Source: Flavobacterium johnsoniae (GTDB lineage: Bacteria > Bacteroidota > Bacteroidia > Flavobacteriales > Flavobacteriaceae). Taken from it: a stretch of 64,000 bases of DNA. The translations under genes were made by a program, and so were the position numbers. This document shows positions 1 to 64,000 of this stretch, one piece after another. The stretch covers positions 3,038,001 to 3,102,000 of the forward strand of contig NZ_CP103794.1 in assembly GCF_030388325.1 (NCBI RefSeq). Direction: 5' to 3'. A model generated the notes under the pieces. That model had not been told where the DNA came from. It ran no database searches and saw nothing but the letters and a program-made list of their open reading frames with translations. The stretch's first letter is position 1. Each line of letters begins with the position of its first letter.

Positions 1-64
1 TGCGAACTTAGCGTTTGTAGACACAAAGAATATAAAAAAACCTTGCGCACTTTGCGGTTAAAAA
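1..64. repeat. Partial copy of a dispersed intergenic repeat upstream of proB
   Basis: The bases ending in CTTTGCGGTTA (about 43-63) closely match 61814-61834 and resemble the right arm of the palindrome near 60136-60162. This is a half copy without its partner arm in the window; the partner may lie to the left of position 1. Confidence 0.5.
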
Positions 65-84
65 ATCGCAACAAAACAACAACA

Positions 85-846
85 ATGAGCAAAAAAAGGA
101 TTTTATTAAAAATAGGAAGTAATACTTTAACCAAAGAAACCAATCATATTTCGCGGGGAAAGATTGAAGACCTTGGAGTTCAGATTGCGGCTCTAAACGA
201 TGAATATGAGTTTATCATAGTAAGTTCAGGAGCAATTGCGGCAGCAAAACAATTTGTAAAACTGGATAATCAAGACAAAGATGTTTTTGTAAAACAAGCT
301 TTGGCTTCAATCGGACAGCCACATTTAATGCGGATTTACAATGAAAATTTTAAGGATTTAGGATTAAATACTTCGCAGTGTTTACTTTCTTATTCTGATT
401 TCGAAAAAGAGCAGACCAAAAAGAACATTGTGAATACTATTAATGTATTAGTTAAAAACAATTACATTCCGATTATTAATGAAAATGATACCGTTGCCAC
501 AGATGAGATTCGGTTTGGAGATAATGACAAATTAGCGGCTTTAACGGCTGTTCTTTTAAATGTTGATATTCTGATTATTGCAACCAATACTAACGGAATT
601 TACACCAAAGAATCAATTCATAATGAAGTTCCGGAAACAATAAAATTGGTAAATGATTTAAAAACGCTGGAAAAAGAAATCGGCGAATCAAAATCATCAC
701 ACGGAACAGGAGGAATGCAGTCTAAAATAGAAGCAGCAGCAATTTCAAAAGCAGCAAATATAGAAACTTGGATTGTCAATGGATTGAATGATAATTTTAT
801 TTTAAAGGCGTTGAAGGACGAGATTGCGTTTACCAAGATTGTGTGA
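85..846 (+). CDS. proB: Glutamate 5-kinase, short form without PUA domain
   Basis: Phosphorylates L-glutamate to gamma-glutamyl phosphate, the first step of proline synthesis in the cytoplasm. The 253-residue protein has the amino-acid kinase fold: an N-terminal KIGSNTL nucleotide loop, SSGAIAAAK, the NENDTVATDEIRFGDND substrate block and a C-terminal GTGGMQSKIEAA motif. It is about 110 residues shorter than E. coli ProB and ends after the kinase domain, so the PUA domain is missing, as in some other bacterial ProB proteins. The ATG at 85 is chosen over the one at 43 because the kinase motif starts directly after it and the extra 14 residues are translated repeat DNA. It heads the arginine/proline cluster; proA is probably to the left, outside the window. 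Confidence 0.93.
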   Translation: MSKKRILLKIGSNTLTKETNHISRGKIEDLGVQIAALNDEYEFIIVSSGAIAAAKQFVKLDNQDKDVFVKQALASIGQPHLMRIYNENFKDLGLNTSQCLLSYSDFEKEQTKKNIVNTINVLVKNNYIPIINENDTVATDEIRFGDNDKLAALTAVLLNVDILIIATNTNGIYTKESIHNEVPETIKLVNDLKTLEKEIGESKSSHGTGGMQSKIEAAAISKAANIETWIVNGLNDNFILKALKDEIAFTKIV

Positions 847-856
847 TATTGAACGT

Positions 857-883
857 GGATGAAACGGATTCGCTATCGCGAAG
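857..883. repeat. Left arm of inverted repeat flanking the GxxExxY gene
   Basis: Bases 857-883 are the exact reverse complement of 1363-1389 (27 of 27). Similarity continues inwards with a few mismatches (GCGCTGATTTAAAC on the left, its degenerate complement on the right). The core CGCTATCGCGAAGGCG is itself nearly palindromic and resembles a sequence at about 30239-30262. Confidence 0.8.
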
Positions 884-951
884 GCGCTGATTTAAACTGA
901 TTTTATATTTATTTTAATTTTATGTAGTATATTTCATTCGAATTTGTTTTT

Positions 952-1341
952 ATGGAATTATTACATCGAGAGTTAACTGAAATCATTATTAAAACTTTTT
1001 ATGAAGTATATAATGAATTAGGACATGGATTTTTAGAAAGAGTTTATCAAAATTCCTTGTATTTGGAATTGAAAAATAAAGGTTTGTATGTTGAAGCTCA
1101 GAAGAAAATTAAAGTTTATTATAAAGGAATAGAAGTTGGAGAATATTACGCAGATTTAGTAGTTGAAGATTTAATTATTTTAGAACTAAAAGCTGCTAAT
1201 TGCATAGTAATAGAATTTGAAAACCAAATTTTAAATTATTTAAAAGGCACAAACTGTGAAGTAGGTTTGCTTCTAAATTTTGGAACAAAACCAGAATTTA
1301 GACGAAAAGTATTTGAAAACAGTAGAAAAATAAGAATATAA
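952..1341 (+). CDS. GxxExxY family protein, predicted PD-(D/E)XK nuclease fold
   Basis: A 129-residue protein of the GxxExxY family, named after a motif seen here as GFLERVY near residue 26. A later stretch, ADLVVEDLIILELKA, has the spacing of a PD-(D/E)XK active site (Asp, then Glu-x-Lys), so a nuclease or nucleic-acid-processing role is plausible; no activity is established for this protein. It sits alone between proB and argF', interrupting an otherwise biosynthetic cluster, and is bounded by inverted repeats at 857-883 and 1363-1389. The gene is A+T-rich like its neighbours and intact. The context looks like a small inserted unit rather than an arginine gene. Confidence 0.85.
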   Translation: MELLHRELTEIIIKTFYEVYNELGHGFLERVYQNSLYLELKNKGLYVEAQKKIKVYYKGIEVGEYYADLVVEDLIILELKAANCIVIEFENQILNYLKGTNCEVGLLLNFGTKPEFRRKVFENSRKIRI

Positions 1342-1362
1342 AAAATCCGCGTTAATCTGCGT

Positions 1363-1389
1363 CTTCGCGATAGCGAATCCGTTTCATCC
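1363..1389. repeat. Right arm of inverted repeat flanking the GxxExxY gene
   Basis: Perfect 27-base reverse complement of 857-883, starting 21 bases after the GxxExxY stop codon and ending 43 bases before the argF' start. Confidence 0.8.
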
Positions 1390-1432
1390 GCGTCTAATTT
1401 TTACAAACCAATAAGAAACAAAGAAAAAAACA

Positions 1433-2386
1433 ATGAACTACATCTCAATAAAAGACATCAACTCTTTATCAAAATGGGTGAAACAAGCGATTAAAATCAA
1501 AAAAAATCCACTTAAAAATCAAAGTTTAGGAAAGAATAAAACTCTTGGAATGTTATTCTTCAACCCGAGTTTAAGAACGCGTTTGAGTACTCAAAAAGCG
1601 GCTTTAAATTTAGGAATGAACGTTATGGTAATGAATTTTACCAATGAAGGCTGGACATTAGAGTTTGAAGATGGAGCTGTAATGAATTCTGGCGCTTCAG
1701 AGCATATCAAAGAAGCAGCAGAAGTAGTTTCTCAATATTGTGATATCATCGCTATTCGTGCTTTTGCAGGTTTGGTTGATAAAGAAAAAGATTATCAAGA
1801 AACTGTTATTTCAGGATTCTTGAAATATGCAACAGTGCCAATTGTAAATATGGAAAGTGCTATTCGTCATCCATTACAATCATTGGCAGACGCAATTACA
1901 ATGGAAGAATTCAAGCCTAGACATAAAGATAAACCAAAAGTGGTTCTTTCTTGGGCGCCGCACCCCAAAGCTTTGCCTCAGGCAGTTGCAAATTCTTTCG
2001 TAGAAATGATGCAGATGCAAAAAGATATGGATTTTGTAATTACACATCCAGAAGGTTATGAATTGAGCCCAGAAATCACAAAAGACTGCAAAATCGAATA
2101 CGATCAAGACAAAGCTTTTGAAAATGCTGATTTCGTTTACGTAAAAAACTGGAGCAACTTCAACGATTACGGAAAAGTAACCAACAGCGATCCAAATTGG
2201 ACAGTTACTGCCGAAAAAATGGCGTTAACCAACAACGGAAAATTCATGCACTGTCTTCCAGTTCGTCGTAATGTTATTGTAAGCGACGAAGTTTTAGACG
2301 GAGAAAATTCAATCGTAATCGAACAAGCGAATAATAGAACGTATTCAGCACAATTAGTTTTACAAAAGATTCTTAAGAAAATATAA
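1433..2386 (+). CDS. argF': N-acetylornithine / N-succinylornithine carbamoyltransferase (ArgF')
   Basis: Transfers a carbamoyl group to an N-acylated ornithine, giving N-acylcitrulline, in the variant arginine pathway of Bacteroidetes and Xanthomonas. The 317-residue protein has the carbamoyl-phosphate loop SLRTRLSTQ near residue 46, HPLQSLAD, and HCLPVRRN near the C-terminus, all typical of the family. The residue that separates acetyl- from succinyl-ornithine enzymes (Glu92 in Xanthomonas, Pro90 in Bacteroides fragilis, just before the Glu-His pair) appears to be Ser89 here, in SGASEHI. Published Xanthomonas mutants with a small residue there shift towards succinylornithine, so the natural substrate is open. 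It is followed by argB, argE and argH in the same direction. Confidence 0.93.
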   Translation: MNYISIKDINSLSKWVKQAIKIKKNPLKNQSLGKNKTLGMLFFNPSLRTRLSTQKAALNLGMNVMVMNFTNEGWTLEFEDGAVMNSGASEHIKEAAEVVSQYCDIIAIRAFAGLVDKEKDYQETVISGFLKYATVPIVNMESAIRHPLQSLADAITMEEFKPRHKDKPKVVLSWAPHPKALPQAVANSFVEMMQMQKDMDFVITHPEGYELSPEITKDCKIEYDQDKAFENADFVYVKNWSNFNDYGKVTNSDPNWTVTAEKMALTNNGKFMHCLPVRRNVIVSDEVLDGENSIVIEQANNRTYSAQLVLQKILKKI

Positions 2387-2395
2387 TTTATAGGT

Positions 2396-2484
2396 GCAAA
2401 GGTTCAAAGTTGCAAAGGAACAGAGGTTTTACAGCCTTTAGAAAAACCTTTGCACCTTTGTCCCTCTGCTCCTTTGAACCTTGA
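2396..2484. repeat. Imperfect inverted repeat before argB
   Basis: Two arms made of words such as AAGGTTCAAAG, TGCAAAGG and CAGAGG face each other around 2430-2445. The right arm ends in TTTGAACCTT only 6 bases before the argB start. Related arms occur before argE (3450-3501) and after the acyltransferase gene (51945-52020). Confidence 0.6.
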
Positions 2485-2488
2485 AGAA

Positions 2489-3262
2489 ATGAATGTATCA
2501 GTAATAAAAATAGGTGGAAACATCATCGACAATCCAGCAGAATTAGAACAATTTTTAACCGATTTTTCTAAAATAGAAGGATATAAAGTTTTAGTTCACG
2601 GCGGTGGAAAATCGGCTACAAAAATGGCACAGAGTATTGGTTTGGTTCCGCAGATGATTGACGGACGCCGAATTACAGATGCTCCAATGCTTGATGTTGT
2701 GGTAATGATTTACGCAGGGCAAATCAATAAACATATTGTGGCGCAATTGCAGGCTAAAGACAATAATGCAATTGGTTTTTCAGGAGCAGACGGAAATTTA
2801 ATTCAGTCCACAAAAAGAAATCACCCAACAATAGATTACGGATTTGTAGGTGATGTAAAACAAGTCAACACCAAATTACTGACGACTTTATTAGAAGCTG
2901 GAGTTGTTCCTGTTTTCTGTGCAATCACACACGACAAAAATGGACAATTGTTAAACACCAATGCTGATACAATTGCAAGTGAATTATCAATTGCATTATC
3001 GGAAGTTTTTGATGTGACGCTGACATATTGTTTTGAAAAACAAGGTGTTTTGCAAGATTCTGAAGACGATTCATCTGTAATTACAGAAATCAACGAAACA
3101 TTATACAATAAGTTAAAAGAAGAAAAAGTAATCCATTCTGGTATGATTCCAAAATTAGATAACTGTTTCAATAGTTTATCAAGAGGCGTGCAGAAAATCA
3201 AAATTGGACATCACAGAATGCTCCAAAACTCAAATATTCTGCATACAACGATTACATTATAA
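2489..3262 (+). CDS. argB: Acetylglutamate kinase (possibly acts on the N-succinyl form)
   Basis: Phosphorylates N-acylglutamate, the second step of arginine synthesis. The 257-residue cytoplasmic protein starts NVSVIKIGGNIID, with the glycine-rich VHGGGKSAT motif near residue 37, DGRRITD, a central NTNADTIAS segment and HSGMIPKLDNC, which are standard ArgB motifs. The start at 2489 is preferred over the ATG at 2450 because the upstream 13 codons are translated repeat DNA. If ArgF' in this organism uses succinylornithine, ArgB would be expected to use N-succinylglutamate; the sequence alone does not decide this. It lies between argF' and argE. Confidence 0.93.
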   Translation: MNVSVIKIGGNIIDNPAELEQFLTDFSKIEGYKVLVHGGGKSATKMAQSIGLVPQMIDGRRITDAPMLDVVVMIYAGQINKHIVAQLQAKDNNAIGFSGADGNLIQSTKRNHPTIDYGFVGDVKQVNTKLLTTLLEAGVVPVFCAITHDKNGQLLNTNADTIASELSIALSEVFDVTLTYCFEKQGVLQDSEDDSSVITEINETLYNKLKEEKVIHSGMIPKLDNCFNSLSRGVQKIKIGHHRMLQNSNILHTTITL

Positions 3263-3507
3263 AAAATACTGCCACGAATTGACTTTAATTTTACTGTTAA
3301 AAGAGAAAATAATTTTAGACTTACATTAAAAAGTTTATTTTGATTTTAATCTGTGACAAAAAAATAATGTTTGAAAATCCGTGTAATTAGTGGCAAAAAA
3401 ATAGAGCGCACGAGGTATTTTAAATAAATTTGCGCAAGTAAAAATGGTCAAAGGAAAGCTCAAAAACTTTGTTGCTTTGTTCCTTTGAGCCTTTGAACCT
3501 TATTAAA
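3263..3507. repeat. Gap between argB and argE with degenerate repeats
   Basis: The first part has facing words TGCCACGAATT (about 3270-3280) and CCGTGTAATTAGTGGCA (about 3379-3395), a decayed version of the palindrome at 43290-43370. The second part (3450-3501) has CAAAGG / CCTTTG arms ending in TTTGAACCTT, 6 bases before the argE start. No gene is visible. Confidence 0.55.
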
Positions 3508-4578
3508 ATGAAAAATATAGATACGCTTACCCAGGAAGCAATTAGTTTATTAAAAAGCCTAATCGAAACCCCTTCGTTTTCAAGTGAAGAAGATCAGACG
3601 GCTCTTTTAATCGAAAATTGGTTCAATCAGAATGAAATTCCCTTCAAGAGAGAAAACAACAATGTGTGGGCTTTCAACAAATATTTCGACGAGAACAAAC
3701 CAACACTTTTACTAAACTCACATCACGATACTGTACGACCAAATCAAGCATATACAAACGATCCGTTTAAAGCGATCGAAAAAGACGGAAAATTATTTGG
3801 TTTAGGAAGTAATGATGCTGGAGGATGCCTAGTTTCTTTACTGGCAACGTTTGTACATTTTTACGAAAATCAAAATCTTTCTCATAATATTGTAATTGTG
3901 GCTTCCGCCGAAGAAGAAAGCAGCGGAAAAAATGGTTTAAACAGTGTTTTAAAGCACTTACCAGAATTAGATTGTGCCATTGTCGGCGAACCAACTTTAA
4001 TGCAACTTGCAGTTGCTGAAAAAGGACTTTTAGTTTTAGATGTAAAAGTAAAAGGAACCGCAAGCCATGCCGCACATCAAAATGATGATAATGCATTATA
4101 TAAATCAATTCCAGTAATGGAATGGTTTAAAAACTATAAATTCGATAAAATCTCAGACGTTTTAGGTCCTGTAAAAATGACCGTGACGCAGATTAATGCC
4201 GGAAAACAACACAATGTTGTACCATCAGAATGTGATTTGGTTGTAGATATTCGCGTAACTGACCGTTATACAAACGCTGAAATTTTGGAAGTTGTAAAAG
4301 CAAATGTAAACGCCGAAGTAACACCAAGATCCATGCATTTAAATGCGTCATCTATTCCAGTTGCACATGGTTTGGTTCAAGCAGGAATTGCTTTAGGAAG
4401 AACAACGTATGGCTCACCAACACTTTCAGATCAATCCGTTTTAAGCTGTCAGTCTTTAAAATTAGGGCCAGGAGAAACTTTACGTTCGCATTCAGCAGAC
4501 GAATTTATTTTTGTAAATGAAATTGAAGAAGGAGTCGATTTGTATATTAAAATACTAACTGATTTCTTTAAATTATAA
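3508..4578 (+). CDS. argE: Acetylornithine deacetylase / N-acyl-citrulline deacylase, M20 family
   Basis: Zinc-dependent amidase that removes the acyl group in arginine synthesis; with an ArgF' pathway the substrate would be N-acetyl- or N-succinylcitrulline. The 356-residue protein has M20 metal motifs: SHHDTVRP (His and Asp ligands), GSNDAGG, the catalytic-base motif AEEESSG, a GEPT segment and a late HSADEF histidine. The dimerisation domain sits between about residues 170 and 280. The start at 3508 is chosen because the 13 upstream codons are repeat-derived and the M20 homology starts afterwards. It lies between argB and argH. Confidence 0.9.
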   Translation: MKNIDTLTQEAISLLKSLIETPSFSSEEDQTALLIENWFNQNEIPFKRENNNVWAFNKYFDENKPTLLLNSHHDTVRPNQAYTNDPFKAIEKDGKLFGLGSNDAGGCLVSLLATFVHFYENQNLSHNIVIVASAEEESSGKNGLNSVLKHLPELDCAIVGEPTLMQLAVAEKGLLVLDVKVKGTASHAAHQNDDNALYKSIPVMEWFKNYKFDKISDVLGPVKMTVTQINAGKQHNVVPSECDLVVDIRVTDRYTNAEILEVVKANVNAEVTPRSMHLNASSIPVAHGLVQAGIALGRTTYGSPTLSDQSVLSCQSLKLGPGETLRSHSADEFIFVNEIEEGVDLYIKILTDFFKL

Positions 4579-4588
4579 AAACGAAATT

Positions 4589-4621
4589 AAACCCGACAGG
4601 TTTTCAAAACCTGTCGGGTTT
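4589..4621. repeat. Perfect 16-bp stem palindrome between argE and argH
   Basis: Bases 4589-4604 and 4606-4621 are perfect reverse complements around a single C (core ACCCGACAGG / CCTGTCGGGT). The stem ends 15 bases before the argH ATG. Only three T follow it before the sequence breaks into CTAAAAA, so it is a weak intrinsic terminator at best. It more likely is a dispersed palindrome or a hairpin modulating expression between the two genes. Confidence 0.85.
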
Positions 4622-4636
4622 CTAAAAATAGTACCT

Positions 4637-5917
4637 ATGAAACTTTGGGAAAAAGGAATACCAACAGATAAACAAATCGAACAATTTACCGTTGGTAACG
4701 ACCGTGAACTAGATTTAGTTTTAGCAAAATATGATGCTTTAGGTTCAATTGCTCACGCGAAAATGTTAGGGCAGATTGGTTTGTTAACTCAGGAAGAAAC
4801 AACTTCTTTGGTTGATGCATTAAACGAAATCATCGCAGATATCGTAGTTGGAAATTTCGAAATCGAAGACAGTTTCGAAGACGTACATTCTAAAATTGAG
4901 TATCTTCTAACAGTAAAACTAGGCGATGCTGGAAAGAAAATCCACACTGCGCGTTCTCGTAACGATCAGGTTCTAGTAGACGTTCATTTGTATTTAAAAG
5001 ACGAATTAAAAGCAATAAAAGAACAGGTAAAAACTTTGTTTGACTTGTTGATGGAATCGGCAGAAAAGCATCAAAACGTTTTATTGCCTGGTTATACGCA
5101 TTTGCAAATTGCAATGCCATCGTCATTCGGAATGTGGTTTTCTGCTTACGCTGAAAGTTTGATTGACGATATTACAATGTTGAACGCCGCTTCAAAAATT
5201 GTAGATCAGAATCCGTTGGGTTCTGCTGCGGGTTACGGAAGTTCATTTCCAATCAACAGAACATTTACGACTCAGGAACTAGGTTTTGAAACGTTGAAAT
5301 ACAATGCCGTTGCAGCGCAAATGAGCCGTGGAAAAGCAGAAAAAACAGTTGCTTTTGCTATGACAAGTGTTGCAGGAACATTATCAAAATTTGCAATGGA
5401 CGTTTGTTTGTATATGAGCCAGAATTTCGATTTTATTGGTCTTCCGGCGCATCTTACAACAGGTTCAAGCATTATGCCTCATAAAAAAAATCCTGATGTT
5501 TTCGAATTAATCAGAGGAAAATGCAATAAGATTCAGGCGCTTCCATACGAAATCACTTTAATTACAAATAATCTTCCAAGCGGATATCATAGAGATTTAC
5601 AGCTTTTAAAAGAAGGATTATTTCCGGCAATTCAAACTTTGAAATCTTGTTTGGATATTGCTATTTTCTCAATTAAAGATATTACAGTAAAAGATTATAT
5701 TTTAGAAGATAAAAAATACGACTATTTATTTACTGTAGATACATTAAACGAAATGGTTGTGGCAGGAATGCCGTTTAGAGATGCTTACAAAGCTGTTGCT
5801 GAACAATTGGAAGCGGGAACGTATAAATCTCCAAAAGAAACCAAACACACGCACGAAGGCAGTATCAATAATTTATGTCTTGATGCGATTAAAGATAAAA
5901 TGAAAGCAGCTTTTTAA
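4637..5917 (+). CDS. argH: Argininosuccinate lyase
   Basis: Splits argininosuccinate into arginine and fumarate, the last step of arginine synthesis. The 426-residue cytoplasmic protein belongs to the fumarase/aspartase superfamily: EDVHSKIEYLL near the N-terminus, HTARSRNDQV, the TGSSIMPHKKNPDVFE signature loop with the catalytic Ser, and GYHRDLQ. It is slightly shorter than the usual 450-460 residues but keeps all active-site blocks. Last gene of the arginine run, followed by a bidirectional terminator. Confidence 0.96.
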   Translation: MKLWEKGIPTDKQIEQFTVGNDRELDLVLAKYDALGSIAHAKMLGQIGLLTQEETTSLVDALNEIIADIVVGNFEIEDSFEDVHSKIEYLLTVKLGDAGKKIHTARSRNDQVLVDVHLYLKDELKAIKEQVKTLFDLLMESAEKHQNVLLPGYTHLQIAMPSSFGMWFSAYAESLIDDITMLNAASKIVDQNPLGSAAGYGSSFPINRTFTTQELGFETLKYNAVAAQMSRGKAEKTVAFAMTSVAGTLSKFAMDVCLYMSQNFDFIGLPAHLTTGSSIMPHKKNPDVFELIRGKCNKIQALPYEITLITNNLPSGYHRDLQLLKEGLFPAIQTLKSCLDIAIFSIKDITVKDYILEDKKYDYLFTVDTLNEMVVAGMPFRDAYKAVAEQLEAGTYKSPKETKHTHEGSINNLCLDAIKDKMKAAF

Positions 5918-5953
5918 TGTTTCGTGAAATGTAAAAAGTAAGCTGTAAAAACT

Positions 5954-5987
5954 AAAAAGGTCATTGATTTGTTTCAATGACCTTTTT
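5954..5987. terminator. Bidirectional terminator between argH and the pectate lyase gene
   Basis: AAAAAGGTCATTGA (5954-5967) and TCAATGACCTTTTT (5974-5987) form a 14-bp stem with A and T runs on both sides, ending both convergent genes. Confidence 0.9.
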
Positions 5988-6001
5988 GATTTATCTAAAT
6001 T

Positions 6002-7318
6002 TTAGTTTTTTACCAACTTAAATGTTTTGCTTCTGTTTTCAATTTGAACTTTGCAGATGTAAATTCCTTTCGCAAGATTTCCAACATTGAGTTCTAATTT
6101 TTCGTCAGCAGTAATATTTTTAGAATGCGAATATACTTTTGATCCATTCGAAGAAAATAAATCCACTTCAGCCAAACCGTTATCAGAGCTTGAAAAATCA
6201 ATATTCAAAAGACGGTTAATTACTGAAGGATAATATTTCAAATCTAGATTGTTTACGCGGTCATTTAAGCCTAAATTATTGCAACTTGTAGATAAAACAC
6301 CTTGAGCAGTAACCTGTAAAGTCGCCCCAGCGCCACATGTTGGGTTAGAAACAAATCCAGCAACATTAGCGATCGGTAAAACACTATAGTTATAAGAAGG
6401 TTTTGTTACAGCAGTTCCAGAGTTTGCAGGAGCATTTAAACAATTGGAAAAAGAAATGCCAATTGTACCGCCATCTGTGCTTACGTAACTTTTGAAAGGA
6501 GTTCCGATTTTAGCAAAATCCGTTCCTTCAACGTAACAAGTTGTGTTGTTGCTTCCTCCGCCTAAACCAATTGCTAAAGAACCTGATACAGAAGTGTTAT
6601 AATAGCAATTTAAAATATGAAGTTCTGCATTTCTGGCTCTTGGCATTCTTTCTTTACAGCCTTCCGCCCAATAACAATTTTTGAAAGTAATGCTGTAATG
6701 CCCGTCAGAAGGCGCATCAGTTTTAGAAGATCCTACTAAATCAGAAAAACGATGATCATCTGCACCGCCAGAACCTCCCGCTTTTGGAGTTTTCAAATAT
6801 GTAAATTTACACCAAGAAACAGTCACATTATCTGCAGCGCCTTTATTGTCGAAATTACCATCCATTCCGTCTTGAAATTCGCAATGATCTACCCAAATAT
6901 TTGTTGCTTCGGAAGTCAAATTATCTTTACCGTCGACATCGTAAGCGCCTGGTCCTTCAAAAATTAAATTTCTAATAATGACATTATTTGAACCAGGTTT
7001 TAAATTTAAAATTCCAGAACCTGCGGCTGTCTGATCCAGATTTACCAATCTCGCTCCGGGAAGTCCAATTATGGTTTTGTCATTTACCTGCAAACTTGTA
7101 TACGTGCAGTTTAGAATTCCAGAAACTAAAATGACTTGCGGAGTGGTTAATTTTAATTTTGCAGTTAAATCAGCAAGAGTAGAAACCGTAACAGGTGTTG
7201 CATTTCCTCCGCCGGTTGTAGAAGCTCCAAATCCTTCAGGTGCACTCATAAAATAATTTTGCGCAAAAAGAAAGGAGTAAGGCAGGAGCAAGGCCAATAA
7301 AATAAGTTTTGTTTTCAT
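6002..7318 (-). CDS. Secreted pectate lyase (PL1-like) with T9SS sorting domain
   Basis: Predicted extracellular lyase cleaving polygalacturonate by beta-elimination. The 438-residue protein has a signal peptide (residues 1-19), a right-handed beta-helix with the PL1-typical WVDHCEF at about 142-148, and a late KERMPRARN region where PL1 enzymes carry the catalytic Arg. The last 80 residues form a T9SS type A sorting domain beginning around LKYYPSV and ending FKLVKN, so export across the outer membrane by the gliding-linked secretion system is expected. There is no SusC/SusD pair or second pectinase in the window, so it is a stand-alone gene. A promoter and a LacI-type palindrome lie directly upstream. 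Confidence 0.88.
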   Translation of the reverse strand: MKTKLILLALLLPYSFLFAQNYFMSAPEGFGASTTGGGNATPVTVSTLADLTAKLKLTTPQVILVSGILNCTYTSLQVNDKTIIGLPGARLVNLDQTAAGSGILNLKPGSNNVIIRNLIFEGPGAYDVDGKDNLTSEATNIWVDHCEFQDGMDGNFDNKGAADNVTVSWCKFTYLKTPKAGGSGGADDHRFSDLVGSSKTDAPSDGHYSITFKNCYWAEGCKERMPRARNAELHILNCYYNTSVSGSLAIGLGGGSNNTTCYVEGTDFAKIGTPFKSYVSTDGGTIGISFSNCLNAPANSGTAVTKPSYNYSVLPIANVAGFVSNPTCGAGATLQVTAQGVLSTSCNNLGLNDRVNNLDLKYYPSVINRLLNIDFSSSDNGLAEVDLFSSNGSKVYSHSKNITADEKLELNVGNLAKGIYICKVQIENRSKTFKLVKN

Positions 7319-7351
7319 TTAAGTGTGGTTTTTTGTGGTTTAATAGTTTAA

Positions 7352-7365
7352 TGTAATCGATTACA
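7352..7365. promoter_or_regulatory. LacI-family-type operator
   Basis: TGTAATCGATTACA is a perfect 14-base palindrome with the central CG typical of LacI/GalR-family sites. It lies 34-47 bases before the pectate lyase ATG and abuts the -7 box, so a bound repressor would block transcription start. No LacI-family gene is in the window. Confidence 0.65.
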
Positions 7366-7395
7366 CAAATGTAAAAGAATAAATATAATTTCAAA
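7366..7395 (-). promoter_or_regulatory. Bacteroidetes-type promoter of the pectate lyase gene
   Basis: On the minus strand a TTTG (-33; 7392-7395) is followed after 18 bases by TACATTTG (7366-7373), matching the TAnnTTTG -7 consensus exactly. Confidence 0.8.
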
Positions 7396-7546
7396 TTAAT
7401 TTATCAAATTTTTATGCTTTAATGTTTTGATTCTTAGATAAATAAGTGTTGTTTTTACACTAATAATTTATAAAGCGATGGATTAGAATGTTTTATCAAA
7501 TAGGAAAAGGTTTTTAAGGAAAAGCAGAAAATTCATCCTAAATACA

Positions 7547-7554
7547 TATATTTG
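7547..7554 (+). promoter_or_regulatory. -7 box for the membrane-protein pair
   Basis: TATATTTG matches TAnnTTTG and ends 23 bases before the ATG at 7578. No clear -33 TTTG is seen at the expected distance. Confidence 0.55.
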
Positions 7555-7577
7555 ATATACCAGTTTATATCAAATCA

Positions 7578-8579
7578 ATGGGAAAATTTAAAGAAGAAGC
7601 TACTCTGAAACTTTTTGAGAAAGGCTTAATTACTGAAAATCAGTTTGAAGAAATAAAAACATATCGAAATCTAAATATCTTTTCATTAAATGCAGAATTA
7701 AAACTATTTCTGTATTTGTCTGTATTATTGTTTACTTCTGGAATAGGAATTTTGATTTATGAAAATATCGATTCTATCGGACATATTGCAATTCTTTCTT
7801 TGCTTTTGGTTGTAATTGTGGTTTGCTTTTATTATTGTTTTAAAAATTCTAAAGGTTTTCAGAAAACTGAAACAACATTTGAACACCCTGTTTTAGAATA
7901 TTTAGTTTTAGCAGGAAATATTCTGACTTGTATTTTTATCGGATATCTTCAGTTTCAATACAAACCTTTTGGAGAACATTACGGATTGGCAACTTTAGTT
8001 CCTACTATTGTCAGTTTCTTTTGTGCTTATTATTTTGATAATCGAAGTGTTTTAACAATTGCAATAACAGGTTTAGCGGCATATGTTGGACTTTCTGTAA
8101 CTCCTCAAGATATTTTTAATGATGGCAATAATTTTTATGCGAGTCAAGGTTTGAGTTATTCAGCAGTAATGCTTGGAGTTTTATTGATCTTATGGACAAT
8201 TTACAGCCGTCGAATTTCCTTAAAAATACATTTCGGATTAGTTTTTCTAACTTTTGCTTTACATATTATAAGTATTGCTGCAATTAGTAATTTAACTAAT
8301 TATGATGTCTTAACATGGATAATATTTGCTCTGGTTTTGGCAGTTTCTACCTATTATTTTTATAAAGCAAGTTACGATTACAAAGCAATGTCTCTCTATG
8401 TATTTATGATTATATACGCTTATATCGGTGCTAATATAGTTTTGTTTAGAATTTTTGAGAATGTAGATTTTTCTCAAATATGGGAATTGTTTATTTTCCT
8501 GCTTCCAGCATATTTTGTTGGTTCGATTATAATGTTCATAAAGTTGATTAAAAAATTCAATAAAGAAATAGCAGAATGA
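7578..8579 (+). CDS. DUF2157-like multi-pass membrane protein
   Basis: A 333-residue inner-membrane protein of unknown function. The N-terminal 40 residues (LFEKGLITENQFEEI) resemble the soluble start of DUF2157 proteins, and the rest holds about 9-10 hydrophobic segments. It overlaps the next gene by 4 bases, so the two are translationally coupled and probably work together. The next protein starts with a similar soluble motif (LYKGGFINKEQKKF), suggesting that the pair arose by duplication or forms a heteromer. No enzymatic motif was recognised. Confidence 0.75.
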   Translation: MGKFKEEATLKLFEKGLITENQFEEIKTYRNLNIFSLNAELKLFLYLSVLLFTSGIGILIYENIDSIGHIAILSLLLVVIVVCFYYCFKNSKGFQKTETTFEHPVLEYLVLAGNILTCIFIGYLQFQYKPFGEHYGLATLVPTIVSFFCAYYFDNRSVLTIAITGLAAYVGLSVTPQDIFNDGNNFYASQGLSYSAVMLGVLLILWTIYSRRISLKIHFGLVFLTFALHIISIAAISNLTNYDVLTWIIFALVLAVSTYYFYKASYDYKAMSLYVFMIIYAYIGANIVLFRIFENVDFSQIWELFIFLLPAYFVGSIIMFIKLIKKFNKEIAE

Positions 8580-9739
8580 TAGCGTACGATAAAAAAAAGT
8601 TAGATAATGAAGTTTTGATTGAAGAAGCAGATACTTTATATAAAGGAGGTTTTATTAATAAAGAACAGAAGAAATTTGTAGAAAAAGAGTTGCCTGTTTT
8701 AAGAAGTCAAGATAACATTTTGGTTAGAATTGGTTTCTTTCTATTAGGAAGTTTGCTTTACAGTTCTATCTGCGGAATGATTTCTTTGTTTGGATTAAAT
8801 TCGGAACACATTTACCTGCAAATTTGTTTTTATATTTTTGCTGCCATTGGTTTTGCTGGAGCAGAATTTCTTGCTAATCAAGAATATCATAATCACGGTT
8901 TAGATGATGCTTTTATTTTAGGCGCTATTTCACAGGTTGGAATCGCTGTAGCGATTACGACTGAAGGTTATGAAACTGTAATTGCTTTTTTTGTGGCTGT
9001 TACTGCTCTTTTTATGTTTGTGCGCTATTTGCACGTATTGTCGATGTTGGTTTTTTGCATAGCGGTAACTGCATTTTTATTTTTTGAAATGTTTGAATTA
9101 GGAGATCTCGGAAAAGCTATTTTACCATTTGTTGCAATGGTTTTTGCAGGAGCTTTTTACTTTATAACAAAAAAGATAATCAGAAATCTAACAGAAAGTT
9201 ATTATTACAATGGACTTTTACTAGCTAATAGTTTTTGTTTGGTTCTGTTTTATTTTTCTTGTAATTATTTAATTGTTAGAGAATTATCAGGAGAACTTTT
9301 AGGAATAGAAGTTAAATCTGGAACCGATATTCCGTTTGCGTTTTTCTTTTACGGATTTACGGTAATTGTTCCAATTATTTATTTGGTTCAGGCTTTAAGA
9401 ACAAAAGATAGAATAATGCTATGGCTGAGTTTTCTAGCAATCGGATTCTCAATTTTTACCATTCGTTTTTATTATTCTGTTTTACCAGCTGAAGTTGCGT
9501 TGACACTTGGCGGATTAGTTTTATTTGCAATAGCTTCTTTTTCAATTAAAAAATTAAAAGAAAAAGAAAGCGGATTAACATTTAAACCAGACAGAATCAA
9601 TCATTCTGATAATTTCTTAAATGCAGAAGCTTTAATTGTAGCTTCAACTTTTGGAATGAAACCAGAAGTGAAAACAGTTTCTCCAATGGAATTTGGTGGA
9701 GGAGGATTTAGCGGCGGAGGCTCTGAGGGAAGTTTTTAA
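8576..9739 (+). CDS. Multi-pass membrane protein with glycine-rich tail (DUF2157/DUF4401-like)
   Basis: A 387-residue protein with a soluble N-terminus of about 50 residues, roughly ten membrane segments, a cytoplasmic stretch and an unusual C-terminus, FGGGGFSGGGSEGSF. Similar Gly/Ser tails end TPM-domain (YgcG-type) membrane proteins, but no TPM domain is visible here. It overlaps the preceding gene by 4 bases (ATGA), indicating coupled expression. Function unknown. Assignment to DUF4401-like proteins is from general appearance only. Confidence 0.7.
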   Translation: MIAYDKKKLDNEVLIEEADTLYKGGFINKEQKKFVEKELPVLRSQDNILVRIGFFLLGSLLYSSICGMISLFGLNSEHIYLQICFYIFAAIGFAGAEFLANQEYHNHGLDDAFILGAISQVGIAVAITTEGYETVIAFFVAVTALFMFVRYLHVLSMLVFCIAVTAFLFFEMFELGDLGKAILPFVAMVFAGAFYFITKKIIRNLTESYYYNGLLLANSFCLVLFYFSCNYLIVRELSGELLGIEVKSGTDIPFAFFFYGFTVIVPIIYLVQALRTKDRIMLWLSFLAIGFSIFTIRFYYSVLPAEVALTLGGLVLFAIASFSIKKLKEKESGLTFKPDRINHSDNFLNAEALIVASTFGMKPEVKTVSPMEFGGGGFSGGGSEGSF

Positions 9740-9792
9740 TTAATTGTGAATTGTAAATGATTAATTATTAGTTGTAAAAAAACTTATAAATT

Positions 9793-9825
9793 AAAAAACG
9801 CTGAATTTTTGATTCAGCGTTTTTT
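9793..9825. terminator. Bidirectional terminator
   Basis: AAAAAACGCTGAAT and ATTCAGCGTTTTTT form a 14-bp stem between the convergent membrane-protein operon and the HD-domain gene. Confidence 0.9.
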
Positions 9826-9845
9826 AATTTATTTAATAAAGAATC

Positions 9846-10388
9846 TTAATCGAAATACACTTCGTATTCTTCTATTTTAGTTCGTAAACGATTTTCTAAA
9901 TAAAGATTACCGCCTTTTAATTTATCCAAAATAATCGCCGCTTCCTTTTTGTAATTTCTTCTTTTAAGATTATCCCAAGTTTTTGGAGGTTGTTGCAAAT
10001 TGGTAATTCTATCCGCTAATTTTACAGCCCAAACTTCTTTTCTAAGTTTAGAAATTCTGTTTAAACTATCGAGCATTTTTTCTTCTTTTGGTAAATCATT
10101 GTTTTTTGTAAGTGCAGCAACTCCTTCGGCAACTTCCAATCCAAATTCAAGTTCTAATTCCTTAAATGTAGTATTAGTATCTTCTAAAGTATCATGCAAT
10201 AAAGCAACTTTCGTTGCAAAATTTAAATCAAAATTTTCCGTGTTATTTGATGCAATCAGAATTTCCATTGCAACATTACTCAAATGAATAACATAAGGCA
10301 GATTAGAATCTGTAATCGTTTGGTTATTTTCTAAATGCTTTATTGTGGCGAAAATTATTGTTTTTTGATAAGCTGTTTGAACATCCAT
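9846..10388 (-). CDS. HD-domain hydrolase, SpoT/Mesh1-like small alarmone hydrolase candidate
   Basis: A 180-residue single-domain metal hydrolase. The motifs PYVIHLSNVA (His35), ALLHDTLEDT (His65-Asp66, Glu69-Asp70) and KLADRITNL (Asp126) are the metal ligands and ED pair typical of the hydrolase half of RelA/SpoT proteins. No synthetase domain is attached. The likely role is removal of the 3' pyrophosphate from (p)ppGpp or a related nucleotide, though other HD phosphohydrolase substrates are possible. It lies 20 bases downstream of the YtxJ gene on the same strand and probably shares its transcript. Confidence 0.82.
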   Translation of the reverse strand: MDVQTAYQKTIIFATIKHLENNQTITDSNLPYVIHLSNVAMEILIASNNTENFDLNFATKVALLHDTLEDTNTTFKELELEFGLEVAEGVAALTKNNDLPKEEKMLDSLNRISKLRKEVWAVKLADRITNLQQPPKTWDNLKRRNYKKEAAIILDKLKGGNLYLENRLRTKIEEYEVYFD

Positions 10389-10408
10389 TCAATAGATTTT
10401 TAGAAGTA

Positions 10409-10798
10409 TTACACTTTACTTTTCAATGCTTGTGCATCAATATCGCTGTGAGAAACATCATAAACAGCTTTTCCATTTTTGATTAAAATCAATTGTGGAG
10501 ATTCATGGTAAACTCCAAATCTGCTTGCGATTTCGTTTGAAATATCTCGGTGCGCTATTAAATCTAAAAAATAAGCATCGACAACACCTTCAAGATCAAA
10601 TTCTCTTTCAAATTGTTTTAATGCCATTCGGCTAATGCTGCATCTTGTGCTGTGTTTGAATATTACAACAGGTTTTTCTTTTGAGATAGCTTCGATTTCC
10701 ATTAATTGAAGAATATCTGTTAATTCTGTCCAGTTTACGTTACTTTTTTGTGCTTCTGAGTTCTCTGAACTTCCGAAGATTGAATTAAAAAAACTCAT
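10409..10798 (-). CDS. ytxJ: Bacillithiol system redox-active protein YtxJ
   Basis: A 129-residue thioredoxin-fold protein with one active-site Cys in FKHSTRCSISRMAL (Cys53), the signature of YtxJ (monothiol bacilliredoxin-like) proteins. It is expected to act in the cytoplasm on mixed disulfides between bacillithiol and proteins. Bacillithiol is known in several Bacteroidetes as well as Firmicutes. It is the first gene of a two-gene minus-strand unit with the HD hydrolase and is divergent from clpB; the pairing with a stress chaperone and an alarmone-type hydrolase fits stress physiology, by inference only. Confidence 0.88.
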   Translation of the reverse strand: MSFFNSIFGSSENSEAQKSNVNWTELTDILQLMEIEAISKEKPVVIFKHSTRCSISRMALKQFEREFDLEGVVDAYFLDLIAHRDISNEIASRFGVYHESPQLILIKNGKAVYDVSHSDIDAQALKSKV

Positions 10799-11003
10799 AT
10801 TTGGCTTGTTTTGTGACTTTTTGACGTGATAAAATCGTTAAAACATGATTTTAAATGTCATTTTGTCTGTTTTTTATGTGTGGAATATAATTTGAATATT
10901 CAATAGCAAAGTTAAATCTTTTGGGTTAAAAAAATATCTCAATAAGTCTTAACTTTAATGTAATCGAATATTAAAAACAAAAAATCAATCAAATCATAAA
11001 AAT

Positions 11004-13601
11004 ATGAACATAAATAAATTTACAATTAAATCGCAGGAAGCCATACAGTTGTCGCAACAATTAGCACAGCGAAATGGCCAGCAGCAAATTGAAAATGAAC
11101 ACATTTTCAAAGCTATTTTTGAAGTGGATGAAAACGTAGCGCCATTTATTTTGAAAAAACTAAATGTAAATGTTCCGTTGTTTCTTCAAATTTTAGACAG
11201 TACAATTCAGAGTTTTCCAAAAGTATCTGGTGGCGATGTTATGCTTTCTAGAGATGCAAATAAAGCTTTGAACGAAGCTGAGATTATCGCACAAAAAATG
11301 AACGATGAATACGTTTCGATCGAGCATTTAATCTTAGCCATTTTTGATTCAAAAAGTAAAGTTTCTCAGATTTTAAAAGATCAAGGAGTTACCGGAAAAG
11401 GACTTAAAGCAGCAATTGAAGAATTAAGAAAAGGAGAAAGAGTAACTTCGGCTTCAGCTGAGGAAACTTATAATTCTTTGAATAAATATGCTAAAAACTT
11501 AAACGAATTAGCAAGAACAGGAAAACTAGACCCAGTTATTGGTCGTGACGAAGAAATCCGCCGTGTGCTGCAGATTTTAACTCGTAGAACTAAAAACAAT
11601 CCGATGTTAATTGGTGAACCGGGAGTTGGTAAAACCGCAATTGCAGAAGGATTAGCGCACAGAATTGTGGACGGAGATGTTCCTGAAAACTTAAAAGACA
11701 AAATCGTTTTCTCGCTAGATATGGGAGCTTTGATTGCTGGAGCAAAATACAAAGGAGAATTTGAAGAACGTTTAAAATCGGTTGTAAAAGAAGTTACTGC
11801 TGCAGACGGAGATATTGTTCTTTTTATTGATGAGATTCATACGCTTGTTGGAGCGGGTGGAGGAGAAGGCGCAATGGATGCGGCAAATATCCTAAAACCA
11901 GCTTTAGCTCGTGGTGAGTTAAGAGCTATTGGAGCTACGACTTTAGATGAATATCAAAAATATTTCGAAAAAGATAAAGCGCTTGAAAGACGTTTTCAAA
12001 AAGTTCTAATCGACGAGCCAGATACAGAAAGTGCGATTTCGATTTTACGTGGAATTAAAGAAAAATACGAAACGCATCATAAAGTTCAAATCAAAGATGA
12101 GGCAATTATTGCAGCGGTTGAACTTTCGCAAAGATATATTACAAACCGTTTTTTACCAGATAAAGCAATTGACTTGATGGACGAAGCGGCTTCTAAATTG
12201 CGTATGGAAATCAACTCAAAACCTGAAGAATTAGATGTTTTGGATCGTAAAATCATGCAGTTGGAGATTGAAATTGAAGCTATTAAGCGTGAAAAAGAAG
12301 AAAGCAAACTGAAAATTTTAGGGATGGAATTGGCCAACCTAAAAGAAGAGCGAAACGAAATCTACGCAAAATGGAAACAGGAAAAAGATATCGTTGACGG
12401 AATTCAAGCTGTAAAACACGAAATAGAAGACTTTAAATACGAAGCAGAACGCGCAGAACGTGATGGTGATTATGGAAAAGTAGCTGAAATTCGTTACGGA
12501 AAAATAAAAGAGGCACAAGAACGTCAGGAAAATTTGCAAAAACAATTATTAGAGTTTCAATCTGGAAGTTCTTTAATAAAAGAAGAAGTTACCAGAGAAG
12601 ATATTGCAGAAGTTGTAGCAAAATGGACAGGAATTCCAGTTACAAAAATGCTTCAGACAGAAAGAGAAAAACTATTGCATTTGGAAGACGAATTGCACAA
12701 ACGTGTTGTTGGTCAGGAAGAAGCGATAGAAGCCGTAAGTGATGCCGTTCGTAGAAGCCGTGCTGGTTTACAGGATATGAAAAAACCTGTTGGATCGTTC
12801 TTATTCTTAGGAACAACTGGAGTTGGTAAAACGGAGCTGGCAAAAGCTTTGGCAGAATATCTTTTTGATGATGAAAATGCGATGACTCGTATCGATATGA
12901 GCGAATATCAAGAGCGTCACAGTGTGAGCCGTTTGGTTGGTGCGCCTCCAGGATATGTGGGTTATGATGAGGGAGGTCAGTTAACAGAAGCTGTTCGTAG
13001 AAAACCTTATTCTGTTGTGCTTTTAGACGAGATCGAAAAAGCCCATCCAGATACTTTCAATATTTTGTTGCAGGTTCTAGACGAAGGGCGTTTAACTGAT
13101 AACAAAGGACGTTTGGCTGATTTTAGAAATACGATTATTATTATGACCTCAAATATGGGAAGTAATATAATTCAGGAGAAATTTGAAAATCTAAAAGGAA
13201 GTGTTGAAGCAGCTACAGAAGCCGCTAAAAATGAAGTTCTTGGGTTATTAAAACAAACTGTTCGTCCTGAGTTTATTAACCGTATCGACGAAATTGTCAT
13301 GTTCACGCCGCTTACAGTTGAGAATATTTCAAGAATTGTAAGTTTACAGTTGAAGAGCGTTACCAAAATGCTGGCTTTGCAAGGCATTACAATGGATGCA
13401 ACTCCAGAAGCTATTGCATATTTGGCAGACAAAGGTTACGATCCACATTTTGGAGCAAGGCCTGTGAAACGTGTGGTTCAGAGAGAAGTACTTAATCAAT
13501 TGTCAAAAGAGATTTTGGCAGGAAATATTACAACAGAAAGTATCATTTTATTAGATGCTTTCGATGGCAATTTGGTTTTTAGAAATCAGACAGCTAAATA
13601 A
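11004..13601 (+). CDS. clpB: ATP-dependent chaperone ClpB
   Basis: Hsp100 disaggregase that works with DnaK to rescue aggregated proteins. The 865-residue protein has the N-domain (1-145), AAA1 with Walker A GEPGVGKT at 204-211 and Walker [11 protein letters not shown], the long middle coiled-coil (about 400-530) that separates ClpB from ClpA/ClpC, AAA2 with TTGVGKTEL near residue 607, and a C-terminal D2-small domain with GARPVKR. Full length for the family. Monocistronic, with a terminator at 13622. I found no CIRCE element or clear TAnnTTTG box in the 205 bases upstream. Confidence 0.97.
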
Positions 13602-13621
13602 TTTTTTTTCATGTTAATCTT

Positions 13622-13656
13622 AAAAAAGCATCAGTTTATAACTGGTGCTTTTTTTG
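13622..13656 (+). terminator. Terminator after clpB
   Basis: AAAAAAGCATCAGT and ACTGGTGCTTTTTTT form a hairpin with one G-T pair and a T tract. Nearly the same sequence ends two other units at 15311 and 16585. Confidence 0.9.
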
Positions 13657-13690
13657 TTAATATTTAAGTTGTTTTTACGTTTTTTTAATC

Positions 13691-13720
13691 TTTGTATCTA
13701 TAAGAAATAGTATATATTTG
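13691..13720 (+). promoter_or_regulatory. Promoter of the T9SS small-protein operon
   Basis: TTTG (13691-13694), an 18-base spacer, then TATATTTG (13713-13720) match the Bacteroidetes -33/-7 consensus exactly; the ATG follows 24 bases later. Confidence 0.85.
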
Positions 13721-13744
13721 ATTCGAAACTATTAAATCATTTAT

Positions 13745-14236
13745 ATGAAAAGAAACCAAAGGACATTTTTAATTTTATTACTGTCTACTTTTTTCTTTAT
13801 GGGAAAAACCTATTCGCAACAAAACATTGTTGCTACAGGCGGAAAAGGCAGTGGTATAGGTGGAACATCAAGTTATTCCATTGGTCAAATTGCCGATTTG
13901 CAATTGAAGGGAAGTGGTGGTTCTGCACAAGAAGGTATTCAGCAACCTTATGAAATTGCAACATTAGGGACTGATGAATTTAAGGAAATCAATCTTACCA
14001 TGGTTGCTTATCCAAATCCAACTGTTGATGTTTTAAACTTGAGTATTAGTAACGATAAATTAGATGATTTAACATATGATTTATTTGATATCAATGGAAA
14101 AATAGTGTCGAAGAGCTTAAAAATAATAGCTTCGGAAACAACAGTTAATATGCATGAATTGCCACAAGGGGTTTATTTTCTTAGAGTAAACAGCAATTCA
14201 AAAACTATAAAAACTTTTAAAATCATTAAAAAATAA
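13745..14236 (+). CDS. Small secreted protein with T9SS type A sorting domain
   Basis: A 163-residue protein with a signal peptide (about 1-24, ending KTYSQ), a short Gly/Ser-rich part with GGTSSYSIGQIADL and GIQQPYEI, then a sorting domain from about residue 85 (VAYPNPTVDVLNL) ending FKIIKK. The YSIGQ plus QQPYE motif is a common spacer before T9SS tails in Flavobacteria, so there is almost no cargo besides the tail. It is cotranscribed with the next gene (24-base gap). Function unknown; a surface-displayed or adhesin-like accessory protein is possible. Confidence 0.8.
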   Translation: MKRNQRTFLILLLSTFFFMGKTYSQQNIVATGGKGSGIGGTSSYSIGQIADLQLKGSGGSAQEGIQQPYEIATLGTDEFKEINLTMVAYPNPTVDVLNLSISNDKLDDLTYDLFDINGKIVSKSLKIIASETTVNMHELPQGVYFLRVNSNSKTIKTFKIIKK

Positions 14237-14259
14237 AATTCTAAACTGCAGACAGATAT

Positions 14260-15294
14260 ATGAAAAAAATTACTCTCGTATTACTATTATTAAGTTCTTT
14301 TACAATCTTATTTGCCCAAGCTCCTCAAAAAATGAGTTATCAATCGGTAATTCGTAAAACAGACGGAACATTGCTAGCAAATACTTCAGTTGGTATTAAA
14401 ACTAGCATTTTGCTTGGTTCTGCAACAGGAACGGCTTCTTATGTAGAAACTCAAACTATAACAACAAACGCCAACGGATTAGCAACAATGGAAATCGGAG
14501 GAGGAACTCCAGTTACTGGTACATTTTCAGGAATTGATTGGGGGGCAGGTTCTCATTTTATTAAAACAGAAATTGATCCAGCAGGAGGAACTAATTATAC
14601 AATTAGTGGTACAAGTCAGCTTTTGAGCGTGCCTTATGCATTATATGCAGGAAGTAGTGTGAATAAGGGAAAAACAAGTATAATCATCACTGGTGAAGTT
14701 ACAGATGCAGAGGCGGCAGCACAATTAATGGCTGAGTTTGGTCCTTACACTGAAAATATCTATGTAACTAGCACAACAAATTTGACAACAATAGATTTGA
14801 GTTCAATAAAAAAACTAGTGAATTTAAAAATTCAAAATAACTTAAAATTAGTAAACTTCAATTTGAGTAACCTTATTGAGGTTTATAATGATTTAGATGT
14901 AGGTAATAATGATGTATTGACTTCGGCTACATTTCCGGCTTTGAAAATATTACATGCATATGATACAGGTATTTTAAATAATCCGCTTCTAAAATCAATC
15001 TCATTTCCTGTTTTAACTTCTAGTAAAGGGTTATATTTTAGTAATAATAAACTTCTTACTTCTATTGAATTGCCTGCATTATCAGTTGTAACAGATCAAT
15101 CCATAACACTTGATTTTACTAGAAATGCTCTTTCTAGTTCCCAAGTGAACTTAATTTTAAAAAGACTTTTAAATCTTTCTTCGAATACAGGTGTGAGACT
15201 TGATGGTCAAAATCCTCCTGCTCCGCCAACAGGACAGGGAATTACAGATAAGGCGACTTTAATTGGCAGAGGAGTTACTGTTAATACAGATTAA
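14260..15294 (+). CDS. Secreted leucine-rich-repeat-like protein
   Basis: A 344-residue exported protein. After the signal peptide (1-20) comes the QAPQKMSYQSVIR segment, a frequent beginning of flavobacterial surface proteins, with a beta-sandwich-like region to about 135 ending SVPYALYAG. The rest has irregular Leu/Ile-rich repeats (LVNLKIQNN, LKSISFPVLT, LTSIELPALSVV) resembling BspA/receptor-L-type leucine-rich repeats. There is no T9SS tail, unlike its operon partner upstream. Ligand binding or adhesion is a guess from the repeats. Confidence 0.7.
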   Translation: MKKITLVLLLLSSFTILFAQAPQKMSYQSVIRKTDGTLLANTSVGIKTSILLGSATGTASYVETQTITTNANGLATMEIGGGTPVTGTFSGIDWGAGSHFIKTEIDPAGGTNYTISGTSQLLSVPYALYAGSSVNKGKTSIIITGEVTDAEAAAQLMAEFGPYTENIYVTSTTNLTTIDLSSIKKLVNLKIQNNLKLVNFNLSNLIEVYNDLDVGNNDVLTSATFPALKILHAYDTGILNNPLLKSISFPVLTSSKGLYFSNNKLLTSIELPALSVVTDQSITLDFTRNALSSSQVNLILKRLLNLSSNTGVRLDGQNPPAPPTGQGITDKATLIGRGVTVNTD

Positions 15295-15310
15295 ATTTAT
15301 CTTGAAGTAG

Positions 15311-15342
15311 AAAAGCATTAGTTTTTACTGGTGCTTTTTTTA
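15311..15342 (+). terminator. Terminator after the LRR-like gene
   Basis: AAAAGCATTAGT / ACTGGTGCTTTT stem plus T run; close relative of the clpB terminator. Confidence 0.85.
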
Positions 15343-15451
15343 TACCTAAATTCTGAAACTTTTAATTCAAGTTATATAACAATTCATGTCTAAAATATAT
15401 TCAATTTTAAATAAATAAAAATCAGCAAATTATTAATTAAAATTTAAAATC

Positions 15452-15571
15452 ATGAACAATATTTTTAGAGGACTTTTAGCCGGTTATGGAGCTAAAAAAT
15501 TAGGTGGAGGTTGTTTTGGAACTATTATCGTTTTTATTATTCTTTGGGTTTTACTCGGACAATGTAGCTAA
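15452..15571 (+). CDS. Small membrane protein, 39 residues
   Basis: A short ORF with an ATG after an A-rich leader and a TAA stop. The product starts MNNIFRGLLAGYGAKKLGGG, continues into a hydrophobic helix (about residues 22-36, TIIVFIILWVLLG) and ends QCS. A basic, glycine-rich N-terminus followed by one membrane span is typical of small membrane peptides. It lies 108 bases before a DUF808 membrane protein on the same strand and may share its transcript. The coherent coding pattern supports it as real, but there is no homology evidence here. Confidence 0.6.
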   Translation: MNNIFRGLLAGYGAKKLGGGCFGTIIVFIILWVLLGQCS

Positions 15572-15679
15572 AAGCAGATTACAGAAAATTACGAATAAAA
15601 AGATAAATTTTGATGCAATATTATTGGGAAGATTAATTCAAAATGTCTAGATTCGCATCACTAAAAATAAATTTATAAA

Positions 15680-16564
15680 ATGGGTTCAGGTTTTTTCGCT
15701 TTGTTAGATGATATCGCAGCAATTATGGATGATGTTGCAGTAATGAGTAAAGTTGCTGCAAAGAAAACAGCTGGAATTCTAGGCGATGATTTGGCTGTAA
15801 ATGCCGAAAAAGCTTCAGGATTTGCTTCTTCAAGAGAGCTTCCCGTTTTATGGGCAATCAGCAAAGGGTCTTTATTAAATAAAATTATTATTCTTCCAGT
15901 CGCCTTTTTATTAAGTGCATTTTTTCCGATAGCAATTATAGTAATTTTAGTTTTGGGAGGACTTTTTTTAGCATATGAGGGAGCCGAAAAGATCTACGAA
16001 TTTATTTTTCCTCACAATCACGAAGAATCTGAAGGAATTACAGATGAAGTTTTGACTGAAGAACAGATTTTATTAGTTGAAAAAGATAAAGTAAAATCAG
16101 CAATTATTACAGATTTTATTCTATCAGTCGAAATCGTAATTATCGCTTTAGGCACTGTAATGGAAGAACCGCTAATGCAGAAGATAATTGTAACTTCGAT
16201 AATCGCGCTAGTAGCAACCATCGGAGTTTACGGAATTGTGGCACTTATTGTTAGGATGGATGAAGCAGGTTTTAAGCTTATAAAACATAGCAAAAGCGAA
16301 AAGAGCCTTTCAAGATTTATTGGAAATTTGTTAGTAAAAGCGCTTCCGCTGGTAATAAAAGGTTTAACTGTAGTTGGTACAATTGCATTACTTTTAGTTG
16401 CTGGAGGAATCTTTGTACACTATATTCCGTATTTTCATCATTTATCAGAAGAAATTAAAATCCCTGCTATTATCAAAGAATTTACAATTGGTTTAGTTCT
16501 CGGATTTATAGTTTTACTTTTTGTAAATCTCTTCAAAAAGATTTTCAAAAAGAAATCAGCTTAA
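15680..16564 (+). CDS. DUF808 family inner-membrane protein (YedI-like)
   Basis: A 294-residue protein beginning SGFFALLDDIAAIMDDVAVMSKVAAKKTAGILGDDLAVNAE, the highly conserved N-terminus of the DUF808/YedI family. Hydrophobic segments lie near 70-100, 155-200, 225-250 and 265-285. The family is widespread, membrane-bound and of unknown function. The start is set by the conserved N-terminus. It is followed by a terminator; the upstream 39-residue membrane peptide is its only close neighbour. Confidence 0.88.
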   Translation: MGSGFFALLDDIAAIMDDVAVMSKVAAKKTAGILGDDLAVNAEKASGFASSRELPVLWAISKGSLLNKIIILPVAFLLSAFFPIAIIVILVLGGLFLAYEGAEKIYEFIFPHNHEESEGITDEVLTEEQILLVEKDKVKSAIITDFILSVEIVIIALGTVMEEPLMQKIIVTSIIALVATIGVYGIVALIVRMDEAGFKLIKHSKSEKSLSRFIGNLLVKALPLVIKGLTVVGTIALLLVAGGIFVHYIPYFHHLSEEIKIPAIIKEFTIGLVLGFIVLLFVNLFKKIFKKKSA

Positions 16565-16584
16565 TAAATAATCAAAATATACTT

Positions 16585-16617
16585 TAAAAAACATCAGTTA
16601 ACGCTGGTGTTTTTTTT
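16585..16617 (+). terminator. Terminator after the DUF808 gene
   Basis: AAAAAACATCAGTTAACGCTGGTGTTTTTTTT: a stem with a T tract, third member of a family of related terminators in this part of the window. Confidence 0.88.
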
Positions 16618-16639
16618 GTTTTAGAAGCAGAATGAATCG

Positions 16640-16735
16640 TTTTCAAAAGGACATTTGGTTCCGCTATCCACTATATCTTTTTCCTGCTAAAGGAGCAAGA
16701 AAAAGGATGTCGTTTCTATCGGGGCTAAACCAGAA
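16640..16735. other. Structured intergenic element between DUF808 and lipoprotein genes
   Basis: In a 340-base gap, about 16650-16727 holds CCGCTATCCACTATATC, then a hairpin (CTTTTTC.TGCT / AGCA.GAAAAAG around AAAGG), then GGATGTCGTTTCTATCGGGG. From memory, this order of blocks recurs in intergenic regions of many Bacteroidetes, with the hairpin sequence varying. The rest of the gap is A+T-rich with no ORF. The nature of the element (repeat or RNA) is unknown to me. Confidence 0.5.
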
Positions 16736-16904
16736 ATATTTATTTTTATAAGAAATAACGGTATTTTTATAAACTTTTTTTGCTAAATAAGCTTTTGATT
16801 TACAAATACTTAATGTTTTAATGAAAATTTTTAACATTTCACTAAAGCAACCAAAGCAATCTTCTCACATCTTCATAGTAATTAACAATTAATTATTATT
16901 TTAT

Positions 16905-17318
16905 ATGAAAAGTTTTAGATTAAAATCGGTTTTGGTAGTATTATTTTTATCAATTGCATTTGTTTCATGCAATAACGATGACGACGAAACAACGCCAGCT
17001 ACAACATCAAAAGCAGCTTTGGCAACCGAAATTAAAGGACCGGCTACAGGAAAAGTAAATGACGAATTAAGCTACGATGTAACTTATGTTGTTGATAATG
17101 CTTGCGGAGAATTTGATAAAATCTCAGAAGTGAAAATAGGAGAAGTAAAAGGTTTGCAAGTAATGGCGAAATATCCAAAAGAAGGAGTTTGCACGCAACA
17201 AGTTCCAGAACCAAAAAAGACGGTTTATAAATTCAAATCGACTACAAAAGGAACTTTCGAAATTAAATTCAAAAAATCAGAAACTGAATTCGTAACTCAG
17301 AAAGTAGTAATCGAATAA
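16905..17318 (+). CDS. Hypothetical lipoprotein
   Basis: A 137-residue protein with a lipoprotein signal peptide (lipobox ending FVSC, Cys22), followed by an acidic NNDDDE stretch of the type linked to surface export of Bacteroidetes lipoproteins. The mature part resembles a small beta-sandwich with two further cysteines (DNACGEF and GVCTQQ) that may form a disulfide. Ends with TQKVVIE. No family recognised. Transcribed alone, with a long hairpin after it. Confidence 0.7.
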   Translation: MKSFRLKSVLVVLFLSIAFVSCNNDDDETTPATTSKAALATEIKGPATGKVNDELSYDVTYVVDNACGEFDKISEVKIGEVKGLQVMAKYPKEGVCTQQVPEPKKTVYKFKSTTKGTFEIKFKKSETEFVTQKVVIE

Positions 17319-17349
17319 AAATAATATCGATTTAACATTGTAGAATTAA

Positions 17350-17399
17350 AAATCCGCTTTATTTACACTTAGTATACTAAGTATAAATAAAGCGGATTT
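17350..17399 (+). terminator. 25-bp stem hairpin after the lipoprotein gene
   Basis: 17350-17374 and 17375-17399 are reverse complements with one mismatch and no loop beyond the centre AGTATACT. The end is AAGCGGATTTC with a short T tract, so it may be a palindromic repeat as much as a terminator. Confidence 0.7.
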
Positions 17400-17486
17400 C
17401 TTGTAAGAAATATTCTTTAATTTGGAAAAAAATAATTAATATTGAATAATTAATTTAGATACCATTTTTTAACTTTTTATCCCGAT

Positions 17487-20400
17487 ATGGCAAGAACTTT
17501 ACATTCTATTACACTTTTTTTTATCACCTTTTTTTTTACAATCTCGCTTTATTCTCAAAAAGATTGGGAATTGTTAAATCCAAAACCATCTTACAAAAAA
17601 GGATTAGATATTCAATTTGTAACCGATAAAATTGGATATGTAATAAATAATACAGAGATATTAGAGACATTAGACGGAGGTGTTTCTTGGAAAAAGACGA
17701 GAAACATAAATGCAAGTAACGATCTAAGTTTTTTTAATGAAATAGGATATATAGTAGGCGATAATGGTTACGTTTTAAAATCTGAAAACTCTGGTGCAGA
17801 GTGGACTAGTGTAACTACAGGCTTTACTGGTAAATTTAATACAGTAAATGTTATAAGTAAAGATGTAGTTATTATTTCAAGTGACAATACTATTGTTAAA
17901 ACTATAGATGGAGGTCTGACTTGGAAGCAATTGATTATTCCGAATGTTAAAGTCAATAAGACATTTTTTACCACATCATTAGTAGGTCATGCAGTATGTA
18001 ATAATGGAACTATTCTTAAAACAAAAGATGGAGGTGTCTCATGGTACAAAACAGCGACTGATAATGTTATTCCTTCTAATTATTTTACCGTTTATTTTAT
18101 TAATGAAAATATTGGTTTTGCATCTAGAGAGCATAGTTATCTATATAAAACAGTTGATGGAGGAGAAACATGGACAAACGTTAAAGGTTCTTTACCAGCT
18201 TTTTATACTTTTTCTTTTCTAGATGAAAATGTAGGTTACGCTGGAGGCGAACATGGTGCAATTTTTAAAACAATAGATGGCGGATTAACGTGGACTTGGG
18301 CAAGTTTTCAGAATGCTTACATTGCTTCTACTGAGATATACGGGATTCATTTTTTAGATCACAACACTGGATTTGCAACAGGGGCTACAGGTAGAATTGT
18401 TAAAACAATAGATGGAGGGAAAAATTGGAGTCAAAATTCACCAACTCATAACGATATAAATAAATTAGAATTTTTGACAAAAGATTTAGGATATGCTCGC
18501 GTAGGAAACTCTTTTTACAAAACAATTGATTCAGGAAATAGCTGGAAACTTGCAGGATCAATTGATAATGGTACTTATAATTACTACGTCACATCATCTA
18601 AATTTTTGAATGAAAATGTTGGTTATGCGGTAACAGGATCTTTGGGATATATTTATAAAACTGTAGACGGAGGAGTTACTTGGAAAAAATTAGGTGGAGA
18701 TAATTTATGGGTTGTTAATGAAGGAATTAATACTATGAGTGTGATCAGTGAAAAAATAATTTACATAAGTGGAGGATTTAATCAGCGTAGTTTTATGAAA
18801 AGTGTTGATGGGGGAGAAACCTGGACAATCCTTTCTAATTATAATTTTTACAGAATGCAATTTTTAGATGAAAATATTGGGTATGCTCATAATACATATG
18901 ATAAGAAAGTGTACAAAACAATTGATGGAGGTAAAAATTGGTCTGTAGTTTTTACAGGAGATCAGGGTGTAAAATCGATAGATTTTTTGGATCAATATAA
19001 TGGTTACGTAATTGGTGACAATGCTATGATGTATAAGACAATAAACGGAGGTGCCTCTTGGGAGAAAATAACAATTCCTTATGAATATTACACATTTGTT
19101 AAGTTTTATACTCAAAATGTGGGATATATTTTTGATGAAGAAGGAAGTTTTTATAAAACTGAAAATGGGGGTAAAAGTTGGAAATCTTTAATGGGGTTGG
19201 AAGATAGAGCATCACTAAAAGCTGTGGCCTTTAATGATGATAGTATATATGCCTATGGAGGGTATGGGAAAATTTTTAAAAGTAAGGTAGATTTTGCACC
19301 TTATTTTCTTAATCTCGATCCTGCTGTAGATGTACATAACAGATCTGCAAATTTACCAGGTAATGTAATTTCGAATGATGGAGAAATTACAAACGTTCGA
19401 CTAGAAGTTTTAAGAAATAAAGTTATCATAAAAACTGTACAAATAGATCCAGACAATGTAAAACCAGGGTCTTCGTTAAGTTTCAAAGTCCCTGTTTTGG
19501 ATCTTATTCCAGATACATTTTATGAATATAGAATTGTAGCAGTTCGTAATAATAGTGAAATTTATAGTCAATTTTCTAATTTTAGAACAGCAAAGAATTT
19601 TAAATTTACAATTAATCCAGTTACAGATATTAATCCTACTAGTGTTTTTGTGGCTGGATCAATCTTGTCGGAAGAAGGTGATATTACTGAAATTGAAATT
19701 GAATATAGCAATAAACAAGATTTTTCAGATTACAAAACTTTTAAAACCAATGTTGTTGTAAAAGGAAATACATCAGAAGATATTTCAACAACATTATCTG
19801 ATCTAAATCCTAAAACACTTTATTACGTTAGATTAAAAGGTTTTCAAGAAGGAACTAAAATTTATAGTGATATTATTTCTTTTCAGACAAAATCAGAATA
19901 TGAAATAAATATTTACTTCCCTTATGAAACTACTGATGGAGCAGTTTTAAATGCTTATCTTATTTCAAATGAGAAAGATATTACCAATGTTGTTTTTGAA
20001 TATGGAGAGCTAAATTTTGATAAAAGTATTGCTGGAACTCCAGATAAAATATTGGGAAAAAGAGATAGTTTTGTAAGTGGAGAATTGAAAAATCTTGACA
20101 AAACTAAAGCTTATTTTTACAGAGTAAAAGCGATTTATGGAGATAAGGTAATTTATAGCAAAACAGAAATTTTAAATTACTCTAGAAAAGCAATATTATT
20201 TCTTGAAACTGCAAATTCTAATCAAAATGGCTCAGTTGAGTTAAAAGGTATTATAAATGCTGCAGGCAACTATCTTACAAATTTAGTGTTTGAATACGGG
20301 ACTACAGAAAATTTTGGTTCAAGTATTCAAACAAATCCATCATATGTTTATGGAACAAGTACTCTGAATGTTAGCGCAACCATTCAAAATGTAACCGCTA

Positions 20401-20753
20401 ATCAGAAGTATTATTATAGACTAAAAGCTAATATGGGTGGAACATTTCTCTATTCTAATACCTTATCTTTTATTAATTCAAATTTAGATGTGAATGATTT
20501 CAACTATGAAAAAAATATTTTATTGTTTCCAAATCCGACTAAAGATGTAGTAAATATTAAACTTATTGATAATAAAAAAATTGCTGCTTTAAAAGTAATT
20601 GATCAGTCGGGAAATGTACTTTCTTATGAAAAAGATGTTCGTCCAGAAGAAACTAAAATAATTGATTTTTCAGATAAGTCTACAGGAGTTTATTACATCC
20701 AATTTATTTTAGATGATAATTCAAAAATTAATAAAAAGGTAATTCGTAATTAA
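17487..20753 (+). CDS. Large secreted BNR/Ycf48-like repeat protein with T9SS sorting domain
   Basis: A 1088-residue exported protein. Signal peptide 1-23 (ending SLYSQ). Residues about 30-610 contain roughly a dozen repeats of about 45 residues with the core TIDGGKTW / TVDGGVTWK followed by LDENVGYA-like strands, the pattern of Ycf48/sialidase-type (BNR) beta-propellers, probably two propellers. Residues about 615-1000 hold fibronectin-like units with the recurring YYYRLKA / YSQFSNF pattern. The last 80 residues (LLFPNPTKDVVNIKL to KKVIRN) are a T9SS type A sorting domain. It is likely a surface or secreted binding protein; no sialidase catalytic residues were seen. Confidence 0.82.
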   Translation: MARTLHSITLFFITFFFTISLYSQKDWELLNPKPSYKKGLDIQFVTDKIGYVINNTEILETLDGGVSWKKTRNINASNDLSFFNEIGYIVGDNGYVLKSENSGAEWTSVTTGFTGKFNTVNVISKDVVIISSDNTIVKTIDGGLTWKQLIIPNVKVNKTFFTTSLVGHAVCNNGTILKTKDGGVSWYKTATDNVIPSNYFTVYFINENIGFASREHSYLYKTVDGGETWTNVKGSLPAFYTFSFLDENVGYAGGEHGAIFKTIDGGLTWTWASFQNAYIASTEIYGIHFLDHNTGFATGATGRIVKTIDGGKNWSQNSPTHNDINKLEFLTKDLGYARVGNSFYKTIDSGNSWKLAGSIDNGTYNYYVTSSKFLNENVGYAVTGSLGYIYKTVDGGVTWKKLGGDNLWVVNEGINTMSVISEKIIYISGGFNQRSFMKSVDGGETWTILSNYNFYRMQFLDENIGYAHNTYDKKVYKTIDGGKNWSVVFTGDQGVKSIDFLDQYNGYVIGDNAMMYKTINGGASWEKITIPYEYYTFVKFYTQNVGYIFDEEGSFYKTENGGKSWKSLMGLEDRASLKAVAFNDDSIYAYGGYGKIFKSKVDFAPYFLNLDPAVDVHNRSANLPGNVISNDGEITNVRLEVLRNKVIIKTVQIDPDNVKPGSSLSFKVPVLDLIPDTFYEYRIVAVRNNSEIYSQFSNFRTAKNFKFTINPVTDINPTSVFVAGSILSEEGDITEIEIEYSNKQDFSDYKTFKTNVVVKGNTSEDISTTLSDLNPKTLYYVRLKGFQEGTKIYSDIISFQTKSEYEINIYFPYETTDGAVLNAYLISNEKDITNVVFEYGELNFDKSIAGTPDKILGKRDSFVSGELKNLDKTKAYFYRVKAIYGDKVIYSKTEILNYSRKAILFLETANSNQNGSVELKGIINAAGNYLTNLVFEYGTTENFGSSIQTNPSYVYGTSTLNVSATIQNVTANQKYYYRLKANMGGTFLYSNTLSFINSNLDVNDFNYEKNILLFPNPTKDVVNIKLIDNKKIAALKVIDQSGNVLSYEKDVRPEETKIIDFSDKSTGVYYIQFILDDNSKINKKVIRN

Positions 20754-20783
20754 AAATCAGTTCCTGTAAGTGCAGAACTGTTA

Positions 20784-20813
20784 TTGCCATTCCTTTAAAA
20801 AGTATTATTTTTG
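20784..20813 (+). promoter_or_regulatory. Promoter of aguB
   Basis: TTG (20784-20786), a 19-base spacer, then TATTTTTG (20806-20813), 18 bases before the ATG at 20832. Confidence 0.75.
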
Positions 20814-20831
20814 CACTCTAAATTTTATGTC

Positions 20832-21722
20832 ATGCCGAAAAGAAAATATAAAATATCAGTAATTCAGTTAAATCTGAATGATGTTGCTGAAAATAATCTT
20901 AAAAAATGTATCAGCTGGGTAAGAGATGCTGCAAGTCAAGGAGCAGAGGTAATCTTACTTCCTGAATTATATAGCAGTCATTATTTCTGCCAAAGTGAAG
21001 ATGTAGATAATTTTGCATTAGCAGAACCATTGTACAGTACTTCATTTGTTGCTTTTAGCGAATTGGCAAAAGAATTAGGCGTTGTAATTATTGTTCCTTT
21101 CTTCGAGAAAAGAATGGCTGGAATTTACCACAATAGTGCTTATATTATTGATACAGATGGTACAGAAGCAGGTTTGTACCGTAAAATGCACATTCCAGAC
21201 GATCCGCATTTCTATGAAAAGTTCTATTTCACTCCAGGAGATTTAGGTTTTCAAGCAATTGAAACTAAAAAAGGAACTGTAGGAACATTAATTTGCTGGG
21301 ATCAATGGTATCCAGAAGCTGCGCGTATTACAGCTTTAAAAGGTGCTGAAGTTTTATTTTATCCAACAGCTATCGGATGGCATCCTAAAGAAAAAGAACA
21401 ATATGGAGAAAACCAATATGGCGCTTGGATGAATGTTATGAAAGGCCACGCGGTTGCAAATGGTGTTTTCGTTGCTGCTGCAAACAGAATTGGTCTTGAA
21501 AAATATCTTGAAGGAACTGAAGGAATTCAATTCTGGGGAGCTTCTTTTATTGCAGGACCACAAGGTGAAATTTTAGCGCAAGCTTCACACGATAAAGAAG
21601 AAATCTTAATTGCTGAGGTTGATTTAGATCTTCAAGAAAATGTTCGTCAAAACTGGCCATTCTTTAGAGATAGAAGAATTGATGCTTTTGGAGATATTAC
21701 AAAAAGAGCAATCGATAAATAA
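20832..21722 (+). CDS. aguB: N-carbamoylputrescine amidohydrolase
   Basis: Nitrilase-superfamily enzyme converting N-carbamoylputrescine to putrescine, CO2 and ammonia. The 296-residue protein has the Glu-Lys-Cys triad: LLPELYSS (Glu), YRKMHIPDDP (Lys) and LICWDQWYPE (Cys), plus the FYEKFYFTPGD block found in AguB. The ATG at 20832 is selected: the earlier TTG at 20811 overlaps the -7 box and cannot be transcribed from it. Agmatine deiminase (aguA), the preceding step, is on the same strand at 25177, with two minus-strand genes between. Confidence 0.93.
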   Translation: MPKRKYKISVIQLNLNDVAENNLKKCISWVRDAASQGAEVILLPELYSSHYFCQSEDVDNFALAEPLYSTSFVAFSELAKELGVVIIVPFFEKRMAGIYHNSAYIIDTDGTEAGLYRKMHIPDDPHFYEKFYFTPGDLGFQAIETKKGTVGTLICWDQWYPEAARITALKGAEVLFYPTAIGWHPKEKEQYGENQYGAWMNVMKGHAVANGVFVAAANRIGLEKYLEGTEGIQFWGASFIAGPQGEILAQASHDKEEILIAEVDLDLQENVRQNWPFFRDRRIDAFGDITKRAIDK

Positions 21723-21742
21723 TTCAATTTATTTACAAATAT

Positions 21743-21776
21743 AAAAAAGGCAAAATATATTATTTTGCCTTTTTTT
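21743..21776 (+). terminator. Terminator after aguB
   Basis: AAAAAAGGCAAAATA / TATTTTGCCTTTTTTT stem with T tract. Confidence 0.88.
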
Positions 21777-21780
21777 GTAA

Positions 21781-21937
21781 GCTTCGGAGAAGCAAAATAT
21801 TTATAGAACTTCAATAATACAAATGAGAAAAGCTCCAGCGGAGCGACACATTTTAACAACATAATATGTGTCGCTCCGCTGGAGCTTTATATTGTAAACA
21901 TTTTTCCTTTTCTATAAATATTTTGCTTCTCCGAAGC
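21781..21937. repeat. Double nested palindrome
   Basis: Outer arms 21781-21807 and 21911-21937 are perfect 27-base reverse complements (GCTTCGGAGAAGC core). Inside them, 21829-21851 and 21866-21888 are perfect 23-base arms (GCTCCAGCGGAGCGACAC core). Each arm also has internal symmetry. No coding capacity is apparent. Confidence 0.88.
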
Positions 21938-21960
21938 TCTATACGTATTTTTTAATAACA

Positions 21961-21996
21961 AAAAAGGTGGTTTCAATATTTGAAACCACCTTTTTA
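21961..21996 (-). terminator. Terminator after the OmpA-like gene
   Basis: AAAAAGGTGGTTTCA / TGAAACCACCTTTTT stem, ending the minus-strand porin gene; symmetric, so active in both directions. Confidence 0.85.
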
Positions 21997-22014
21997 AATA
22001 TATATAGACTAAGA

Positions 22015-23274
22015 TTATTTTACTTGGAAAGTAACTCTTCTCACGATTTGACGTGCTTCTTTAGAATTTTTGTTTACAGAAGTATCTTCTCCGTTCGCAA
22101 TTACATTCAACCTAGAAGCATCAATTCCTGCATTTACAGCTACTTTTTTCACAGCTTCAGCTCTTTTTCTAGACAATTCAGTGTTGTAATTTGTATTTCC
22201 GATTTCGTCAGCGTAACCAATAATGTCAGCAGATTTTCCTGGATTGTTTTTCAAATATTTAACTAAGAAATCAACACCAGATAAAGAAGCGTTTGTTGGT
22301 TTAGACGAATTAAAGTCGAAATAAACATTTACATAACCACCGTTAATTAATTCTTCAACAGTGTTGTTTGTATTTGTTCCAGCACCTTTCTTTTCGTAAG
22401 TTTTATCTAAATAGCTTTCTAACTCATCTGGAACACCATTTTGGTTAGTATCAATAGATTGCCCTTTTGTATTTACTGCAACTCCAGCAATACTATTTGG
22501 TTCTAAATCGTATAAATCAGCAACTCCATCTTTGTCTGAATCGATAAGACCAGTTTCGATTAAGTCCACTCTTTTTTCCAATTCTCCAATTCTGTCTTCT
22601 TCACCAACCCAGTCAGCATGTTTTGTTTGTTTTCCTAAGTAGAAAGTTAAACCGACAGAAGCATTAAGTAAAACTCCATCAAAAGAACCAGTTGTAGTGT
22701 TGCCCATTCCGTCAAAGTTCCAGTTTTGTCTTCCGTTTACAATTCCTGTTAAGTCTCCAGTTAATGCTACTCTATTGCTTAATCTAAGTTGACCTGTTAA
22801 ACCAGCAATTCCGTGAGCCATGTAATCTTGACCTCCAAAACCAGTTTCTGTACTAATTTGAGCAACTCCAAAACCACCATGAGCCAAAAGACCAAATGTG
22901 TTTGTCCATGTTTCAAAGTTTAAAGCACGTCCAACGTTTACAACTCCTTGTAAACTTGCTCTTACATAACGGCTTTCAAAATCTGGAGTATTCTTTTTCT
23001 CTTTAAATTGATCGTAACCAACATCTAATTTCAAACCAAATTTTGGATTAAACATATATCTTACACCTAAATCTCCGTGAAAGAAGTTGGCAGATTCTGT
23101 TGCGTAACCAGGAGTCATAGTTCTCGTTGGTTTGTTAACACCGCCATTAAGTTCAATAGACCATTTGTTGTATTCTTGATCTACACTTGGTTTTGTAGAT
23201 GTGGTAGCCATATTTTGTGCACCTGCGGCAAAGGATAGTAATAATAAAGAGGCTGATACTAATTTCTTTTTCAT
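22015..23274 (-). CDS. OmpA-family outer-membrane protein
   Basis: A 419-residue protein: signal peptide (1-19), an N-terminal beta-barrel (about 25-215), a short TSP3-like calcium-binding linker (DSDKDGVADLYD, DTNQNGVPDELE) and a C-terminal OmpA peptidoglycan-binding domain (about 310-419) with NVYFDFNSSKP, IIGYADEIGNTNYN and LSRKRAEAV. This is the abundant Flavobacterium OmpA/P60 type that links the outer membrane to peptidoglycan. Monocistronic, with a -7 box at 23315-23322 and its own terminator. Confidence 0.92.
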   Translation of the reverse strand: MKKKLVSASLLLLSFAAGAQNMATTSTKPSVDQEYNKWSIELNGGVNKPTRTMTPGYATESANFFHGDLGVRYMFNPKFGLKLDVGYDQFKEKKNTPDFESRYVRASLQGVVNVGRALNFETWTNTFGLLAHGGFGVAQISTETGFGGQDYMAHGIAGLTGQLRLSNRVALTGDLTGIVNGRQNWNFDGMGNTTTGSFDGVLLNASVGLTFYLGKQTKHADWVGEEDRIGELEKRVDLIETGLIDSDKDGVADLYDLEPNSIAGVAVNTKGQSIDTNQNGVPDELESYLDKTYEKKGAGTNTNNTVEELINGGYVNVYFDFNSSKPTNASLSGVDFLVKYLKNNPGKSADIIGYADEIGNTNYNTELSRKRAEAVKKVAVNAGIDASRLNVIANGEDTSVNKNSKEARQIVRRVTFQVK

Positions 23275-23314
23275 GATATCAAAAATTAAATTGTTTTTAT
23301 TTTAAACTCATGAA

Positions 23315-23322
23315 CAAAAGTA
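23315..23322 (-). promoter_or_regulatory. -7 box of the OmpA-like gene
   Basis: TACTTTTG on the minus strand, 40 bases before the ATG; no matching -33 found at 18-20 bases. Confidence 0.55.
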
Positions 23323-23427
23323 GAGCACACGTTTTAAGTATGTGTTGTATACCTAATTACATAATTTCCATGTTTTGGCTTATAATTATGAAAATTAGTT
23401 AATTAAGTGTCAATAAAAAGCAAAAAA

Positions 23428-23455
23428 AAAGAGCAAAATTAATATTTTGCTCTTT
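23428..23455 (-). terminator. Terminator after the beta-propeller lipoprotein gene
   Basis: AAAGAGCAAAAT / ATTTTGCTCTTT stem; on the minus strand it is followed by a long T run (plus-strand A tract 23419-23430). Confidence 0.85.
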
Positions 23456-23477
23456 CGAAATTTTGATAATTTTATGA

Positions 23478-24989
23478 TTATTTCAAATCTGGCTGATAAA
23501 TTTTAACAGTTCCGTCACCTTCACTGCTTACAACTAATAAACTTCTTTTAGTTGGGCTTTTTGAAGCTGGAATGAAAAGCAATCCTTCAGGAGCATCGCC
23601 TGTTTTAACGGTTTGTAAATATTGAGGAGAATTAGGATTTGTTACATCATAAGTAACAAAAGCATCAGCTCTTTCCAAACCAACAAAAAGAATGTTTTGA
23701 GAACCCATTTTTGCTACATAAACAGCTTCTGGCTCAGAACCTTTGTCATCACTTCTTTTATCGTCATAAAGTCCTAATTCATGAGCTTTTTTATCAAGAT
23801 CATTTTTACTGTCGTAAACAATTTTTCCAGTATTACCGTTCCATATTGAGAAAGATCTTGCTCCAAAACTTACTAATTCGTCTATATCTCCATCTCCGTC
23901 AGTATCGCCCATATCGGTAACAAGATTTAATCTTCCTAAATTAGCATCTAATTTTAAATTAGCATCAGGGAAAGCCGTAGCATCAAGTTTTACGCTTTTC
24001 ATTCTCTTAATATCTGTGTAAGCGTTGTATTCTCTTGCATCACCTTCGTTTGCAGTAACAAAATAAGGTACATTATTAGCAGAAAAATGACTGATTGCAT
24101 CTGGCATGAATAATCCTTTAACTTTCCAAGGATTAAAAGCAATTTTATCGTCAAGATCACTTACATCAATAGCATTTTCAGCAGTATTGTAATCTTTTAA
24201 ACCTAAAGGATAAATAGCAGTGATAGTTTTAGAAGTCAAATCAACTTTTGCAACACCATTGTTTTCTTGTAAAGTAACCCAAGCAGTTTTTGAATCGTCA
24301 GAAATTGTAATGTATTCTGGTTCAATATCCTGAGCGAAACTTTTAGCAAATTTAGAAATTCTAAATCCGTCTTTAGCTAAAGCAGCAGCTTGGTTTGCAA
24401 AAGAAGAAAAATCTAAAGTTGTAACAGTATAAGAGCTTGTTTCGATGATAGAGATTGTTCCGTTAGGATCTTGCGAATAGTCTGTATTTGGTTCTCCTTC
24501 GTTAGCAGTCATGATAAATTTTCCATCAGGAGAAAAAGTAACCATATCTGGCAAAGCGCCAACTGTAACTTGTTTGATTAAGCTATAATCTGAAGTGTTG
24601 AAAATAACTACTTTTCCGTTAGCTTGTTTATTTGCAGTAGATTCTAAAGCCACAGCTAGTTTTCCATCAAAAACAGAAACACTGTTTGCAGCGCCTGCGT
24701 AAGTTGTTAAATCAATTTTTCCAATTTTGGCTGGTTTAGTAGGATCAGTAATATCAATAACATCAATTTGGTTTACACCGCTATTGTTTACTGTAAAAAG
24801 TCTTTTAGTTTTTTCGCAATAAGCAGAGATTTCTGCGGCAGCTTCTCCACCAATTGTGATAGACCCAATTTCTTTAAAAGTTCCTGGGTTTTCGTTTGCA
24901 CCTACTTCTGGTTGGTTGTTGTTTTCATCATTATTACAGCTTGCCAAAATCAAAAGTACAGCTAATAATGAGATCGATAATTTTTTCAT
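23478..24989 (-). CDS. Choice-of-anchor I type beta-propeller lipoprotein
   Basis: A 503-residue lipoprotein (lipobox ending ILASC, Cys18, followed by NNDENNN). The mature chain is a seven-bladed-propeller-like domain of the choice-of-anchor I type (esterase-like/phytase-like in some annotations), with VTFSPDGKFIMTANEGEP, DIEPEYITIS, YFVTANEGDAREYNAY and DMGDTDGDGDIDELVSFG, the last a possible calcium site. It probably acts at the cell envelope; an alkaline-phosphatase or phytase-like role has been suggested for relatives but is not shown by the sequence. Monocistronic. Confidence 0.8.
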   Translation of the reverse strand: MKKLSISLLAVLLILASCNNDENNNQPEVGANENPGTFKEIGSITIGGEAAAEISAYCEKTKRLFTVNNSGVNQIDVIDITDPTKPAKIGKIDLTTYAGAANSVSVFDGKLAVALESTANKQANGKVVIFNTSDYSLIKQVTVGALPDMVTFSPDGKFIMTANEGEPNTDYSQDPNGTISIIETSSYTVTTLDFSSFANQAAALAKDGFRISKFAKSFAQDIEPEYITISDDSKTAWVTLQENNGVAKVDLTSKTITAIYPLGLKDYNTAENAIDVSDLDDKIAFNPWKVKGLFMPDAISHFSANNVPYFVTANEGDAREYNAYTDIKRMKSVKLDATAFPDANLKLDANLGRLNLVTDMGDTDGDGDIDELVSFGARSFSIWNGNTGKIVYDSKNDLDKKAHELGLYDDKRSDDKGSEPEAVYVAKMGSQNILFVGLERADAFVTYDVTNPNSPQYLQTVKTGDAPEGLLFIPASKSPTKRSLLVVSSEGDGTVKIYQPDLK

Positions 24990-25012
24990 GTGTTAGTTTT
25001 TAGTTTCGAGTG

Positions 25013-25020
25013 CAAAAGTA
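25013..25020 (-). promoter_or_regulatory. -7 box of the beta-propeller lipoprotein gene
   Basis: TACTTTTG on the minus strand, 23 bases before the ATG at 24989. Confidence 0.6.
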
Positions 25021-25144
25021 ATTCTGCGATTCTGGTTAAATATTAAGAATATATTATATAATCTTTAACTTAAATTTTGCAGGATATTTTCTGTGAAATA
25101 ACACATGAATTTCAATCAAATGTTTTATAATCCTAACGAATGCT

Positions 25145-25152
25145 TATCTTTG
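25145..25152 (+). promoter_or_regulatory. -7 box of aguA
   Basis: TATCTTTG matches TAnnTTTG and ends 24 bases before the ATG. Confidence 0.65.
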
Positions 25153-25176
25153 CACTTTCTAAATTAGAACGTATTT

Positions 25177-26217
25177 ATGTCAACAAATAATAGAAGGTTT
25201 CCAGCAGAATGGGAAAAACAACAAGGAATTGTTTTATGTTTTCCGCATAATGGTAATGATTGGCCAGGAAAATATGAGGCTGTTCGATGGGCTTTTGTAG
25301 AATTTATTAAAAAAGTAGCCACTTTTGAAACTGTTTTTTTGGTTGTAGCCGATGAAAAACTAAAAGAAAAAGTTGCTGATATGTTAGAAAGAGCTCGAGT
25401 AAACCTTAATAATGTTTCCTACATCATTCATAAAACCAACAGAAGCTGGATGCGCGACTCAGGACCGATTATTGTAAAAAATGGTTCGAAAAGAGAAGCT
25501 TTAAACTTTAATTTTAATGGTTGGGCAAAATATAAAAACTATCAGTTAGATAAATTTGTTCCAGGTAAAATTGCTGATTTTATTGATGTTCCGTTAACTC
25601 AGGTTACTTACAAAGGAAAACCAGTAATTGTTGAAGGTGGAGCGATTGATGTTAATGGAAAAGGAACTTTACTGACTTCAGAAGAATGTTTGATGCATCC
25701 AACAATTCAGGTTCGTAATGCTGGTTTTACAAAAGAAGATTACGAAGCGGTTTTTAAAGAATATCTTGGAGTTACGAATGTAATTTGGCTTGGTGACGGA
25801 ATTGAAGGTGATGATACGCATGGTCATATCGATGATTTATGCCGATTTGTAAATGAAGATACGATTGTAACGATTGTAGAAACAGATAAAAACGATTCAA
25901 ATTACAAACCTTTACAGGATAATTTGAAACGTCTTCAAGAAGCAAAATTAGAAAACGGAAAATCGCCTGTAATTGTTGCGCTTCCAATGCCAAAACGAGT
26001 TGATTTTGAAGAGCTAAGATTGCCCGCTAGTTATGCTAATTTCTTAATTTTGAATAATTGCGTTTTAGTGCCGACATTTAATGACAGTAACGATCGTGTA
26101 GCTTTAAATATATTATCAGAATGTTTTCCAGACAGAGAAGTAATTGGAATTAGCTGTATCGATTTTATTTGGGGATTCGGAACTTTGCATTGTTTAAGCC
26201 AACAGATTCCAGCTTAA
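25177..26217 (+). CDS. aguA: Agmatine deiminase
   Basis: Hydrolyses agmatine to N-carbamoylputrescine and ammonia, feeding AguB for putrescine synthesis. The 346-residue cytoplasmic protein of the peptidyl-arginine-deiminase fold has NRSWMRDSGPIIV, the GDDTHGHIDDLCRF substrate/catalytic block and the C-terminal GFGTLHCLSQQIP with the nucleophile Cys339. Its own promoter precedes it. Together with aguB it gives a complete agmatine-to-putrescine route; arginine decarboxylase is not in the window. Confidence 0.95.
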   Translation: MSTNNRRFPAEWEKQQGIVLCFPHNGNDWPGKYEAVRWAFVEFIKKVATFETVFLVVADEKLKEKVADMLERARVNLNNVSYIIHKTNRSWMRDSGPIIVKNGSKREALNFNFNGWAKYKNYQLDKFVPGKIADFIDVPLTQVTYKGKPVIVEGGAIDVNGKGTLLTSEECLMHPTIQVRNAGFTKEDYEAVFKEYLGVTNVIWLGDGIEGDDTHGHIDDLCRFVNEDTIVTIVETDKNDSNYKPLQDNLKRLQEAKLENGKSPVIVALPMPKRVDFEELRLPASYANFLILNNCVLVPTFNDSNDRVALNILSECFPDREVIGISCIDFIWGFGTLHCLSQQIPA

Positions 26218-26618
26218 TCTTTTTGCCAAGAACGTACAAAGACGCAAAGTTTTTGAATTGTTTTGTCAGGCTGAGCGAAGTCGAAGCCCCACAAAGTTTT
26301 TCCTCAAAGTTTTGCATTATGATTTAATCTCGCAAAGTCGCGAAGTCGCAAAGTTTTGTGAATTATTAAATAGCCTCCAGTTTTAACTGGAGTAAAATAA
26401 AGTCATAATAAAGGGCTTTAGCCAAAATTCGTATTTTGGCTAAAGCCTTTTTTGTTGTAAAAAATAAATCCCTCCAGTTAAAACTGGAGGCAACTGAAAA
26501 AACTTTGATAAAAAACTTTGCGACTTAGCGACTTTGCGAGATTAAAAAATACCGAGCAAAAAAAACGTTAGAAAAATCATTTATAATCCCTTTAATCTGT
26601 GGCAAAAAAAGACATAAA
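26218..26618. repeat. Large intergenic region with a triple nested palindrome
   Basis: The core is 26323-26546. Outer arms 26323-26357 / 26512-26546 (35 bases, one mismatch, AATCTCGCAAAGTCGC module); middle arms 26373-26392 / 26472-26491 (perfect, 20 bases, CTCCAGTTTTAACTGGAG module); inner arms about 26410-26428 / 26433-26452 (GGCTTTAGCCAAA module). Before it, at 26265-26286, lies a dispersed 22-mer starting GTCAGGCTGAGCGAAG. No gene is visible. Confidence 0.88.
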
Positions 26619-26644
26619 AAAACCTTGGCTCTCACCAAGGTTTT
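26619..26644 (-). terminator. Terminator after fumarylacetoacetase
   Basis: AAAACCTTGG / CCAAGGTTTT stem just beyond the stop codon of the minus-strand gene, with a T run on the minus strand. Confidence 0.85.
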
Positions 26645-26681
26645 ATATTTTCTATATCTCTTCAGATAATTTATCTGCTCT

Positions 26682-27965
26682 TCATTGTCTAGTAAAAGGA
26701 GGTAATAATTGGCTAGAAACTTCTCCGAAACCAATTCTAACTTCTGCATTTTCACAGAAACCACGAATAATAACAGTATCGTTATCTTCGATAAATTTAC
26801 GTTCGCTTCCGTCCTTTAATTTAAGCGGATTTTTTCCTCCCCAAGTTAATTCCAACATAGAACCAAAACTATCTTGAGTTGGTCCAGAAATTGTTCCAGA
26901 ACCCATCATGTCACCAGAATTTACACGGCATCCGTTTGATGTATGATGTGTTAATTGCTGTGCCATTGACCAGTACATATATTTGAAATTAGATTTTGAA
27001 ATTACAGTTTCTTCCTGATCTTCAGGTTTTAGAGAAACTTCTAAATGAATATCAAAAGCTTTTTTTCCTTTTGTCTGTAAATAAGGAAGCGGAGAAGGAT
27101 CTTGTTTAGGACCTTTTGTTCTAAAAGGTTCTAAAGCATCCATAGTAACAATCCAAGGCGAAATTGAAGTCGCAAAGTTTTTCGCTAAGAATGGTCCAAG
27201 AGGCACATATTCCCATTTTTGCATATCACGGGCACTCCAGTCATTTAGTAAAACCATTCCGAAAATATAATCTTCAGCTTCATAAGTTGAAATGTTTTCG
27301 CCCATTACATTTACATCTGTAGTAATAAAAGCAGTTTCCAATTCAAAATCTACCAAGCGGGAAGCACCAAAAACAGGTGTTTCATGTCCTGCAGGCAAAG
27401 TTTGTCCCATTGGTCTGTGAACTGGAATTCCCGAAGGTACAATTGTAGAACTTCTACCATGATATCCAACCGGAATGTGAAGCCAGTTTGGCAATAATGC
27501 ATTTTCTGGATCACGGAACATTTTACCTACGTTTGTGGCATGTTCTCTGCTTGAATAAAAATCGGTATAATCGCCAATTAAAACAGGCAATTGCATCTCT
27601 ACATCGTCGATTTTAAATATAACAATATCTCGGTGTTTTGTTGAATCTCTTAGCTGTGGATTGGTTTCGTCAAAGATATCAGCGATACGATTTCGAACCA
27701 GACGCCATGTTTTTTTTCCGTCAGAAATAAAATCATTTAGCGTATCCTGCATAAACATATCATCGGTTAAATCTATTCCTTCAAAATAGTTTAATTGTTG
27801 TAAAGCCCCTAAATCTATAGCATAATCGCCAATTCGCGTTCCTACTGTAACGACATTTTCTTTGGTAAGAAACACGCCAAAAGGAATATTCTGAATAGGG
27901 AAGTCGCTATTTTCTGGCACTTCTAACCATGATTTTCTACTGGTATCGTTGGCGGTTATAGGCAT
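26682..27965 (-). CDS. fahA: Fumarylacetoacetase
   Basis: Hydrolyses fumarylacetoacetate to fumarate and acetoacetate, the last step of tyrosine catabolism. The 427-residue protein has the N-terminal SH3-like part (IPFGVF, GDYAIDLGAL) and the FAH domain with YTDFYSSREHATNVG (metal ligand and catalytic His), GYHGRSSTIVPSG, DFELETAFI, NDWSARD and GTISGPT. Length and motifs match the eukaryote-like FAH family. Divergent from glyA with closely packed promoters between them. No hmgA or hpd in the window. Confidence 0.95.
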   Translation of the reverse strand: MPITANDTSRKSWLEVPENSDFPIQNIPFGVFLTKENVVTVGTRIGDYAIDLGALQQLNYFEGIDLTDDMFMQDTLNDFISDGKKTWRLVRNRIADIFDETNPQLRDSTKHRDIVIFKIDDVEMQLPVLIGDYTDFYSSREHATNVGKMFRDPENALLPNWLHIPVGYHGRSSTIVPSGIPVHRPMGQTLPAGHETPVFGASRLVDFELETAFITTDVNVMGENISTYEAEDYIFGMVLLNDWSARDMQKWEYVPLGPFLAKNFATSISPWIVTMDALEPFRTKGPKQDPSPLPYLQTKGKKAFDIHLEVSLKPEDQEETVISKSNFKYMYWSMAQQLTHHTSNGCRVNSGDMMGSGTISGPTQDSFGSMLELTWGGKNPLKLKDGSERKFIEDNDTVIIRGFCENAEVRIGFGEVSSQLLPPFTRQ

Positions 27966-28000
27966 GTTTAATGTTAATTATTTGTTGAAAAATTGTATGT

Positions 28001-28031
28001 CAAATATATCATAATCTAGCAGTTTGACAAA
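28001..28031 (-). promoter_or_regulatory. Promoter of fumarylacetoacetase
   Basis: On the minus strand TTTG (28028-28031), 19 bases, then TATATTTG (28001-28008): full consensus, 35 bases before the ATG. Its -33 element lies beside the glyA promoter region. Confidence 0.82.
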
Positions 28032-28041
28032 CGTTTTTTTG

Positions 28042-28049
28042 TATTTTTG
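28042..28049 (+). promoter_or_regulatory. -7 box of glyA
   Basis: TATTTTTG ending 25 bases before the glyA ATG. A TTTG at 28023-28026 is 15 bases upstream, a shorter spacing than elsewhere. Confidence 0.6.
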
Positions 28050-28074
28050 CGTGAAATTAACGAAAAACATAGAA

Positions 28075-29349
28075 ATGCAACGCGACGAACAAATTTTTGA
28101 TCTTATCCAAGAGGAAAAAGAAAGACAAATTCACGGACTAGAGCTTATCGCTTCAGAGAATTTTGTAAGTGATGAAGTAATGGAAGCAGCTGGTTCTGTT
28201 TTAACTAACAAATATGCTGAGGGTTATCCTGGCAAAAGATACTACGGCGGTTGCGAAGTAGTTGACGTTATTGAGCAAATTGCTATTGACAGAGCTAAAG
28301 AATTATTTGGTGCTGAATACGCAAACGTACAACCACACTCTGGTTCTCAGGCAAATACTGCTGTTTACCATGCTTGTTTAAATCCTGGTGATACTATTTT
28401 AGGTTTCGATTTATCTCACGGAGGTCACTTAACTCACGGTTCTCCTGTAAACTTTTCAGGTCGTTTATACCGTCCTGTTTTTTATGGTGTAGATGCTGAG
28501 ACTGGTCGTTTAGATTATGATAAAATTCAAGAAATTGCAACTAAAGAACAACCAAAATTAATCATCGCTGGAGCTTCGGCTTATTCTCGTGATATGGATT
28601 TTGCTCGTTTCAGACAAATTGCAGACAGCGTAGGAGCAATCTTATTTGCTGATATTTCTCACCCTGCAGGTTTAATTGCAAAAGGATTATTAAGTGATCC
28701 AATTCCACATTGTCATATTGTTTCTACAACAACTCACAAAACTTTACGTGGACCACGTGGAGGTTTGATCTTAATGGGGAAAGATTTCCCAAATCCACAA
28801 GGATTAACAACTCCAAAAGGAGAAATCAGAATGATGTCTTCATTATTAGATTTAGCTGTTTTCCCAGGAAATCAAGGTGGACCTTTAATGCACATTATTG
28901 CTGCTAAAGCAGTTGCTTTTGGTGAAGCTCTTAAAGATGAGTTCTTTACTTATGCAATGCAATTACAAAAAAATGCAAATGCAATGGCAGATGCTTTCGT
29001 AAAAAGAGGTTATAATATTATCTCTGGCGGAACTGATAACCACATGATGCTTATTGACTTAAGAAATAAAAATATTTCTGGTAAAGAAGCTGAAAATGCA
29101 TTAGTAAAAGCAGAAATTACAGTAAACAAAAACATGGTTCCTTTTGACGATAAATCTCCATTTATCACGTCTGGAATTCGTGTTGGAACAGCTGCAATCA
29201 CAACTCGTGGTTTAGTTGAAAAAGATATGGAAACTATCGTAGCTTTAATTGATAAAGTTTTATCTAATCATACAGATGAAGACGTTATCGAAGAAGTTGC
29301 AGAAGAAGTAAACGAATTAATGAGCGAAAGACCGATTTTTGCTTACTAA
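28075..29349 (+). CDS. glyA: Serine hydroxymethyltransferase
   Basis: PLP enzyme interconverting serine and glycine and charging tetrahydrofolate with one-carbon units. 424 residues: [10 protein letters not shown], the [17 protein letters not shown] block, [20 protein letters not shown] and the PLP-lysine motif [14 protein letters not shown] are all intact. The ATG at 28075 is chosen; an upstream TTG at 28024 would lie before the -7 box. Followed by a repeat-containing gap and miaE. Confidence 0.97.
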
Positions 29350-29354
29350 AAAAT

Positions 29355-29470
29355 AGTTTCAAATTTTAAAGTTTCAAGTTTAAAGTTTTGGACTGTTCAA
29401 AAGACAGTTTAGAACTTTAAACTTTTTTCGTTCCTAAAAGAACCTGAAACCTGAAACTTGAAACAAAATA
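29355..29470. repeat. Inverted repeat between glyA and miaE
   Basis: Words GTTTCAAGTTTAAAGTTT on the left face AAACTTTAAACTT and CTGAAACTTGAAAC on the right, with a short ACTGTTCAAAAGACAGT hairpin in the centre. The CTGAAACTTGAAACAAAA end also precedes the aldo/keto reductase gene (61840-61855), and a variant precedes the alcohol dehydrogenase gene. Confidence 0.6.
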
Positions 29471-29481
29471 AACAAAAGACT

Positions 29482-30075
29482 ATGGGCGTATTAAGATTAC
29501 AATTGCCAACCGACCCAAGATGGGTAAATATTGTTGAGAAAAATATCGAAGAAATTCTAACGGATCACGCATGGTGCGAACAGAAAGCCGCAACAAACGC
29601 AATTACGATTATAACAAACAATCCAGAACATCAGGATTTGGTGAAAGATTTGTTGGCTTTAGCCAAAGAAGAAATTGATCATTTTGAGCAAGTTCACAAT
29701 ATTATCATCAAAAGAGGACTAAAATTAGGACGCGAACGTAAAGATGATTACGTAAACGAATTATACCAATACATGAAAAGAAGCGGAGACGGAAGTCGTG
29801 TTTCTGGACTTGTAGAAAGATTATTATTCTCAGCAATGATCGAAGCGAGAAGTTGCGAACGTTTTAAGGTGCTTTCTGAAAATATTCAAGACGAAGAATT
29901 AGCTGTTTTTTATAGAGAATTAATGGAAAGCGAAGCTGGCCACTATACTACTTTCATAACTTACGCACGTAAATACGGCGTTGGAATTGACGTTGAAAAA
30001 CGTTGGAGAGAATGGTTGGCATTCGAAGAATCAATTATTACCAATTACGGAAAAGGAGAGACGATTCACGGATAA
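29482..30075 (+). CDS. miaE: tRNA-(ms2io6A)-hydroxylase, MiaE type
   Basis: Ferritin-like diiron monooxygenase predicted to hydroxylate the isopentenyl group of ms2i6A37 in tRNA. The 197-residue protein is all-helical with the carboxylate/His ligands EEIDHFEQVH, EARSCERF and ESEAGHYTTF in the expected order. The ATG at 29482 (MGVLRLQLPTD) is preferred; a TTG at 29458 lies in repeat DNA. It may be transcribed with glyA, although the gap contains a palindrome. Confidence 0.9.
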   Translation: MGVLRLQLPTDPRWVNIVEKNIEEILTDHAWCEQKAATNAITIITNNPEHQDLVKDLLALAKEEIDHFEQVHNIIIKRGLKLGRERKDDYVNELYQYMKRSGDGSRVSGLVERLLFSAMIEARSCERFKVLSENIQDEELAVFYRELMESEAGHYTTFITYARKYGVGIDVEKRWREWLAFEESIITNYGKGETIHG

Positions 30076-30359
30076 GTTTTAGTTTTCAGTATTCAGTCTC
30101 AGTGGCAGTTTTCAGTTTTTACTTTGTTAGTCTTTGTGAAAGCTTTGCGAATCTCTGTGAAATTTGATTATGCGTTTGTCAGGCTGAGCGAAGTCGAAGC
30201 TCACGCAAAGTATATCAGCTTCAAAATAATATTTAATCAGTGCTTTCGCGAAAGCGAATCAGGATCATAATTGTTCAAAAGTTCGGGTTTTTGTTAATCT
30301 AAAATCTCAAATCAGCAATCTAAAATTCTTATATTTGAAAGTAACCAAAATCTCGAACT
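30076..30359. repeat. Gap before guaC with dispersed repeats
   Basis: Contains a second copy of the 22-mer GTCAGGCTGAGCGAAG... (30178-30199, identical to 26265-26286) and TGCTTTCGCGAAAGCGAATCA (about 30241-30261), related to the arms around the GxxExxY gene. No gene visible. Confidence 0.65.
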
Positions 30360-31400
30360 ATGAGAATAGAAATGGATCTAAAGCTAGGCTTTAAAGATGT
30401 AATGTTTAGACCTAAAAGATCAACGCTTAAAAGCCGATCTGAGGTTTCTTTAGAACGAAATTTCAAGTATTTGCACAGTTCGGCAGATTGGACAGGAATT
30501 CCGATTATGGCGGCAAATATGGACACGGTTGGTACTTTTGAAATGGCAAAAGTTTTAGCGAAAGAAAAACTATTCACAGCCATTCATAAACATTATACTT
30601 TAGAAGAATGGAACGCTTTTCTAAAAAATGTAACTCTAGATTTTTACGATTTTATTGCAGTAAGTACAGGAATCGGAAAAGAAGATTTTGAAAAGATTGA
30701 AAAAATAATTAGTGCAAATCCGTTGCTGAAATTTATTTGCATTGATGTTGCAAACGGATATTCTGAGCATTTTGTGCAGTTTTTAAAGAAAACCCGAAAA
30801 CAATATCCAGATAAAATCATTATTGCTGGAAATGTCGTTACAGGCGAAATGACCGAAGAACTTTTATTGGCTGGAGCCGATATTGTAAAAGTCGGAATTG
30901 GACCAGGTTCTGTCTGTACTACTCGAGTTAAAACTGGAGTTGGTTATCCGCAACTTTCTGCAATTATAGAATGTGGAGATGCTGCTCATGGTTTAGGAGG
31001 ACATATTATAAGTGATGGCGGATGCAAAACTCCTGGTGATGTAGCAAAAGCTTTTGGTGCAGGAGCCGATTTTGTTATGTTGGGCGGAATGCTTGCCGGA
31101 CATACTGAAAGTGGGGGAGAACTAATAGAAGTAAATGGCGAAAAATTCAAACAATTTTACGGCATGAGTTCTAAAACTGCCATGGACAAACATTCTGGAG
31201 GCGTTGCTGAATATAGAGCAAGTGAAGGCAAAACAGTTCAAGTTCCGTTTAAAGGAGATGTAATTCAGACCGTTTTAGATATATTGGGTGGCATTAGAAG
31301 TACTTGTACTTATGTTGGTGCATCAAAATTAAAAGAATTGACTAAACGAACGACTTTCATCCGCGTAAGCGAACAAGAAAATCAAGTTTTTACAAAATAA
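30360..31400 (+). CDS. guaC: GMP reductase
   Basis: Reductively deaminates GMP to IMP with NADPH. The 346-residue protein matches E. coli-type GuaC in length and in its start [20 protein letters not shown], which fixes the ATG at 30360 rather than 30372. It has [10 protein letters not shown], the catalytic GPGSVCTTR loop (Cys near 186), [26 protein letters not shown] and the MSSKTAM flap. It lacks the CBS domains of IMP dehydrogenase. Two bases separate its stop codon from the next gene, so the two are in one operon. Confidence 0.95.
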
Positions 31401-31402
31401 AT

Positions 31403-31906
31403 ATGATTAAGATTACCGAAGCATTTGTTGAAGATATTGCTAAAATTCAAGAAATCGCACATATAACTTGGCCAATTACGTATGGCGAAATTTTGACTTC
31501 AGAACAATTAGATTATATGTTGAATCTTATTTATTCTGATGAAGCGCTTTCGAAACAAATTCAGAATAAAGAACAGTTGTTTTATTTAATTTCAGATTCA
31601 GAATCTGTAATTGGTTTTATCGGAATTGAGCATCATTATAAAAATGAAGCGATTACCAAAATCCATAAAATCTATCTTTTACCAGAAACGCAAGGAAAAG
31701 GTTATGGTAAAATAGTTTTTGAATCTATAGAAAAACTGGCTTTAGAGAATAATTCAAATGAACTTTTATTGAACGTAAACCGCTTTAATACGGCTTTGAA
31801 CTTCTATAAAAAATTAGGTTTCGAAATCAAAGAAACTGTTGACATAGAAATTGGAAATGGGTATTTGATGGAAGATTATGTGATGGGAAAACTAATATCA
31901 AAATAA
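31403..31906 (+). CDS. GNAT family N-acetyltransferase
   Basis: A 167-residue acetyltransferase with the acetyl-CoA motif LPETQGKGYGKIVFESIE and the C-terminal NRFNTALNFYKKLGFE typical of RimI/PaiA-like GNAT enzymes. Substrate unknown. It starts 2 bases after the guaC stop and is presumably cotranscribed. A short palindrome follows at 31921. Confidence 0.88.
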   Translation: MIKITEAFVEDIAKIQEIAHITWPITYGEILTSEQLDYMLNLIYSDEALSKQIQNKEQLFYLISDSESVIGFIGIEHHYKNEAITKIHKIYLLPETQGKGYGKIVFESIEKLALENNSNELLLNVNRFNTALNFYKKLGFEIKETVDIEIGNGYLMEDYVMGKLISK

Positions 31907-31920
31907 TCTTCCCGCAATCT

Positions 31921-31947
31921 TGTCATTTCGACGAAGGAGAAATGACA
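31921..31947. repeat. Short palindromic repeat (TGTCATTTC ... GAAATGACA)
   Basis: Perfect 9-base arms around CGACGAAGGA, of a type found repeatedly in Bacteroidetes intergenic DNA. It lies between convergent genes and may also act in termination. Confidence 0.6.
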
Positions 31948-31997
31948 AATTTTGTGTATACACTTAATGTTATTGGCTAGAATTCAGTTTTTTTTAA

Positions 31998-32576
31998 CTA
32001 ACTCACAACAATATCATGCGTAAACAATAATCCTTTCACTTCTTTCAAAGAAAAAATAGCTTTCTTCAATTTAGTTTTAGAAGGATCGATCGTATAGTTA
32101 TAACTCGTTTTAAAATCGGTTTTATTGGCGATTGCTTTGTTGAATTCAGAGCGATATAAATCGCAATTGTCAAATAAAACGCTGGTTAAATCTGTTGCCA
32201 TAAAATCTACAGCAATTAAACTGCAATTGGTAAAAATTGTTCCTTTTAGTTTTAAAGTATAAAACTTCGAGAAATCAAGAATACAATCATTAAAACCAAT
32301 TTCAAAAATTAATTTATCGCACATTGCAAAATTAACGTCTTTAATTTCGCATCGATTGAAAGTTGCAGTTCTAAAAGCAACATAATTGATTTTTGCTTCA
32401 CTGAAAATACAGTCATTAAAAATACAATCGATAAAAGTAACGGCAAGAAAAGTGCAGGCAGAGAAATTACAATTATTAAAAACGCAACATTCAAAATCCT
32501 TAAAATTAAGATCATCTTTTGCGTAAATAATCGTATTGTATTCTTTATCAAGAAAATATTCGCTTTCTTTTTTCAA
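31998..32576 (-). CDS. Pentapeptide-repeat protein
   Basis: A 192-residue protein made almost entirely of A(D/N)LXX-like pentapeptides (CVFNNCNFSACTFLAVTF, DCIFNDCIFSEAKI and so on), giving a right-handed quadrilateral beta-helix. The C-terminus (IDPSKTKLKKAIFSLKEVKGLLF) departs from the repeat as in Qnr/McbG-like proteins, which bind gyrase as DNA mimics. Whether this one protects gyrase is not shown. Standalone gene; no antibiotic or toxin genes nearby. Confidence 0.85.
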   Translation of the reverse strand: MKKESEYFLDKEYNTIIYAKDDLNFKDFECCVFNNCNFSACTFLAVTFIDCIFNDCIFSEAKINYVAFRTATFNRCEIKDVNFAMCDKLIFEIGFNDCILDFSKFYTLKLKGTIFTNCSLIAVDFMATDLTSVLFDNCDLYRSEFNKAIANKTDFKTSYNYTIDPSKTKLKKAIFSLKEVKGLLFTHDIVVS

Positions 32577-32733
32577 CTCTTTTGGGTAATTATTTGAGGG
32601 TGAAAAGTTACTAATTTACTATAGAAAAATCGGAACAAATTATAAATGATTTTGATTTCATTCACATTTTTAATTGATAAAATAATGTAGCTTTACACTT
32701 ATTTTTTTAGTCAAAATTTATCAATTTCATTAT

Positions 32734-34143
32734 ATGGAATCAACAAGAAAAGAACACGATTTTCTAGGAGAATTAGAAATTCCAGATCATTTATATTACG
32801 GAATCCAGACTTTTAGAGCTGTAGAAAATTTTAATATTACAGGAATTCCGATTTCAAAAGAACCTTTGTTTATCAAAGCTTTAGGATATGTGAAAAAAGC
32901 TGCTGCATTAGCAAACAAAGACTGCGGCGCAATTGATGCAAAAATTGCCGAAGCAATCTGTTACGGAAGCGATCAAGTTATTGCGGGTAAATTTGATAAA
33001 GAATTTGTGAGTGATTTGATTCAAGGCGGCGCAGGAACTTCTGTAAATATGAATGCAAATGAAGTTATTGCAAATATCGGATTAGAATATCTTGGTCATA
33101 AAAAAGGCGAGTATAATTTTCTTCATCCAAATAATCACGTAAACTGTTCTCAGTCAACAAATGATGCTTATCCGTCGGCTTTTAGAATTGCTTTGTATTT
33201 GAAAATGGAAAGCTTTATTAAAACTTTTGCAGGTTTGGAAGTTGCTTTCGCTAAAAAAGGAGAAGAGTTTAAAGAGGTCTTAAAAATGGGAAGAACACAA
33301 TTGCAAGATGCGGTTCCGATGACTTTGGGACAAGAATTTAAAGCATACGCAACCACAATTGGAGAAGATATTCAGCGTTTGAAAAATGCACACGAATTAT
33401 TGTTGGAAATTAATATGGGCGCAACCGCAATCGGAACAAAAGTAAATGCTCCAGAAGGTTATCCTGAAATTTGCGTAAAATATTTGGCAGAAGAAGTTGG
33501 AATTCCGTTAACACTTTCACCAGATTTAATTGAAGCAACTGTAGATACAGGAGCTTACGTTCAGATTATGGGAACTTTAAAACGTTCTGCGGTTAAGATT
33601 TCAAAAATTTGTAATGATTTACGTTTATTAAGTTCTGGCCCAAGAACAGGTTTAAATGAAATTAATCTTCCGGCACGCCAGCCAGGTTCTTCAATAATGC
33701 CTGGAAAGGTAAATCCGGTAATTCCAGAAGTGGTTAATCAAACTTGTTTTTATGTAATCGGTCAGGATTTAACGGTTACAATGGCGGCAGAAGCGGGGCA
33801 ATTGCAATTGAATGTAATGGAACCTGTTATTGCTTTTGCGATGTTTACTTCGTTGGATTATCTTTCAAATGCAATTCAGACTTTAATCGATAAATGTATT
33901 AACGGAATTACAGCAAATGTAGATCATTGCTACAATATGGTGATGAATAGCATTGGAATTGTAACGCAATTAAATCCAATTATTGGTTACGAAGAAAGTG
34001 CCAGTATTGCAGGCGAAGCTTTGAAAACAGGGAAAAGCGTGCATCAAATAGCTGTTTTAGAACGAAAATTAATTACTCAGGAAAAATGGGAAGAAATTTA
34101 TTCTTTAGAAAATTTAATTCATCCAAAGTTTATCACAAAGTAA
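32734..34143 (+). CDS. aspA: Aspartate ammonia-lyase
   Basis: Converts L-aspartate to fumarate and ammonia. The 469-residue protein has the superfamily blocks GTSVNMNANEVIAN, HPNNHVNCSQSTNDAYPSA, GRTQLQDAVPMTLGQEF and the mobile signature loop PGSSIMPGKVNPVIPE with the catalytic Ser. GTSVNMN and the Q-D-A-V-P run favour aspartase over fumarase, though class II fumarases are close. Monocistronic, with a terminator following. Confidence 0.9.
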   Translation: MESTRKEHDFLGELEIPDHLYYGIQTFRAVENFNITGIPISKEPLFIKALGYVKKAAALANKDCGAIDAKIAEAICYGSDQVIAGKFDKEFVSDLIQGGAGTSVNMNANEVIANIGLEYLGHKKGEYNFLHPNNHVNCSQSTNDAYPSAFRIALYLKMESFIKTFAGLEVAFAKKGEEFKEVLKMGRTQLQDAVPMTLGQEFKAYATTIGEDIQRLKNAHELLLEINMGATAIGTKVNAPEGYPEICVKYLAEEVGIPLTLSPDLIEATVDTGAYVQIMGTLKRSAVKISKICNDLRLLSSGPRTGLNEINLPARQPGSSIMPGKVNPVIPEVVNQTCFYVIGQDLTVTMAAEAGQLQLNVMEPVIAFAMFTSLDYLSNAIQTLIDKCINGITANVDHCYNMVMNSIGIVTQLNPIIGYEESASIAGEALKTGKSVHQIAVLERKLITQEKWEEIYSLENLIHPKFITK

Positions 34144-34166
34144 TTTTGTTATAAAATATATGATAA

Positions 34167-34197
34167 CAAGCCGTCAAGAAATTGATGGCTTTTTTTG
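34167..34197 (+). terminator. Terminator after aspA
   Basis: AAGCCGTCAA / TTGATGGCTTTTTTT stem (one G-T pair) plus T tract. Confidence 0.85.
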
Positions 34198-34293
34198 TTA
34201 TTTGTAAATGTATTGTTGTTTAAAGTATTGAAAATGAGTTATATTTACATGAGTATTGAAACTTGATTTTATAAAAGCTAAAACTTTACGAGT

Positions 34294-35568
34294 GTGGAAT
34301 TTTTTAAAAACACAAATTTTCAGCATGATATCAAAGTAGCAGTTTTGCTTTTTATGATTCCATTATTTCTAAATGCTCAAAGTGAATTTGAATCGCAAAA
34401 TCAAGATAAATGTCCTCCAAAAACTATTTTAGAAATTTTTAAGAAAAAAGATTCGGCCTACGTAGTTAAACCCACAAAAAATGACTTTTTTCTTGTAATT
34501 CCAGCAATTGGTTCTCAGCCTGCTACAGGATTTTTCTTTGGTGCAGTAGCGCAATATACTTTCAAAGGAAAACAAGAAAATGATAAATATTCTGTTACCA
34601 ATTTAGGTATCCTTTATACACTAAAAAAACAATGGATGATTAATGTCAAGAATAATATTTTGTTGAAAAACAATAAAATTTTTCTTAGCGGAGATTATCG
34701 ATTTTATATTTTTTCGCAACCCAATTACGGACTCGGAACCGATATTATTCCGCCCCGAAGAGACCGTCCTGATGGTTTTAGCATTGATTCTATTGCGCAA
34801 TCAATGGATTACAATTATTTCAAATTTCACCAAACGGCTTCTTTTGAAATGAGAAAGAATTTTTATGTTGGCGGCGGTATAAACATCGATTGGTACACCG
34901 ATATTCAAGACAAAGAACTTGATGTTGAAAACGGAAATTTAACCTATCATTACAATTACAGTCAGTTGCACGGTTTTGATAATTTAGAATATTTTTTAAC
35001 GGGAGTAAGTTTGAACATGGTTTACGATTCTCGTGACAATCAGGTAAATTCTTCTCGAGGCTGGTTTGCAAACATCAATTATCGTTTTAATCCAGTTTTA
35101 TTTAACAATCAAAAATATAGTAATGTTCTTTACGCTGAGTATAGACATTTTGTACCTCTTTCGCATAAAAATGACCGTTATATTTTGGGTATTTGGGCTT
35201 ACGGACAATTTATAACCAGAGGCGAAGTTCCGTATTTAAATCTTCCTGCTATTGGTTGGGATCAGCGGAGCAGGAGTGGAGAAGGTTATACGCAGGGTTT
35301 ATTTAGAGGAAATGGGCTAATTTATCTTTCAACTGAATTTAGATTTCCAATTACCTGCAATCAAATGCTTAGCGGAACGGTTTTTACCAATTTTGTAACG
35401 GCAAGTAATGCTGATAATAATACAGGACTTTTTCATTCAATTCAGCCAGCGGCAGGAGTTGGATTTAGAATTTTGATTGATAAAAAAACAAGAACCAATT
35501 TAGTTGCCGATTATTCTTGGGGAAATAATTCGAAAGGATTTTACTTAAATGCAGGTGAAGTTTTTTAA
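34294..35568 (+). CDS. Outer-membrane beta-barrel protein, BamA/D15-like (surface antigen) domain
   Basis: A 424-residue exported protein starting with GTG at 34294; this start gives a complete signal peptide (hydrophobic LLFMIPLFLNAQ ending about residue 29). The mature part is made of alternating beta-strands: VIPAIGSQPATGFFFGA, MVYDSRDNQVNSSRGWFANINY (typical D15 block), GLFRGNGLIYLSTEFRFP and a C-terminal AGVGFRILIDKKTRTNLVADYSWG. No POTRA domains are present, so it is a short patatin-like or TamA-type barrel rather than BamA itself. Function unknown. Confidence 0.82.
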   Translation: MEFFKNTNFQHDIKVAVLLFMIPLFLNAQSEFESQNQDKCPPKTILEIFKKKDSAYVVKPTKNDFFLVIPAIGSQPATGFFFGAVAQYTFKGKQENDKYSVTNLGILYTLKKQWMINVKNNILLKNNKIFLSGDYRFYIFSQPNYGLGTDIIPPRRDRPDGFSIDSIAQSMDYNYFKFHQTASFEMRKNFYVGGGINIDWYTDIQDKELDVENGNLTYHYNYSQLHGFDNLEYFLTGVSLNMVYDSRDNQVNSSRGWFANINYRFNPVLFNNQKYSNVLYAEYRHFVPLSHKNDRYILGIWAYGQFITRGEVPYLNLPAIGWDQRSRSGEGYTQGLFRGNGLIYLSTEFRFPITCNQMLSGTVFTNFVTASNADNNTGLFHSIQPAAGVGFRILIDKKTRTNLVADYSWGNNSKGFYLNAGEVF

Positions 35569-35630
35569 TGTAAGTATTTGATAGTGTGAAAATTAAATTT
35601 TAAAATATTAAATTTTTAGAAGAAAAAACT

Positions 35631-35638
35631 TAAATTTG
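35631..35638 (+). promoter_or_regulatory. -7 box of the small outer-membrane protein gene
   Basis: TAAATTTG matches TAnnTTTG, 31 bases before the ATG; no clear -33. Confidence 0.5.
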
Positions 35639-35669
35639 ATATACCATTTAACTTTCAAACACAAAATTT

Positions 35670-36287
35670 ATGAAAAAGTACAGTTTATTATTAGTTGTAT
35701 TTCTGTCGGCGATAGGAATGCAGGCTCAAGATGCAAGGTCATTTTCTCTTAATTTATATGGGGGTTACGTATTTTCAGATAAAGTAGAATATGATAATGC
35801 TTACGGGTATGTTGAAGATGGTTTCGAATATGGAGCTGGTCTAGAATATTTTTTTATGCAGAATAGTTCAGTTGAATTAAAATATAATAGATTAGACACT
35901 AAACTTCCTCTTTATGGCCCACTAGGAAATCAAATAAATGCGGGTGATGACAAAGGTGCGATAAATTATATTTTGTTAGATTACACACATTATTTTGATA
36001 CAGGATCTAATTTATTACCTTATTTAGGAGCTGGCGCTGGTGTAGCAATTCTAGAAACACCGCAAAGCGGAAGTGGCACTTATTTTGGATGGGAAATAAA
36101 AGGAGGTGTTAAAATCAAAACGGCTTCATCTGTTTCAATTAATCTAAATGCTTACCTTCAATCTATGGCTGCTGCTGTAGGTGATAGCTATTATTGGACG
36201 TATTATGGAATTGTAGGAGTTACGGATTATGTTTCTACTTATCAATTTGGTCTCGGAGCAGTATTAAGTTTTAATTTTAAAAATTAA
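35670..36287 (+). CDS. Small outer-membrane beta-barrel protein (OmpW-like)
   Basis: A 205-residue protein with a signal peptide (ending MQAQ, residue 20) and about eight amphipathic strands (SFSLNLYGGYVF, FEYGAGLEYFF, SSVELKYNR, INYILLDYTHYF, PYLGAGAGVAI, FGWEIKGGVKI, ending FGLGAVLSFNFKN). Length and strand number fit OmpW/OmpX-like barrels. The terminal FNFKN fits C-terminal aromatic recognition by Bam. Cargo or role unknown. Confidence 0.78.
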   Translation: MKKYSLLLVVFLSAIGMQAQDARSFSLNLYGGYVFSDKVEYDNAYGYVEDGFEYGAGLEYFFMQNSSVELKYNRLDTKLPLYGPLGNQINAGDDKGAINYILLDYTHYFDTGSNLLPYLGAGAGVAILETPQSGSGTYFGWEIKGGVKIKTASSVSINLNAYLQSMAAAVGDSYYWTYYGIVGVTDYVSTYQFGLGAVLSFNFKN

Positions 36288-36323
36288 GGATTTAAAGCTT
36301 TAAAACATAAATAAATAAAGATG

Positions 36324-36349
36324 AGCAGGCTATTTGGCCTGCTTTTTTT
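36324..36349 (+). terminator. Terminator
   Basis: AGCAGGC / GCCTGCT stem with a T7 tract after the small outer-membrane protein gene. Confidence 0.88.
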
Positions 36350-36423
36350 ATGTTTTGGCATAATTGTTCATAATAAATCATAATTTCTATCCGTAATAAG
36401 TACTATTTTTGAATCTCAATGCT

Positions 36424-36431
36424 TATTTTTG
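36424..36431 (+). promoter_or_regulatory. -7 box of the two-component operon
   Basis: TATTTTTG, 22 bases before the response-regulator ATG at 36454. An identical TATTTTTG at 36404-36411 could be a second start. Confidence 0.55.
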
Positions 36432-36453
36432 TTGTATATACAAACTTCTCAAG

Positions 36454-37128
36454 ATGAAATTACTGATAGTTGAAGACGAACCAAATCTATTATCTATACT
36501 ACGAAAAGGATTTGCTGAAAATAATAATGAAGTAAGCGTTGCCATGGATGGTAAAACAGCCTTGGAGATGATTCATAACTATACTTTTGATGTTGTCGTA
36601 TTAGATGTAATGCTTCCAGATATTAACGGAATCGAAATCTGCAGAAGACTTCGCGCAAGCAAAAACTTTGTTCCAATTTTACTTTTAACAGCTTTAGGAA
36701 CTTCAGAAAATATCGTAACGGGACTAAATGCTGGTGCAGATGATTATTTAGTTAAGCCATTTAAATTTGGAGAATTAGATGCAAGAGTAAATGCTTTGTA
36801 CAGAAGATCGCATCAAGAAACAGAAAAAATAGATACCATTACGATTGCCGATTTAGAAATAAACGGACGAGCAAAATCTGTAAAAAGAGGAGGAGAAAAT
36901 ATTACTTTGACTGCAAAAGAATTTAAACTTCTGTATTATTTGGCAAAAAACACAGGAAGAATTGTTTCAAGAGATCAGATTTTGGATAATGTTTGGGATA
37001 TCAATTTTGATATGAATACTAATGTTGTCGATGTATATATTACTTATTTAAGAAGAAAAATTGATAAGCCTTACGATACCAAATTGATTCACACAATGAA
37101 AGGTTTGGGCTATGTTATAAAGCCATAA
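36454..37128 (+). CDS. OmpR/PhoB-family response regulator
   Basis: A 224-residue regulator with a receiver domain (acidic pocket Glu7-Asp8, phosphorylation site Asp51 in LDVMLPD, LLTALG and LVKPFK) and a C-terminal winged helix (about 128-224; ITLTAKEFKLLYYLAKNTGRIVSR). The ATG at 36454 begins directly at the receiver fold; the upstream in-frame sequence contains promoter boxes. The histidine kinase starts 1 base after its stop codon, so they form a cognate pair. CusR/CopR-like regulators look similar, but no metal-efflux genes are near. Confidence 0.93.
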   Translation: MKLLIVEDEPNLLSILRKGFAENNNEVSVAMDGKTALEMIHNYTFDVVVLDVMLPDINGIEICRRLRASKNFVPILLLTALGTSENIVTGLNAGADDYLVKPFKFGELDARVNALYRRSHQETEKIDTITIADLEINGRAKSVKRGGENITLTAKEFKLLYYLAKNTGRIVSRDQILDNVWDINFDMNTNVVDVYITYLRRKIDKPYDTKLIHTMKGLGYVIKP

Positions 37129-37129
37129 A

Positions 37130-38512
37130 ATGGATATTAGAAAAAAAATCACCTTTAATTACGTTGCCCTTTCTACCTTTAGTACATCGCTATTGTGTAT
37201 TATTGTTTTTTTCTTGTTTAGGGAAAACAATCGCTATCACTTTTTAAAGCGTTTAGATGATAGATCTAAAATCGTTTCTTCTATTCATTTTCAAAAAGAT
37301 CCAGAAAAGATTAGGTATTATAAAAACCTTAAAAAAAATGGACTTGAAGAATTAATTGAAGAAGAAGAATATGTACTAAAAATTAATAGTGAGAACAGTT
37401 TTGATTATAATACTAATCTAAATCTTCCTAATACTTTTTATACCAATATTTTAAAAACAGGAAAAGATTCTTTTGAAAGAGATAATAAATATTATTTAGG
37501 TCAGATTTTTCAGGAAAATAATCAAAAATATATGGTAATTGTCGGAGCGAGAGATCGTAAAGGAAAAGACACAACTATATATATTGTCAAAATTATGCTG
37601 TTTGGCGGAATCGGTTTTGTTATTCTAGCATTTCTTTTAGGACGATTTTTAGCCAAACGTGTCATAAATCCTGTTGCGCGAATTACTAAAGAAGTAAAAA
37701 GAATTAGTGCTTCTAATCTTCATAACAGACTTCCAGAGGTTAAAAATTCTGATGAAATTTCAGATTTGACCAATACTTTTAATAATATGCTTGATCGATT
37801 GGAAACTTCTTTCGAAATACAAGCCAACTTTATTAATAATGCTTCTCACGAATTAAAAACGCCAATCACAACGATTATTGCCGAAGCAGAAATTATGTTG
37901 CTCAAAGAGCGTGAAGTGGCAGAATATGTTGAATCTTTAGAAAATATCTATAGCCAAGCTTCAAGATTAGGAAATCTAACAGAAAGCCTTCTTAAACTGA
38001 CTCAAACTGGTTATGACGGACAAAAACAAGTTTCGGATATTGCTAGAATTGATGAATTATTATTGGATGTAAAATCAGATTTGGATAAAATTTATCCTGA
38101 TAACCGAGTAAGTGTTAGACTTAATTTTGCACCAGAAGATTCTAATTTGCTTTTATTGCCTTGTAATAAACCATTATTAGAATTGGCAATCAATAATATT
38201 ATTACAAACGGGGTAAAATATTCTGATAATAATGAAGTTTTTGTAAGCCTTTCGGCTAATGACGAAATGATTAAAATTACGATCAACGATATCGGAATTG
38301 GAATTCCGCCCGAAGATATTCCGCATTTGTACGAACCTTTCTTTAGAGGAAAAATTGCAACCAAATATATTGGTTATGGTTTAGGATTGCCTTTGGCTTC
38401 TAAAATTATTAGAATGCATCAAGGAGAGCTGCAAGTTCAGTCTGAACAAAATAAAGGTACGATTGTAACTATCATTTTTAAAAAATTGAATATTAAAAAA
38501 TCTAATGTTTAA
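37130..38512 (+). CDS. Sensor histidine kinase
   Basis: A 460-residue inner-membrane kinase: TM1 at about 12-30, a periplasmic sensor of about 120 residues, TM2 at about 151-173, a HAMP domain (about 175-228), the HisKA domain with phospho-acceptor His240 in NASHELKTPI, and an ATPase domain with the N box (NNIITNGVKYS), NDIGIGIPPED and GYGLGLPLA. All boxes are intact. It is in an operon with the response regulator. The periplasmic part has no recognised ligand domain. Confidence 0.93.
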   Translation: MDIRKKITFNYVALSTFSTSLLCIIVFFLFRENNRYHFLKRLDDRSKIVSSIHFQKDPEKIRYYKNLKKNGLEELIEEEEYVLKINSENSFDYNTNLNLPNTFYTNILKTGKDSFERDNKYYLGQIFQENNQKYMVIVGARDRKGKDTTIYIVKIMLFGGIGFVILAFLLGRFLAKRVINPVARITKEVKRISASNLHNRLPEVKNSDEISDLTNTFNNMLDRLETSFEIQANFINNASHELKTPITTIIAEAEIMLLKEREVAEYVESLENIYSQASRLGNLTESLLKLTQTGYDGQKQVSDIARIDELLLDVKSDLDKIYPDNRVSVRLNFAPEDSNLLLLPCNKPLLELAINNIITNGVKYSDNNEVFVSLSANDEMIKITINDIGIGIPPEDIPHLYEPFFRGKIATKYIGYGLGLPLASKIIRMHQGELQVQSEQNKGTIVTIIFKKLNIKKSNV

Positions 38513-38595
38513 TTTTAGAAAATTCTAATTTAAGATTAATAAGCGTCTAATTTTCTGAGAGTTATTTTGTAAGTATAAACTAAAAGATTGTACTT

Positions 38596-39318
38596 ATGAA
38601 AAATTTTCTAATACCTACGACTTTAAAAGACGATACAATTCTGGCTGTTAAATCTGCTGTGAATCAGTCTAAAAATACGGAATCGGAAATTATTTTAGTA
38701 TTAGTTTCAGAAGCGCCAGATACTTTTTCTTCGTCTAGTTTTTTAAGAGAAATGAGGTCTGGGCTTACTAAGAGTCAAGAAGAGGTTCTAGAAACCTGTC
38801 GTTATATTATTGATCACACTCCAAATGTCAAACTAAAAGTTCATAATCAATACGGACTTTCAGCGCCAATTTTTAAACGTCTTATCGAAGCATTTGCTGT
38901 AAAATTGGTAATTCTAACTCATTCTTATAAACAAGAAACAAAGAAAATTCACCAATATTTAGTGCAATTGGCTGGAAACCAAAAATGTCCGATTCTTCAT
39001 TTAAGCACAGAAATTAACAAAGACGTGTTTCATAAAGCGCTTTACGTAGAAAATTCAAGCCGAAACATTCATGTAAAAGATGTTCAGGAATTTTTAAGTG
39101 CTAATTTCTCTTTCGAAATTGTTAGCCAGACCGCCAGTTTTGAAGATAATTACGAAAGTGTTGCGCCATTTCTATCAGAAGCTATTTCTAAACACAATAT
39201 TGATATGTTGGTAGAAACTCGAAAAGGCGAAAAAATCAAATTTAAAAAAGCTAAAAAAGAAAATGTCAATGAAAAGTTAGGGCTTCCTGTACTTTCATTG
39301 TATGAAGAGATGGTTTGA
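38596..39318 (+). CDS. Universal-stress-protein-like protein
   Basis: A 240-residue soluble protein whose first 140 residues follow the USP pattern (FLIPTTLKDDTILAVKSAVNQSK, then a beta-alpha fold with VKLVILTHS and CPILHLS). The G-2x-G-9x-G(S/T) ATP loop is not clear, and the C-terminal 100 residues look like a second, degenerate USP unit ending LGLPVLSLYEEM. Tandem USP proteins occur in Bacteroidetes. It may belong with the upstream two-component system (84-base gap), but this is inference. Confidence 0.65.
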   Translation: MKNFLIPTTLKDDTILAVKSAVNQSKNTESEIILVLVSEAPDTFSSSSFLREMRSGLTKSQEEVLETCRYIIDHTPNVKLKVHNQYGLSAPIFKRLIEAFAVKLVILTHSYKQETKKIHQYLVQLAGNQKCPILHLSTEINKDVFHKALYVENSSRNIHVKDVQEFLSANFSFEIVSQTASFEDNYESVAPFLSEAISKHNIDMLVETRKGEKIKFKKAKKENVNEKLGLPVLSLYEEMV

Positions 39319-39321
39319 AGT

Positions 39322-39478
39322 TATTAGTCCTTAGTAATTAGAGAGTACTGATGATTCCTGTTTTAACTAGCATTAATTAATTGTATAGTAACCCCCATTT
39401 TACAAATACAAGAATAGTTAAAACTAGATTGTTATTATTTATAAAACCTAATAGCTAAGGACTAATTGCTAATAACTA
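39322..39478. repeat. Imperfect inverted repeat
   Basis: AGTTATTAGTCCTTAG near 39320-39336 faces CTAAGGACTAATTGCTAATAACT near 39455-39478. The middle is A+T-rich without an ORF. The arms differ by a short insertion. Confidence 0.55.
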
Positions 39479-39516
39479 GACAGTTGTAATATTAATTTAA
39501 TTTAAATGCCGGAAAT

Positions 39517-40464
39517 ATGTTGTTAAAGAAAAGAATACCAATGAAGTACGTTCTCGGGAAAATTAAAGTAGAAATTGCATTAGTGTTGGCTTATACCGTA
39601 CTATTTGAAATATTTCATCATTATTTCATCAATCTTCCTGTAGATATCCCGATTGCCATTCCAACCATGATTGGAACCATAATATCCTTACTATTAGCTT
39701 TTAAGTCTAATCAAGCCTATGATAGATGGTGGGAAGCAAGAATTGTTTGGGGAGCAGTTGTAAACGATTCTAGAACTTTAATTCGTCAGGTTTTAACGTT
39801 CTATGAAGATCCAGATTTTTCGGTTGAAGCTAGCGAATTCAAGGAAAATTTTGCAAAAAGACAAATTGCGTGGTGTTACAGTTTAGGTCAGTCACTTCGA
39901 AATAGAGACGCAATTGCTCCTCTCGAAGGTTTGATGAGCGAGGAAGAAATTAAATATATAAAAAATCATCAAAACGTTCCGAATGCGATTTTAATGCTGC
40001 ACGCAAGAGATTTGCGAAATGCGAAAAATGAAAAGAGAATAAATGTCTATCAGCAAGTCGAAATTGATAATACTTTGTCAAGATTATGCGATGAAATGGG
40101 AAAATGTGAAAGAATTAAAAACACCATTTTTCCAACCACTTATAGCATGTACATCAGATTGACATTGTGTTTGTTTATTCTGCTTTTGCCTTTCGGATTG
40201 ACAAGTGTATTAAGTTGGTTCGCGATTCCTTTGATTACCGCAATTGGTGGAGCTTTCTTTTTGATCGAGAGAATGGCGATACATTTGCAAGATCCATTCG
40301 AAAACCGGCCAACTGATACACCAGTTACAACGATTGCAAATACTATAGAAAGAAATATCAAACAAATGTTGAATGAATATCAAAGCGAATTTGATATTTT
40401 AAATGAATTTGAATTAAAAGACGAACCTAAGAAAGTCGAAAAAGGCGCTTATTTTGTCTTATAA
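39517..40464 (+). CDS. Bestrophin-like (UPF0187) channel protein
   Basis: A 315-residue membrane protein with the family block SLLLAFKSNQAYDRWWEARIVWGAVVNDSR near residue 56 and four hydrophobic helices (about 16-35, 44-62, 207-230, 235-250), plus the IERMAIHLQDPFENRPTDTP segment that lines the pore base in bestrophins. Bacterial relatives form pentameric ion channels, often cation-selective. Transport specificity is not deducible. Preceded by a USP-like gene and followed by a terminator. Confidence 0.9.
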   Translation: MLLKKRIPMKYVLGKIKVEIALVLAYTVLFEIFHHYFINLPVDIPIAIPTMIGTIISLLLAFKSNQAYDRWWEARIVWGAVVNDSRTLIRQVLTFYEDPDFSVEASEFKENFAKRQIAWCYSLGQSLRNRDAIAPLEGLMSEEEIKYIKNHQNVPNAILMLHARDLRNAKNEKRINVYQQVEIDNTLSRLCDEMGKCERIKNTIFPTTYSMYIRLTLCLFILLLPFGLTSVLSWFAIPLITAIGGAFFLIERMAIHLQDPFENRPTDTPVTTIANTIERNIKQMLNEYQSEFDILNEFELKDEPKKVEKGAYFVL

Positions 40465-40493
40465 ATAAACATTTTGGTTATGTTTAATTGTTG

Positions 40494-40530
40494 GCTGGAC
40501 AGTGAGTAGTTGCACTGTTCAGCTTTTTTT
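40494..40530 (+). terminator. Terminator after the bestrophin gene
   Basis: GCTGGACAGTG / CACTGTTCAGC stem (one mismatch) plus a T8 run. Confidence 0.85.
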
Positions 40531-40539
40531 TATTATTTG

Positions 40540-40671
40540 AACACATAGAAACATAGTTTTTTGAATGTAAAAAAGGCGTTTCACTTATTTGAATGCACAT
40601 AGCTATGTGTGAGAAACTAGTTTCTTTCTTTGTTCTTTTTCGAAAAAATGAAATCTATGTCTCTATGTGTT
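40540..40671. repeat. Nested palindrome between the bestrophin and MocR genes
   Basis: Outer arms AACACATAGAAACATAG (40540-40556) and CTATGTCTCTATGTGTT (40655-40671) pair with one mismatch. In the centre, CACATAGCTATGTG (40596-40609) is a perfect palindrome made of the same words. Again a palindrome inside a palindrome. Confidence 0.7.
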
Positions 40672-40680
40672 TAAAAGATT

Positions 40681-42102
40681 TTATAGTTGTTTCGCCAGTC
40701 TCCCTAATGTCTGAATAGCAATTCTCAATTCATTAGACCAAGGCAATCCAAAACTTAAGCGCATACAATTAGAAAATTGATTTTGAAAGGAGAAAATCCT
40801 TCCTGGAGCAATACTAATTTTGTGTTTTAGCGCCAAATTATAAAAAGCCGCTGTATCGATTTTTTTATCTAATTCTACCCAAAGAAAAAATCCGCCTTGA
40901 GGTTGGCTCACTTTTGTTCCAGCAGGAAAAGATTCTAAAACAGTATTGATATAATTAGTACAATTTCGATTTAAAATCTGACGTATTTTTCTAAGATGAT
41001 TTTCATAACGACCATTTTTCAAGAAATCTCCAACGACTTCATGTGTAATTGTAGAATTAGAGATTGTGTGGTATAATTTAGTTCTTAAGACTTCCTTTTT
41101 AAATTTTCCTGGAGAAACCCAACCAACGCGATAACCAGGAGCTAAAGTTTTAGAAACTGAACTGCAACACAAAACAATACCGCTTTCGTCATAAGTTTTG
41201 CAATTTGTTGGTCGGCTTGTGCCAAAGTACAAATCGCCGTGAATATCATCTTCAATTAACGGAACATTATAGAAATCCATCAATCTAACAATTTCTTTTT
41301 TATGTTCATTTGGCAGCATACTTCCAGACGGATTACTGAAATTGCTCATCAAAACGCAAGCTTTTACTTTATTTGTAGAAAGTGTTTTTTTAACCGCTTC
41401 GAGTTCAATTCCAGTTGTCATGTTTGTTGGAAGTTCCATCACGTACAATCCCAAAGATCTGGCTAATTGTAAAATTCCAAAATAAACCGGACTTTCTGTA
41501 ATAATAGTATCTCCAGGTTTTGTCAACGTTAATAAACAATCTGAAATTGCCGAAATACAGCCTGGAGTTGTAATAATATCATCTTCAGTAAGAGAGCCGC
41601 CCCAAGTAAAAGACCAACGTGCAATTTCTTTTCTTAAATTACTATTTCCTTCAATTTCCTCATAACTCGTTCCGCTATTAGGCAATTGACGCATGGCTTG
41701 AACCATTCCTTTATTTAGTTTCGCAATCGGAAGTAACTCATTTGACGGAAAACCAAGCGAGAGCATCGTAATATCTTTTTTGCGCATATCGCCATAAACT
41801 AGATCAACTAAGTCTTCACGATCAATATTTTCAAGAGTTAAAATTGGTGTGCTTGCCGAAGGTTCAGGAATTACGCGTGCAGAAATATTACTTACATAAT
41901 ATCCAGATTGCGGACGAGATTCGATCAAAGAACGGCTTTCAACTTCATAATATGCTTTGCTAACCGTGCTCATGCTGTAACCTGTTTCGGCACAAACTTC
42001 TCGTATAGAAGGCAATTTATCGCCTACATTTAAAAGTCCCGATTTAATCTGTTTCTCGATTCGGTCAGCAAATTGAAGGTATAAGTAATTAGAATTTTTC
42101 AT
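40681..42102 (-). CDS. MocR/PdxR-type transcriptional regulator with aminotransferase domain
   Basis: A 473-residue GntR-family regulator: winged helix at 1-70 (KLPSIREVCAETGYSMSTVSKAYYEVE) fused to a fold-type-I aminotransferase domain (about 95-473). NFSNPSGSMLP, EDDIHGDLYF and the PLP-lysine motif SSVSKTLAPGYRVGW are intact, so PLP binding is expected. It is divergent from an EamA transporter gene, a common arrangement in which the regulator controls the transporter. Triple CTGTAT-like repeats lie between them. The effector is unknown. Confidence 0.9.
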   Translation of the reverse strand: MKNSNYLYLQFADRIEKQIKSGLLNVGDKLPSIREVCAETGYSMSTVSKAYYEVESRSLIESRPQSGYYVSNISARVIPEPSASTPILTLENIDREDLVDLVYGDMRKKDITMLSLGFPSNELLPIAKLNKGMVQAMRQLPNSGTSYEEIEGNSNLRKEIARWSFTWGGSLTEDDIITTPGCISAISDCLLTLTKPGDTIITESPVYFGILQLARSLGLYVMELPTNMTTGIELEAVKKTLSTNKVKACVLMSNFSNPSGSMLPNEHKKEIVRLMDFYNVPLIEDDIHGDLYFGTSRPTNCKTYDESGIVLCCSSVSKTLAPGYRVGWVSPGKFKKEVLRTKLYHTISNSTITHEVVGDFLKNGRYENHLRKIRQILNRNCTNYINTVLESFPAGTKVSQPQGGFFLWVELDKKIDTAAFYNLALKHKISIAPGRIFSFQNQFSNCMRLSFGLPWSNELRIAIQTLGRLAKQL

Positions 42103-42137
42103 GGAAATAAAAACTGTTATGCTACAATTTACAAAAA

Positions 42138-42157
42138 CTGTATCTGTATTGCTGTTT
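42138..42157. promoter_or_regulatory. Tandem CTGTAT repeats, candidate MocR operator
   Basis: CTGTAT (42138-42143), CTGTAT (42144-42149) and CTGTTT (42152-42157) are direct repeats in the 108-base gap between the divergent MocR and EamA genes. MocR regulators often bind direct repeats; AAAACAGC at 42196-42204 is an inverted match of the third. Confidence 0.45.
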
Positions 42158-42210
42158 TATTTTTTAGAAATTTGCTTCATTAAAAGAAAACAATTCAAAA
42201 CAGCGTTTTT

Positions 42211-43125
42211 GTGAAAACAACAAAATACTATATAGCAGCAATCTCAGCCTTTGTAACTTGGGGACTTTTCAGCTTGGTTTTAAAGCCAATTCATGAATAT
42301 CCTTCGTTGGATATTTTGTTTTTTCGAGTTTTTAGCTGTGGTATTTTGATGCTTTTAATTGCTTTTCTATTCAAAAGAAAACAAATAAAAGAAACCATTC
42401 AAATCTTTAAATCTCTATCAAAATCAGAAAGAAGAAAATCGATTCTTTTGAATATTGGCGGAAGCGCATTTTTGATGGCCAATTGGTTTACATTTATTTA
42501 TGTAGTCAATCATGTTAGCGTAAAAGCGGCTTCTCTGGCTTATCTCGTTTGTCCAATTCTGACGACTTTATTGGCTTATTTTATTTTGCACGAAAAGCTT
42601 CTAAAAACACAATGGCTTTCTGTAGGTTTAAGTATTTCAGGATGTTTGCTTCTTTCATACAGCGATATTATGGATATGTTTTTTAGTATCATTATTGGTT
42701 TAACATATGCAGCATATTTAGTAAGCCAGCGCGCTAATAGAGGTTTTGATAAATTTATTGTATTGAGTTTTCATATTACTTTGGCTGCCTTAGTTTTATT
42801 ACCTTTTTATCCGGTTTTTGGGGGACCGGTACCAACGGAATTCAAGTTTTATCTTTGTATTGAGACCATTGCAATTATTTTTACGATAATTCCGTTGTTT
42901 TTAAATTTATATGCACTTTCTGGAATCAATTCTTCTACAGTTGGAATGTTATTAAACATCAACCCGATGATTGCATTTGGATTGGCGGCTTTTGTTTTCA
43001 AAGAAAATATAACGCCTTTGCAGATTACAGCATACGGTATAATTTTTACCGCAGTGTTAGTTTTTAATTCGCATCATATTTTTGCTATAAAGCAAAAAAT
43101 GACCTCAATATCCAAGGGTTCTTAA
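42211..43125 (+). CDS. EamA-family drug/metabolite transporter
   Basis: A 304-residue inner-membrane exporter with about ten transmembrane helices in two EamA halves (1-145 and 150-290). It starts at a GTG (42211); the coding pattern begins KTTKYYIAAISAFVTWGLFSLVLKPI, resembling RarD-like DMT transporters, and no upstream ATG is in frame. Divergently arranged with the MocR regulator, which probably controls it. Substrate unknown; amino acid or vitamin B6-related export is possible from the regulator type. Confidence 0.88.
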   Translation: MKTTKYYIAAISAFVTWGLFSLVLKPIHEYPSLDILFFRVFSCGILMLLIAFLFKRKQIKETIQIFKSLSKSERRKSILLNIGGSAFLMANWFTFIYVVNHVSVKAASLAYLVCPILTTLLAYFILHEKLLKTQWLSVGLSISGCLLLSYSDIMDMFFSIIIGLTYAAYLVSQRANRGFDKFIVLSFHITLAALVLLPFYPVFGGPVPTEFKFYLCIETIAIIFTIIPLFLNLYALSGINSSTVGMLLNINPMIAFGLAAFVFKENITPLQITAYGIIFTAVLVFNSHHIFAIKQKMTSISKGS

Positions 43126-43428
43126 TTATTAGTTTTCATATTTTTTATTGGTTTAAAATCGAAAATTATCAGAATCTTAACAGGATGTTTAAACAGGAAT
43201 GAGTATTTTTCATTCCTGTTTTTTTATGCGATAAAGCGTAATAAAAATATCGCCAAAGATTAATTGGATTAAAAAGATTAAAAAAGCTTGCCGCGAATTA
43301 CACGAATTTCCACGAATTTTTTTTTCAAAATCTAAAATTAAAATTTGTGGAAATTCATGTAATTTGTGGCTAAAAAAATCCTTTAAATCTGTGGCAAAAA
43401 GAACAACTATAAACCGAATACTATCTAT
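43126..43428. repeat. Gap with a terminator and a 31-base palindrome
   Basis: A terminator for the EamA gene lies at 43191-43227 (AAACAGGAATG / CATTCCTGTTT plus T8). At 43290-43320 and 43340-43370 are 31-base arms (GCCGCGAATTACACGAATTT / complement) with about three mismatches. TCTGTGGCAAAAA words follow to 43400. No gene visible. Confidence 0.75.
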
Positions 43429-45693
43429 ATGAAAATATCAAAACTTCAAGCTTTTACGCCATTATTTTATTTAGTGTGGTCAGATGATTTATTGACACAA
43501 AAAGAATTTGCAACCTTAAAAGACTTTATAAATTCTTTAAGTGTTTTATCTCAAGAAGAAAAAGATTATTTGCTTTCTAAAGTTGATATTTCAAATCCGC
43601 CTTCGCGAAATGAACTCACACAATGGAAATCGGATATTGAAAAAAGTATTCAAGATACCTCTTCTATAAAATCGATTTTTGATATTACAAAAGCACTTTC
43701 AGGCAATGATTTAGATTTGTCACCAATAGAATCAGACTTTAAAAAACTAGAAAATGATTTAGGAATTTTAGGCGAAGAAGCGCTTCAAAATTTCAAAACA
43801 AAAACGGGTTCTTTTACCGCAAATTCTCATACAAACGCGAGTTTTGACATTCAGAAAATCACAAAAATTTTAGACGGAAAAGAAGCCGCAATAATTGAAA
43901 AAGTAAAATCAGTTATTTCAAGACCTGAATTTGCTTATGAAACTTCTACAGACATTAATGTTTTCAGAGAAACGGTTTATAAATGGTGTAAAATCTTAGC
44001 CGATGAAAATCTTGGAAGTATGGCTTATCCGAAGGAATACGGAGGTGGAGGAAATGTAGAAGATTATTTTGCAATTATGGAAACGCTGAGTTACCACGAT
44101 TTAAGTTTGGTGATAAAATTCGGTGTTCAGTTTGGACTTTGGGGAATGAGCGTTCAATCTTTAGGAACAGAGAAAAATTATGCTAAATATTTGAAAGACA
44201 TTGGTTCGCTTAAACTTCCAGGCTGTTTTGCGATGACCGAAACTCATCACGGATCTAATGTAAAAGGTTTAGAAACTACAGCAACTTATAATCATTCAGA
44301 TCAAACTTTTACGATTCATACACCAAATAAAAACGCTCAGAAAGAATATATCGGAAACGCAGCAGTTCACGGACAAATGGCAACTGTTTTTGCAAAACTG
44401 ATTATCGACGGACATGATTACGGCGTTAATGCTTTTGTTGTTCCGTTACGTGATGCGAGTGGAAATGTTGCAAAAGGAGTAACCATTGGCGATTGCGGAC
44501 ATAAAATGGGATTAAACGGCGTAGATAACGGAACAATCAGCTTTGATAATGTCGTAATTCCGAAAGATGAAATGTTGGATCGTTTTGCTTCTGTAAATGA
44601 AAAAGGAGAATTCGAAAGTCCGATTCCGAGTGATAACAGAAGATTTTTTACTATGTTAGGAACTTTGGTAGGAGGAAGAATCGGAATTCCGCGTTCGGCT
44701 TTAGCGGCGGCAAAATCGGGATTAACAATTGCCATTCGCTACAGCGATCAAAGAAGACAATTTGGACCAGAAGGCGGATCTGAAGTTCCGATTTTGAATT
44801 ATAGAATGCATCAGCGTCGATTATTACCTCATTTAGCCAAAACTTATGCAGTACATTTTGCACTTCAATATCTAACAAACAGATTTTTGAATAGAACAGA
44901 AAGCGAAATGCAGGAAATCGAAGCTTTGGCAGCTGGAATGAAATCGTATTCTACATGGAGTACAAGAGATATTCTGCAAGAATGCCGAGAAGCTTGCGGA
45001 GGAAAAGGTTATTTGTCTGAAAATAGGATAGATGCTCTTAAAAATGATACTGAAATTTATACCACTTTTGAAGGAGATAATACGGTTTTAATGCAATTAG
45101 TTGCTAAAAATCGTTTGTCAGAATTCAGAAAATCATTTGGTGAAATGGGTTCTTTAGGAATCATTAATTATGTTTACGAAAATGCCAAAACAGCTATTAC
45201 GGAGAAAAATCCAATTGCAACTCGCAGGACAGATGATGAACATTTATTGGATAGCGAATTTCATCTTCAAGCTTTTGTTCATAGAGAAAAAACAATTTTG
45301 GCTTCGGCAGCAAGACGTATTAAAAAATTGGTCGATGGCGGTTTAGAAGCCTATGATGCCTTTAATGTCGTTCAGCATCAAATGATTGATGTGGCTCAGG
45401 CATATTTGGAAAGAGTTGTTTTAGAACAATTTCAAACTGCAATAAAAGAAGTTGAAGATTTGCAATCTAAAGCCATATTGACAAAATTAAATCAATTATA
45501 CTCGCTTTCTCAAATAGAAAAAAACAAAGCTTGGTATTTAGAAGACGGATATATGGAAGCCGTAAAAACGAAAGCAGTCCGTAAAATAGTAAATCAGCTT
45601 TGTTGGGACATTCGTCCAGACGCTGTAGCTTTGGTAAATGCATTTGATATTCCAGAAAGCTGTTTAGCTGCACCAATTGCAGTAAATCTTTAA
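43429..45693 (+). CDS. Acyl-CoA oxidase/dehydrogenase with extra N-terminal domain
   Basis: A 754-residue flavoprotein of the ACOX type. Residues about 140-560 form the acyl-CoA dehydrogenase/oxidase core (GCFAMTETHHGSNVKGLETTATY, KMGLNGVDNGTISFDNVVIP, ECREACGGKGY and the catalytic-base block YTTFEGDNTVLMQ); about 570-754 match the ACOX C-terminal region. The first 130 residues are an extra helical part (LVWSDDLLTQKEFATLKDFI) resembling TerB-like domains. Expected to catalyse the first step of fatty-acid beta-oxidation, passing electrons to oxygen or an unknown acceptor. Monocistronic. Confidence 0.86.
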   Translation: MKISKLQAFTPLFYLVWSDDLLTQKEFATLKDFINSLSVLSQEEKDYLLSKVDISNPPSRNELTQWKSDIEKSIQDTSSIKSIFDITKALSGNDLDLSPIESDFKKLENDLGILGEEALQNFKTKTGSFTANSHTNASFDIQKITKILDGKEAAIIEKVKSVISRPEFAYETSTDINVFRETVYKWCKILADENLGSMAYPKEYGGGGNVEDYFAIMETLSYHDLSLVIKFGVQFGLWGMSVQSLGTEKNYAKYLKDIGSLKLPGCFAMTETHHGSNVKGLETTATYNHSDQTFTIHTPNKNAQKEYIGNAAVHGQMATVFAKLIIDGHDYGVNAFVVPLRDASGNVAKGVTIGDCGHKMGLNGVDNGTISFDNVVIPKDEMLDRFASVNEKGEFESPIPSDNRRFFTMLGTLVGGRIGIPRSALAAAKSGLTIAIRYSDQRRQFGPEGGSEVPILNYRMHQRRLLPHLAKTYAVHFALQYLTNRFLNRTESEMQEIEALAAGMKSYSTWSTRDILQECREACGGKGYLSENRIDALKNDTEIYTTFEGDNTVLMQLVAKNRLSEFRKSFGEMGSLGIINYVYENAKTAITEKNPIATRRTDDEHLLDSEFHLQAFVHREKTILASAARRIKKLVDGGLEAYDAFNVVQHQMIDVAQAYLERVVLEQFQTAIKEVEDLQSKAILTKLNQLYSLSQIEKNKAWYLEDGYMEAVKTKAVRKIVNQLCWDIRPDAVALVNAFDIPESCLAAPIAVNL

Positions 45694-45717
45694 TTTTGAA
45701 ATAAAACTATAATAGAT

Positions 45718-45752
45718 GATTTCAGTTTAATAAATTTAAACTGAAATCGTTT
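45718..45752 (+). terminator. Terminator after the acyl-CoA oxidase gene
   Basis: GATTTCAGTTTAA / TTTAAACTGAAATC stem followed by GTTTTG. Confidence 0.8.
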
Positions 45753-45869
45753 TGTTTATAACTGGATAGTGTTTGTGATTTTTTTATTTATAGCAAAATC
45801 TAAACGCAACCCATTTTTAGTACATTTTAACCACATTTAAATAATTCGTTTTTTATATTTTCGCTTTGC

Positions 45870-45877
45870 TATATTTG
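45870..45877 (+). promoter_or_regulatory. -7 box of the DUF6377 gene
   Basis: TATATTTG, 23 bases before the TTG start at 45901, the same spacing as for several ATG starts in the window; it supports the TTG start. Confidence 0.6.
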
Positions 45878-45900
45878 TAATTCCTTTATATTAAATCGTC

Positions 45901-47547
45901 TTGAAAAATTATTACTCGTTTCTAATTCTTATTTTGATAAACTTTCCAGTTTTTGCATTGGATAATACAGATGTTATTTTAAAAGAATTAAATGAAGCGA
46001 TTAAAAATAAACAACATTATGTAAAGATTAAAGAAGAGCGAATTTTCAACTTCAAAAAAATAAAATCAGAGAATTTGACAAAAGAACAAGAGTATAATTA
46101 CAACAAAACATTATACCTTGAATATCAAAAGTTAAATACTGATTCTGCCATTCAGTATGTAAAAAAGAATTTAAGAATTGCAGAACAGCTTCAAAACAAA
46201 GAACTTTTAAATTTAGCACAGTTACAATTAGTTACGCTTTATTCTTCGTCAGGAAAATATCGAGAATCTGAAGCCATTTTAAAAAGCATCAATAAAAAGC
46301 ATCTGCCAGTTTCGTTGCTTCCAAATTATTACATTTCATATCGAGAGTTTTTTGAACATTACGCAGCCAATAGTGATAATCGACAGTATAGAATACAGAT
46401 TGGAAAATATCGTGATTCATTACTAGGAGTTCTAAATCCGAATACTTTAGATTATCAAATAAATAGAATTCAGCAGAATATTTTCATTCATAAAAAATAT
46501 AAAGAACCAGAAAAGCAATTACTTTCTTTATTAAGCAAAACCAAAGAAGAAAGTCCGAACTACGCAATGATCACTTATTTGCTTGGTAAAATTGCTGAAG
46601 CGACACATCAATTAGAATCAAGAAAAAAATATTACGCGCTTTCGGCAACTTCTGATATTAAAAATGCCAATAAAGACAATGCTTCATTGCAAGAATTAGC
46701 TTTGGTTTTTTATGAAATTGGAGATGTAGATATGGCGTATAAATTGACGCAATCTGCTATTGAAGATGCGCTTTACTGCAATGTTCAATTTCGAACTTTA
46801 TTAATGTCAGAAGTTTATTCGATTATTAATACCGTTTATCAAGAACGTGAGGCAGAGCGTAAAAGCGAATTGCAAATTTATCTGCTTTGTATCAGTCTTT
46901 TATCTTTATTCTTGTTAGTAGCCATTATTTATGTTTACAAACAAATGAAAAAAGTTTCGAGAATTCGAACAGAATTATATGAAACTAGTCAGAAACTGGC
47001 AGAATTGAACAAAGATATAACCGAAACCAATAGTCAGCTTCAAGAAAGTAATTTGCAATTGTCTGAATCTAATTTAGTTAAAGAAGAATATATTGCGCAT
47101 TTTTTCAACCTTTGTTCGACTTATATTAATAAGTTAGAAAACTACCGCATCATCTTAAATAAAAAAGCGACTGCAAAACAGTTTGACGAAATTTACAAAA
47201 TTCTAAAATCAACCACTTTGGTTGATAATGAGTTGGAAGAATTGTACAAGAATTTTGATATTATCTTTTTGAATTTGTATCCAACATTCGTTAAAGATTT
47301 TAATGCTTTATTAATTCCAGAAGAGCAAATTGTGCTTAAACAAAACGAATTATTAAATACTGAACTTCGAATTTTTGCTCTAATCAGATTAGGAATTACA
47401 GATAGTGTTAAGATAGCTGCATTTTTGCGTTACTCTTTAAGCACAATTTACAACTATCGAACAAGAGCTCGTAATAAGGCTGCAGTTTCGCGAAATGACT
47501 TCGAAGAAATGGTTATGAAAATCGGTATAATGTCTTTGAAATCATAA
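45901..47547 (+). CDS. DUF6377 transmembrane transcriptional regulator
   Basis: A 548-residue protein starting with TTG at 45901, the only start that gives the signal sequence KNYYSFLILILINFPVFA. Residues about 25-320 are TPR-like helices in the periplasm, a single transmembrane span lies at about 326-345 (LLCISLLSLFLLVAIIYVY), then a coiled coil and a cytoplasmic DUF6377 region ending in a LuxR-like HTH (LGITDSVKIAAFLRYSLSTIYNYRTRARNKA). This family in Bacteroidetes usually sits next to polysaccharide-utilisation genes; the GH3 beta-glucosidase follows 205 bases downstream. Confidence 0.83.
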   Translation: MKNYYSFLILILINFPVFALDNTDVILKELNEAIKNKQHYVKIKEERIFNFKKIKSENLTKEQEYNYNKTLYLEYQKLNTDSAIQYVKKNLRIAEQLQNKELLNLAQLQLVTLYSSSGKYRESEAILKSINKKHLPVSLLPNYYISYREFFEHYAANSDNRQYRIQIGKYRDSLLGVLNPNTLDYQINRIQQNIFIHKKYKEPEKQLLSLLSKTKEESPNYAMITYLLGKIAEATHQLESRKKYYALSATSDIKNANKDNASLQELALVFYEIGDVDMAYKLTQSAIEDALYCNVQFRTLLMSEVYSIINTVYQEREAERKSELQIYLLCISLLSLFLLVAIIYVYKQMKKVSRIRTELYETSQKLAELNKDITETNSQLQESNLQLSESNLVKEEYIAHFFNLCSTYINKLENYRIILNKKATAKQFDEIYKILKSTTLVDNELEELYKNFDIIFLNLYPTFVKDFNALLIPEEQIVLKQNELLNTELRIFALIRLGITDSVKIAAFLRYSLSTIYNYRTRARNKAAVSRNDFEEMVMKIGIMSLKS

Positions 47548-47752
47548 ATATTTATTTTAAATCTACTACTTTTTTTGCTAGTTTTTTTATTTTAAACATT
47601 TGTAAATCAATATTTTATTTTTTTAAACCACTACTTTTTTCTATCTAAAAATGTAACTTGTACGATAACGTTTTAGTTTTACAATATGATAGAAAAAGTT
47701 TTATAATAATACTTTATACTATTATCTAACTAATGCTTTAATAATTACTGTT

Positions 47753-49969
47753 ATGTTAAAAAACGTTAAAACAATTGTTGTTTTACTTTTACTATGTTCT
47801 TTTGGGATGAATGCCCAAGACAAAGTTCCAGTTTATCTAGACGATAAAAAACCAATGAATGAGCGTGTAGAAGATGCGCTTAAGCGAATGACAACCGAAG
47901 AGAAAATCGCCATGATTCATGCGCAATCTAAATTTAGTTCTCCGGGTGTAAAACGTCTTGGAATTCCAGAAAATTGGATGACCGACGGACCACACGGAAT
48001 TCGTACAGAGGTAAAATGGGACGAATGGGATCAAGCAGGATGGACAAACGATTCTTGTATCGCTTTTCCGGCGCTTACAGCACTTTCATCAACTTGGAAC
48101 AAAGAATTAGCTTCTTTATATGGTAAATCTATTGGAGAAGAAGCGCGTTTCCGTAACAAAAACGTATTATTAGGACCTGGTGTAAACATTTACAGAAGCC
48201 CACTAAACGGTCGTAACTTTGAATATATGGGAGAAGATCCGTTTTTAGCTTCTAAAATGGTTGTTCCTTATATAAAAGGAGTTCAGTTAAACGGAGTCGC
48301 AGCTTGCGTTAAACACTTCGCTTTAAATAATCAAGAAACCAATCGTAATTCAGTTAACGTAATCGTTGACGACCGTGCGTTGTACGAAATTTATCTTCCA
48401 GCTTTTAAAGCAGCAGTTCAAGAAGGTGACGTTTGGGCAATTATGGGCGCTTACAACAAATATAAAGGACAACAATGTTGCCACAACGAATATTTATTAA
48501 ACGATATTCTTCGCGGAGAATGGGGCTTTAAAGGTGTTGTAGTTTCAGATTGGGGTGGAGTTAATGATACTAAACAAGCTATTCACAATGGATTGGATAT
48601 GGAATTTGGTTCATGGACAAACGGACTTTCTTGGGGAACAAGTAATGCGTATGACAACTATTATTTAGCAAAACCATATTCTGAAATGATCAGAAAAGGA
48701 GAAATCGGAACAAAAGAACTAGACGAAAAAGTACGTCGCATTTTACGTTTGTCTTTCTTAACTACAATGGATAGAAATCGTCCTTTTGGATCTTTCGGAA
48801 CAGAAGAACACGCTTTGGCGGGTCGTAAAATTGCTGAAGAAGGAATTGTTTTATTGCAAAACAACAATAATATTCTTCCAATCAATCTTTCTAAAACTAA
48901 AAAGATTGCTGTAATTGGAGAAAATGCTATCAAAATGATGACAGTTGGGGGAGGAAGTTCTTCACTTAAAGCAAGATACGAAATCACTCCGCTTGAAGGT
49001 TTAAAGAAAAGAATCGGAAATCAAGCTGAAATTGTGTACGCAAGAGGTTACGTTGGAGATCCAACAAGTAATTATAATGGTGTAGTTGCTAAAGTTAGTT
49101 TAGAAGAAAAACGCCCTCAAGCGGAATTAACGTCAGAAGCTTTAAAAATTGCTAAAGATGCAGATATTGTTCTTTTTATCGGAGGTTTAAACAAGAGTGA
49201 AAACCAAGATGATGAAGGACACGATCGTAAACATTTAGAACTACCTTATGGTCAGGATAAATTAATTAGCGAATTGGCTAAAGTGAATAAAAATATAGTT
49301 TTTGTAAATATTTCTGGAAATGCTGTAGCAATGCCTTGGATTAAAGAAGTTCCAGGAGTTGTTCAAGGCTGGTTTTTAGGAACTGAAGCAGGAAATGCTT
49401 TAGCAAATGTTTTGGTTGGAGATGTTAATCCGTCTGGAAAATTATCTTTCACTTTCCCAGTAAAATTAGCTGATAACGGCGCGCATGCTTTAGGAGAATT
49501 TCCTGGTGGGGATGAAGTAAAATACAATGAAGGAATTTTTGTTGGATACCGTTGGGTTGATAAAAATAAAATTAAACCATTGTTCCCATTTGGACACGGT
49601 TTAAGCTACACAACTTTTGCTTACGGAAAAGTTACGGCTGACAAAAAACAGATTAACGCTGGAGATAAAATTACATTCTCAGTTAATGTGAAAAATACTG
49701 GAAGTAGAGAAGGATCAGAAGTAGTGCAATTGTACATTACAGATTCTAAATCTTCATTGCCTCGTCCGATAAAAGAATTGAAAGGTTTTGAGAAAGTAGC
49801 TCTTAAAGCTGGAGAAGAAAAAACAGTAACGTTTACAATTGATAAAACGGCTTTAAGTTTCTTCGACGATAAAAAACATGACTGGGTTGCAGAACCTGGT
49901 GATTTCGAAGCAATTATTGGTGCTTCATCAACAGATATAAAATCTAAAGTGGGATTCTCACTTAAATAA
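47753..49969 (+). CDS. bglX: Beta-glucosidase, GH3 family (BglX-like)
   Basis: A 738-residue exported glycosidase: signal peptide 1-21 (ending GMNAQ), the GH3 N-terminal barrel with the GPGVNIYRSPLNGRNFEYMGEDP and KHFALNNQETNR substrate blocks, the nucleophile Asp in GVVVSDWGG, the GH3 C-terminal domain and a fibronectin-like FN3 domain (about 645-738; VNVKNTGSREGSEVVQLYI). Cleaves terminal beta-linked glucose or related sugars in the periplasm. The preceding DUF6377 regulator is the likely controller. Terminator at 50000. Confidence 0.93.
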   Translation: MLKNVKTIVVLLLLCSFGMNAQDKVPVYLDDKKPMNERVEDALKRMTTEEKIAMIHAQSKFSSPGVKRLGIPENWMTDGPHGIRTEVKWDEWDQAGWTNDSCIAFPALTALSSTWNKELASLYGKSIGEEARFRNKNVLLGPGVNIYRSPLNGRNFEYMGEDPFLASKMVVPYIKGVQLNGVAACVKHFALNNQETNRNSVNVIVDDRALYEIYLPAFKAAVQEGDVWAIMGAYNKYKGQQCCHNEYLLNDILRGEWGFKGVVVSDWGGVNDTKQAIHNGLDMEFGSWTNGLSWGTSNAYDNYYLAKPYSEMIRKGEIGTKELDEKVRRILRLSFLTTMDRNRPFGSFGTEEHALAGRKIAEEGIVLLQNNNNILPINLSKTKKIAVIGENAIKMMTVGGGSSSLKARYEITPLEGLKKRIGNQAEIVYARGYVGDPTSNYNGVVAKVSLEEKRPQAELTSEALKIAKDADIVLFIGGLNKSENQDDEGHDRKHLELPYGQDKLISELAKVNKNIVFVNISGNAVAMPWIKEVPGVVQGWFLGTEAGNALANVLVGDVNPSGKLSFTFPVKLADNGAHALGEFPGGDEVKYNEGIFVGYRWVDKNKIKPLFPFGHGLSYTTFAYGKVTADKKQINAGDKITFSVNVKNTGSREGSEVVQLYITDSKSSLPRPIKELKGFEKVALKAGEEKTVTFTIDKTALSFFDDKKHDWVAEPGDFEAIIGASSTDIKSKVGFSLK

Positions 49970-49999
49970 GTTTTTATTTCTAAAAATTGGTTGGTTTGT

Positions 50000-50036
50000 A
50001 AAGCTGCAAGTGTCAAAATTTGCAGCTTTGCTTTTG
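50000..50036 (+). terminator. Terminator after bglX
   Basis: AAAGCTGCAA / TTGCAGCTTT stem, followed by GCTTTTG. Confidence 0.75.
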
Positions 50037-50078
50037 TCTTAAAAAAGTTAGAGATTAAAAGTAAAAGGTTAGAAGTTT

Positions 50079-50086
50079 TACTTTTG
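50079..50086 (+). promoter_or_regulatory. -7 box of the DUF1349 gene
   Basis: TACTTTTG, 21 bases before the ATG at 50108. Confidence 0.55.
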
Positions 50087-50107
50087 AAAAATTAAGAATC
50101 AAATAAA

Positions 50108-50755
50108 ATGAAACGAATATTATTTTTTACAGTTGGACTTGTTTTGTGTCAAAACATTTCTGCACAGACTCTTAGTAAAATGCAATGGTTTAATGAACCA
50201 GAAAAATGGGAAATTAAAAACAATGCTTTGATTATGAATGTAACCGCAAATAGCGATTATTGGAGAATTTCTCATTACGGATTTACTGTGGATGACGCAC
50301 CTTTTTACTACGCAAATTATGGGGGCGAATTTGAAGCTAAAGTTAAGTTGACAGGAAATTACATTGCCAGATTTGATCAGATGGGTTTAATGATTCGCAT
50401 TGACGAAAAAAACTACATCAAAACAGGTGTTGAGTTTGTTGACGGAAAATTCAATGTCAGTACTGTTGTTACACACGATAAAAGCGATTGGAGTGTAACA
50501 ACTCTAGATAAAGTACCGCCTTTCATCTGGATTAAAGCCGTTAGAAGATTAGATGCCGTTGAGATATTCTATTCTCTTGATGATAAAAATTATATCATGA
50601 CCAGAATTGCTCCTTTACAGGACAATACACCAGTTATGGTCGGATTAATGGCGGCTTCGCCAGACGGAAAAGGATTTGAGGCAAAATTTGAAAACTTCTC
50701 TGTTAAACATCTTCCAGACCAAAGAAGAGCAGAATGGCTTAAAAACCATCAATAA
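50108..50755 (+). CDS. Exported DUF1349 domain protein
   Basis: A 215-residue protein with a signal peptide (ending NISAQ, about residue 20) and a DUF1349 (concanavalin-like) domain: MQWFNEPEKW, NSDYWRISHYG, FDQMGLMIRIDEKNYIKTGVEF and the late FEAKFENFSV. Relatives include yeast regulation-of-enolase protein 1, but no function is certain; a carbohydrate-binding or lectin-like role is often assumed. Lies downstream of bglX but with its own likely promoter. Confidence 0.82.
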   Translation: MKRILFFTVGLVLCQNISAQTLSKMQWFNEPEKWEIKNNALIMNVTANSDYWRISHYGFTVDDAPFYYANYGGEFEAKVKLTGNYIARFDQMGLMIRIDEKNYIKTGVEFVDGKFNVSTVVTHDKSDWSVTTLDKVPPFIWIKAVRRLDAVEIFYSLDDKNYIMTRIAPLQDNTPVMVGLMAASPDGKGFEAKFENFSVKHLPDQRRAEWLKNHQ

Positions 50756-50816
50756 TTGTTAATTGTAAATTATCAATTATAAATTAACCATTAACAATTA
50801 ATAATTCACCATTATT

Positions 50817-51944
50817 ATGAATGATATTACACCTAAAAAACACTACGAAATACTTGACGGTCTGCGTGGTGTAGCGGCAATTTTAGTTGTTGCTTTTCAT
50901 ATTTTTGAAGCTTTTGCTGGAGGAAACCGTTTCAAACAAATTATCAATCACGGTTATTTGGCGGTAGATTTCTTCTTCCTTTTATCAGGATTTGTTGTCG
51001 CTTACGCGTATGACGATCGTTGGGCAAAAATGACGCAATGGGAATTTTACAAACGTCGATTAATTCGATTACAGCCAATGGTAATTATGGGAATGATTAT
51101 CGGGGCTATATTTTACTATTTTCAAGCATCCGATATATTATTTCCAATGATTGGAGGAATGGAAGTTTGGAAAGTCATTTTAACGATGGTAATAGGCTTT
51201 ACTTTATTGCCAATTCCGCCTTCTTTGGAAATTAGAGGTTGGGGAGAAATGCATCCTTTAAACGGTCCTGCTTGGTCGCTTTTTTTCGAATATATCGCAA
51301 ACATTTTATACGCTTTAATCTTTCGCAAATTTTCTAATAAAGTGATGTCGGTTTTTGTATTGATATTTGCTGGATTGCTAATCAATTATACCGTTTTTGG
51401 ACCCAAAGGAGATGTGATAGGAGGCTGGTCGTTAAATTTAGAACAGCTTAATGTTGGTTTTACACGTTTGTTATATCCATTTTTTGCGGGTGTTTTGTTA
51501 TGTCGTTTAGGCAAACTAATTCATGTAAAAAACGCTTTCTGGATTTGCACACTTTTGATAACGATTGTTTTAGCTCTTCCAAGGTTAGGAGATGAAAACA
51601 GCCTTTGGATTAATGGTATATATGAATCGATTTGTATTATTTTAATTTTTCCGCTTATTGTAGCAATTGGCGCAGGAGGAGAAATTAAAAACGAACTTTC
51701 TTTAAAAATCTGTAAAGCTCTAGGAGATATTTCTTATCCCATTTACATTACACATTATCCGCTAATTTATTGGTTTACAGCTTGGGTTGTAGATAATAAA
51801 GTTTCAATGAAAGATGGATATATGGAAGGAATTGGAGTTTTAATCGCAAGTATTATCATGGCTTTTGTATGCTTAAAATTATATGATGAACCAGTTAGAA
51901 ACTGGCTTGTAAATAAATTTCTAAAGAGAAAAGTTTCTCTTTAG
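50817..51944 (+). CDS. Acyltransferase family 3 membrane protein
   Basis: A 375-residue inner-membrane acyltransferase (OafA/NodX type) with about ten helices. The N-terminal block ILDGLRGVAAILVVAFHIFEAF contains the family's conserved LRG and the catalytic His, and RRLIRLQPM follows the second loop. It probably O-acetylates a surface glycan or exported metabolite. No glycan-synthesis genes are nearby, so the acceptor is unknown. Preceded by short AT-rich repeats. Confidence 0.87.
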   Translation: MNDITPKKHYEILDGLRGVAAILVVAFHIFEAFAGGNRFKQIINHGYLAVDFFFLLSGFVVAYAYDDRWAKMTQWEFYKRRLIRLQPMVIMGMIIGAIFYYFQASDILFPMIGGMEVWKVILTMVIGFTLLPIPPSLEIRGWGEMHPLNGPAWSLFFEYIANILYALIFRKFSNKVMSVFVLIFAGLLINYTVFGPKGDVIGGWSLNLEQLNVGFTRLLYPFFAGVLLCRLGKLIHVKNAFWICTLLITIVLALPRLGDENSLWINGIYESICIILIFPLIVAIGAGGEIKNELSLKICKALGDISYPIYITHYPLIYWFTAWVVDNKVSMKDGYMEGIGVLIASIIMAFVCLKLYDEPVRNWLVNKFLKRKVSL

Positions 51945-52020
51945 AGGTGCAAAGTTTCAGAGGAACAAAGGTTCAAAGGTAAAAGCTTTGTTCCTCTGAA
52001 CCTTTGCCTCTTTGAACCTT
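51945..52020. repeat. Inverted repeat after the acyltransferase gene
   Basis: CAGAGGAACAAAG faces CTTTGTTCCTCTG, with AAGGTTCAAAGG / CCTTTGCCTCTTTGAACCTT around it; same family as the arms before argB and argE. Confidence 0.65.
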
Positions 52021-52066
52021 AAATAAAAACTTTGAATCTCTTAATTTTGTTAGTTATGATATTCAA

Positions 52067-52098
52067 AAAAGGGATAAACTTTTAAGTTTATCCCTTTT
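52067..52098. terminator. Bidirectional terminator between the acyltransferase and tyrS
   Basis: AAAAGGGATAAACT / AGTTTATCCCTTTT 14-bp stem between convergent genes. Confidence 0.88.
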
Positions 52099-52161
52099 GC
52101 ATTTTAGATAATCAAAAGAAAACCTTTGTAACTTTGGATCTCTGTCTCTTTGTAACTTAAC

Positions 52162-53364
52162 CTAAAGTAACTCATAAAAATTTCTCTTCCCAATTTTAAT
52201 TTTGGTCTCTTTTTTTAATGAAATCAATTCGTATGGATTTAGAATTTTTTCGTGATTAATCTGAACAGCACCGCTTTCAATCAATTTTCTGTTTGCCGAT
52301 TTTGTAATGTCATTTTTTATTAATGCGCACAAATCTATTAATGCCATTTGATTTGATTCATTTTCCAAAGAAGAAATCATAACCGATGTAAATGATTTTG
52401 CCTCTGCATTTTTATTTTGAAATTGATTAATAAAGAATTTCTCTGCATCTTCAGCACTTTTTACATCATGGTATTGCGTTATAATGTTCTTTGCAATTAA
52501 CTTTTTAATGTTCATTGGGTTTTCCAGCTCCAATCTTTTTTTAATTTCTTGTTTTTCTTTAATTGAAAAATCGGTTGTCAAATCTAAAAACTCTAAAATA
52601 AGATTGTCTGGAATTGACATTGTTTTGCCAAACATTTCATGTGGTTCATCTGTTAAGCCGATAATATTATTCAAAGATTTACTCATTTTTTCCTTTCCAT
52701 CCAATCCTTTCAATAGAGGCATACACATCACAATCTGAGGTGATTTTTTAAAGTTTTCCTGCAATTGCCTTCCCATCGTACAATTAAAAAGCTGATCTGT
52801 GCCGCCCATTTCTACATCAGCATTAATTTTAACCGAATCAAAGCCTTGTAAAATCGGGTATACCAATTCGTGCATTGCAATCGGAGAATTCTCTGTAAAT
52901 CGTTTGTTAAAATCATTTCTGTGCATTAATTGTGCAACAGTCACGTTTGCCATAATCTGAATTACTTCAGAAAAAGAAAGTTGATCTAGCCAATCAGAAT
53001 TAAAAACAATTTGAGCTTTATCTATATCAATAATTTTAGATAATTGCGCAATGTAAGTTTCAGCATTATGCTGAACTTCTTCTGCACTTAGAGGTTTTCG
53101 GCTTTTGTTTTTCCCTGTCGGATCTCCGATTCTGGCTGTAAAACTTCCAACCAAAATCACAATTTGATGGCCTAAATCCTGAAATTGTTTTAGTTTTTTC
53201 AATACAACGGCATGTCCTAAATGCAAATCGGGGGCTGTTGGATCAAATCCAAGTTTAATAATTAGTTTTCTGTTTTCTTTTTCTGCCTGATTTAATTTTT
53301 CTTCCAAACCATTTTCAGGAAGAAAGATTGCGGTGTTTTCTTTAAGTTTTTGAATTGTTTCCAT
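52162..53364 (-). CDS. tyrS: Tyrosyl-tRNA synthetase
   Basis: Charges tRNA-Tyr with tyrosine. The 400-residue protein has the class I HIGH-like motif GFDPTAPDLHLGHAVVL, the tyrosine-binding GGTDQLFN block, the KMSKS loop (KEKMSKSLNN) and a C-terminal S4-like RNA-binding domain (about 338-400; LIESGAVQINHEKI). It starts at ATG 53364, METIQKLK; an upstream in-frame ATG at 53394 would be inside the terminator stem. Minus-strand leader: promoter, 30-codon Tyr-rich ORF and terminator just before this gene, so expression is probably attenuated by charged tRNA-Tyr. Confidence 0.96.
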   Translation of the reverse strand: METIQKLKENTAIFLPENGLEEKLNQAEKENRKLIIKLGFDPTAPDLHLGHAVVLKKLKQFQDLGHQIVILVGSFTARIGDPTGKNKSRKPLSAEEVQHNAETYIAQLSKIIDIDKAQIVFNSDWLDQLSFSEVIQIMANVTVAQLMHRNDFNKRFTENSPIAMHELVYPILQGFDSVKINADVEMGGTDQLFNCTMGRQLQENFKKSPQIVMCMPLLKGLDGKEKMSKSLNNIIGLTDEPHEMFGKTMSIPDNLILEFLDLTTDFSIKEKQEIKKRLELENPMNIKKLIAKNIITQYHDVKSAEDAEKFFINQFQNKNAEAKSFTSVMISSLENESNQMALIDLCALIKNDITKSANRKLIESGAVQINHEKILNPYELISLKKETKIKIGKRNFYELL

Positions 53365-53379
53365 TTTTTTGAAAATAAA

Positions 53380-53406
53380 AAAGCCCGGACGCAATGCCCG
53401 GGCTTT
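53380..53406 (-). terminator. Intrinsic terminator in the tyrS leader (attenuator)
   Basis: On the minus strand AAAGCCCGG (53406-53398) pairs with CCGGGCTTT (53388-53380), 9 bp with a 9-base loop, followed by TTT and ATTTTC. It ends 15 bases before the tyrS ATG, with no other coding region between it and tyrS. Its 5' arm can alternatively pair with the leader ORF. Confidence 0.85.
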
Positions 53407-53479
53407 AAGGTTTATATAATTTATCTATTTAATTTACAATCGCGAATACGTTTAATTATATGCATAGCCTTTCCGAGCA
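53395..53479 (-). promoter_or_regulatory. Alternative (antiterminator) pairing in the tyrS leader
   Basis: TGCTCG (53479-53474) can pair with CGGGCA (53400-53395), and GGCT (53469-53466) with AGCC (53404-53401): 10 bp with a 4-base bulge. This uses bases of the terminator's 5' arm, so the two structures exclude each other. The upstream strand lies in codons 22-27 of the leader ORF, right after its Tyr codons. Confidence 0.6.
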
Positions 53480-53544
53480 GATATTATTGCATAATAATAA
53501 GTGCTGAAAAAAGGAAGACGTAATATGCTGTTCAAGAATTTCAT
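53452..53544 (-). CDS. Candidate Tyr-rich leader peptide of tyrS, 30 residues
   Basis: A short ORF that begins MKFLNSILRLPFF and continues STYYYA (Tyr16-18, three TAT codons at 53499-53491), then ends KGYAYN before TAA: 5 of 30 residues are Tyr. The ATG lies 5 bases after the -7 box, so the mRNA would be leaderless or nearly so. It precedes the tyrS terminator, the classical arrangement of a leader peptide that senses charged tRNA. The peptide itself is unlikely to have another function. Confidence 0.75.
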   Translation of the reverse strand: MKFLNSILRLPFFSTYYYAIISARKGYAYN

Positions 53545-53549
53545 GACTG

Positions 53550-53580
53550 CAAAGATAAAATTTTTAATTATGTATTCAAA
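53550..53580 (-). promoter_or_regulatory. Promoter of the tyrS leader transcript
   Basis: On the minus strand TTTG (53580-53577), 19 bases, then TATCTTTG (53557-53550): full -33/-7 consensus. The expected start of transcription is close to position 53544. Confidence 0.85.
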
Positions 53581-53623
53581 AAAACTTAGTGCCTTAGAAC
53601 CTTAGTAACTTAGCCTCTTAAAT

Positions 53624-54730
53624 TTACTCTAAAACCAATTGACCTAAAGCTTCTTTACTGAAACCTTTTAATTCATCAGTTTTTCCAGCTTTAATTTTCG
53701 CCACCCAATTCGGATCAGATAAAAGCGGTCTTCCAACAGCAACCAAATCAAAATCGCCTCTATCGAAACGTCTGTTCAATTCTTCCAAAGAAGTTGGCTG
53801 AGAACTTTCTCCAGCAAATGCGCCAAAGAAATCACCAGAAAGTCCAACAGAACCAACCGTAATTGTTGGTGCTCCTGTAACTTTTTTAGCCCATCCTGCA
53901 AAGTTTAAATCAGAATCTTCAAATTCAGGTTCCCAGAATCTGCGTTGCGAAGCGTGTATAATATCAACTCCCGCATCAACAAGAGGAGTAAGCCAAGCTT
54001 CTAATTCTTGCGGATTTTTAGCCAATTTATAATTGTAATCAGAAGGTTTAAACTGAGAAAAACGCATGATAACAGCGAAATCATTTCCAACTTGTTTTCT
54101 AATTTCTTTTATAACTTCAATTGCAAAACGGTTACGTTCCGGAAGTGTTTTTCCTCCGTAAATATCTTCACGTAAATTTGTCTCAGCTCTAAAGAATTGA
54201 TCGATTAAATAACCGTGTGCACCATGAATTTCGATAGTATCAAAACCTAATCTTTTAGCATCAGATGCAGCTTTACCAAAAGCAAGGATTGTATCTTCAA
54301 TATCTTTCTCAGACATGGCAATTCCGTTTCTAAAATCGGGACGATTCAAACCAGACGGACCTTCAAAAGGAACAGGAGGAACCCATCCAGAATGATGATT
54401 ATCCATAATTCCCATATGCCAGATTTGTGGTCCCATTTTTCCGCCAGCAGCGTGAACTTCATTAATTACTTTTTCCCATCCTTTTAAAGCTAAATCGCCA
54501 TAAAAATGAGGAACATTTGCATCATTTGAAGAAGAAGCTCTGTCAATTACAGTTCCTTCAGATAATATTAAACCAACTTCGCCTTCAGCTCTTTTTTGGT
54601 AGTAAGCTGCTACTTCGTCAGTTGGAACTCCGTTTGGAGAGAATGAGCGCGTCATTGGCGCCATTACGATTCTGTTTTTCAGGTTTAACGTTTTTAAGTT
54701 AAACGGAGAAAAAAGGTTGTTTGTACTCAT
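53624..54730 (-). CDS. Old-yellow-enzyme family alkene reductase (NemA-like)
   Basis: A 368-residue FMN-dependent ene reductase. The N-terminal FSPFNLKTLNLKNRIVMAPMTR, the QIWHMG block, the substrate-binding His pair in IEIHGAHGYLIDQFF and the phosphate loop VAVGRPLLSDP are standard for NemA/xenobiotic reductases. Acts on alpha,beta-unsaturated carbonyls and electrophiles in the cytoplasm with NADPH. It lies 7 bases downstream of an ArsR regulator on the same strand, as in electrophile-responsive operons, which suggests induction by reactive compounds. Confidence 0.92.
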   Translation of the reverse strand: MSTNNLFSPFNLKTLNLKNRIVMAPMTRSFSPNGVPTDEVAAYYQKRAEGEVGLILSEGTVIDRASSSNDANVPHFYGDLALKGWEKVINEVHAAGGKMGPQIWHMGIMDNHHSGWVPPVPFEGPSGLNRPDFRNGIAMSEKDIEDTILAFGKAASDAKRLGFDTIEIHGAHGYLIDQFFRAETNLREDIYGGKTLPERNRFAIEVIKEIRKQVGNDFAVIMRFSQFKPSDYNYKLAKNPQELEAWLTPLVDAGVDIIHASQRRFWEPEFEDSDLNFAGWAKKVTGAPTITVGSVGLSGDFFGAFAGESSQPTSLEELNRRFDRGDFDLVAVGRPLLSDPNWVAKIKAGKTDELKGFSKEALGQLVLE

Positions 54731-54737
54731 AGTAATT

Positions 54738-55040
54738 TTACAAATTAGATTGAATTAATTTACTGAGTGCTTCAAAGGCACCTTCGTTGCGTTTATAATA
54801 AGTCCATTGTCCAACACGCTTGGCTTCGATAAAACCAGCGCGCTGCAAAATAGACAGGTATTCGGATACTGTAGATTGTGTTAAACCAGCTTTTGCTTGA
54901 ATTTGTCCAACGCAAACTCCGTGTTCAAATCCAGCGTGCTGCAATTGATCAGGAAAGTTAATTTCGGGCTCTTTTAGCCATTCCAGCATTTGCAATCTGG
55001 ATTTATTTGATAAGGCTTTAAAAATTTCTATCTTTTCCAT
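54738..55040 (-). CDS. ArsR-family transcriptional regulator
   Basis: A 100-residue winged-helix repressor (LSNKSRLQMLEWL, then AKAGLTQSTVSEYLSILQRAGFIEAKRVGQWTYYKRN). It has only one Cys (Cys43 in HGVCVGQIQ) and lacks the CxC metal site of classical ArsR/SmtB, so a metal sensor is unlikely and a thiol- or ligand-based sensor is more plausible. It forms an operon with the ene reductase and has a palindromic operator in its own promoter, so it is likely autorepressing. Confidence 0.92.
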   Translation of the reverse strand: MEKIEIFKALSNKSRLQMLEWLKEPEINFPDQLQHAGFEHGVCVGQIQAKAGLTQSTVSEYLSILQRAGFIEAKRVGQWTYYKRNEGAFEALSKLIQSNL

Positions 55041-55048
55041 GATGTAAA

Positions 55049-55070
55049 TATATCGACTTTTCCCGATATA
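55049..55070. promoter_or_regulatory. Palindromic operator between promoter elements of the arsR operon
   Basis: TATATCG (55049-55055) and CGATATA (55064-55070) are perfect 7-base arms with an 8-base spacer. On the minus strand TTG and TATATTTA, 19 bases apart, overlap it, so a bound repressor would occlude polymerase. Confidence 0.65.
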
Positions 55071-55163
55071 CCAATTAAGTAAAAAATATTTAGGATAATT
55101 TTATGATGGAGGAGAAGAAATGATGGAGAATTTGGTTAAGAAAATTTATATTTGCTTATGAAT

Positions 55164-55377
55164 TAATCTCGCAAAGGCGCAAAGGCGCAAAGTTTTTTTG
55201 AATTGCCTCTAGCTTTAGCTGGAGATAGTAATGGAAGATTTAAAAGAGGCTTTAGCCAAACTTAATATTTTTTTGGCTAAAGCCTTTCAACTATCTTTTT
55301 AAACCTCCAGCTAAAGCTAGAGGCAACTCAGCTAAAACTAAAAAAAAACTTTGCGACTTTGCGCCTTTGCGAGATTA
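55164..55377. repeat. Triple nested palindrome sharing modules with 26323-26546
   Basis: Outer arms 55164-55199 / 55342-55377 (36 bases, one mismatch; ATCTCGCAAAGGCGC module); middle arms 55205-55224 / 55305-55324 (perfect, 20 bases; CTCTAGCTTTAGCTGGAG module); inner arms 55247-55260 / 55272-55285 (perfect, GGCTTTAGCCAAA module). The module order is the same as in the element at 26 kb. It lies in the 375-base gap between arsR and the TlpA-like gene; no ORF. Confidence 0.9.
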
Positions 55378-55415
55378 AAAAAACAACCCCAAATCCAAAT
55401 AAAACTTAATCCATT

Positions 55416-55907
55416 ATGAAAAAAACTTTACTCATTTTAGCATTTATATGCTGTGTAATTAACATTTCAAAAGCTCAAGTTGTAGGCGTTGATGTTGGAG
55501 ATATTGCTCCAGAAATTGATCTTCCGAACACAAAAGGAGAAAACGTTGCACTTTCGTCATTACGAGGTTCTTTTGTTTTAATCGATTTTTGGGCTTCTTG
55601 GTGCGGGCCATGTATTAAAGAACAGCCTTTATTAGTAAAATTGCAGAATGCTTATCCTGAAAAATTATCTATTTATGGAGTTTCTATGGATACTAAAAAG
55701 CCATTGTGGACAGCTGCAATTGCAAAAGGAAAATTACCGTGGATAAATGTTAGCGATTTAAAATACTGGCAATCTCCATCTGTTGCTGACTATAGATTGC
55801 AATCTGTTCCGTTGAATTTTTTAGTGGATAAAAACGGAATTATTTTAGCAAAAAATATTCATGGAAAAGCTTTGGAAGATAAAATTAAAAGTTTGTTGGC
55901 GCCGTGA
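55416..55907 (+). CDS. TlpA/ResA-like thioredoxin-family protein
   Basis: A 163-residue exported protein with a signal peptide (about 1-20, ending SKAQ) and an AhpC/TSA-thioredoxin fold: DVGDIAPEIDLPNTKGENVALSSLRGSFVLIDFWASWCGPCIKEQP with the CGPC redox pair, and the cis-Pro segment SVPLNFLVDKNG. It probably reduces or transfers disulfides in the periplasm. The gene after it starts within 15 bases and may be cotranscribed. Confidence 0.9.
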   Translation: MKKTLLILAFICCVINISKAQVVGVDVGDIAPEIDLPNTKGENVALSSLRGSFVLIDFWASWCGPCIKEQPLLVKLQNAYPEKLSIYGVSMDTKKPLWTAAIAKGKLPWINVSDLKYWQSPSVADYRLQSVPLNFLVDKNGIILAKNIHGKALEDKIKSLLAP

Positions 55908-55918
55908 TAATTCATAAA

Positions 55919-56389
55919 ATGGAATCAAACCTTTCTCTATCAGATTTTCGTGCAAGATTGCAGAATAATATAGAAATTGGTTCTTTAAAAGTGAATTTAA
56001 GACGCTTTAGAATATTTCCCATTTTTGGTGGAGTAAAACCTTTTTACGGACTTTTTGATGATAATAGTTTTCGATTAACCATAAATTCAACTACATCTCC
56101 CACAATTTTTATTGTAAGAGGAAATTACAAGAATATTGATAATAGAGTTAATGTGAATTATATTGTTGAAGAAAACAGCAAATTTCAGCTGCTTTGGACA
56201 AAATTTTCTCCAGTAGTTTTTCTAATATTTATCAATATATTTTTTCTTTTCTTTGGAAGAGGCCTCAGACGCGCAACTACGATTGTAAGTTTGTTTCTTC
56301 TTATCGTCATTTTCTATTCCAGATGGAAAGAAGAACGTAAAAGGAAAAAACTGGAGAAAAAATTTATAAGAGTTTTTGAAATTAAATGA
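55919..56389 (+). CDS. Hypothetical membrane protein
   Basis: A 156-residue protein: a soluble N-terminal part (about 1-95, LSDFRARLQNNIEIGSLKVNLRRFRIFPIFGGVKPFYG), two hydrophobic helices at about 100-140, then a very basic tail (RWKEERKRKKLEKKF). The ATG at 55919 is chosen; a GTG at 55904 overlapping the previous stop would add five residues. No family recognised. Its stop codon lies inside a terminator stem. Confidence 0.65.
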   Translation: MESNLSLSDFRARLQNNIEIGSLKVNLRRFRIFPIFGGVKPFYGLFDDNSFRLTINSTTSPTIFIVRGNYKNIDNRVNVNYIVEENSKFQLLWTKFSPVVFLIFINIFFLFFGRGLRRATTIVSLFLLIVIFYSRWKEERKRKKLEKKFIRVFEIK

Positions 56390-56425
56390 GTGAAAAAAGA
56401 CAAACTTTTTTCACTCATTTTTTTA
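56384..56425 (+). terminator. Terminator overlapping the stop codon
   Basis: AAATGAGTGAAAAAAG (56384-56399) / CTTTTTTCACTCATTT (56405-56420) stem plus T tract; the TGA stop is in the left arm. Confidence 0.85.
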
Positions 56426-56561
56426 AGATTTTAAGCAATACTATATTGAAAAATAGTCGCTTCTTTGACAGATTTTAATGGTCTGTATTGAGCCACTAGG
56501 CAATTCTATCGATTTTAGGTCTTTCTCTAGTAATCCACTTCATTTTGTAAAGAAAAACAAA

Positions 56562-56945
56562 TTAATTTCCATCAGTTGGATTTTTCTTTACCCCTCCAAA
56601 ACTCGTTTTCAGCATTTCTCTAATCTGAAATTGCGTCTTGTTTCCCGATGCGCTTTTCCAATCTTTCAAATCAAATATATGAATCTGATCTGCGTAAGGA
56701 TTTGTTAAAAATGAAATTCGTGAAATTGCATATTTATAGTATTTCAGTTCGTGAGAAACATGACGATTTGGAACAACAATAAGTATGTTTTCCCATTTCA
56801 AAAAGTCCTTCGGAACATCGTTTCGTTCTAATAATCCTAAAGATTCAAAAAAAGCATTAATCTTCTGATCATTAAGCTCATTAATCTTATGATCGAGGGT
56901 TTTAAATTTACTGTGGAGTCTATTTTCGTTTATAATAGTACTCAT
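56562..56945 (-). CDS. Hypothetical protein
   Basis: A 127-residue soluble protein with a helical start (LHSKFKTLDHKINELNDQKINAFFESLGLLER) and a central ILIVVPNRHVSHELKYYKYAISRISFLTNPYADQIHIFDLKDWK, ending in a polar tail. No known family was recognised. Standalone gene on the minus strand; the plus-strand reading frames opposite it look like shadows. Confidence 0.55.
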   Translation of the reverse strand: MSTIINENRLHSKFKTLDHKINELNDQKINAFFESLGLLERNDVPKDFLKWENILIVVPNRHVSHELKYYKYAISRISFLTNPYADQIHIFDLKDWKSASGNKTQFQIREMLKTSFGGVKKNPTDGN

Positions 56946-57156
56946 AATTTTCTTCGCTTTTTTATGATTTTAAAATAAAGTTACATCAAAAGAAAATCAT
57001 TTTTGATTTTGAAGCCATTAGATTCATTCTAAATTTTAAATGCCATTTTACGGCTTTAAATATTAAGGAGTTATCACATTTTGATAAAATACTATCGATT
57101 TTTTGTATGTAAAAGCCTTATTTTTATCGCTATTTGATTTACTAACAAACCAACCT

Positions 57157-59976
57157 ATGAAAACCTCTTTTATCCAAAAATCAATTTTGTCATTTTTTCT
57201 TTTGTTCTTATTGCCAGTTTTAGCTCAGAATAAATCGGATAGAGAGCTAATTTTAATTGATAAAGATTGGCGATTTTCATTCGGACATTTATACGATACC
57301 AAAAAAGATTTCGGTCACGCCGAAGGTTATTTTTCATACTTAACTAAAACTGGATTTGGCGACGGACCTGCTGCTTCAGGATTTGACGATCGCGCGTGGA
57401 GAAAATTAGATTTGCCGCACGATTGGGCTGTAGAACAGCCTTTTAGCGAAAGCGCCAGTTTTAGCCACGGATTTAAAGCTGCGGGTAAAAATTTTCCTGA
57501 AAAAAGTATTGGTTGGTATAGAAAGAAAATAACGATTCCGAATAGCGATTTAGGAAAAATTATTTCATTAAAATTTGATGGTGTTTTTAGAAATTCTAAA
57601 GTCTTTTTTAACGGATTTTATTTGGGAACTGAACAAAGTGGATATAATGGTTTTGAATACGATGTATCGGCTTATGTAAATTATGGCGGTGAAAATACGA
57701 TTTCCGTTCGTGTTGATGCTTCAATGGAAGAAGGCTGGTTTTACGAAGGTGCTGGAATTTACAGACATGTGTATTTGCAAAAGACAAATCCGATACATAT
57801 TAAGGCGAATGGAACTTATGTAACCTCAGAAATTAAAGGAGATAGTGCAGAAATAACGGCAGAAGTTTCTATTGAAAATAAAGGAAACTCTAAAGGTGAT
57901 TTAGAAATTGTTCAGACGATTTTTGATGTTTCGAATAAGCAAATTTCAACTAATTCTGAAAAAGTTTCTGCGCCCGAATTTTATAAAACAGCAAATTATA
58001 GTTCAAAATTAAACGTCAAAAATCCACTTTTATGGGATGTTGATAATCCGAATTTGTATCGTTTAGTAACTGAAATTAAGCAAAACGAAAAATTAATTGA
58101 CATTTATGAAACGCCTTTCGGAATCAGAACAATAAAGTTTGATCCAGAAAATGGTTTTTTTCTTAACGGAAAACCTTTAAAACTAAAAGGGACAAATAAT
58201 CATCAAGATCATGCTGGAATTGGAACAGCGCTTCCAGATGAAATTCAGTATTATAGAATCGCAAAATTGAAAGAAATGGGCGCAAATGCCTATCGTTGTT
58301 CGCATCATCCGCCAACGCCAGAATTATTGAAAGCTTGCGATGAATTAGGGATGTTGGTTATTGATGAAACCCGTTTAATGGGAATTAACGATTATCATTT
58401 AAATGATTTACAACGAATGATGGAGCGCGACCGAAATCATCCAAGTATTTTTTGCTGGTCTGTTGGAAATGAAGAATGGCAGATTGAAGGCGGAATTATT
58501 GGCGAAAGAATTACCAATATTATGCAGGATTTCGCAAAAAGCATTGATTCTACAAGACCTGTAACAGTAGGAATTAGTAGCGGATTTAAAAGCGGAATAT
58601 CTTCTGTGGTTGAAATTATGGGCTATAATTATCTCGGAAACGGAGATATCGACGCACACAGAAATGAGTTTAAAAATCAGCCAGGAATGGGAACAGAAGA
58701 AGGTTCTACTTTTGCCACGCGTGGCATTTATTTTACTGATGATGCGAAACATTATCAAAGCGCTTACGATAAAAAGCCAAGACCAACTTTTTACAGTATA
58801 GAAGAAGGCTGGAAATTTTACTCAGAAAGACCTTATTTAGCAGGAATGTTTATTTGGACAGGTTTTGATTATCGCGGAGAACCAACGCCTTACGGATGGC
58901 CTTCTGTAACATCGTATTTCGGAATGATGGATGTCTGCGGTTTTCCTAAAGACAATGTTTTTTACCTGAAATCTTGGTGGGGAAAAGAACCCGTTTTGCA
59001 CTTATTGCCTCATTGGAATTGGAGTGGAATGGAAGGCAAAGAAATTGACGTTTGGGCATATTCTAATTGCGATGAAGTGGAGCTTTTTCTAAACAAAAAA
59101 AGTTTAGGAAAAAAGAAAATGGAACAAAACGGACATTTAGAATGGAAGGTAAATTACGCGCCTGGAACTTTAGAAGCTGTTGGTTATAAAAACGGAAAAA
59201 AAGTACTTTCAGATTTTCAGAAAACGACAGGTAAGGCAGAAAACATCAAATTATCTTTAGATAAAGAAAACGTTTTGAAAGGAAATGTTTCTGTTCTAAC
59301 CGTTGAAGTTACAGATAAAAATAATTTGCACGTTCCAACCGCCAATGACGAAATTACGTTTTCAATAAAAGGCGGTAAAATTTTAGGAGTAGGAAATGGA
59401 AATCCAACTTCGCTAGAAAGCGATCAATTTATTGATGACATTGCTTTGGTTGCTATAAGTAATTTTAAAGAACAAAAAATTAATACTGCTTCTTTGCCTC
59501 AGCAATTACCAAATTATTCTAAGAACGAATGGACGGAAGCTTTTAAAGATCGTGATTATAAAAAACAAGCACCATCATATATTTATAAAGGAGAATTTGA
59601 TTTGAAAAATAATTCGGCTTCAAATGTTGTGAGTTTCTTTTACAAGAAAATAGGTGTTCAAACTATAGTTTTCATCAACGGAAATAAAGTAGAATCAAGT
59701 GCAGAAGATCCTCAGAAATATATTCTAAGTTCATCAATTTTAAAAGAAGGAAAAAATACGATTCATATCGCCGCAACGCCTTTACAAAAAATAAAAGATT
59801 GGGATGTTATGAATACCGATCCAGGAATTATTCAGGTCATTACTCCTGCAGAACCTTCGAAAAGAAAGCTTTTTAACGGTTATGCTCAAATTATTATCCA
59901 AAAAGAAGATAATGCTAAAGAAGTTATTTTAACCGCTTCCGCGAAAGGATTACGGGCTGGAAGTTTGAAGAATTAG
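57157..59976 (+). CDS. GH2 family beta-galactosidase-like glycoside hydrolase
   Basis: A 939-residue exported glycosidase. The ATG at 57157 begins a signal peptide (KTSFIQKSILSFFLLFLLPVLAQ); the ATG at 57103 would place 18 non-signal residues first. It has the GH2 sugar-binding domain, immunoglobulin-like domain and catalytic barrel with the acid/base in SIFCWSVGNEEW and a nucleophile region YSIEEGWKFYS...GMFIWTGFDYRGEP, then further beta domains (DUF4982-like). Likely beta-galactosidase, though GH2 also covers mannosidases and glucuronidases. Monocistronic. Confidence 0.9.
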   Translation: MKTSFIQKSILSFFLLFLLPVLAQNKSDRELILIDKDWRFSFGHLYDTKKDFGHAEGYFSYLTKTGFGDGPAASGFDDRAWRKLDLPHDWAVEQPFSESASFSHGFKAAGKNFPEKSIGWYRKKITIPNSDLGKIISLKFDGVFRNSKVFFNGFYLGTEQSGYNGFEYDVSAYVNYGGENTISVRVDASMEEGWFYEGAGIYRHVYLQKTNPIHIKANGTYVTSEIKGDSAEITAEVSIENKGNSKGDLEIVQTIFDVSNKQISTNSEKVSAPEFYKTANYSSKLNVKNPLLWDVDNPNLYRLVTEIKQNEKLIDIYETPFGIRTIKFDPENGFFLNGKPLKLKGTNNHQDHAGIGTALPDEIQYYRIAKLKEMGANAYRCSHHPPTPELLKACDELGMLVIDETRLMGINDYHLNDLQRMMERDRNHPSIFCWSVGNEEWQIEGGIIGERITNIMQDFAKSIDSTRPVTVGISSGFKSGISSVVEIMGYNYLGNGDIDAHRNEFKNQPGMGTEEGSTFATRGIYFTDDAKHYQSAYDKKPRPTFYSIEEGWKFYSERPYLAGMFIWTGFDYRGEPTPYGWPSVTSYFGMMDVCGFPKDNVFYLKSWWGKEPVLHLLPHWNWSGMEGKEIDVWAYSNCDEVELFLNKKSLGKKKMEQNGHLEWKVNYAPGTLEAVGYKNGKKVLSDFQKTTGKAENIKLSLDKENVLKGNVSVLTVEVTDKNNLHVPTANDEITFSIKGGKILGVGNGNPTSLESDQFIDDIALVAISNFKEQKINTASLPQQLPNYSKNEWTEAFKDRDYKKQAPSYIYKGEFDLKNNSASNVVSFFYKKIGVQTIVFINGNKVESSAEDPQKYILSSSILKEGKNTIHIAATPLQKIKDWDVMNTDPGIIQVITPAEPSKRKLFNGYAQIIIQKEDNAKEVILTASAKGLRAGSLKN

Positions 59977-59980
59977 TTTT

Positions 59981-60163
59981 TTAACCGCAAGGGGCGCTAA
60001 GATTTACGCAAGGTTCGCAAAGCTTTTTTATGGAAGGAAATGATCTCGCAAAGTCGCTAAGACGTAAAGAAATTAGGCAAACTCTGCGTCTTAGCGACTT
60101 TGCGAGATTCAATTATTCTTTTTTTGCGTGCTTTACGTAAATCTTAGCGCCCCTTGCGGTTAC
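59981..60163. repeat. Double nested palindrome
   Basis: Outer arms 59982-60008 / 60136-60162, perfect 27 bases (CCGCAAGGGGCGCTAAGATT module); inner arms 60043-60064 / 60087-60108, perfect 22 bases (ATCTCGCAAAGTCGCTAAG, the same module that forms the outer arms at 26323 and 55164). It fills the gap between the GH2 and AraC genes. Confidence 0.9.
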
Positions 60164-60211
60164 CTTAAACCTAAAACAAAAATAAACCAAAATAATATTG
60201 TTTGATTTTCA

Positions 60212-60219
60212 TAACTTTG
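60212..60219 (+). promoter_or_regulatory. -7 box just before the AraC gene
   Basis: TAACTTTG ends 4 bases before the ATG at 60224, implying a leaderless mRNA if this start is used. Confidence 0.5.
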
Positions 60220-60223
60220 CAAA

Positions 60224-61093
60224 ATGAATAATCAAACAGAAACTCAGAATTGCGATTTTTCTTCAGATTTGAAGATGAAAGGATTTAAAGTATATCCTAT
60301 AAATGGAGATTTTAGTAAAGTTCCCGTTTACAGTCGTAGAGATTTTTATAAAATCTGTATCAATACCAGTAAAAGTATCATACAATACGCTGATCGTGGA
60401 ATAGAGACTGACGGTACGATTTTGTTTTTCGGTAATCCGATTATTCCGTATTCTTGGGAAACGCTTTCTGAAGGTTACGAAGGTTATGCTTGCGTTTTTA
60501 CAGAAGAATTTCTAAGAGCAAAAGACCGTTCTGAAACACTTCATGAATCGCCTTTATTTAAAATAGGAGGAACGCCAATTTTTTCTTTAAATGCTGAACA
60601 AAAGCTTTTTATAGATTCTTTGTTTCAAAAAATGATTAAAGAATATGAAACAGATTATGTTTTTAAAGACGATTTGATGCGTAGTTACGTGAACTTGATT
60701 ATTCATGAATCAATGAAAATGCAACCGTCAGAAAATTTCTTTAAACACAAAAATGCCTCTTCTAGAATTACCTCTTTATTTTTAGAATTATTAGAAAGAC
60801 AATTTCCAATAGAAACTAAAAACGAACCTTTGGCTTTAAAAACGCCTCAAGATTATGCGCAAAGTCTTGCTGTACACGTTAACCATTTAAATCGTTCGGT
60901 AAAAGAAGTTACAGGAAAACCAACGACGGCACATATTACAGAACGAATTATTAATGAAGCAAAGGCTTTGTTGCAACACACAGACTGGAGTATTTCTGAT
61001 ATTGGTTATTCACTTGGATTTGAATATCCGAGTTATTTCAATAATTATTTTAAAAGACTTACAGGGACAGTTCCGAAATCGCTTCGAATGTAA
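60224..61093 (+). CDS. AraC-family transcriptional regulator
   Basis: A 289-residue regulator: a cupin-like N-terminal part (about 20-130; ILFFGNPIIPYSWETLSEGYEGYACVF) and a C-terminal double HTH (about 190-289; YAQSLAVHVNHLNRSVKEVTGKPTTAHI and ISDIGYSLGFEYPSYFNNYFKRLTG). The start at 60224 places the ATG 4 bases after a -7 box; an alternative is ATG 60275 (MKGFKVYPING), which gives a leader of normal length. It is the likely controller of the cupin and oxidoreductase genes downstream. Confidence 0.88.
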   Translation: MNNQTETQNCDFSSDLKMKGFKVYPINGDFSKVPVYSRRDFYKICINTSKSIIQYADRGIETDGTILFFGNPIIPYSWETLSEGYEGYACVFTEEFLRAKDRSETLHESPLFKIGGTPIFSLNAEQKLFIDSLFQKMIKEYETDYVFKDDLMRSYVNLIIHESMKMQPSENFFKHKNASSRITSLFLELLERQFPIETKNEPLALKTPQDYAQSLAVHVNHLNRSVKEVTGKPTTAHITERIINEAKALLQHTDWSISDIGYSLGFEYPSYFNNYFKRLTGTVPKSLRM

Positions 61094-61322
61094 ATTGTTT
61101 CAATTTCATAATTTTTTGTTTGAATATTGTTATTTTCAGAAAGTCATGTTGACCTAATTTTGCCTTGAAATTACAACGCTGAAATAATTTATCAGTTTTG
61201 GAAAAACTAAATTGCTACTTCATAAAGCGGATTCTAGCTTTTTAAAATTTAGTTTATAATTCTGATAATGAATTACATAAGTGATTTTAAATAAAGTCAA
61301 TCTCAAAAAAATAGCTAAATTT

Positions 61323-61730
61323 ATGTCAACAAATTATTCAACCGTTATCGAAGAAGGAAAAGTGCCGAATACTTATATGACGGGTGACGTATCCTACAAA
61401 AAACAAACTAGTGATATTCATCCAGAAAACACTGTTATTAAGGAAGTTACTTTTGAGCCTTGCGCAAGAAGTAATTGGCATAGCAACGCAGGTCTGCACA
61501 TGCTGATTGCAAAAGGAGGTATTGGATATTACCAAGAAAGAGGAAAAGCCGTTAGAAAGCTTCAAAAAGATGAGGTAGTTACAATTTTGCCAGATGTAGA
61601 ACATTGGTACGGAGCAACTCCATTTGACAAATTCTCATATGTTGCCATTATCACAGAAGTAGATAAAGGTCATGGAACTTGGTTAGAAAAAGTAACCGAT
61701 GGAGAATATTTTCTTTTAAGTAGTCTCTAA
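61323..61730 (+). CDS. Cupin-domain protein
   Basis: A 135-residue single-domain cupin with ligand motifs SNWHSNAGLHMLIAKGG (two His) and LPDVEHWYGATP (His), as found in carboxymuconolactone-decarboxylase-associated cupins. The ATG at 61323 (MSTNYSTVIEEGK) is chosen over a TTG or ATG further up because the fold begins there. The 229-base gap to the AraC gene has no ORF. It is probably part of the same response as the two oxidoreductases downstream. Confidence 0.85.
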   Translation: MSTNYSTVIEEGKVPNTYMTGDVSYKKQTSDIHPENTVIKEVTFEPCARSNWHSNAGLHMLIAKGGIGYYQERGKAVRKLQKDEVVTILPDVEHWYGATPFDKFSYVAIITEVDKGHGTWLEKVTDGEYFLLSSL

Positions 61731-62863
<1,133 letters not shown>

Positions 62864-62945
62864 ATTGGATAATGTGGCAATTTGAAAATTAGATAATTCA
62901 ACCTGGAACCTGAAACACAAAAACAAAAAACAAACTATAAAAAAA

Positions 62946-63998
62946 ATGGAAACAAAAAACATAAAAGCATTTGGTACAGAAGCGGCTGACGCGCCTTTAC
63001 AAACATTAGATATTAAGCGTAGAGCAGTTCAGGCGCATGATGTGGAAATTGAGATTTTATATTGCGGAATCTGTCATTCAGATCTACATTCGGCTAGAAA
63101 TGAATGGCATGGTACTATTTATCCGATAGTTCCTGGGCATGAAATTGTTGGACGTATTGTAAAGGTTGGAGATCATGTAAAAAACTTTAAAGTTGGCGAA
63201 TTAGCTGGAGTTGGCTGTTTGGTTGATTCTTGCAGAGAATGCGAACATTGCAAAAATGATTTAGAGCAATTTTGTGATGAAGGAAGTGTCCAAACATTTA
63301 ACTCGCCTGACAAGCATTTAGGCGGACAAACTTTTGGAGGTTATTCTCAAAGTATTGTAGTTGATGAAAGCTTTGCATTACACATTTCAGATAAATTAGA
63401 TCTTGCGGGAGTTGCTCCATTATTATGCGCAGGAATTACAACTTATTCGCCATTAAAACACTGGAAAGTTGGTCCTGGTCAAAAAGTTGGAATCGTAGGA
63501 ATTGGAGGTTTAGGTCACATGGGAATCAAAATTGCAAAAGCTATGGGTGCTCATGTTGTAGTTTTTACAACTAATTTATCTAAAACAGAAGATGCGAAAC
63601 GTCTTGGAGCAGATGAAGTTGTATTGTCTACAGACGAAGCGCAAATGGCAGAACATGCTAGAAGTTTAAACTTTATTTTAGACTGCGTTTCTGCAGAACA
63701 TAATATCGACGCTTACTTAAATTTACTAAAAGTTGACGGAACGCTTACTCTTGTTGGAGCTCCAATGGATCCGCTTCCTGTAACTTCTTTCAGTTTGATT
63801 TTAGGAAGAAGAAGTTTTTCGGGTTCTTTAATCGGCGGAATCGCAGAAACTCAAGAAATGCTGGATTTCTGTGCAGAACATAATATTACAGCTGATATCG
63901 AATTGATTGGCGTAAACGAAGTAAATGACGCTTACGAAAGATTATTAAAAGGTGATATCAAATATCGTTTTGTAATTGATATGGCTTCTTTGAAATAA
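62946..63998 (+). CDS. Zinc-dependent NAD(P) alcohol dehydrogenase, cinnamyl-alcohol-dehydrogenase type
   Basis: A 350-residue medium-chain dehydrogenase: catalytic zinc ligands in CGICHSDLH and GHEIVG, structural zinc cysteines CRECEHCKNDLEQFC, and the nucleotide loop GIGGLGHMGIK. It is of the YahK/CAD group, expected to reduce aldehydes with NADPH. Complete: the stop codon ends 2 bases before the window edge. Together with the AKR it suggests an AraC-controlled aldehyde detoxification unit (inference). Confidence 0.93.
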   Translation: METKNIKAFGTEAADAPLQTLDIKRRAVQAHDVEIEILYCGICHSDLHSARNEWHGTIYPIVPGHEIVGRIVKVGDHVKNFKVGELAGVGCLVDSCRECEHCKNDLEQFCDEGSVQTFNSPDKHLGGQTFGGYSQSIVVDESFALHISDKLDLAGVAPLLCAGITTYSPLKHWKVGPGQKVGIVGIGGLGHMGIKIAKAMGAHVVVFTTNLSKTEDAKRLGADEVVLSTDEAQMAEHARSLNFILDCVSAEHNIDAYLNLLKVDGTLTLVGAPMDPLPVTSFSLILGRRSFSGSLIGGIAETQEMLDFCAEHNITADIELIGVNEVNDAYERLLKGDIKYRFVIDMASLK

Positions 63999-64000
63999 AA

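Follow-up and report, generated by a model that had tools for sequence, protein, structure and literature searches.

The tyrS2 locus

The window, that is, the whole stretch of 64,000 nucleotides of Flavobacterium johnsoniae DNA that was analysed, carries on its minus strand a gene for an accessory tyrosyl-tRNA synthetase (TyrRS2, gene tyrS2), preceded by a short ORF and a hairpin. The features of the locus are as follows.

53577..53580, minus strand: TTTG, -33 element of a Bacteroidetes-type promoter, read from the sequence
53550..53557, minus strand: TATCTTTG, -7 element, read from the sequence, with a spacer of 19 nt between it and TTTG
53452..53544, minus strand: leader ORF MKFLNSILRLPFFSTYYYAIISARKGYAYN, 30 codons, with Tyr at codons 16, 17, 18, 27 and 29
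53513..53526, minus strand: region 1 (ATATTACGTCTTCC), proposed protector strand with region 2 as its partner, from permutations of own versus swapped pairing
53491..53499, minus strand: control codons 16-18 (TAT TAT TAT), 16 and 17 being invariant Tyr
53467..53479, minus strand: region 2 (TGCTCGG plus AAAGGC), predicted 5′ arm of the antiterminator, TGCTCGG pairing with 53395-53401
53396..53406, minus strand: region 3 (AAAGCCCGGGC), common to the predicted antiterminator and terminator
53380..53390, minus strand: region 4 (GTCCGGGCTTT), 3′ arm of the predicted terminator, followed by a T-tract at 53379-53374
52162..53364, minus strand: tyrS2, accessory tyrosyl-tRNA synthetase TyrRS2, 400 aa, a TIGR00234 match

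TTTG is the -33 consensus of Bacteroidetes-type promoters. Upstream of the leader and on the same strand are genes for an old-yellow-enzyme-type oxidoreductase (53624-54730), which precedes TyrRS2 in 13 loci of Flavobacterium counting that of the window, and for an ArsR-type regulator (54738-55040). The leader of the window ends at codon 30 (53452-53460) and the other 12 Flavobacterium leaders have 36-37 codons.

A sequence-only reading of this DNA had proposed that tyrS is controlled by a Tyr-rich leader and a terminator. The parts it described were all present on the minus strand, namely a -33/-7 promoter (TTTG at 53580-53577, TATCTTTG at 53557-53550), a 30-codon ORF (53544-53452) with three TAT codons in a row and two more Tyr codons, and a terminator hairpin (53406-53380) with a T-tract, 15 nt ahead of the tyrS ATG at 53364. 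However, tyrS had been taken for a plain synthetase gene, and this had to be corrected, as the gene is that of the accessory TyrRS2 and the genome has another TyrRS, which is leaderless.

The terminator of the window has a folding energy of -19.4 kcal/mol (z -4.7), with none of 200 shuffles as good. The piece comprising regions 2 and 3, folded in isolation, does not surpass its shuffles (z 0.05). There are 20 instances of TAYTAYTAY in the window, compared to 6.75 expected from shuffles, and the run of Tyr codons by itself is unremarkable in such A+T-rich DNA. It is conservation that sets the feature above chance, as the leader ORF, the terminator and the antiterminator segment are found in all 81 of the loci compared.

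Conservation in relatives

A scan of contigs with the TyrRS protein yielded 149 relatives, and the best 80 of these 149 plus the window make up the 81 loci. Genera among the best 80 include Flavobacterium, Chryseobacterium, Arenibacter, Winogradskyella, Gelidibacter, Aequorivita, Empedobacter, Weeksella, Vaginella, Sphingobacterium, Taibaiella and Rufibacter. Conservation of the Tyr codons and the terminator in related genomes had been suggested as a check, and both are kept across genera and families (81/81). Every locus has a leader ORF, of 24-37 codons, though the leaders of L039 and L042 were placed by hand, and a hairpin with a T-rich tail 14-36 nt ahead of the start of the TyrRS match. 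The distance from hairpin to start is 14-26 nt in 76 of the 81 loci, with an in-frame start codon at or just before the match. L070 has a mismatch inside the terminator stem. Likewise, 81/81 loci contain a GYYCGG segment (leader nt 64, 65 or 67) that is fully complementary to the 5′ arm of the terminator; for L030, L032, L035, L043, L049, L050 and L074, one ranking placed another helix (leader nt 55) above it.

The end of the stem is T-rich in all 81 loci (window plus best 80 of 149), with at least 5 T per 10 bases around it. This bears on the possibility that the leader controls translation of tyrS2, by coupling or reinitiation, and not its transcription. The leader and the gene are close together, and leader genes in general have been proposed to allow reinitiation (PMC4833913, excerpts), but neither the T-rich stem end nor a whole hairpin between the leader stop and the tyrS start agrees with translational control, which we regard as very unlikely.

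TAnnTTTG is named as the -7 consensus in the excerpts of PMC9723704. In 50 of the 81 loci, an exact match to this box is located at most 30 nt upstream of the leader ATG, and for 49 of these the distance is 4-9 nt; the other 31 loci have no exact box in this interval. The 170 nt farther upstream contain three matches over all 81 loci. The predicted transcript start is only a few nt ahead of the leader ATG, which would make the transcript nearly leaderless. A transcription start downstream of the terminator had been identified beforehand as one of the observations that would count against attenuation, and the segment between the leader stop and tyrS contains no exact TAnnTTTG box in any of the 81 loci (window plus best 80 of 149).

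A search of Rfam with positions 53100-54000 of the window found nothing near gathering thresholds, and the 13 sub-threshold matches all overlap the hairpin. Up to E 1, no T-box riboswitch was among the matches. In Bacillus subtilis, a gene of this kind, tyrZ, is under T-box control according to a title cited in PMC9437257 (excerpts), but the missing match and the presence in this region of an apparently translated ORF (see below) make this explanation extremely improbable.

TyrRS2 and the housekeeping TyrRS

The TyrRS of the window matches TIGR00234 at 343.7 bits (cut-off 113.8). Two TyrRS in its genome score above the family cut-off, and the gene for the other is at C1:558807-560099. The nearest solved structures are 6n0w and 1jii for the other TyrRS, and 6bqy, 1h3e and 6byq for the TyrRS of the window, which is a distinct second TyrRS beside the housekeeping one. 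The enzyme is probably active, as the HxGH motif is kept in 81/81 and KMSKS in 80/81 loci (window plus best 80 of 149).

Of 299 Flavobacterium genomes, 12 have TyrRS2, and each of the 12 includes a second, weaker TyrRS match. Searched with the RNA model R1, the same 12 of 299 genomes have the leader, 11 at 117 bits or more and one at 58.5 bits, and the next match scores 46.4. Across the order, TyrRS2 is present in 15 of 296 genomes, the F. johnsoniae genome itself and 14 of one other genus. The leader was recovered at 100 bits or more in 14/14 of these other genomes, some of which may share species with the 80 relatives, R1 having been built from such loci.

The housekeeping-type tyrS genes (that of the same genome and eight others in the genus) have neither a hairpin followed by T residues within 80 nt upstream of the start (9/9) nor a short ORF with Tyr-Tyr within 250 nt upstream of it (9/9). 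Inspection by eye of TyrRS loci in the 'same phylum' set (~44 % identical), confined to the plus-strand loci and excluding L109, revealed no Tyr-rich leader.

The leader peptide

For 58 distinct leaders, pN/pS over codons 2-17 is 0.18 in frame, compared to 1.07 and 1.62 when the other frames are read. It is 0.06 for codons 2, 4, 5, 12 and 13, all of which lie outside the helix formed by regions 1 and 2 (the 1 : 2 helix). Codon 16 is TAT in 79/79 distinct leaders and codon 17 is TAT or TAC in 79/79, but codon 18 encodes Tyr in only 28/79. The conserved N-terminus reads M-K-x-L-N-x-I-L-R-L-P-F-F-S, and Leu occupies position 4 in 71/72 distinct leaders via six synonymous codons. The leader ORF is, on this comparative evidence, translated and under coding selection, and the low in-frame pN/pS indicates selection on the peptide beyond the Tyr codons. 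The earlier description of a Tyr-rich leader is therefore accurate with respect to the invariant Tyr codons 16 and 17 but too narrow, as the conserved peptide exceeds the Tyr run.

These findings raise the possibility that the nascent peptide is itself an arrest or sensing element, the N-terminus in the exit tunnel pausing the ribosome at Tyr 16/17. The switch would then read the peptide, perhaps together with free tyrosine, D-Tyr or an inhibitor, besides codon starvation, and this is compatible with tyrosine-specific attenuation. The pN/pS values for codons 2-17 and especially for codons 2, 4, 5, 12 and 13 favour it, as does Leu4, kept despite the choice of synonymous codons, and codon counting alone does not need a conserved N-terminus. 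However, a TyrRS2 leader in G947 (L160/L189) lacks the motif, yet Tyr-Tyr and the terminator are kept; Sphingobacterium L039 has MLPFPFYG where others have ILRLPFFS; and RNA pairing can account for the part of the motif at codons 7-11. We consider a role of the peptide in arrest possible but would not favour it. The diverged TyrRS2 leader (L160, 1501-1662; L189, 1328-1489) is a natural test of which parts are essential. The conserved leader peptide makes the question of whether attenuator leaders double as arrest peptides directly testable.

Alternative RNA helices

Covariation was assessed in alignment A1, which consists of 33 of the 81 sequences picked for diversity. In the six-pair core of the antiterminator (regions 2 and 3), 198/198 cells are paired, and its pairing percentage and covariation score were equalled in none of 500 shuffles. 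When the partner was slid by 1-3 columns, pairing was 0-60 %. A C-G pair is replaced by U-A on both sides in 13 of the 33 sequences and U-A by C-G in one. The number of pairs changed on both sides is two, a count that 223 of 500 shuffles also attain, and the sequences with U-A, 12 from Chryseobacterium and one from Weeksella, represent few events. In the terminator (regions 3 and 4), 97.8 % of cells are paired and four pairs are changed on both sides (1/500 shuffles as high).

Swapping partners between species weakens the 1 : 2, 2 : 3 and 3 : 4 pairings, with 0/2000 permutations as good for each, in a procedure that ignores relatedness; for control regions that are not partners, 201/2000 and 1729/2000 permutations were as good. 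A sequence's own partner outperforms the average swapped partner in 46/49 cases for 2 : 3 and 44/46 for 3 : 4. The proposed protector helix 1 : 2 is the weakest among the three (40/58, also with 0/2000 permutations as good) and is weak in L019, L024, L041, L046 and L077. Overall, covariation supports antiterminator and terminator helices that would be mutually exclusive.

Ribosome position and proposed mechanism

The effect of a ribosome on the choice of helix was modelled by folding a transcript that ends just after region 3 with approximately 15 nt blocked on each side of the P site as the ribosome footprint. When the A site is placed at codons 16, 17, 18, 19, 20, 22 and 24, the antiterminator probability exceeds 0.5 in 81, 81, 70, 6, 0, 0 and 0 of the 81 loci, respectively. 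These counts make codons 16-18 the last positions at which a waiting ribosome is predicted to leave region 2 free. In the same model, 2 : 3 forms also without a ribosome in 28/81 loci, with the ribosome at codon 6 in 49/81, at codon 10 in 67/81 and at the stop codon in 25/81, and the off state would hence hinge on timing, which is outside the model. For the window, the 2 : 3 probability is 0.01 without a ribosome and 0.87 with the ribosome at the stop codon, the latter because its leader stops at codon 30 and region 2 is then free.

We propose that transcription would begin a few nt upstream of the leader ATG. With Tyr-tRNA plentiful, the ribosome would pass codons 16-18 and cover region 2 while region 3 emerges; regions 1 and 2 would pair later, regions 3 and 4 would form the terminator, and transcription would stop before tyrS2. 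With Tyr-tRNA scarce, the ribosome would wait at codons 16-18, where its front edge does not quite reach region 2; region 2 would then capture region 3 before region 4 is made, allowing RNA polymerase to enter tyrS2.

A different explanation is that the leader acts only as a housekeeping terminator, or as a small RNA or peptide in its own right, with tyrS2 expressed by unregulated readthrough. A leader RNA of ~170 nt would indeed arise. However, this leaves the covarying antiterminator, the fixed Tyr codons, the near-fixed spacing (leader nt 64, 65 or 67) and the linkage to TyrRS2 without a reason, and we judge it very unlikely. The probability that the region is a ribosome-mediated, tyrosine-specific transcription attenuator of an accessory TyrRS in Bacteroidota is, in our estimate, about 0.88. 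Comparison between species has established the coding leader with its invariant Tyr codons, the alternative helices and their spacing, the lack of an inner promoter box and the co-occurrence with TyrRS2; the start of the transcript, its termination and readthrough, and charged tRNA-Tyr as the signal are predicted from these.

Mobility of the leader and tyrS2

The TyrRS2 tree, which includes 40 of the 81 rows, conflicts with taxonomy. Vaginella is grouped with Sphingobacterium, Arenibacter nanhaiticus is apart from two other Arenibacter, and Chryseobacterium tagetis falls outside the other Chryseobacterium, with starred branches. The proteins flanking the 13 Flavobacterium loci, including the window, form no cluster with those of any other locus (flanks of up to 1500 bases). 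The constant unit is the leader plus the gene. Together, leader and tyrS2 look like one mobile cassette that would have been transferred horizontally between Bacteroidota species.

A broader and more tentative idea is that of a mobile, self-regulated cassette, in which a backup TyrRS with its own Tyr attenuator spreads among families and the nascent peptide joins in the stall. Failure of the host TyrRS, by starvation, an inhibitor or mischarging, would be sensed and a replacement supplied on demand. We think it rather doubtful that all of this applies.

Other candidate leaders

Among 395 genomes of the class, 178 had matches to R1 at E ≤0.01, but only the F. johnsoniae genome scored above 100 bits and the next score was 47.4. 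Counts below 58 bits were set aside, as most of the matches listed cover the 3′ part of the model, i.e. terminators. The 25 R1 loci listed include five TyrRS2 leaders, and of the other 20, one ahead of a hydroxylase gene, L161-L163, L166 and L175 are leader-like. L122 was rejected as a leader, as it sits within the tail of a coding gene. In the F. johnsoniae genome, there was no sign of paralogous leaders, ATATTACGYCTTCC with at most one mismatch giving five matches compared to six for the reversed control.

The leader ahead of the hydroxylase gene was found through a weak R1 match, in genus g196 of Bacteroidia. It consists of MQKTNNTFYYYYPSTQPGRIMYCSF and a terminator, and the gene encodes a biopterin-dependent aromatic amino acid hydroxylase (PF00351, E 1.4e-41). 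Seven of 36 g196 genomes have a hydroxylase match; a Tyr leader precedes it in three (L210, L211 and L213) and is absent in the other four. These leaders start 167 (L121/L210), 222 (L211) and 282 nt (L213) upstream of the hydroxylase match, have the runs YYYY, YYYYY and YY, respectively, and begin 4 nt past a TAnnTTTG box. Phenylalanine hydroxylase makes tyrosine, and a Tyr sensor there fits. This leader appears unrelated to that of tyrS2, which suggests more than one origin of Tyr attenuation. The phenylalanine hydroxylase homologue of the F. johnsoniae genome lacks a Tyr-Tyr leader within 260 nt upstream.

Two Flavobacterium genomes have a 26-codon ORF (MFV-N-TS...VYLR-T) and a terminator before an RtcB RNA ligase gene (L166, ~1501-1642, PF01139; L175, ~1501-1644; minus strand), with ATCTTCG near the end of the ORF complementary to CGAAGAT in the terminator. 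Here, too, an attenuator that senses translation may be present. In three further loci from three Flavobacterium genomes (L161, L162 and L163, ~1501-1633), short ORFs related to each other (NF-TMWI-SAR) lie ahead of a terminator. A gene of ~150 codons and one for an ABC transporter come some 200-400 nt further on, and the arrangement is possibly another attenuator.

Comparison with known systems

Leader-peptide attenuators control trp, his, phe and pheST in enterobacteria. The tyrS2 leader resembles these in having a short leader with codons for the amino acid sensed, an antiterminator opposed to a terminator, and the gene directly after. It differs in that it would sense tyrosine, that its target is an accessory TyrRS, that it begins near the predicted transcript start, that the N-terminal peptide is conserved past the control codons, and that the cassette seems to move between families.

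Closer to hand, leader-peptide attenuation has been proposed for amino-acid operons of Flavobacterium psychrophilum, with attenuators or structured 5′ elements at pheA, hisG, alaS and others, and structured 5′ regions are mentioned for aminoacyl-tRNA synthetase genes (PMC9723704, excerpts). These leaders share the bacterial group and the proposed mechanism with that of tyrS2, a likeness drawn from the excerpted description. The main text of that paper has no hits for tyrS. Leader-like short ORFs are also mentioned for Bacteroides, and tyrS is not named in the excerpts of that paper (PMC7366714). The claim that no Tyr leader had been described in Bacteroidetes holds insofar as no published report of a Tyr-codon attenuator was found among the literature matches listed, which are partial texts, but leader attenuation for amino acids was already proposed in F. 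psychrophilum. Flavobacteria are described as being without Shine-Dalgarno sequences (PMC9723704, excerpts), and tyrS2 would provide a complete, testable attenuator in such bacteria, with a tyrosine specificity for which the partial texts listed gave no report.

In B. subtilis, TyrZ is a second TyrRS that is selective against D-Tyr (PMC9437257, excerpts), and according to the title of Williams-Wagner 2015 cited there, both a MarR regulator and a T box control tyrZ. Compared by these partial descriptions, the two systems share a second TyrRS beside the housekeeping one and, as proposed here for tyrS2, a control that reads tRNA charging, but tyrS2 would have a leader-peptide attenuator where tyrZ has a T box. 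This suggests a spare aminoacyl-tRNA synthetase that stays silent until charging fails, and a leader-peptide counterpart to the T-box control of Bacillus tyrZ.
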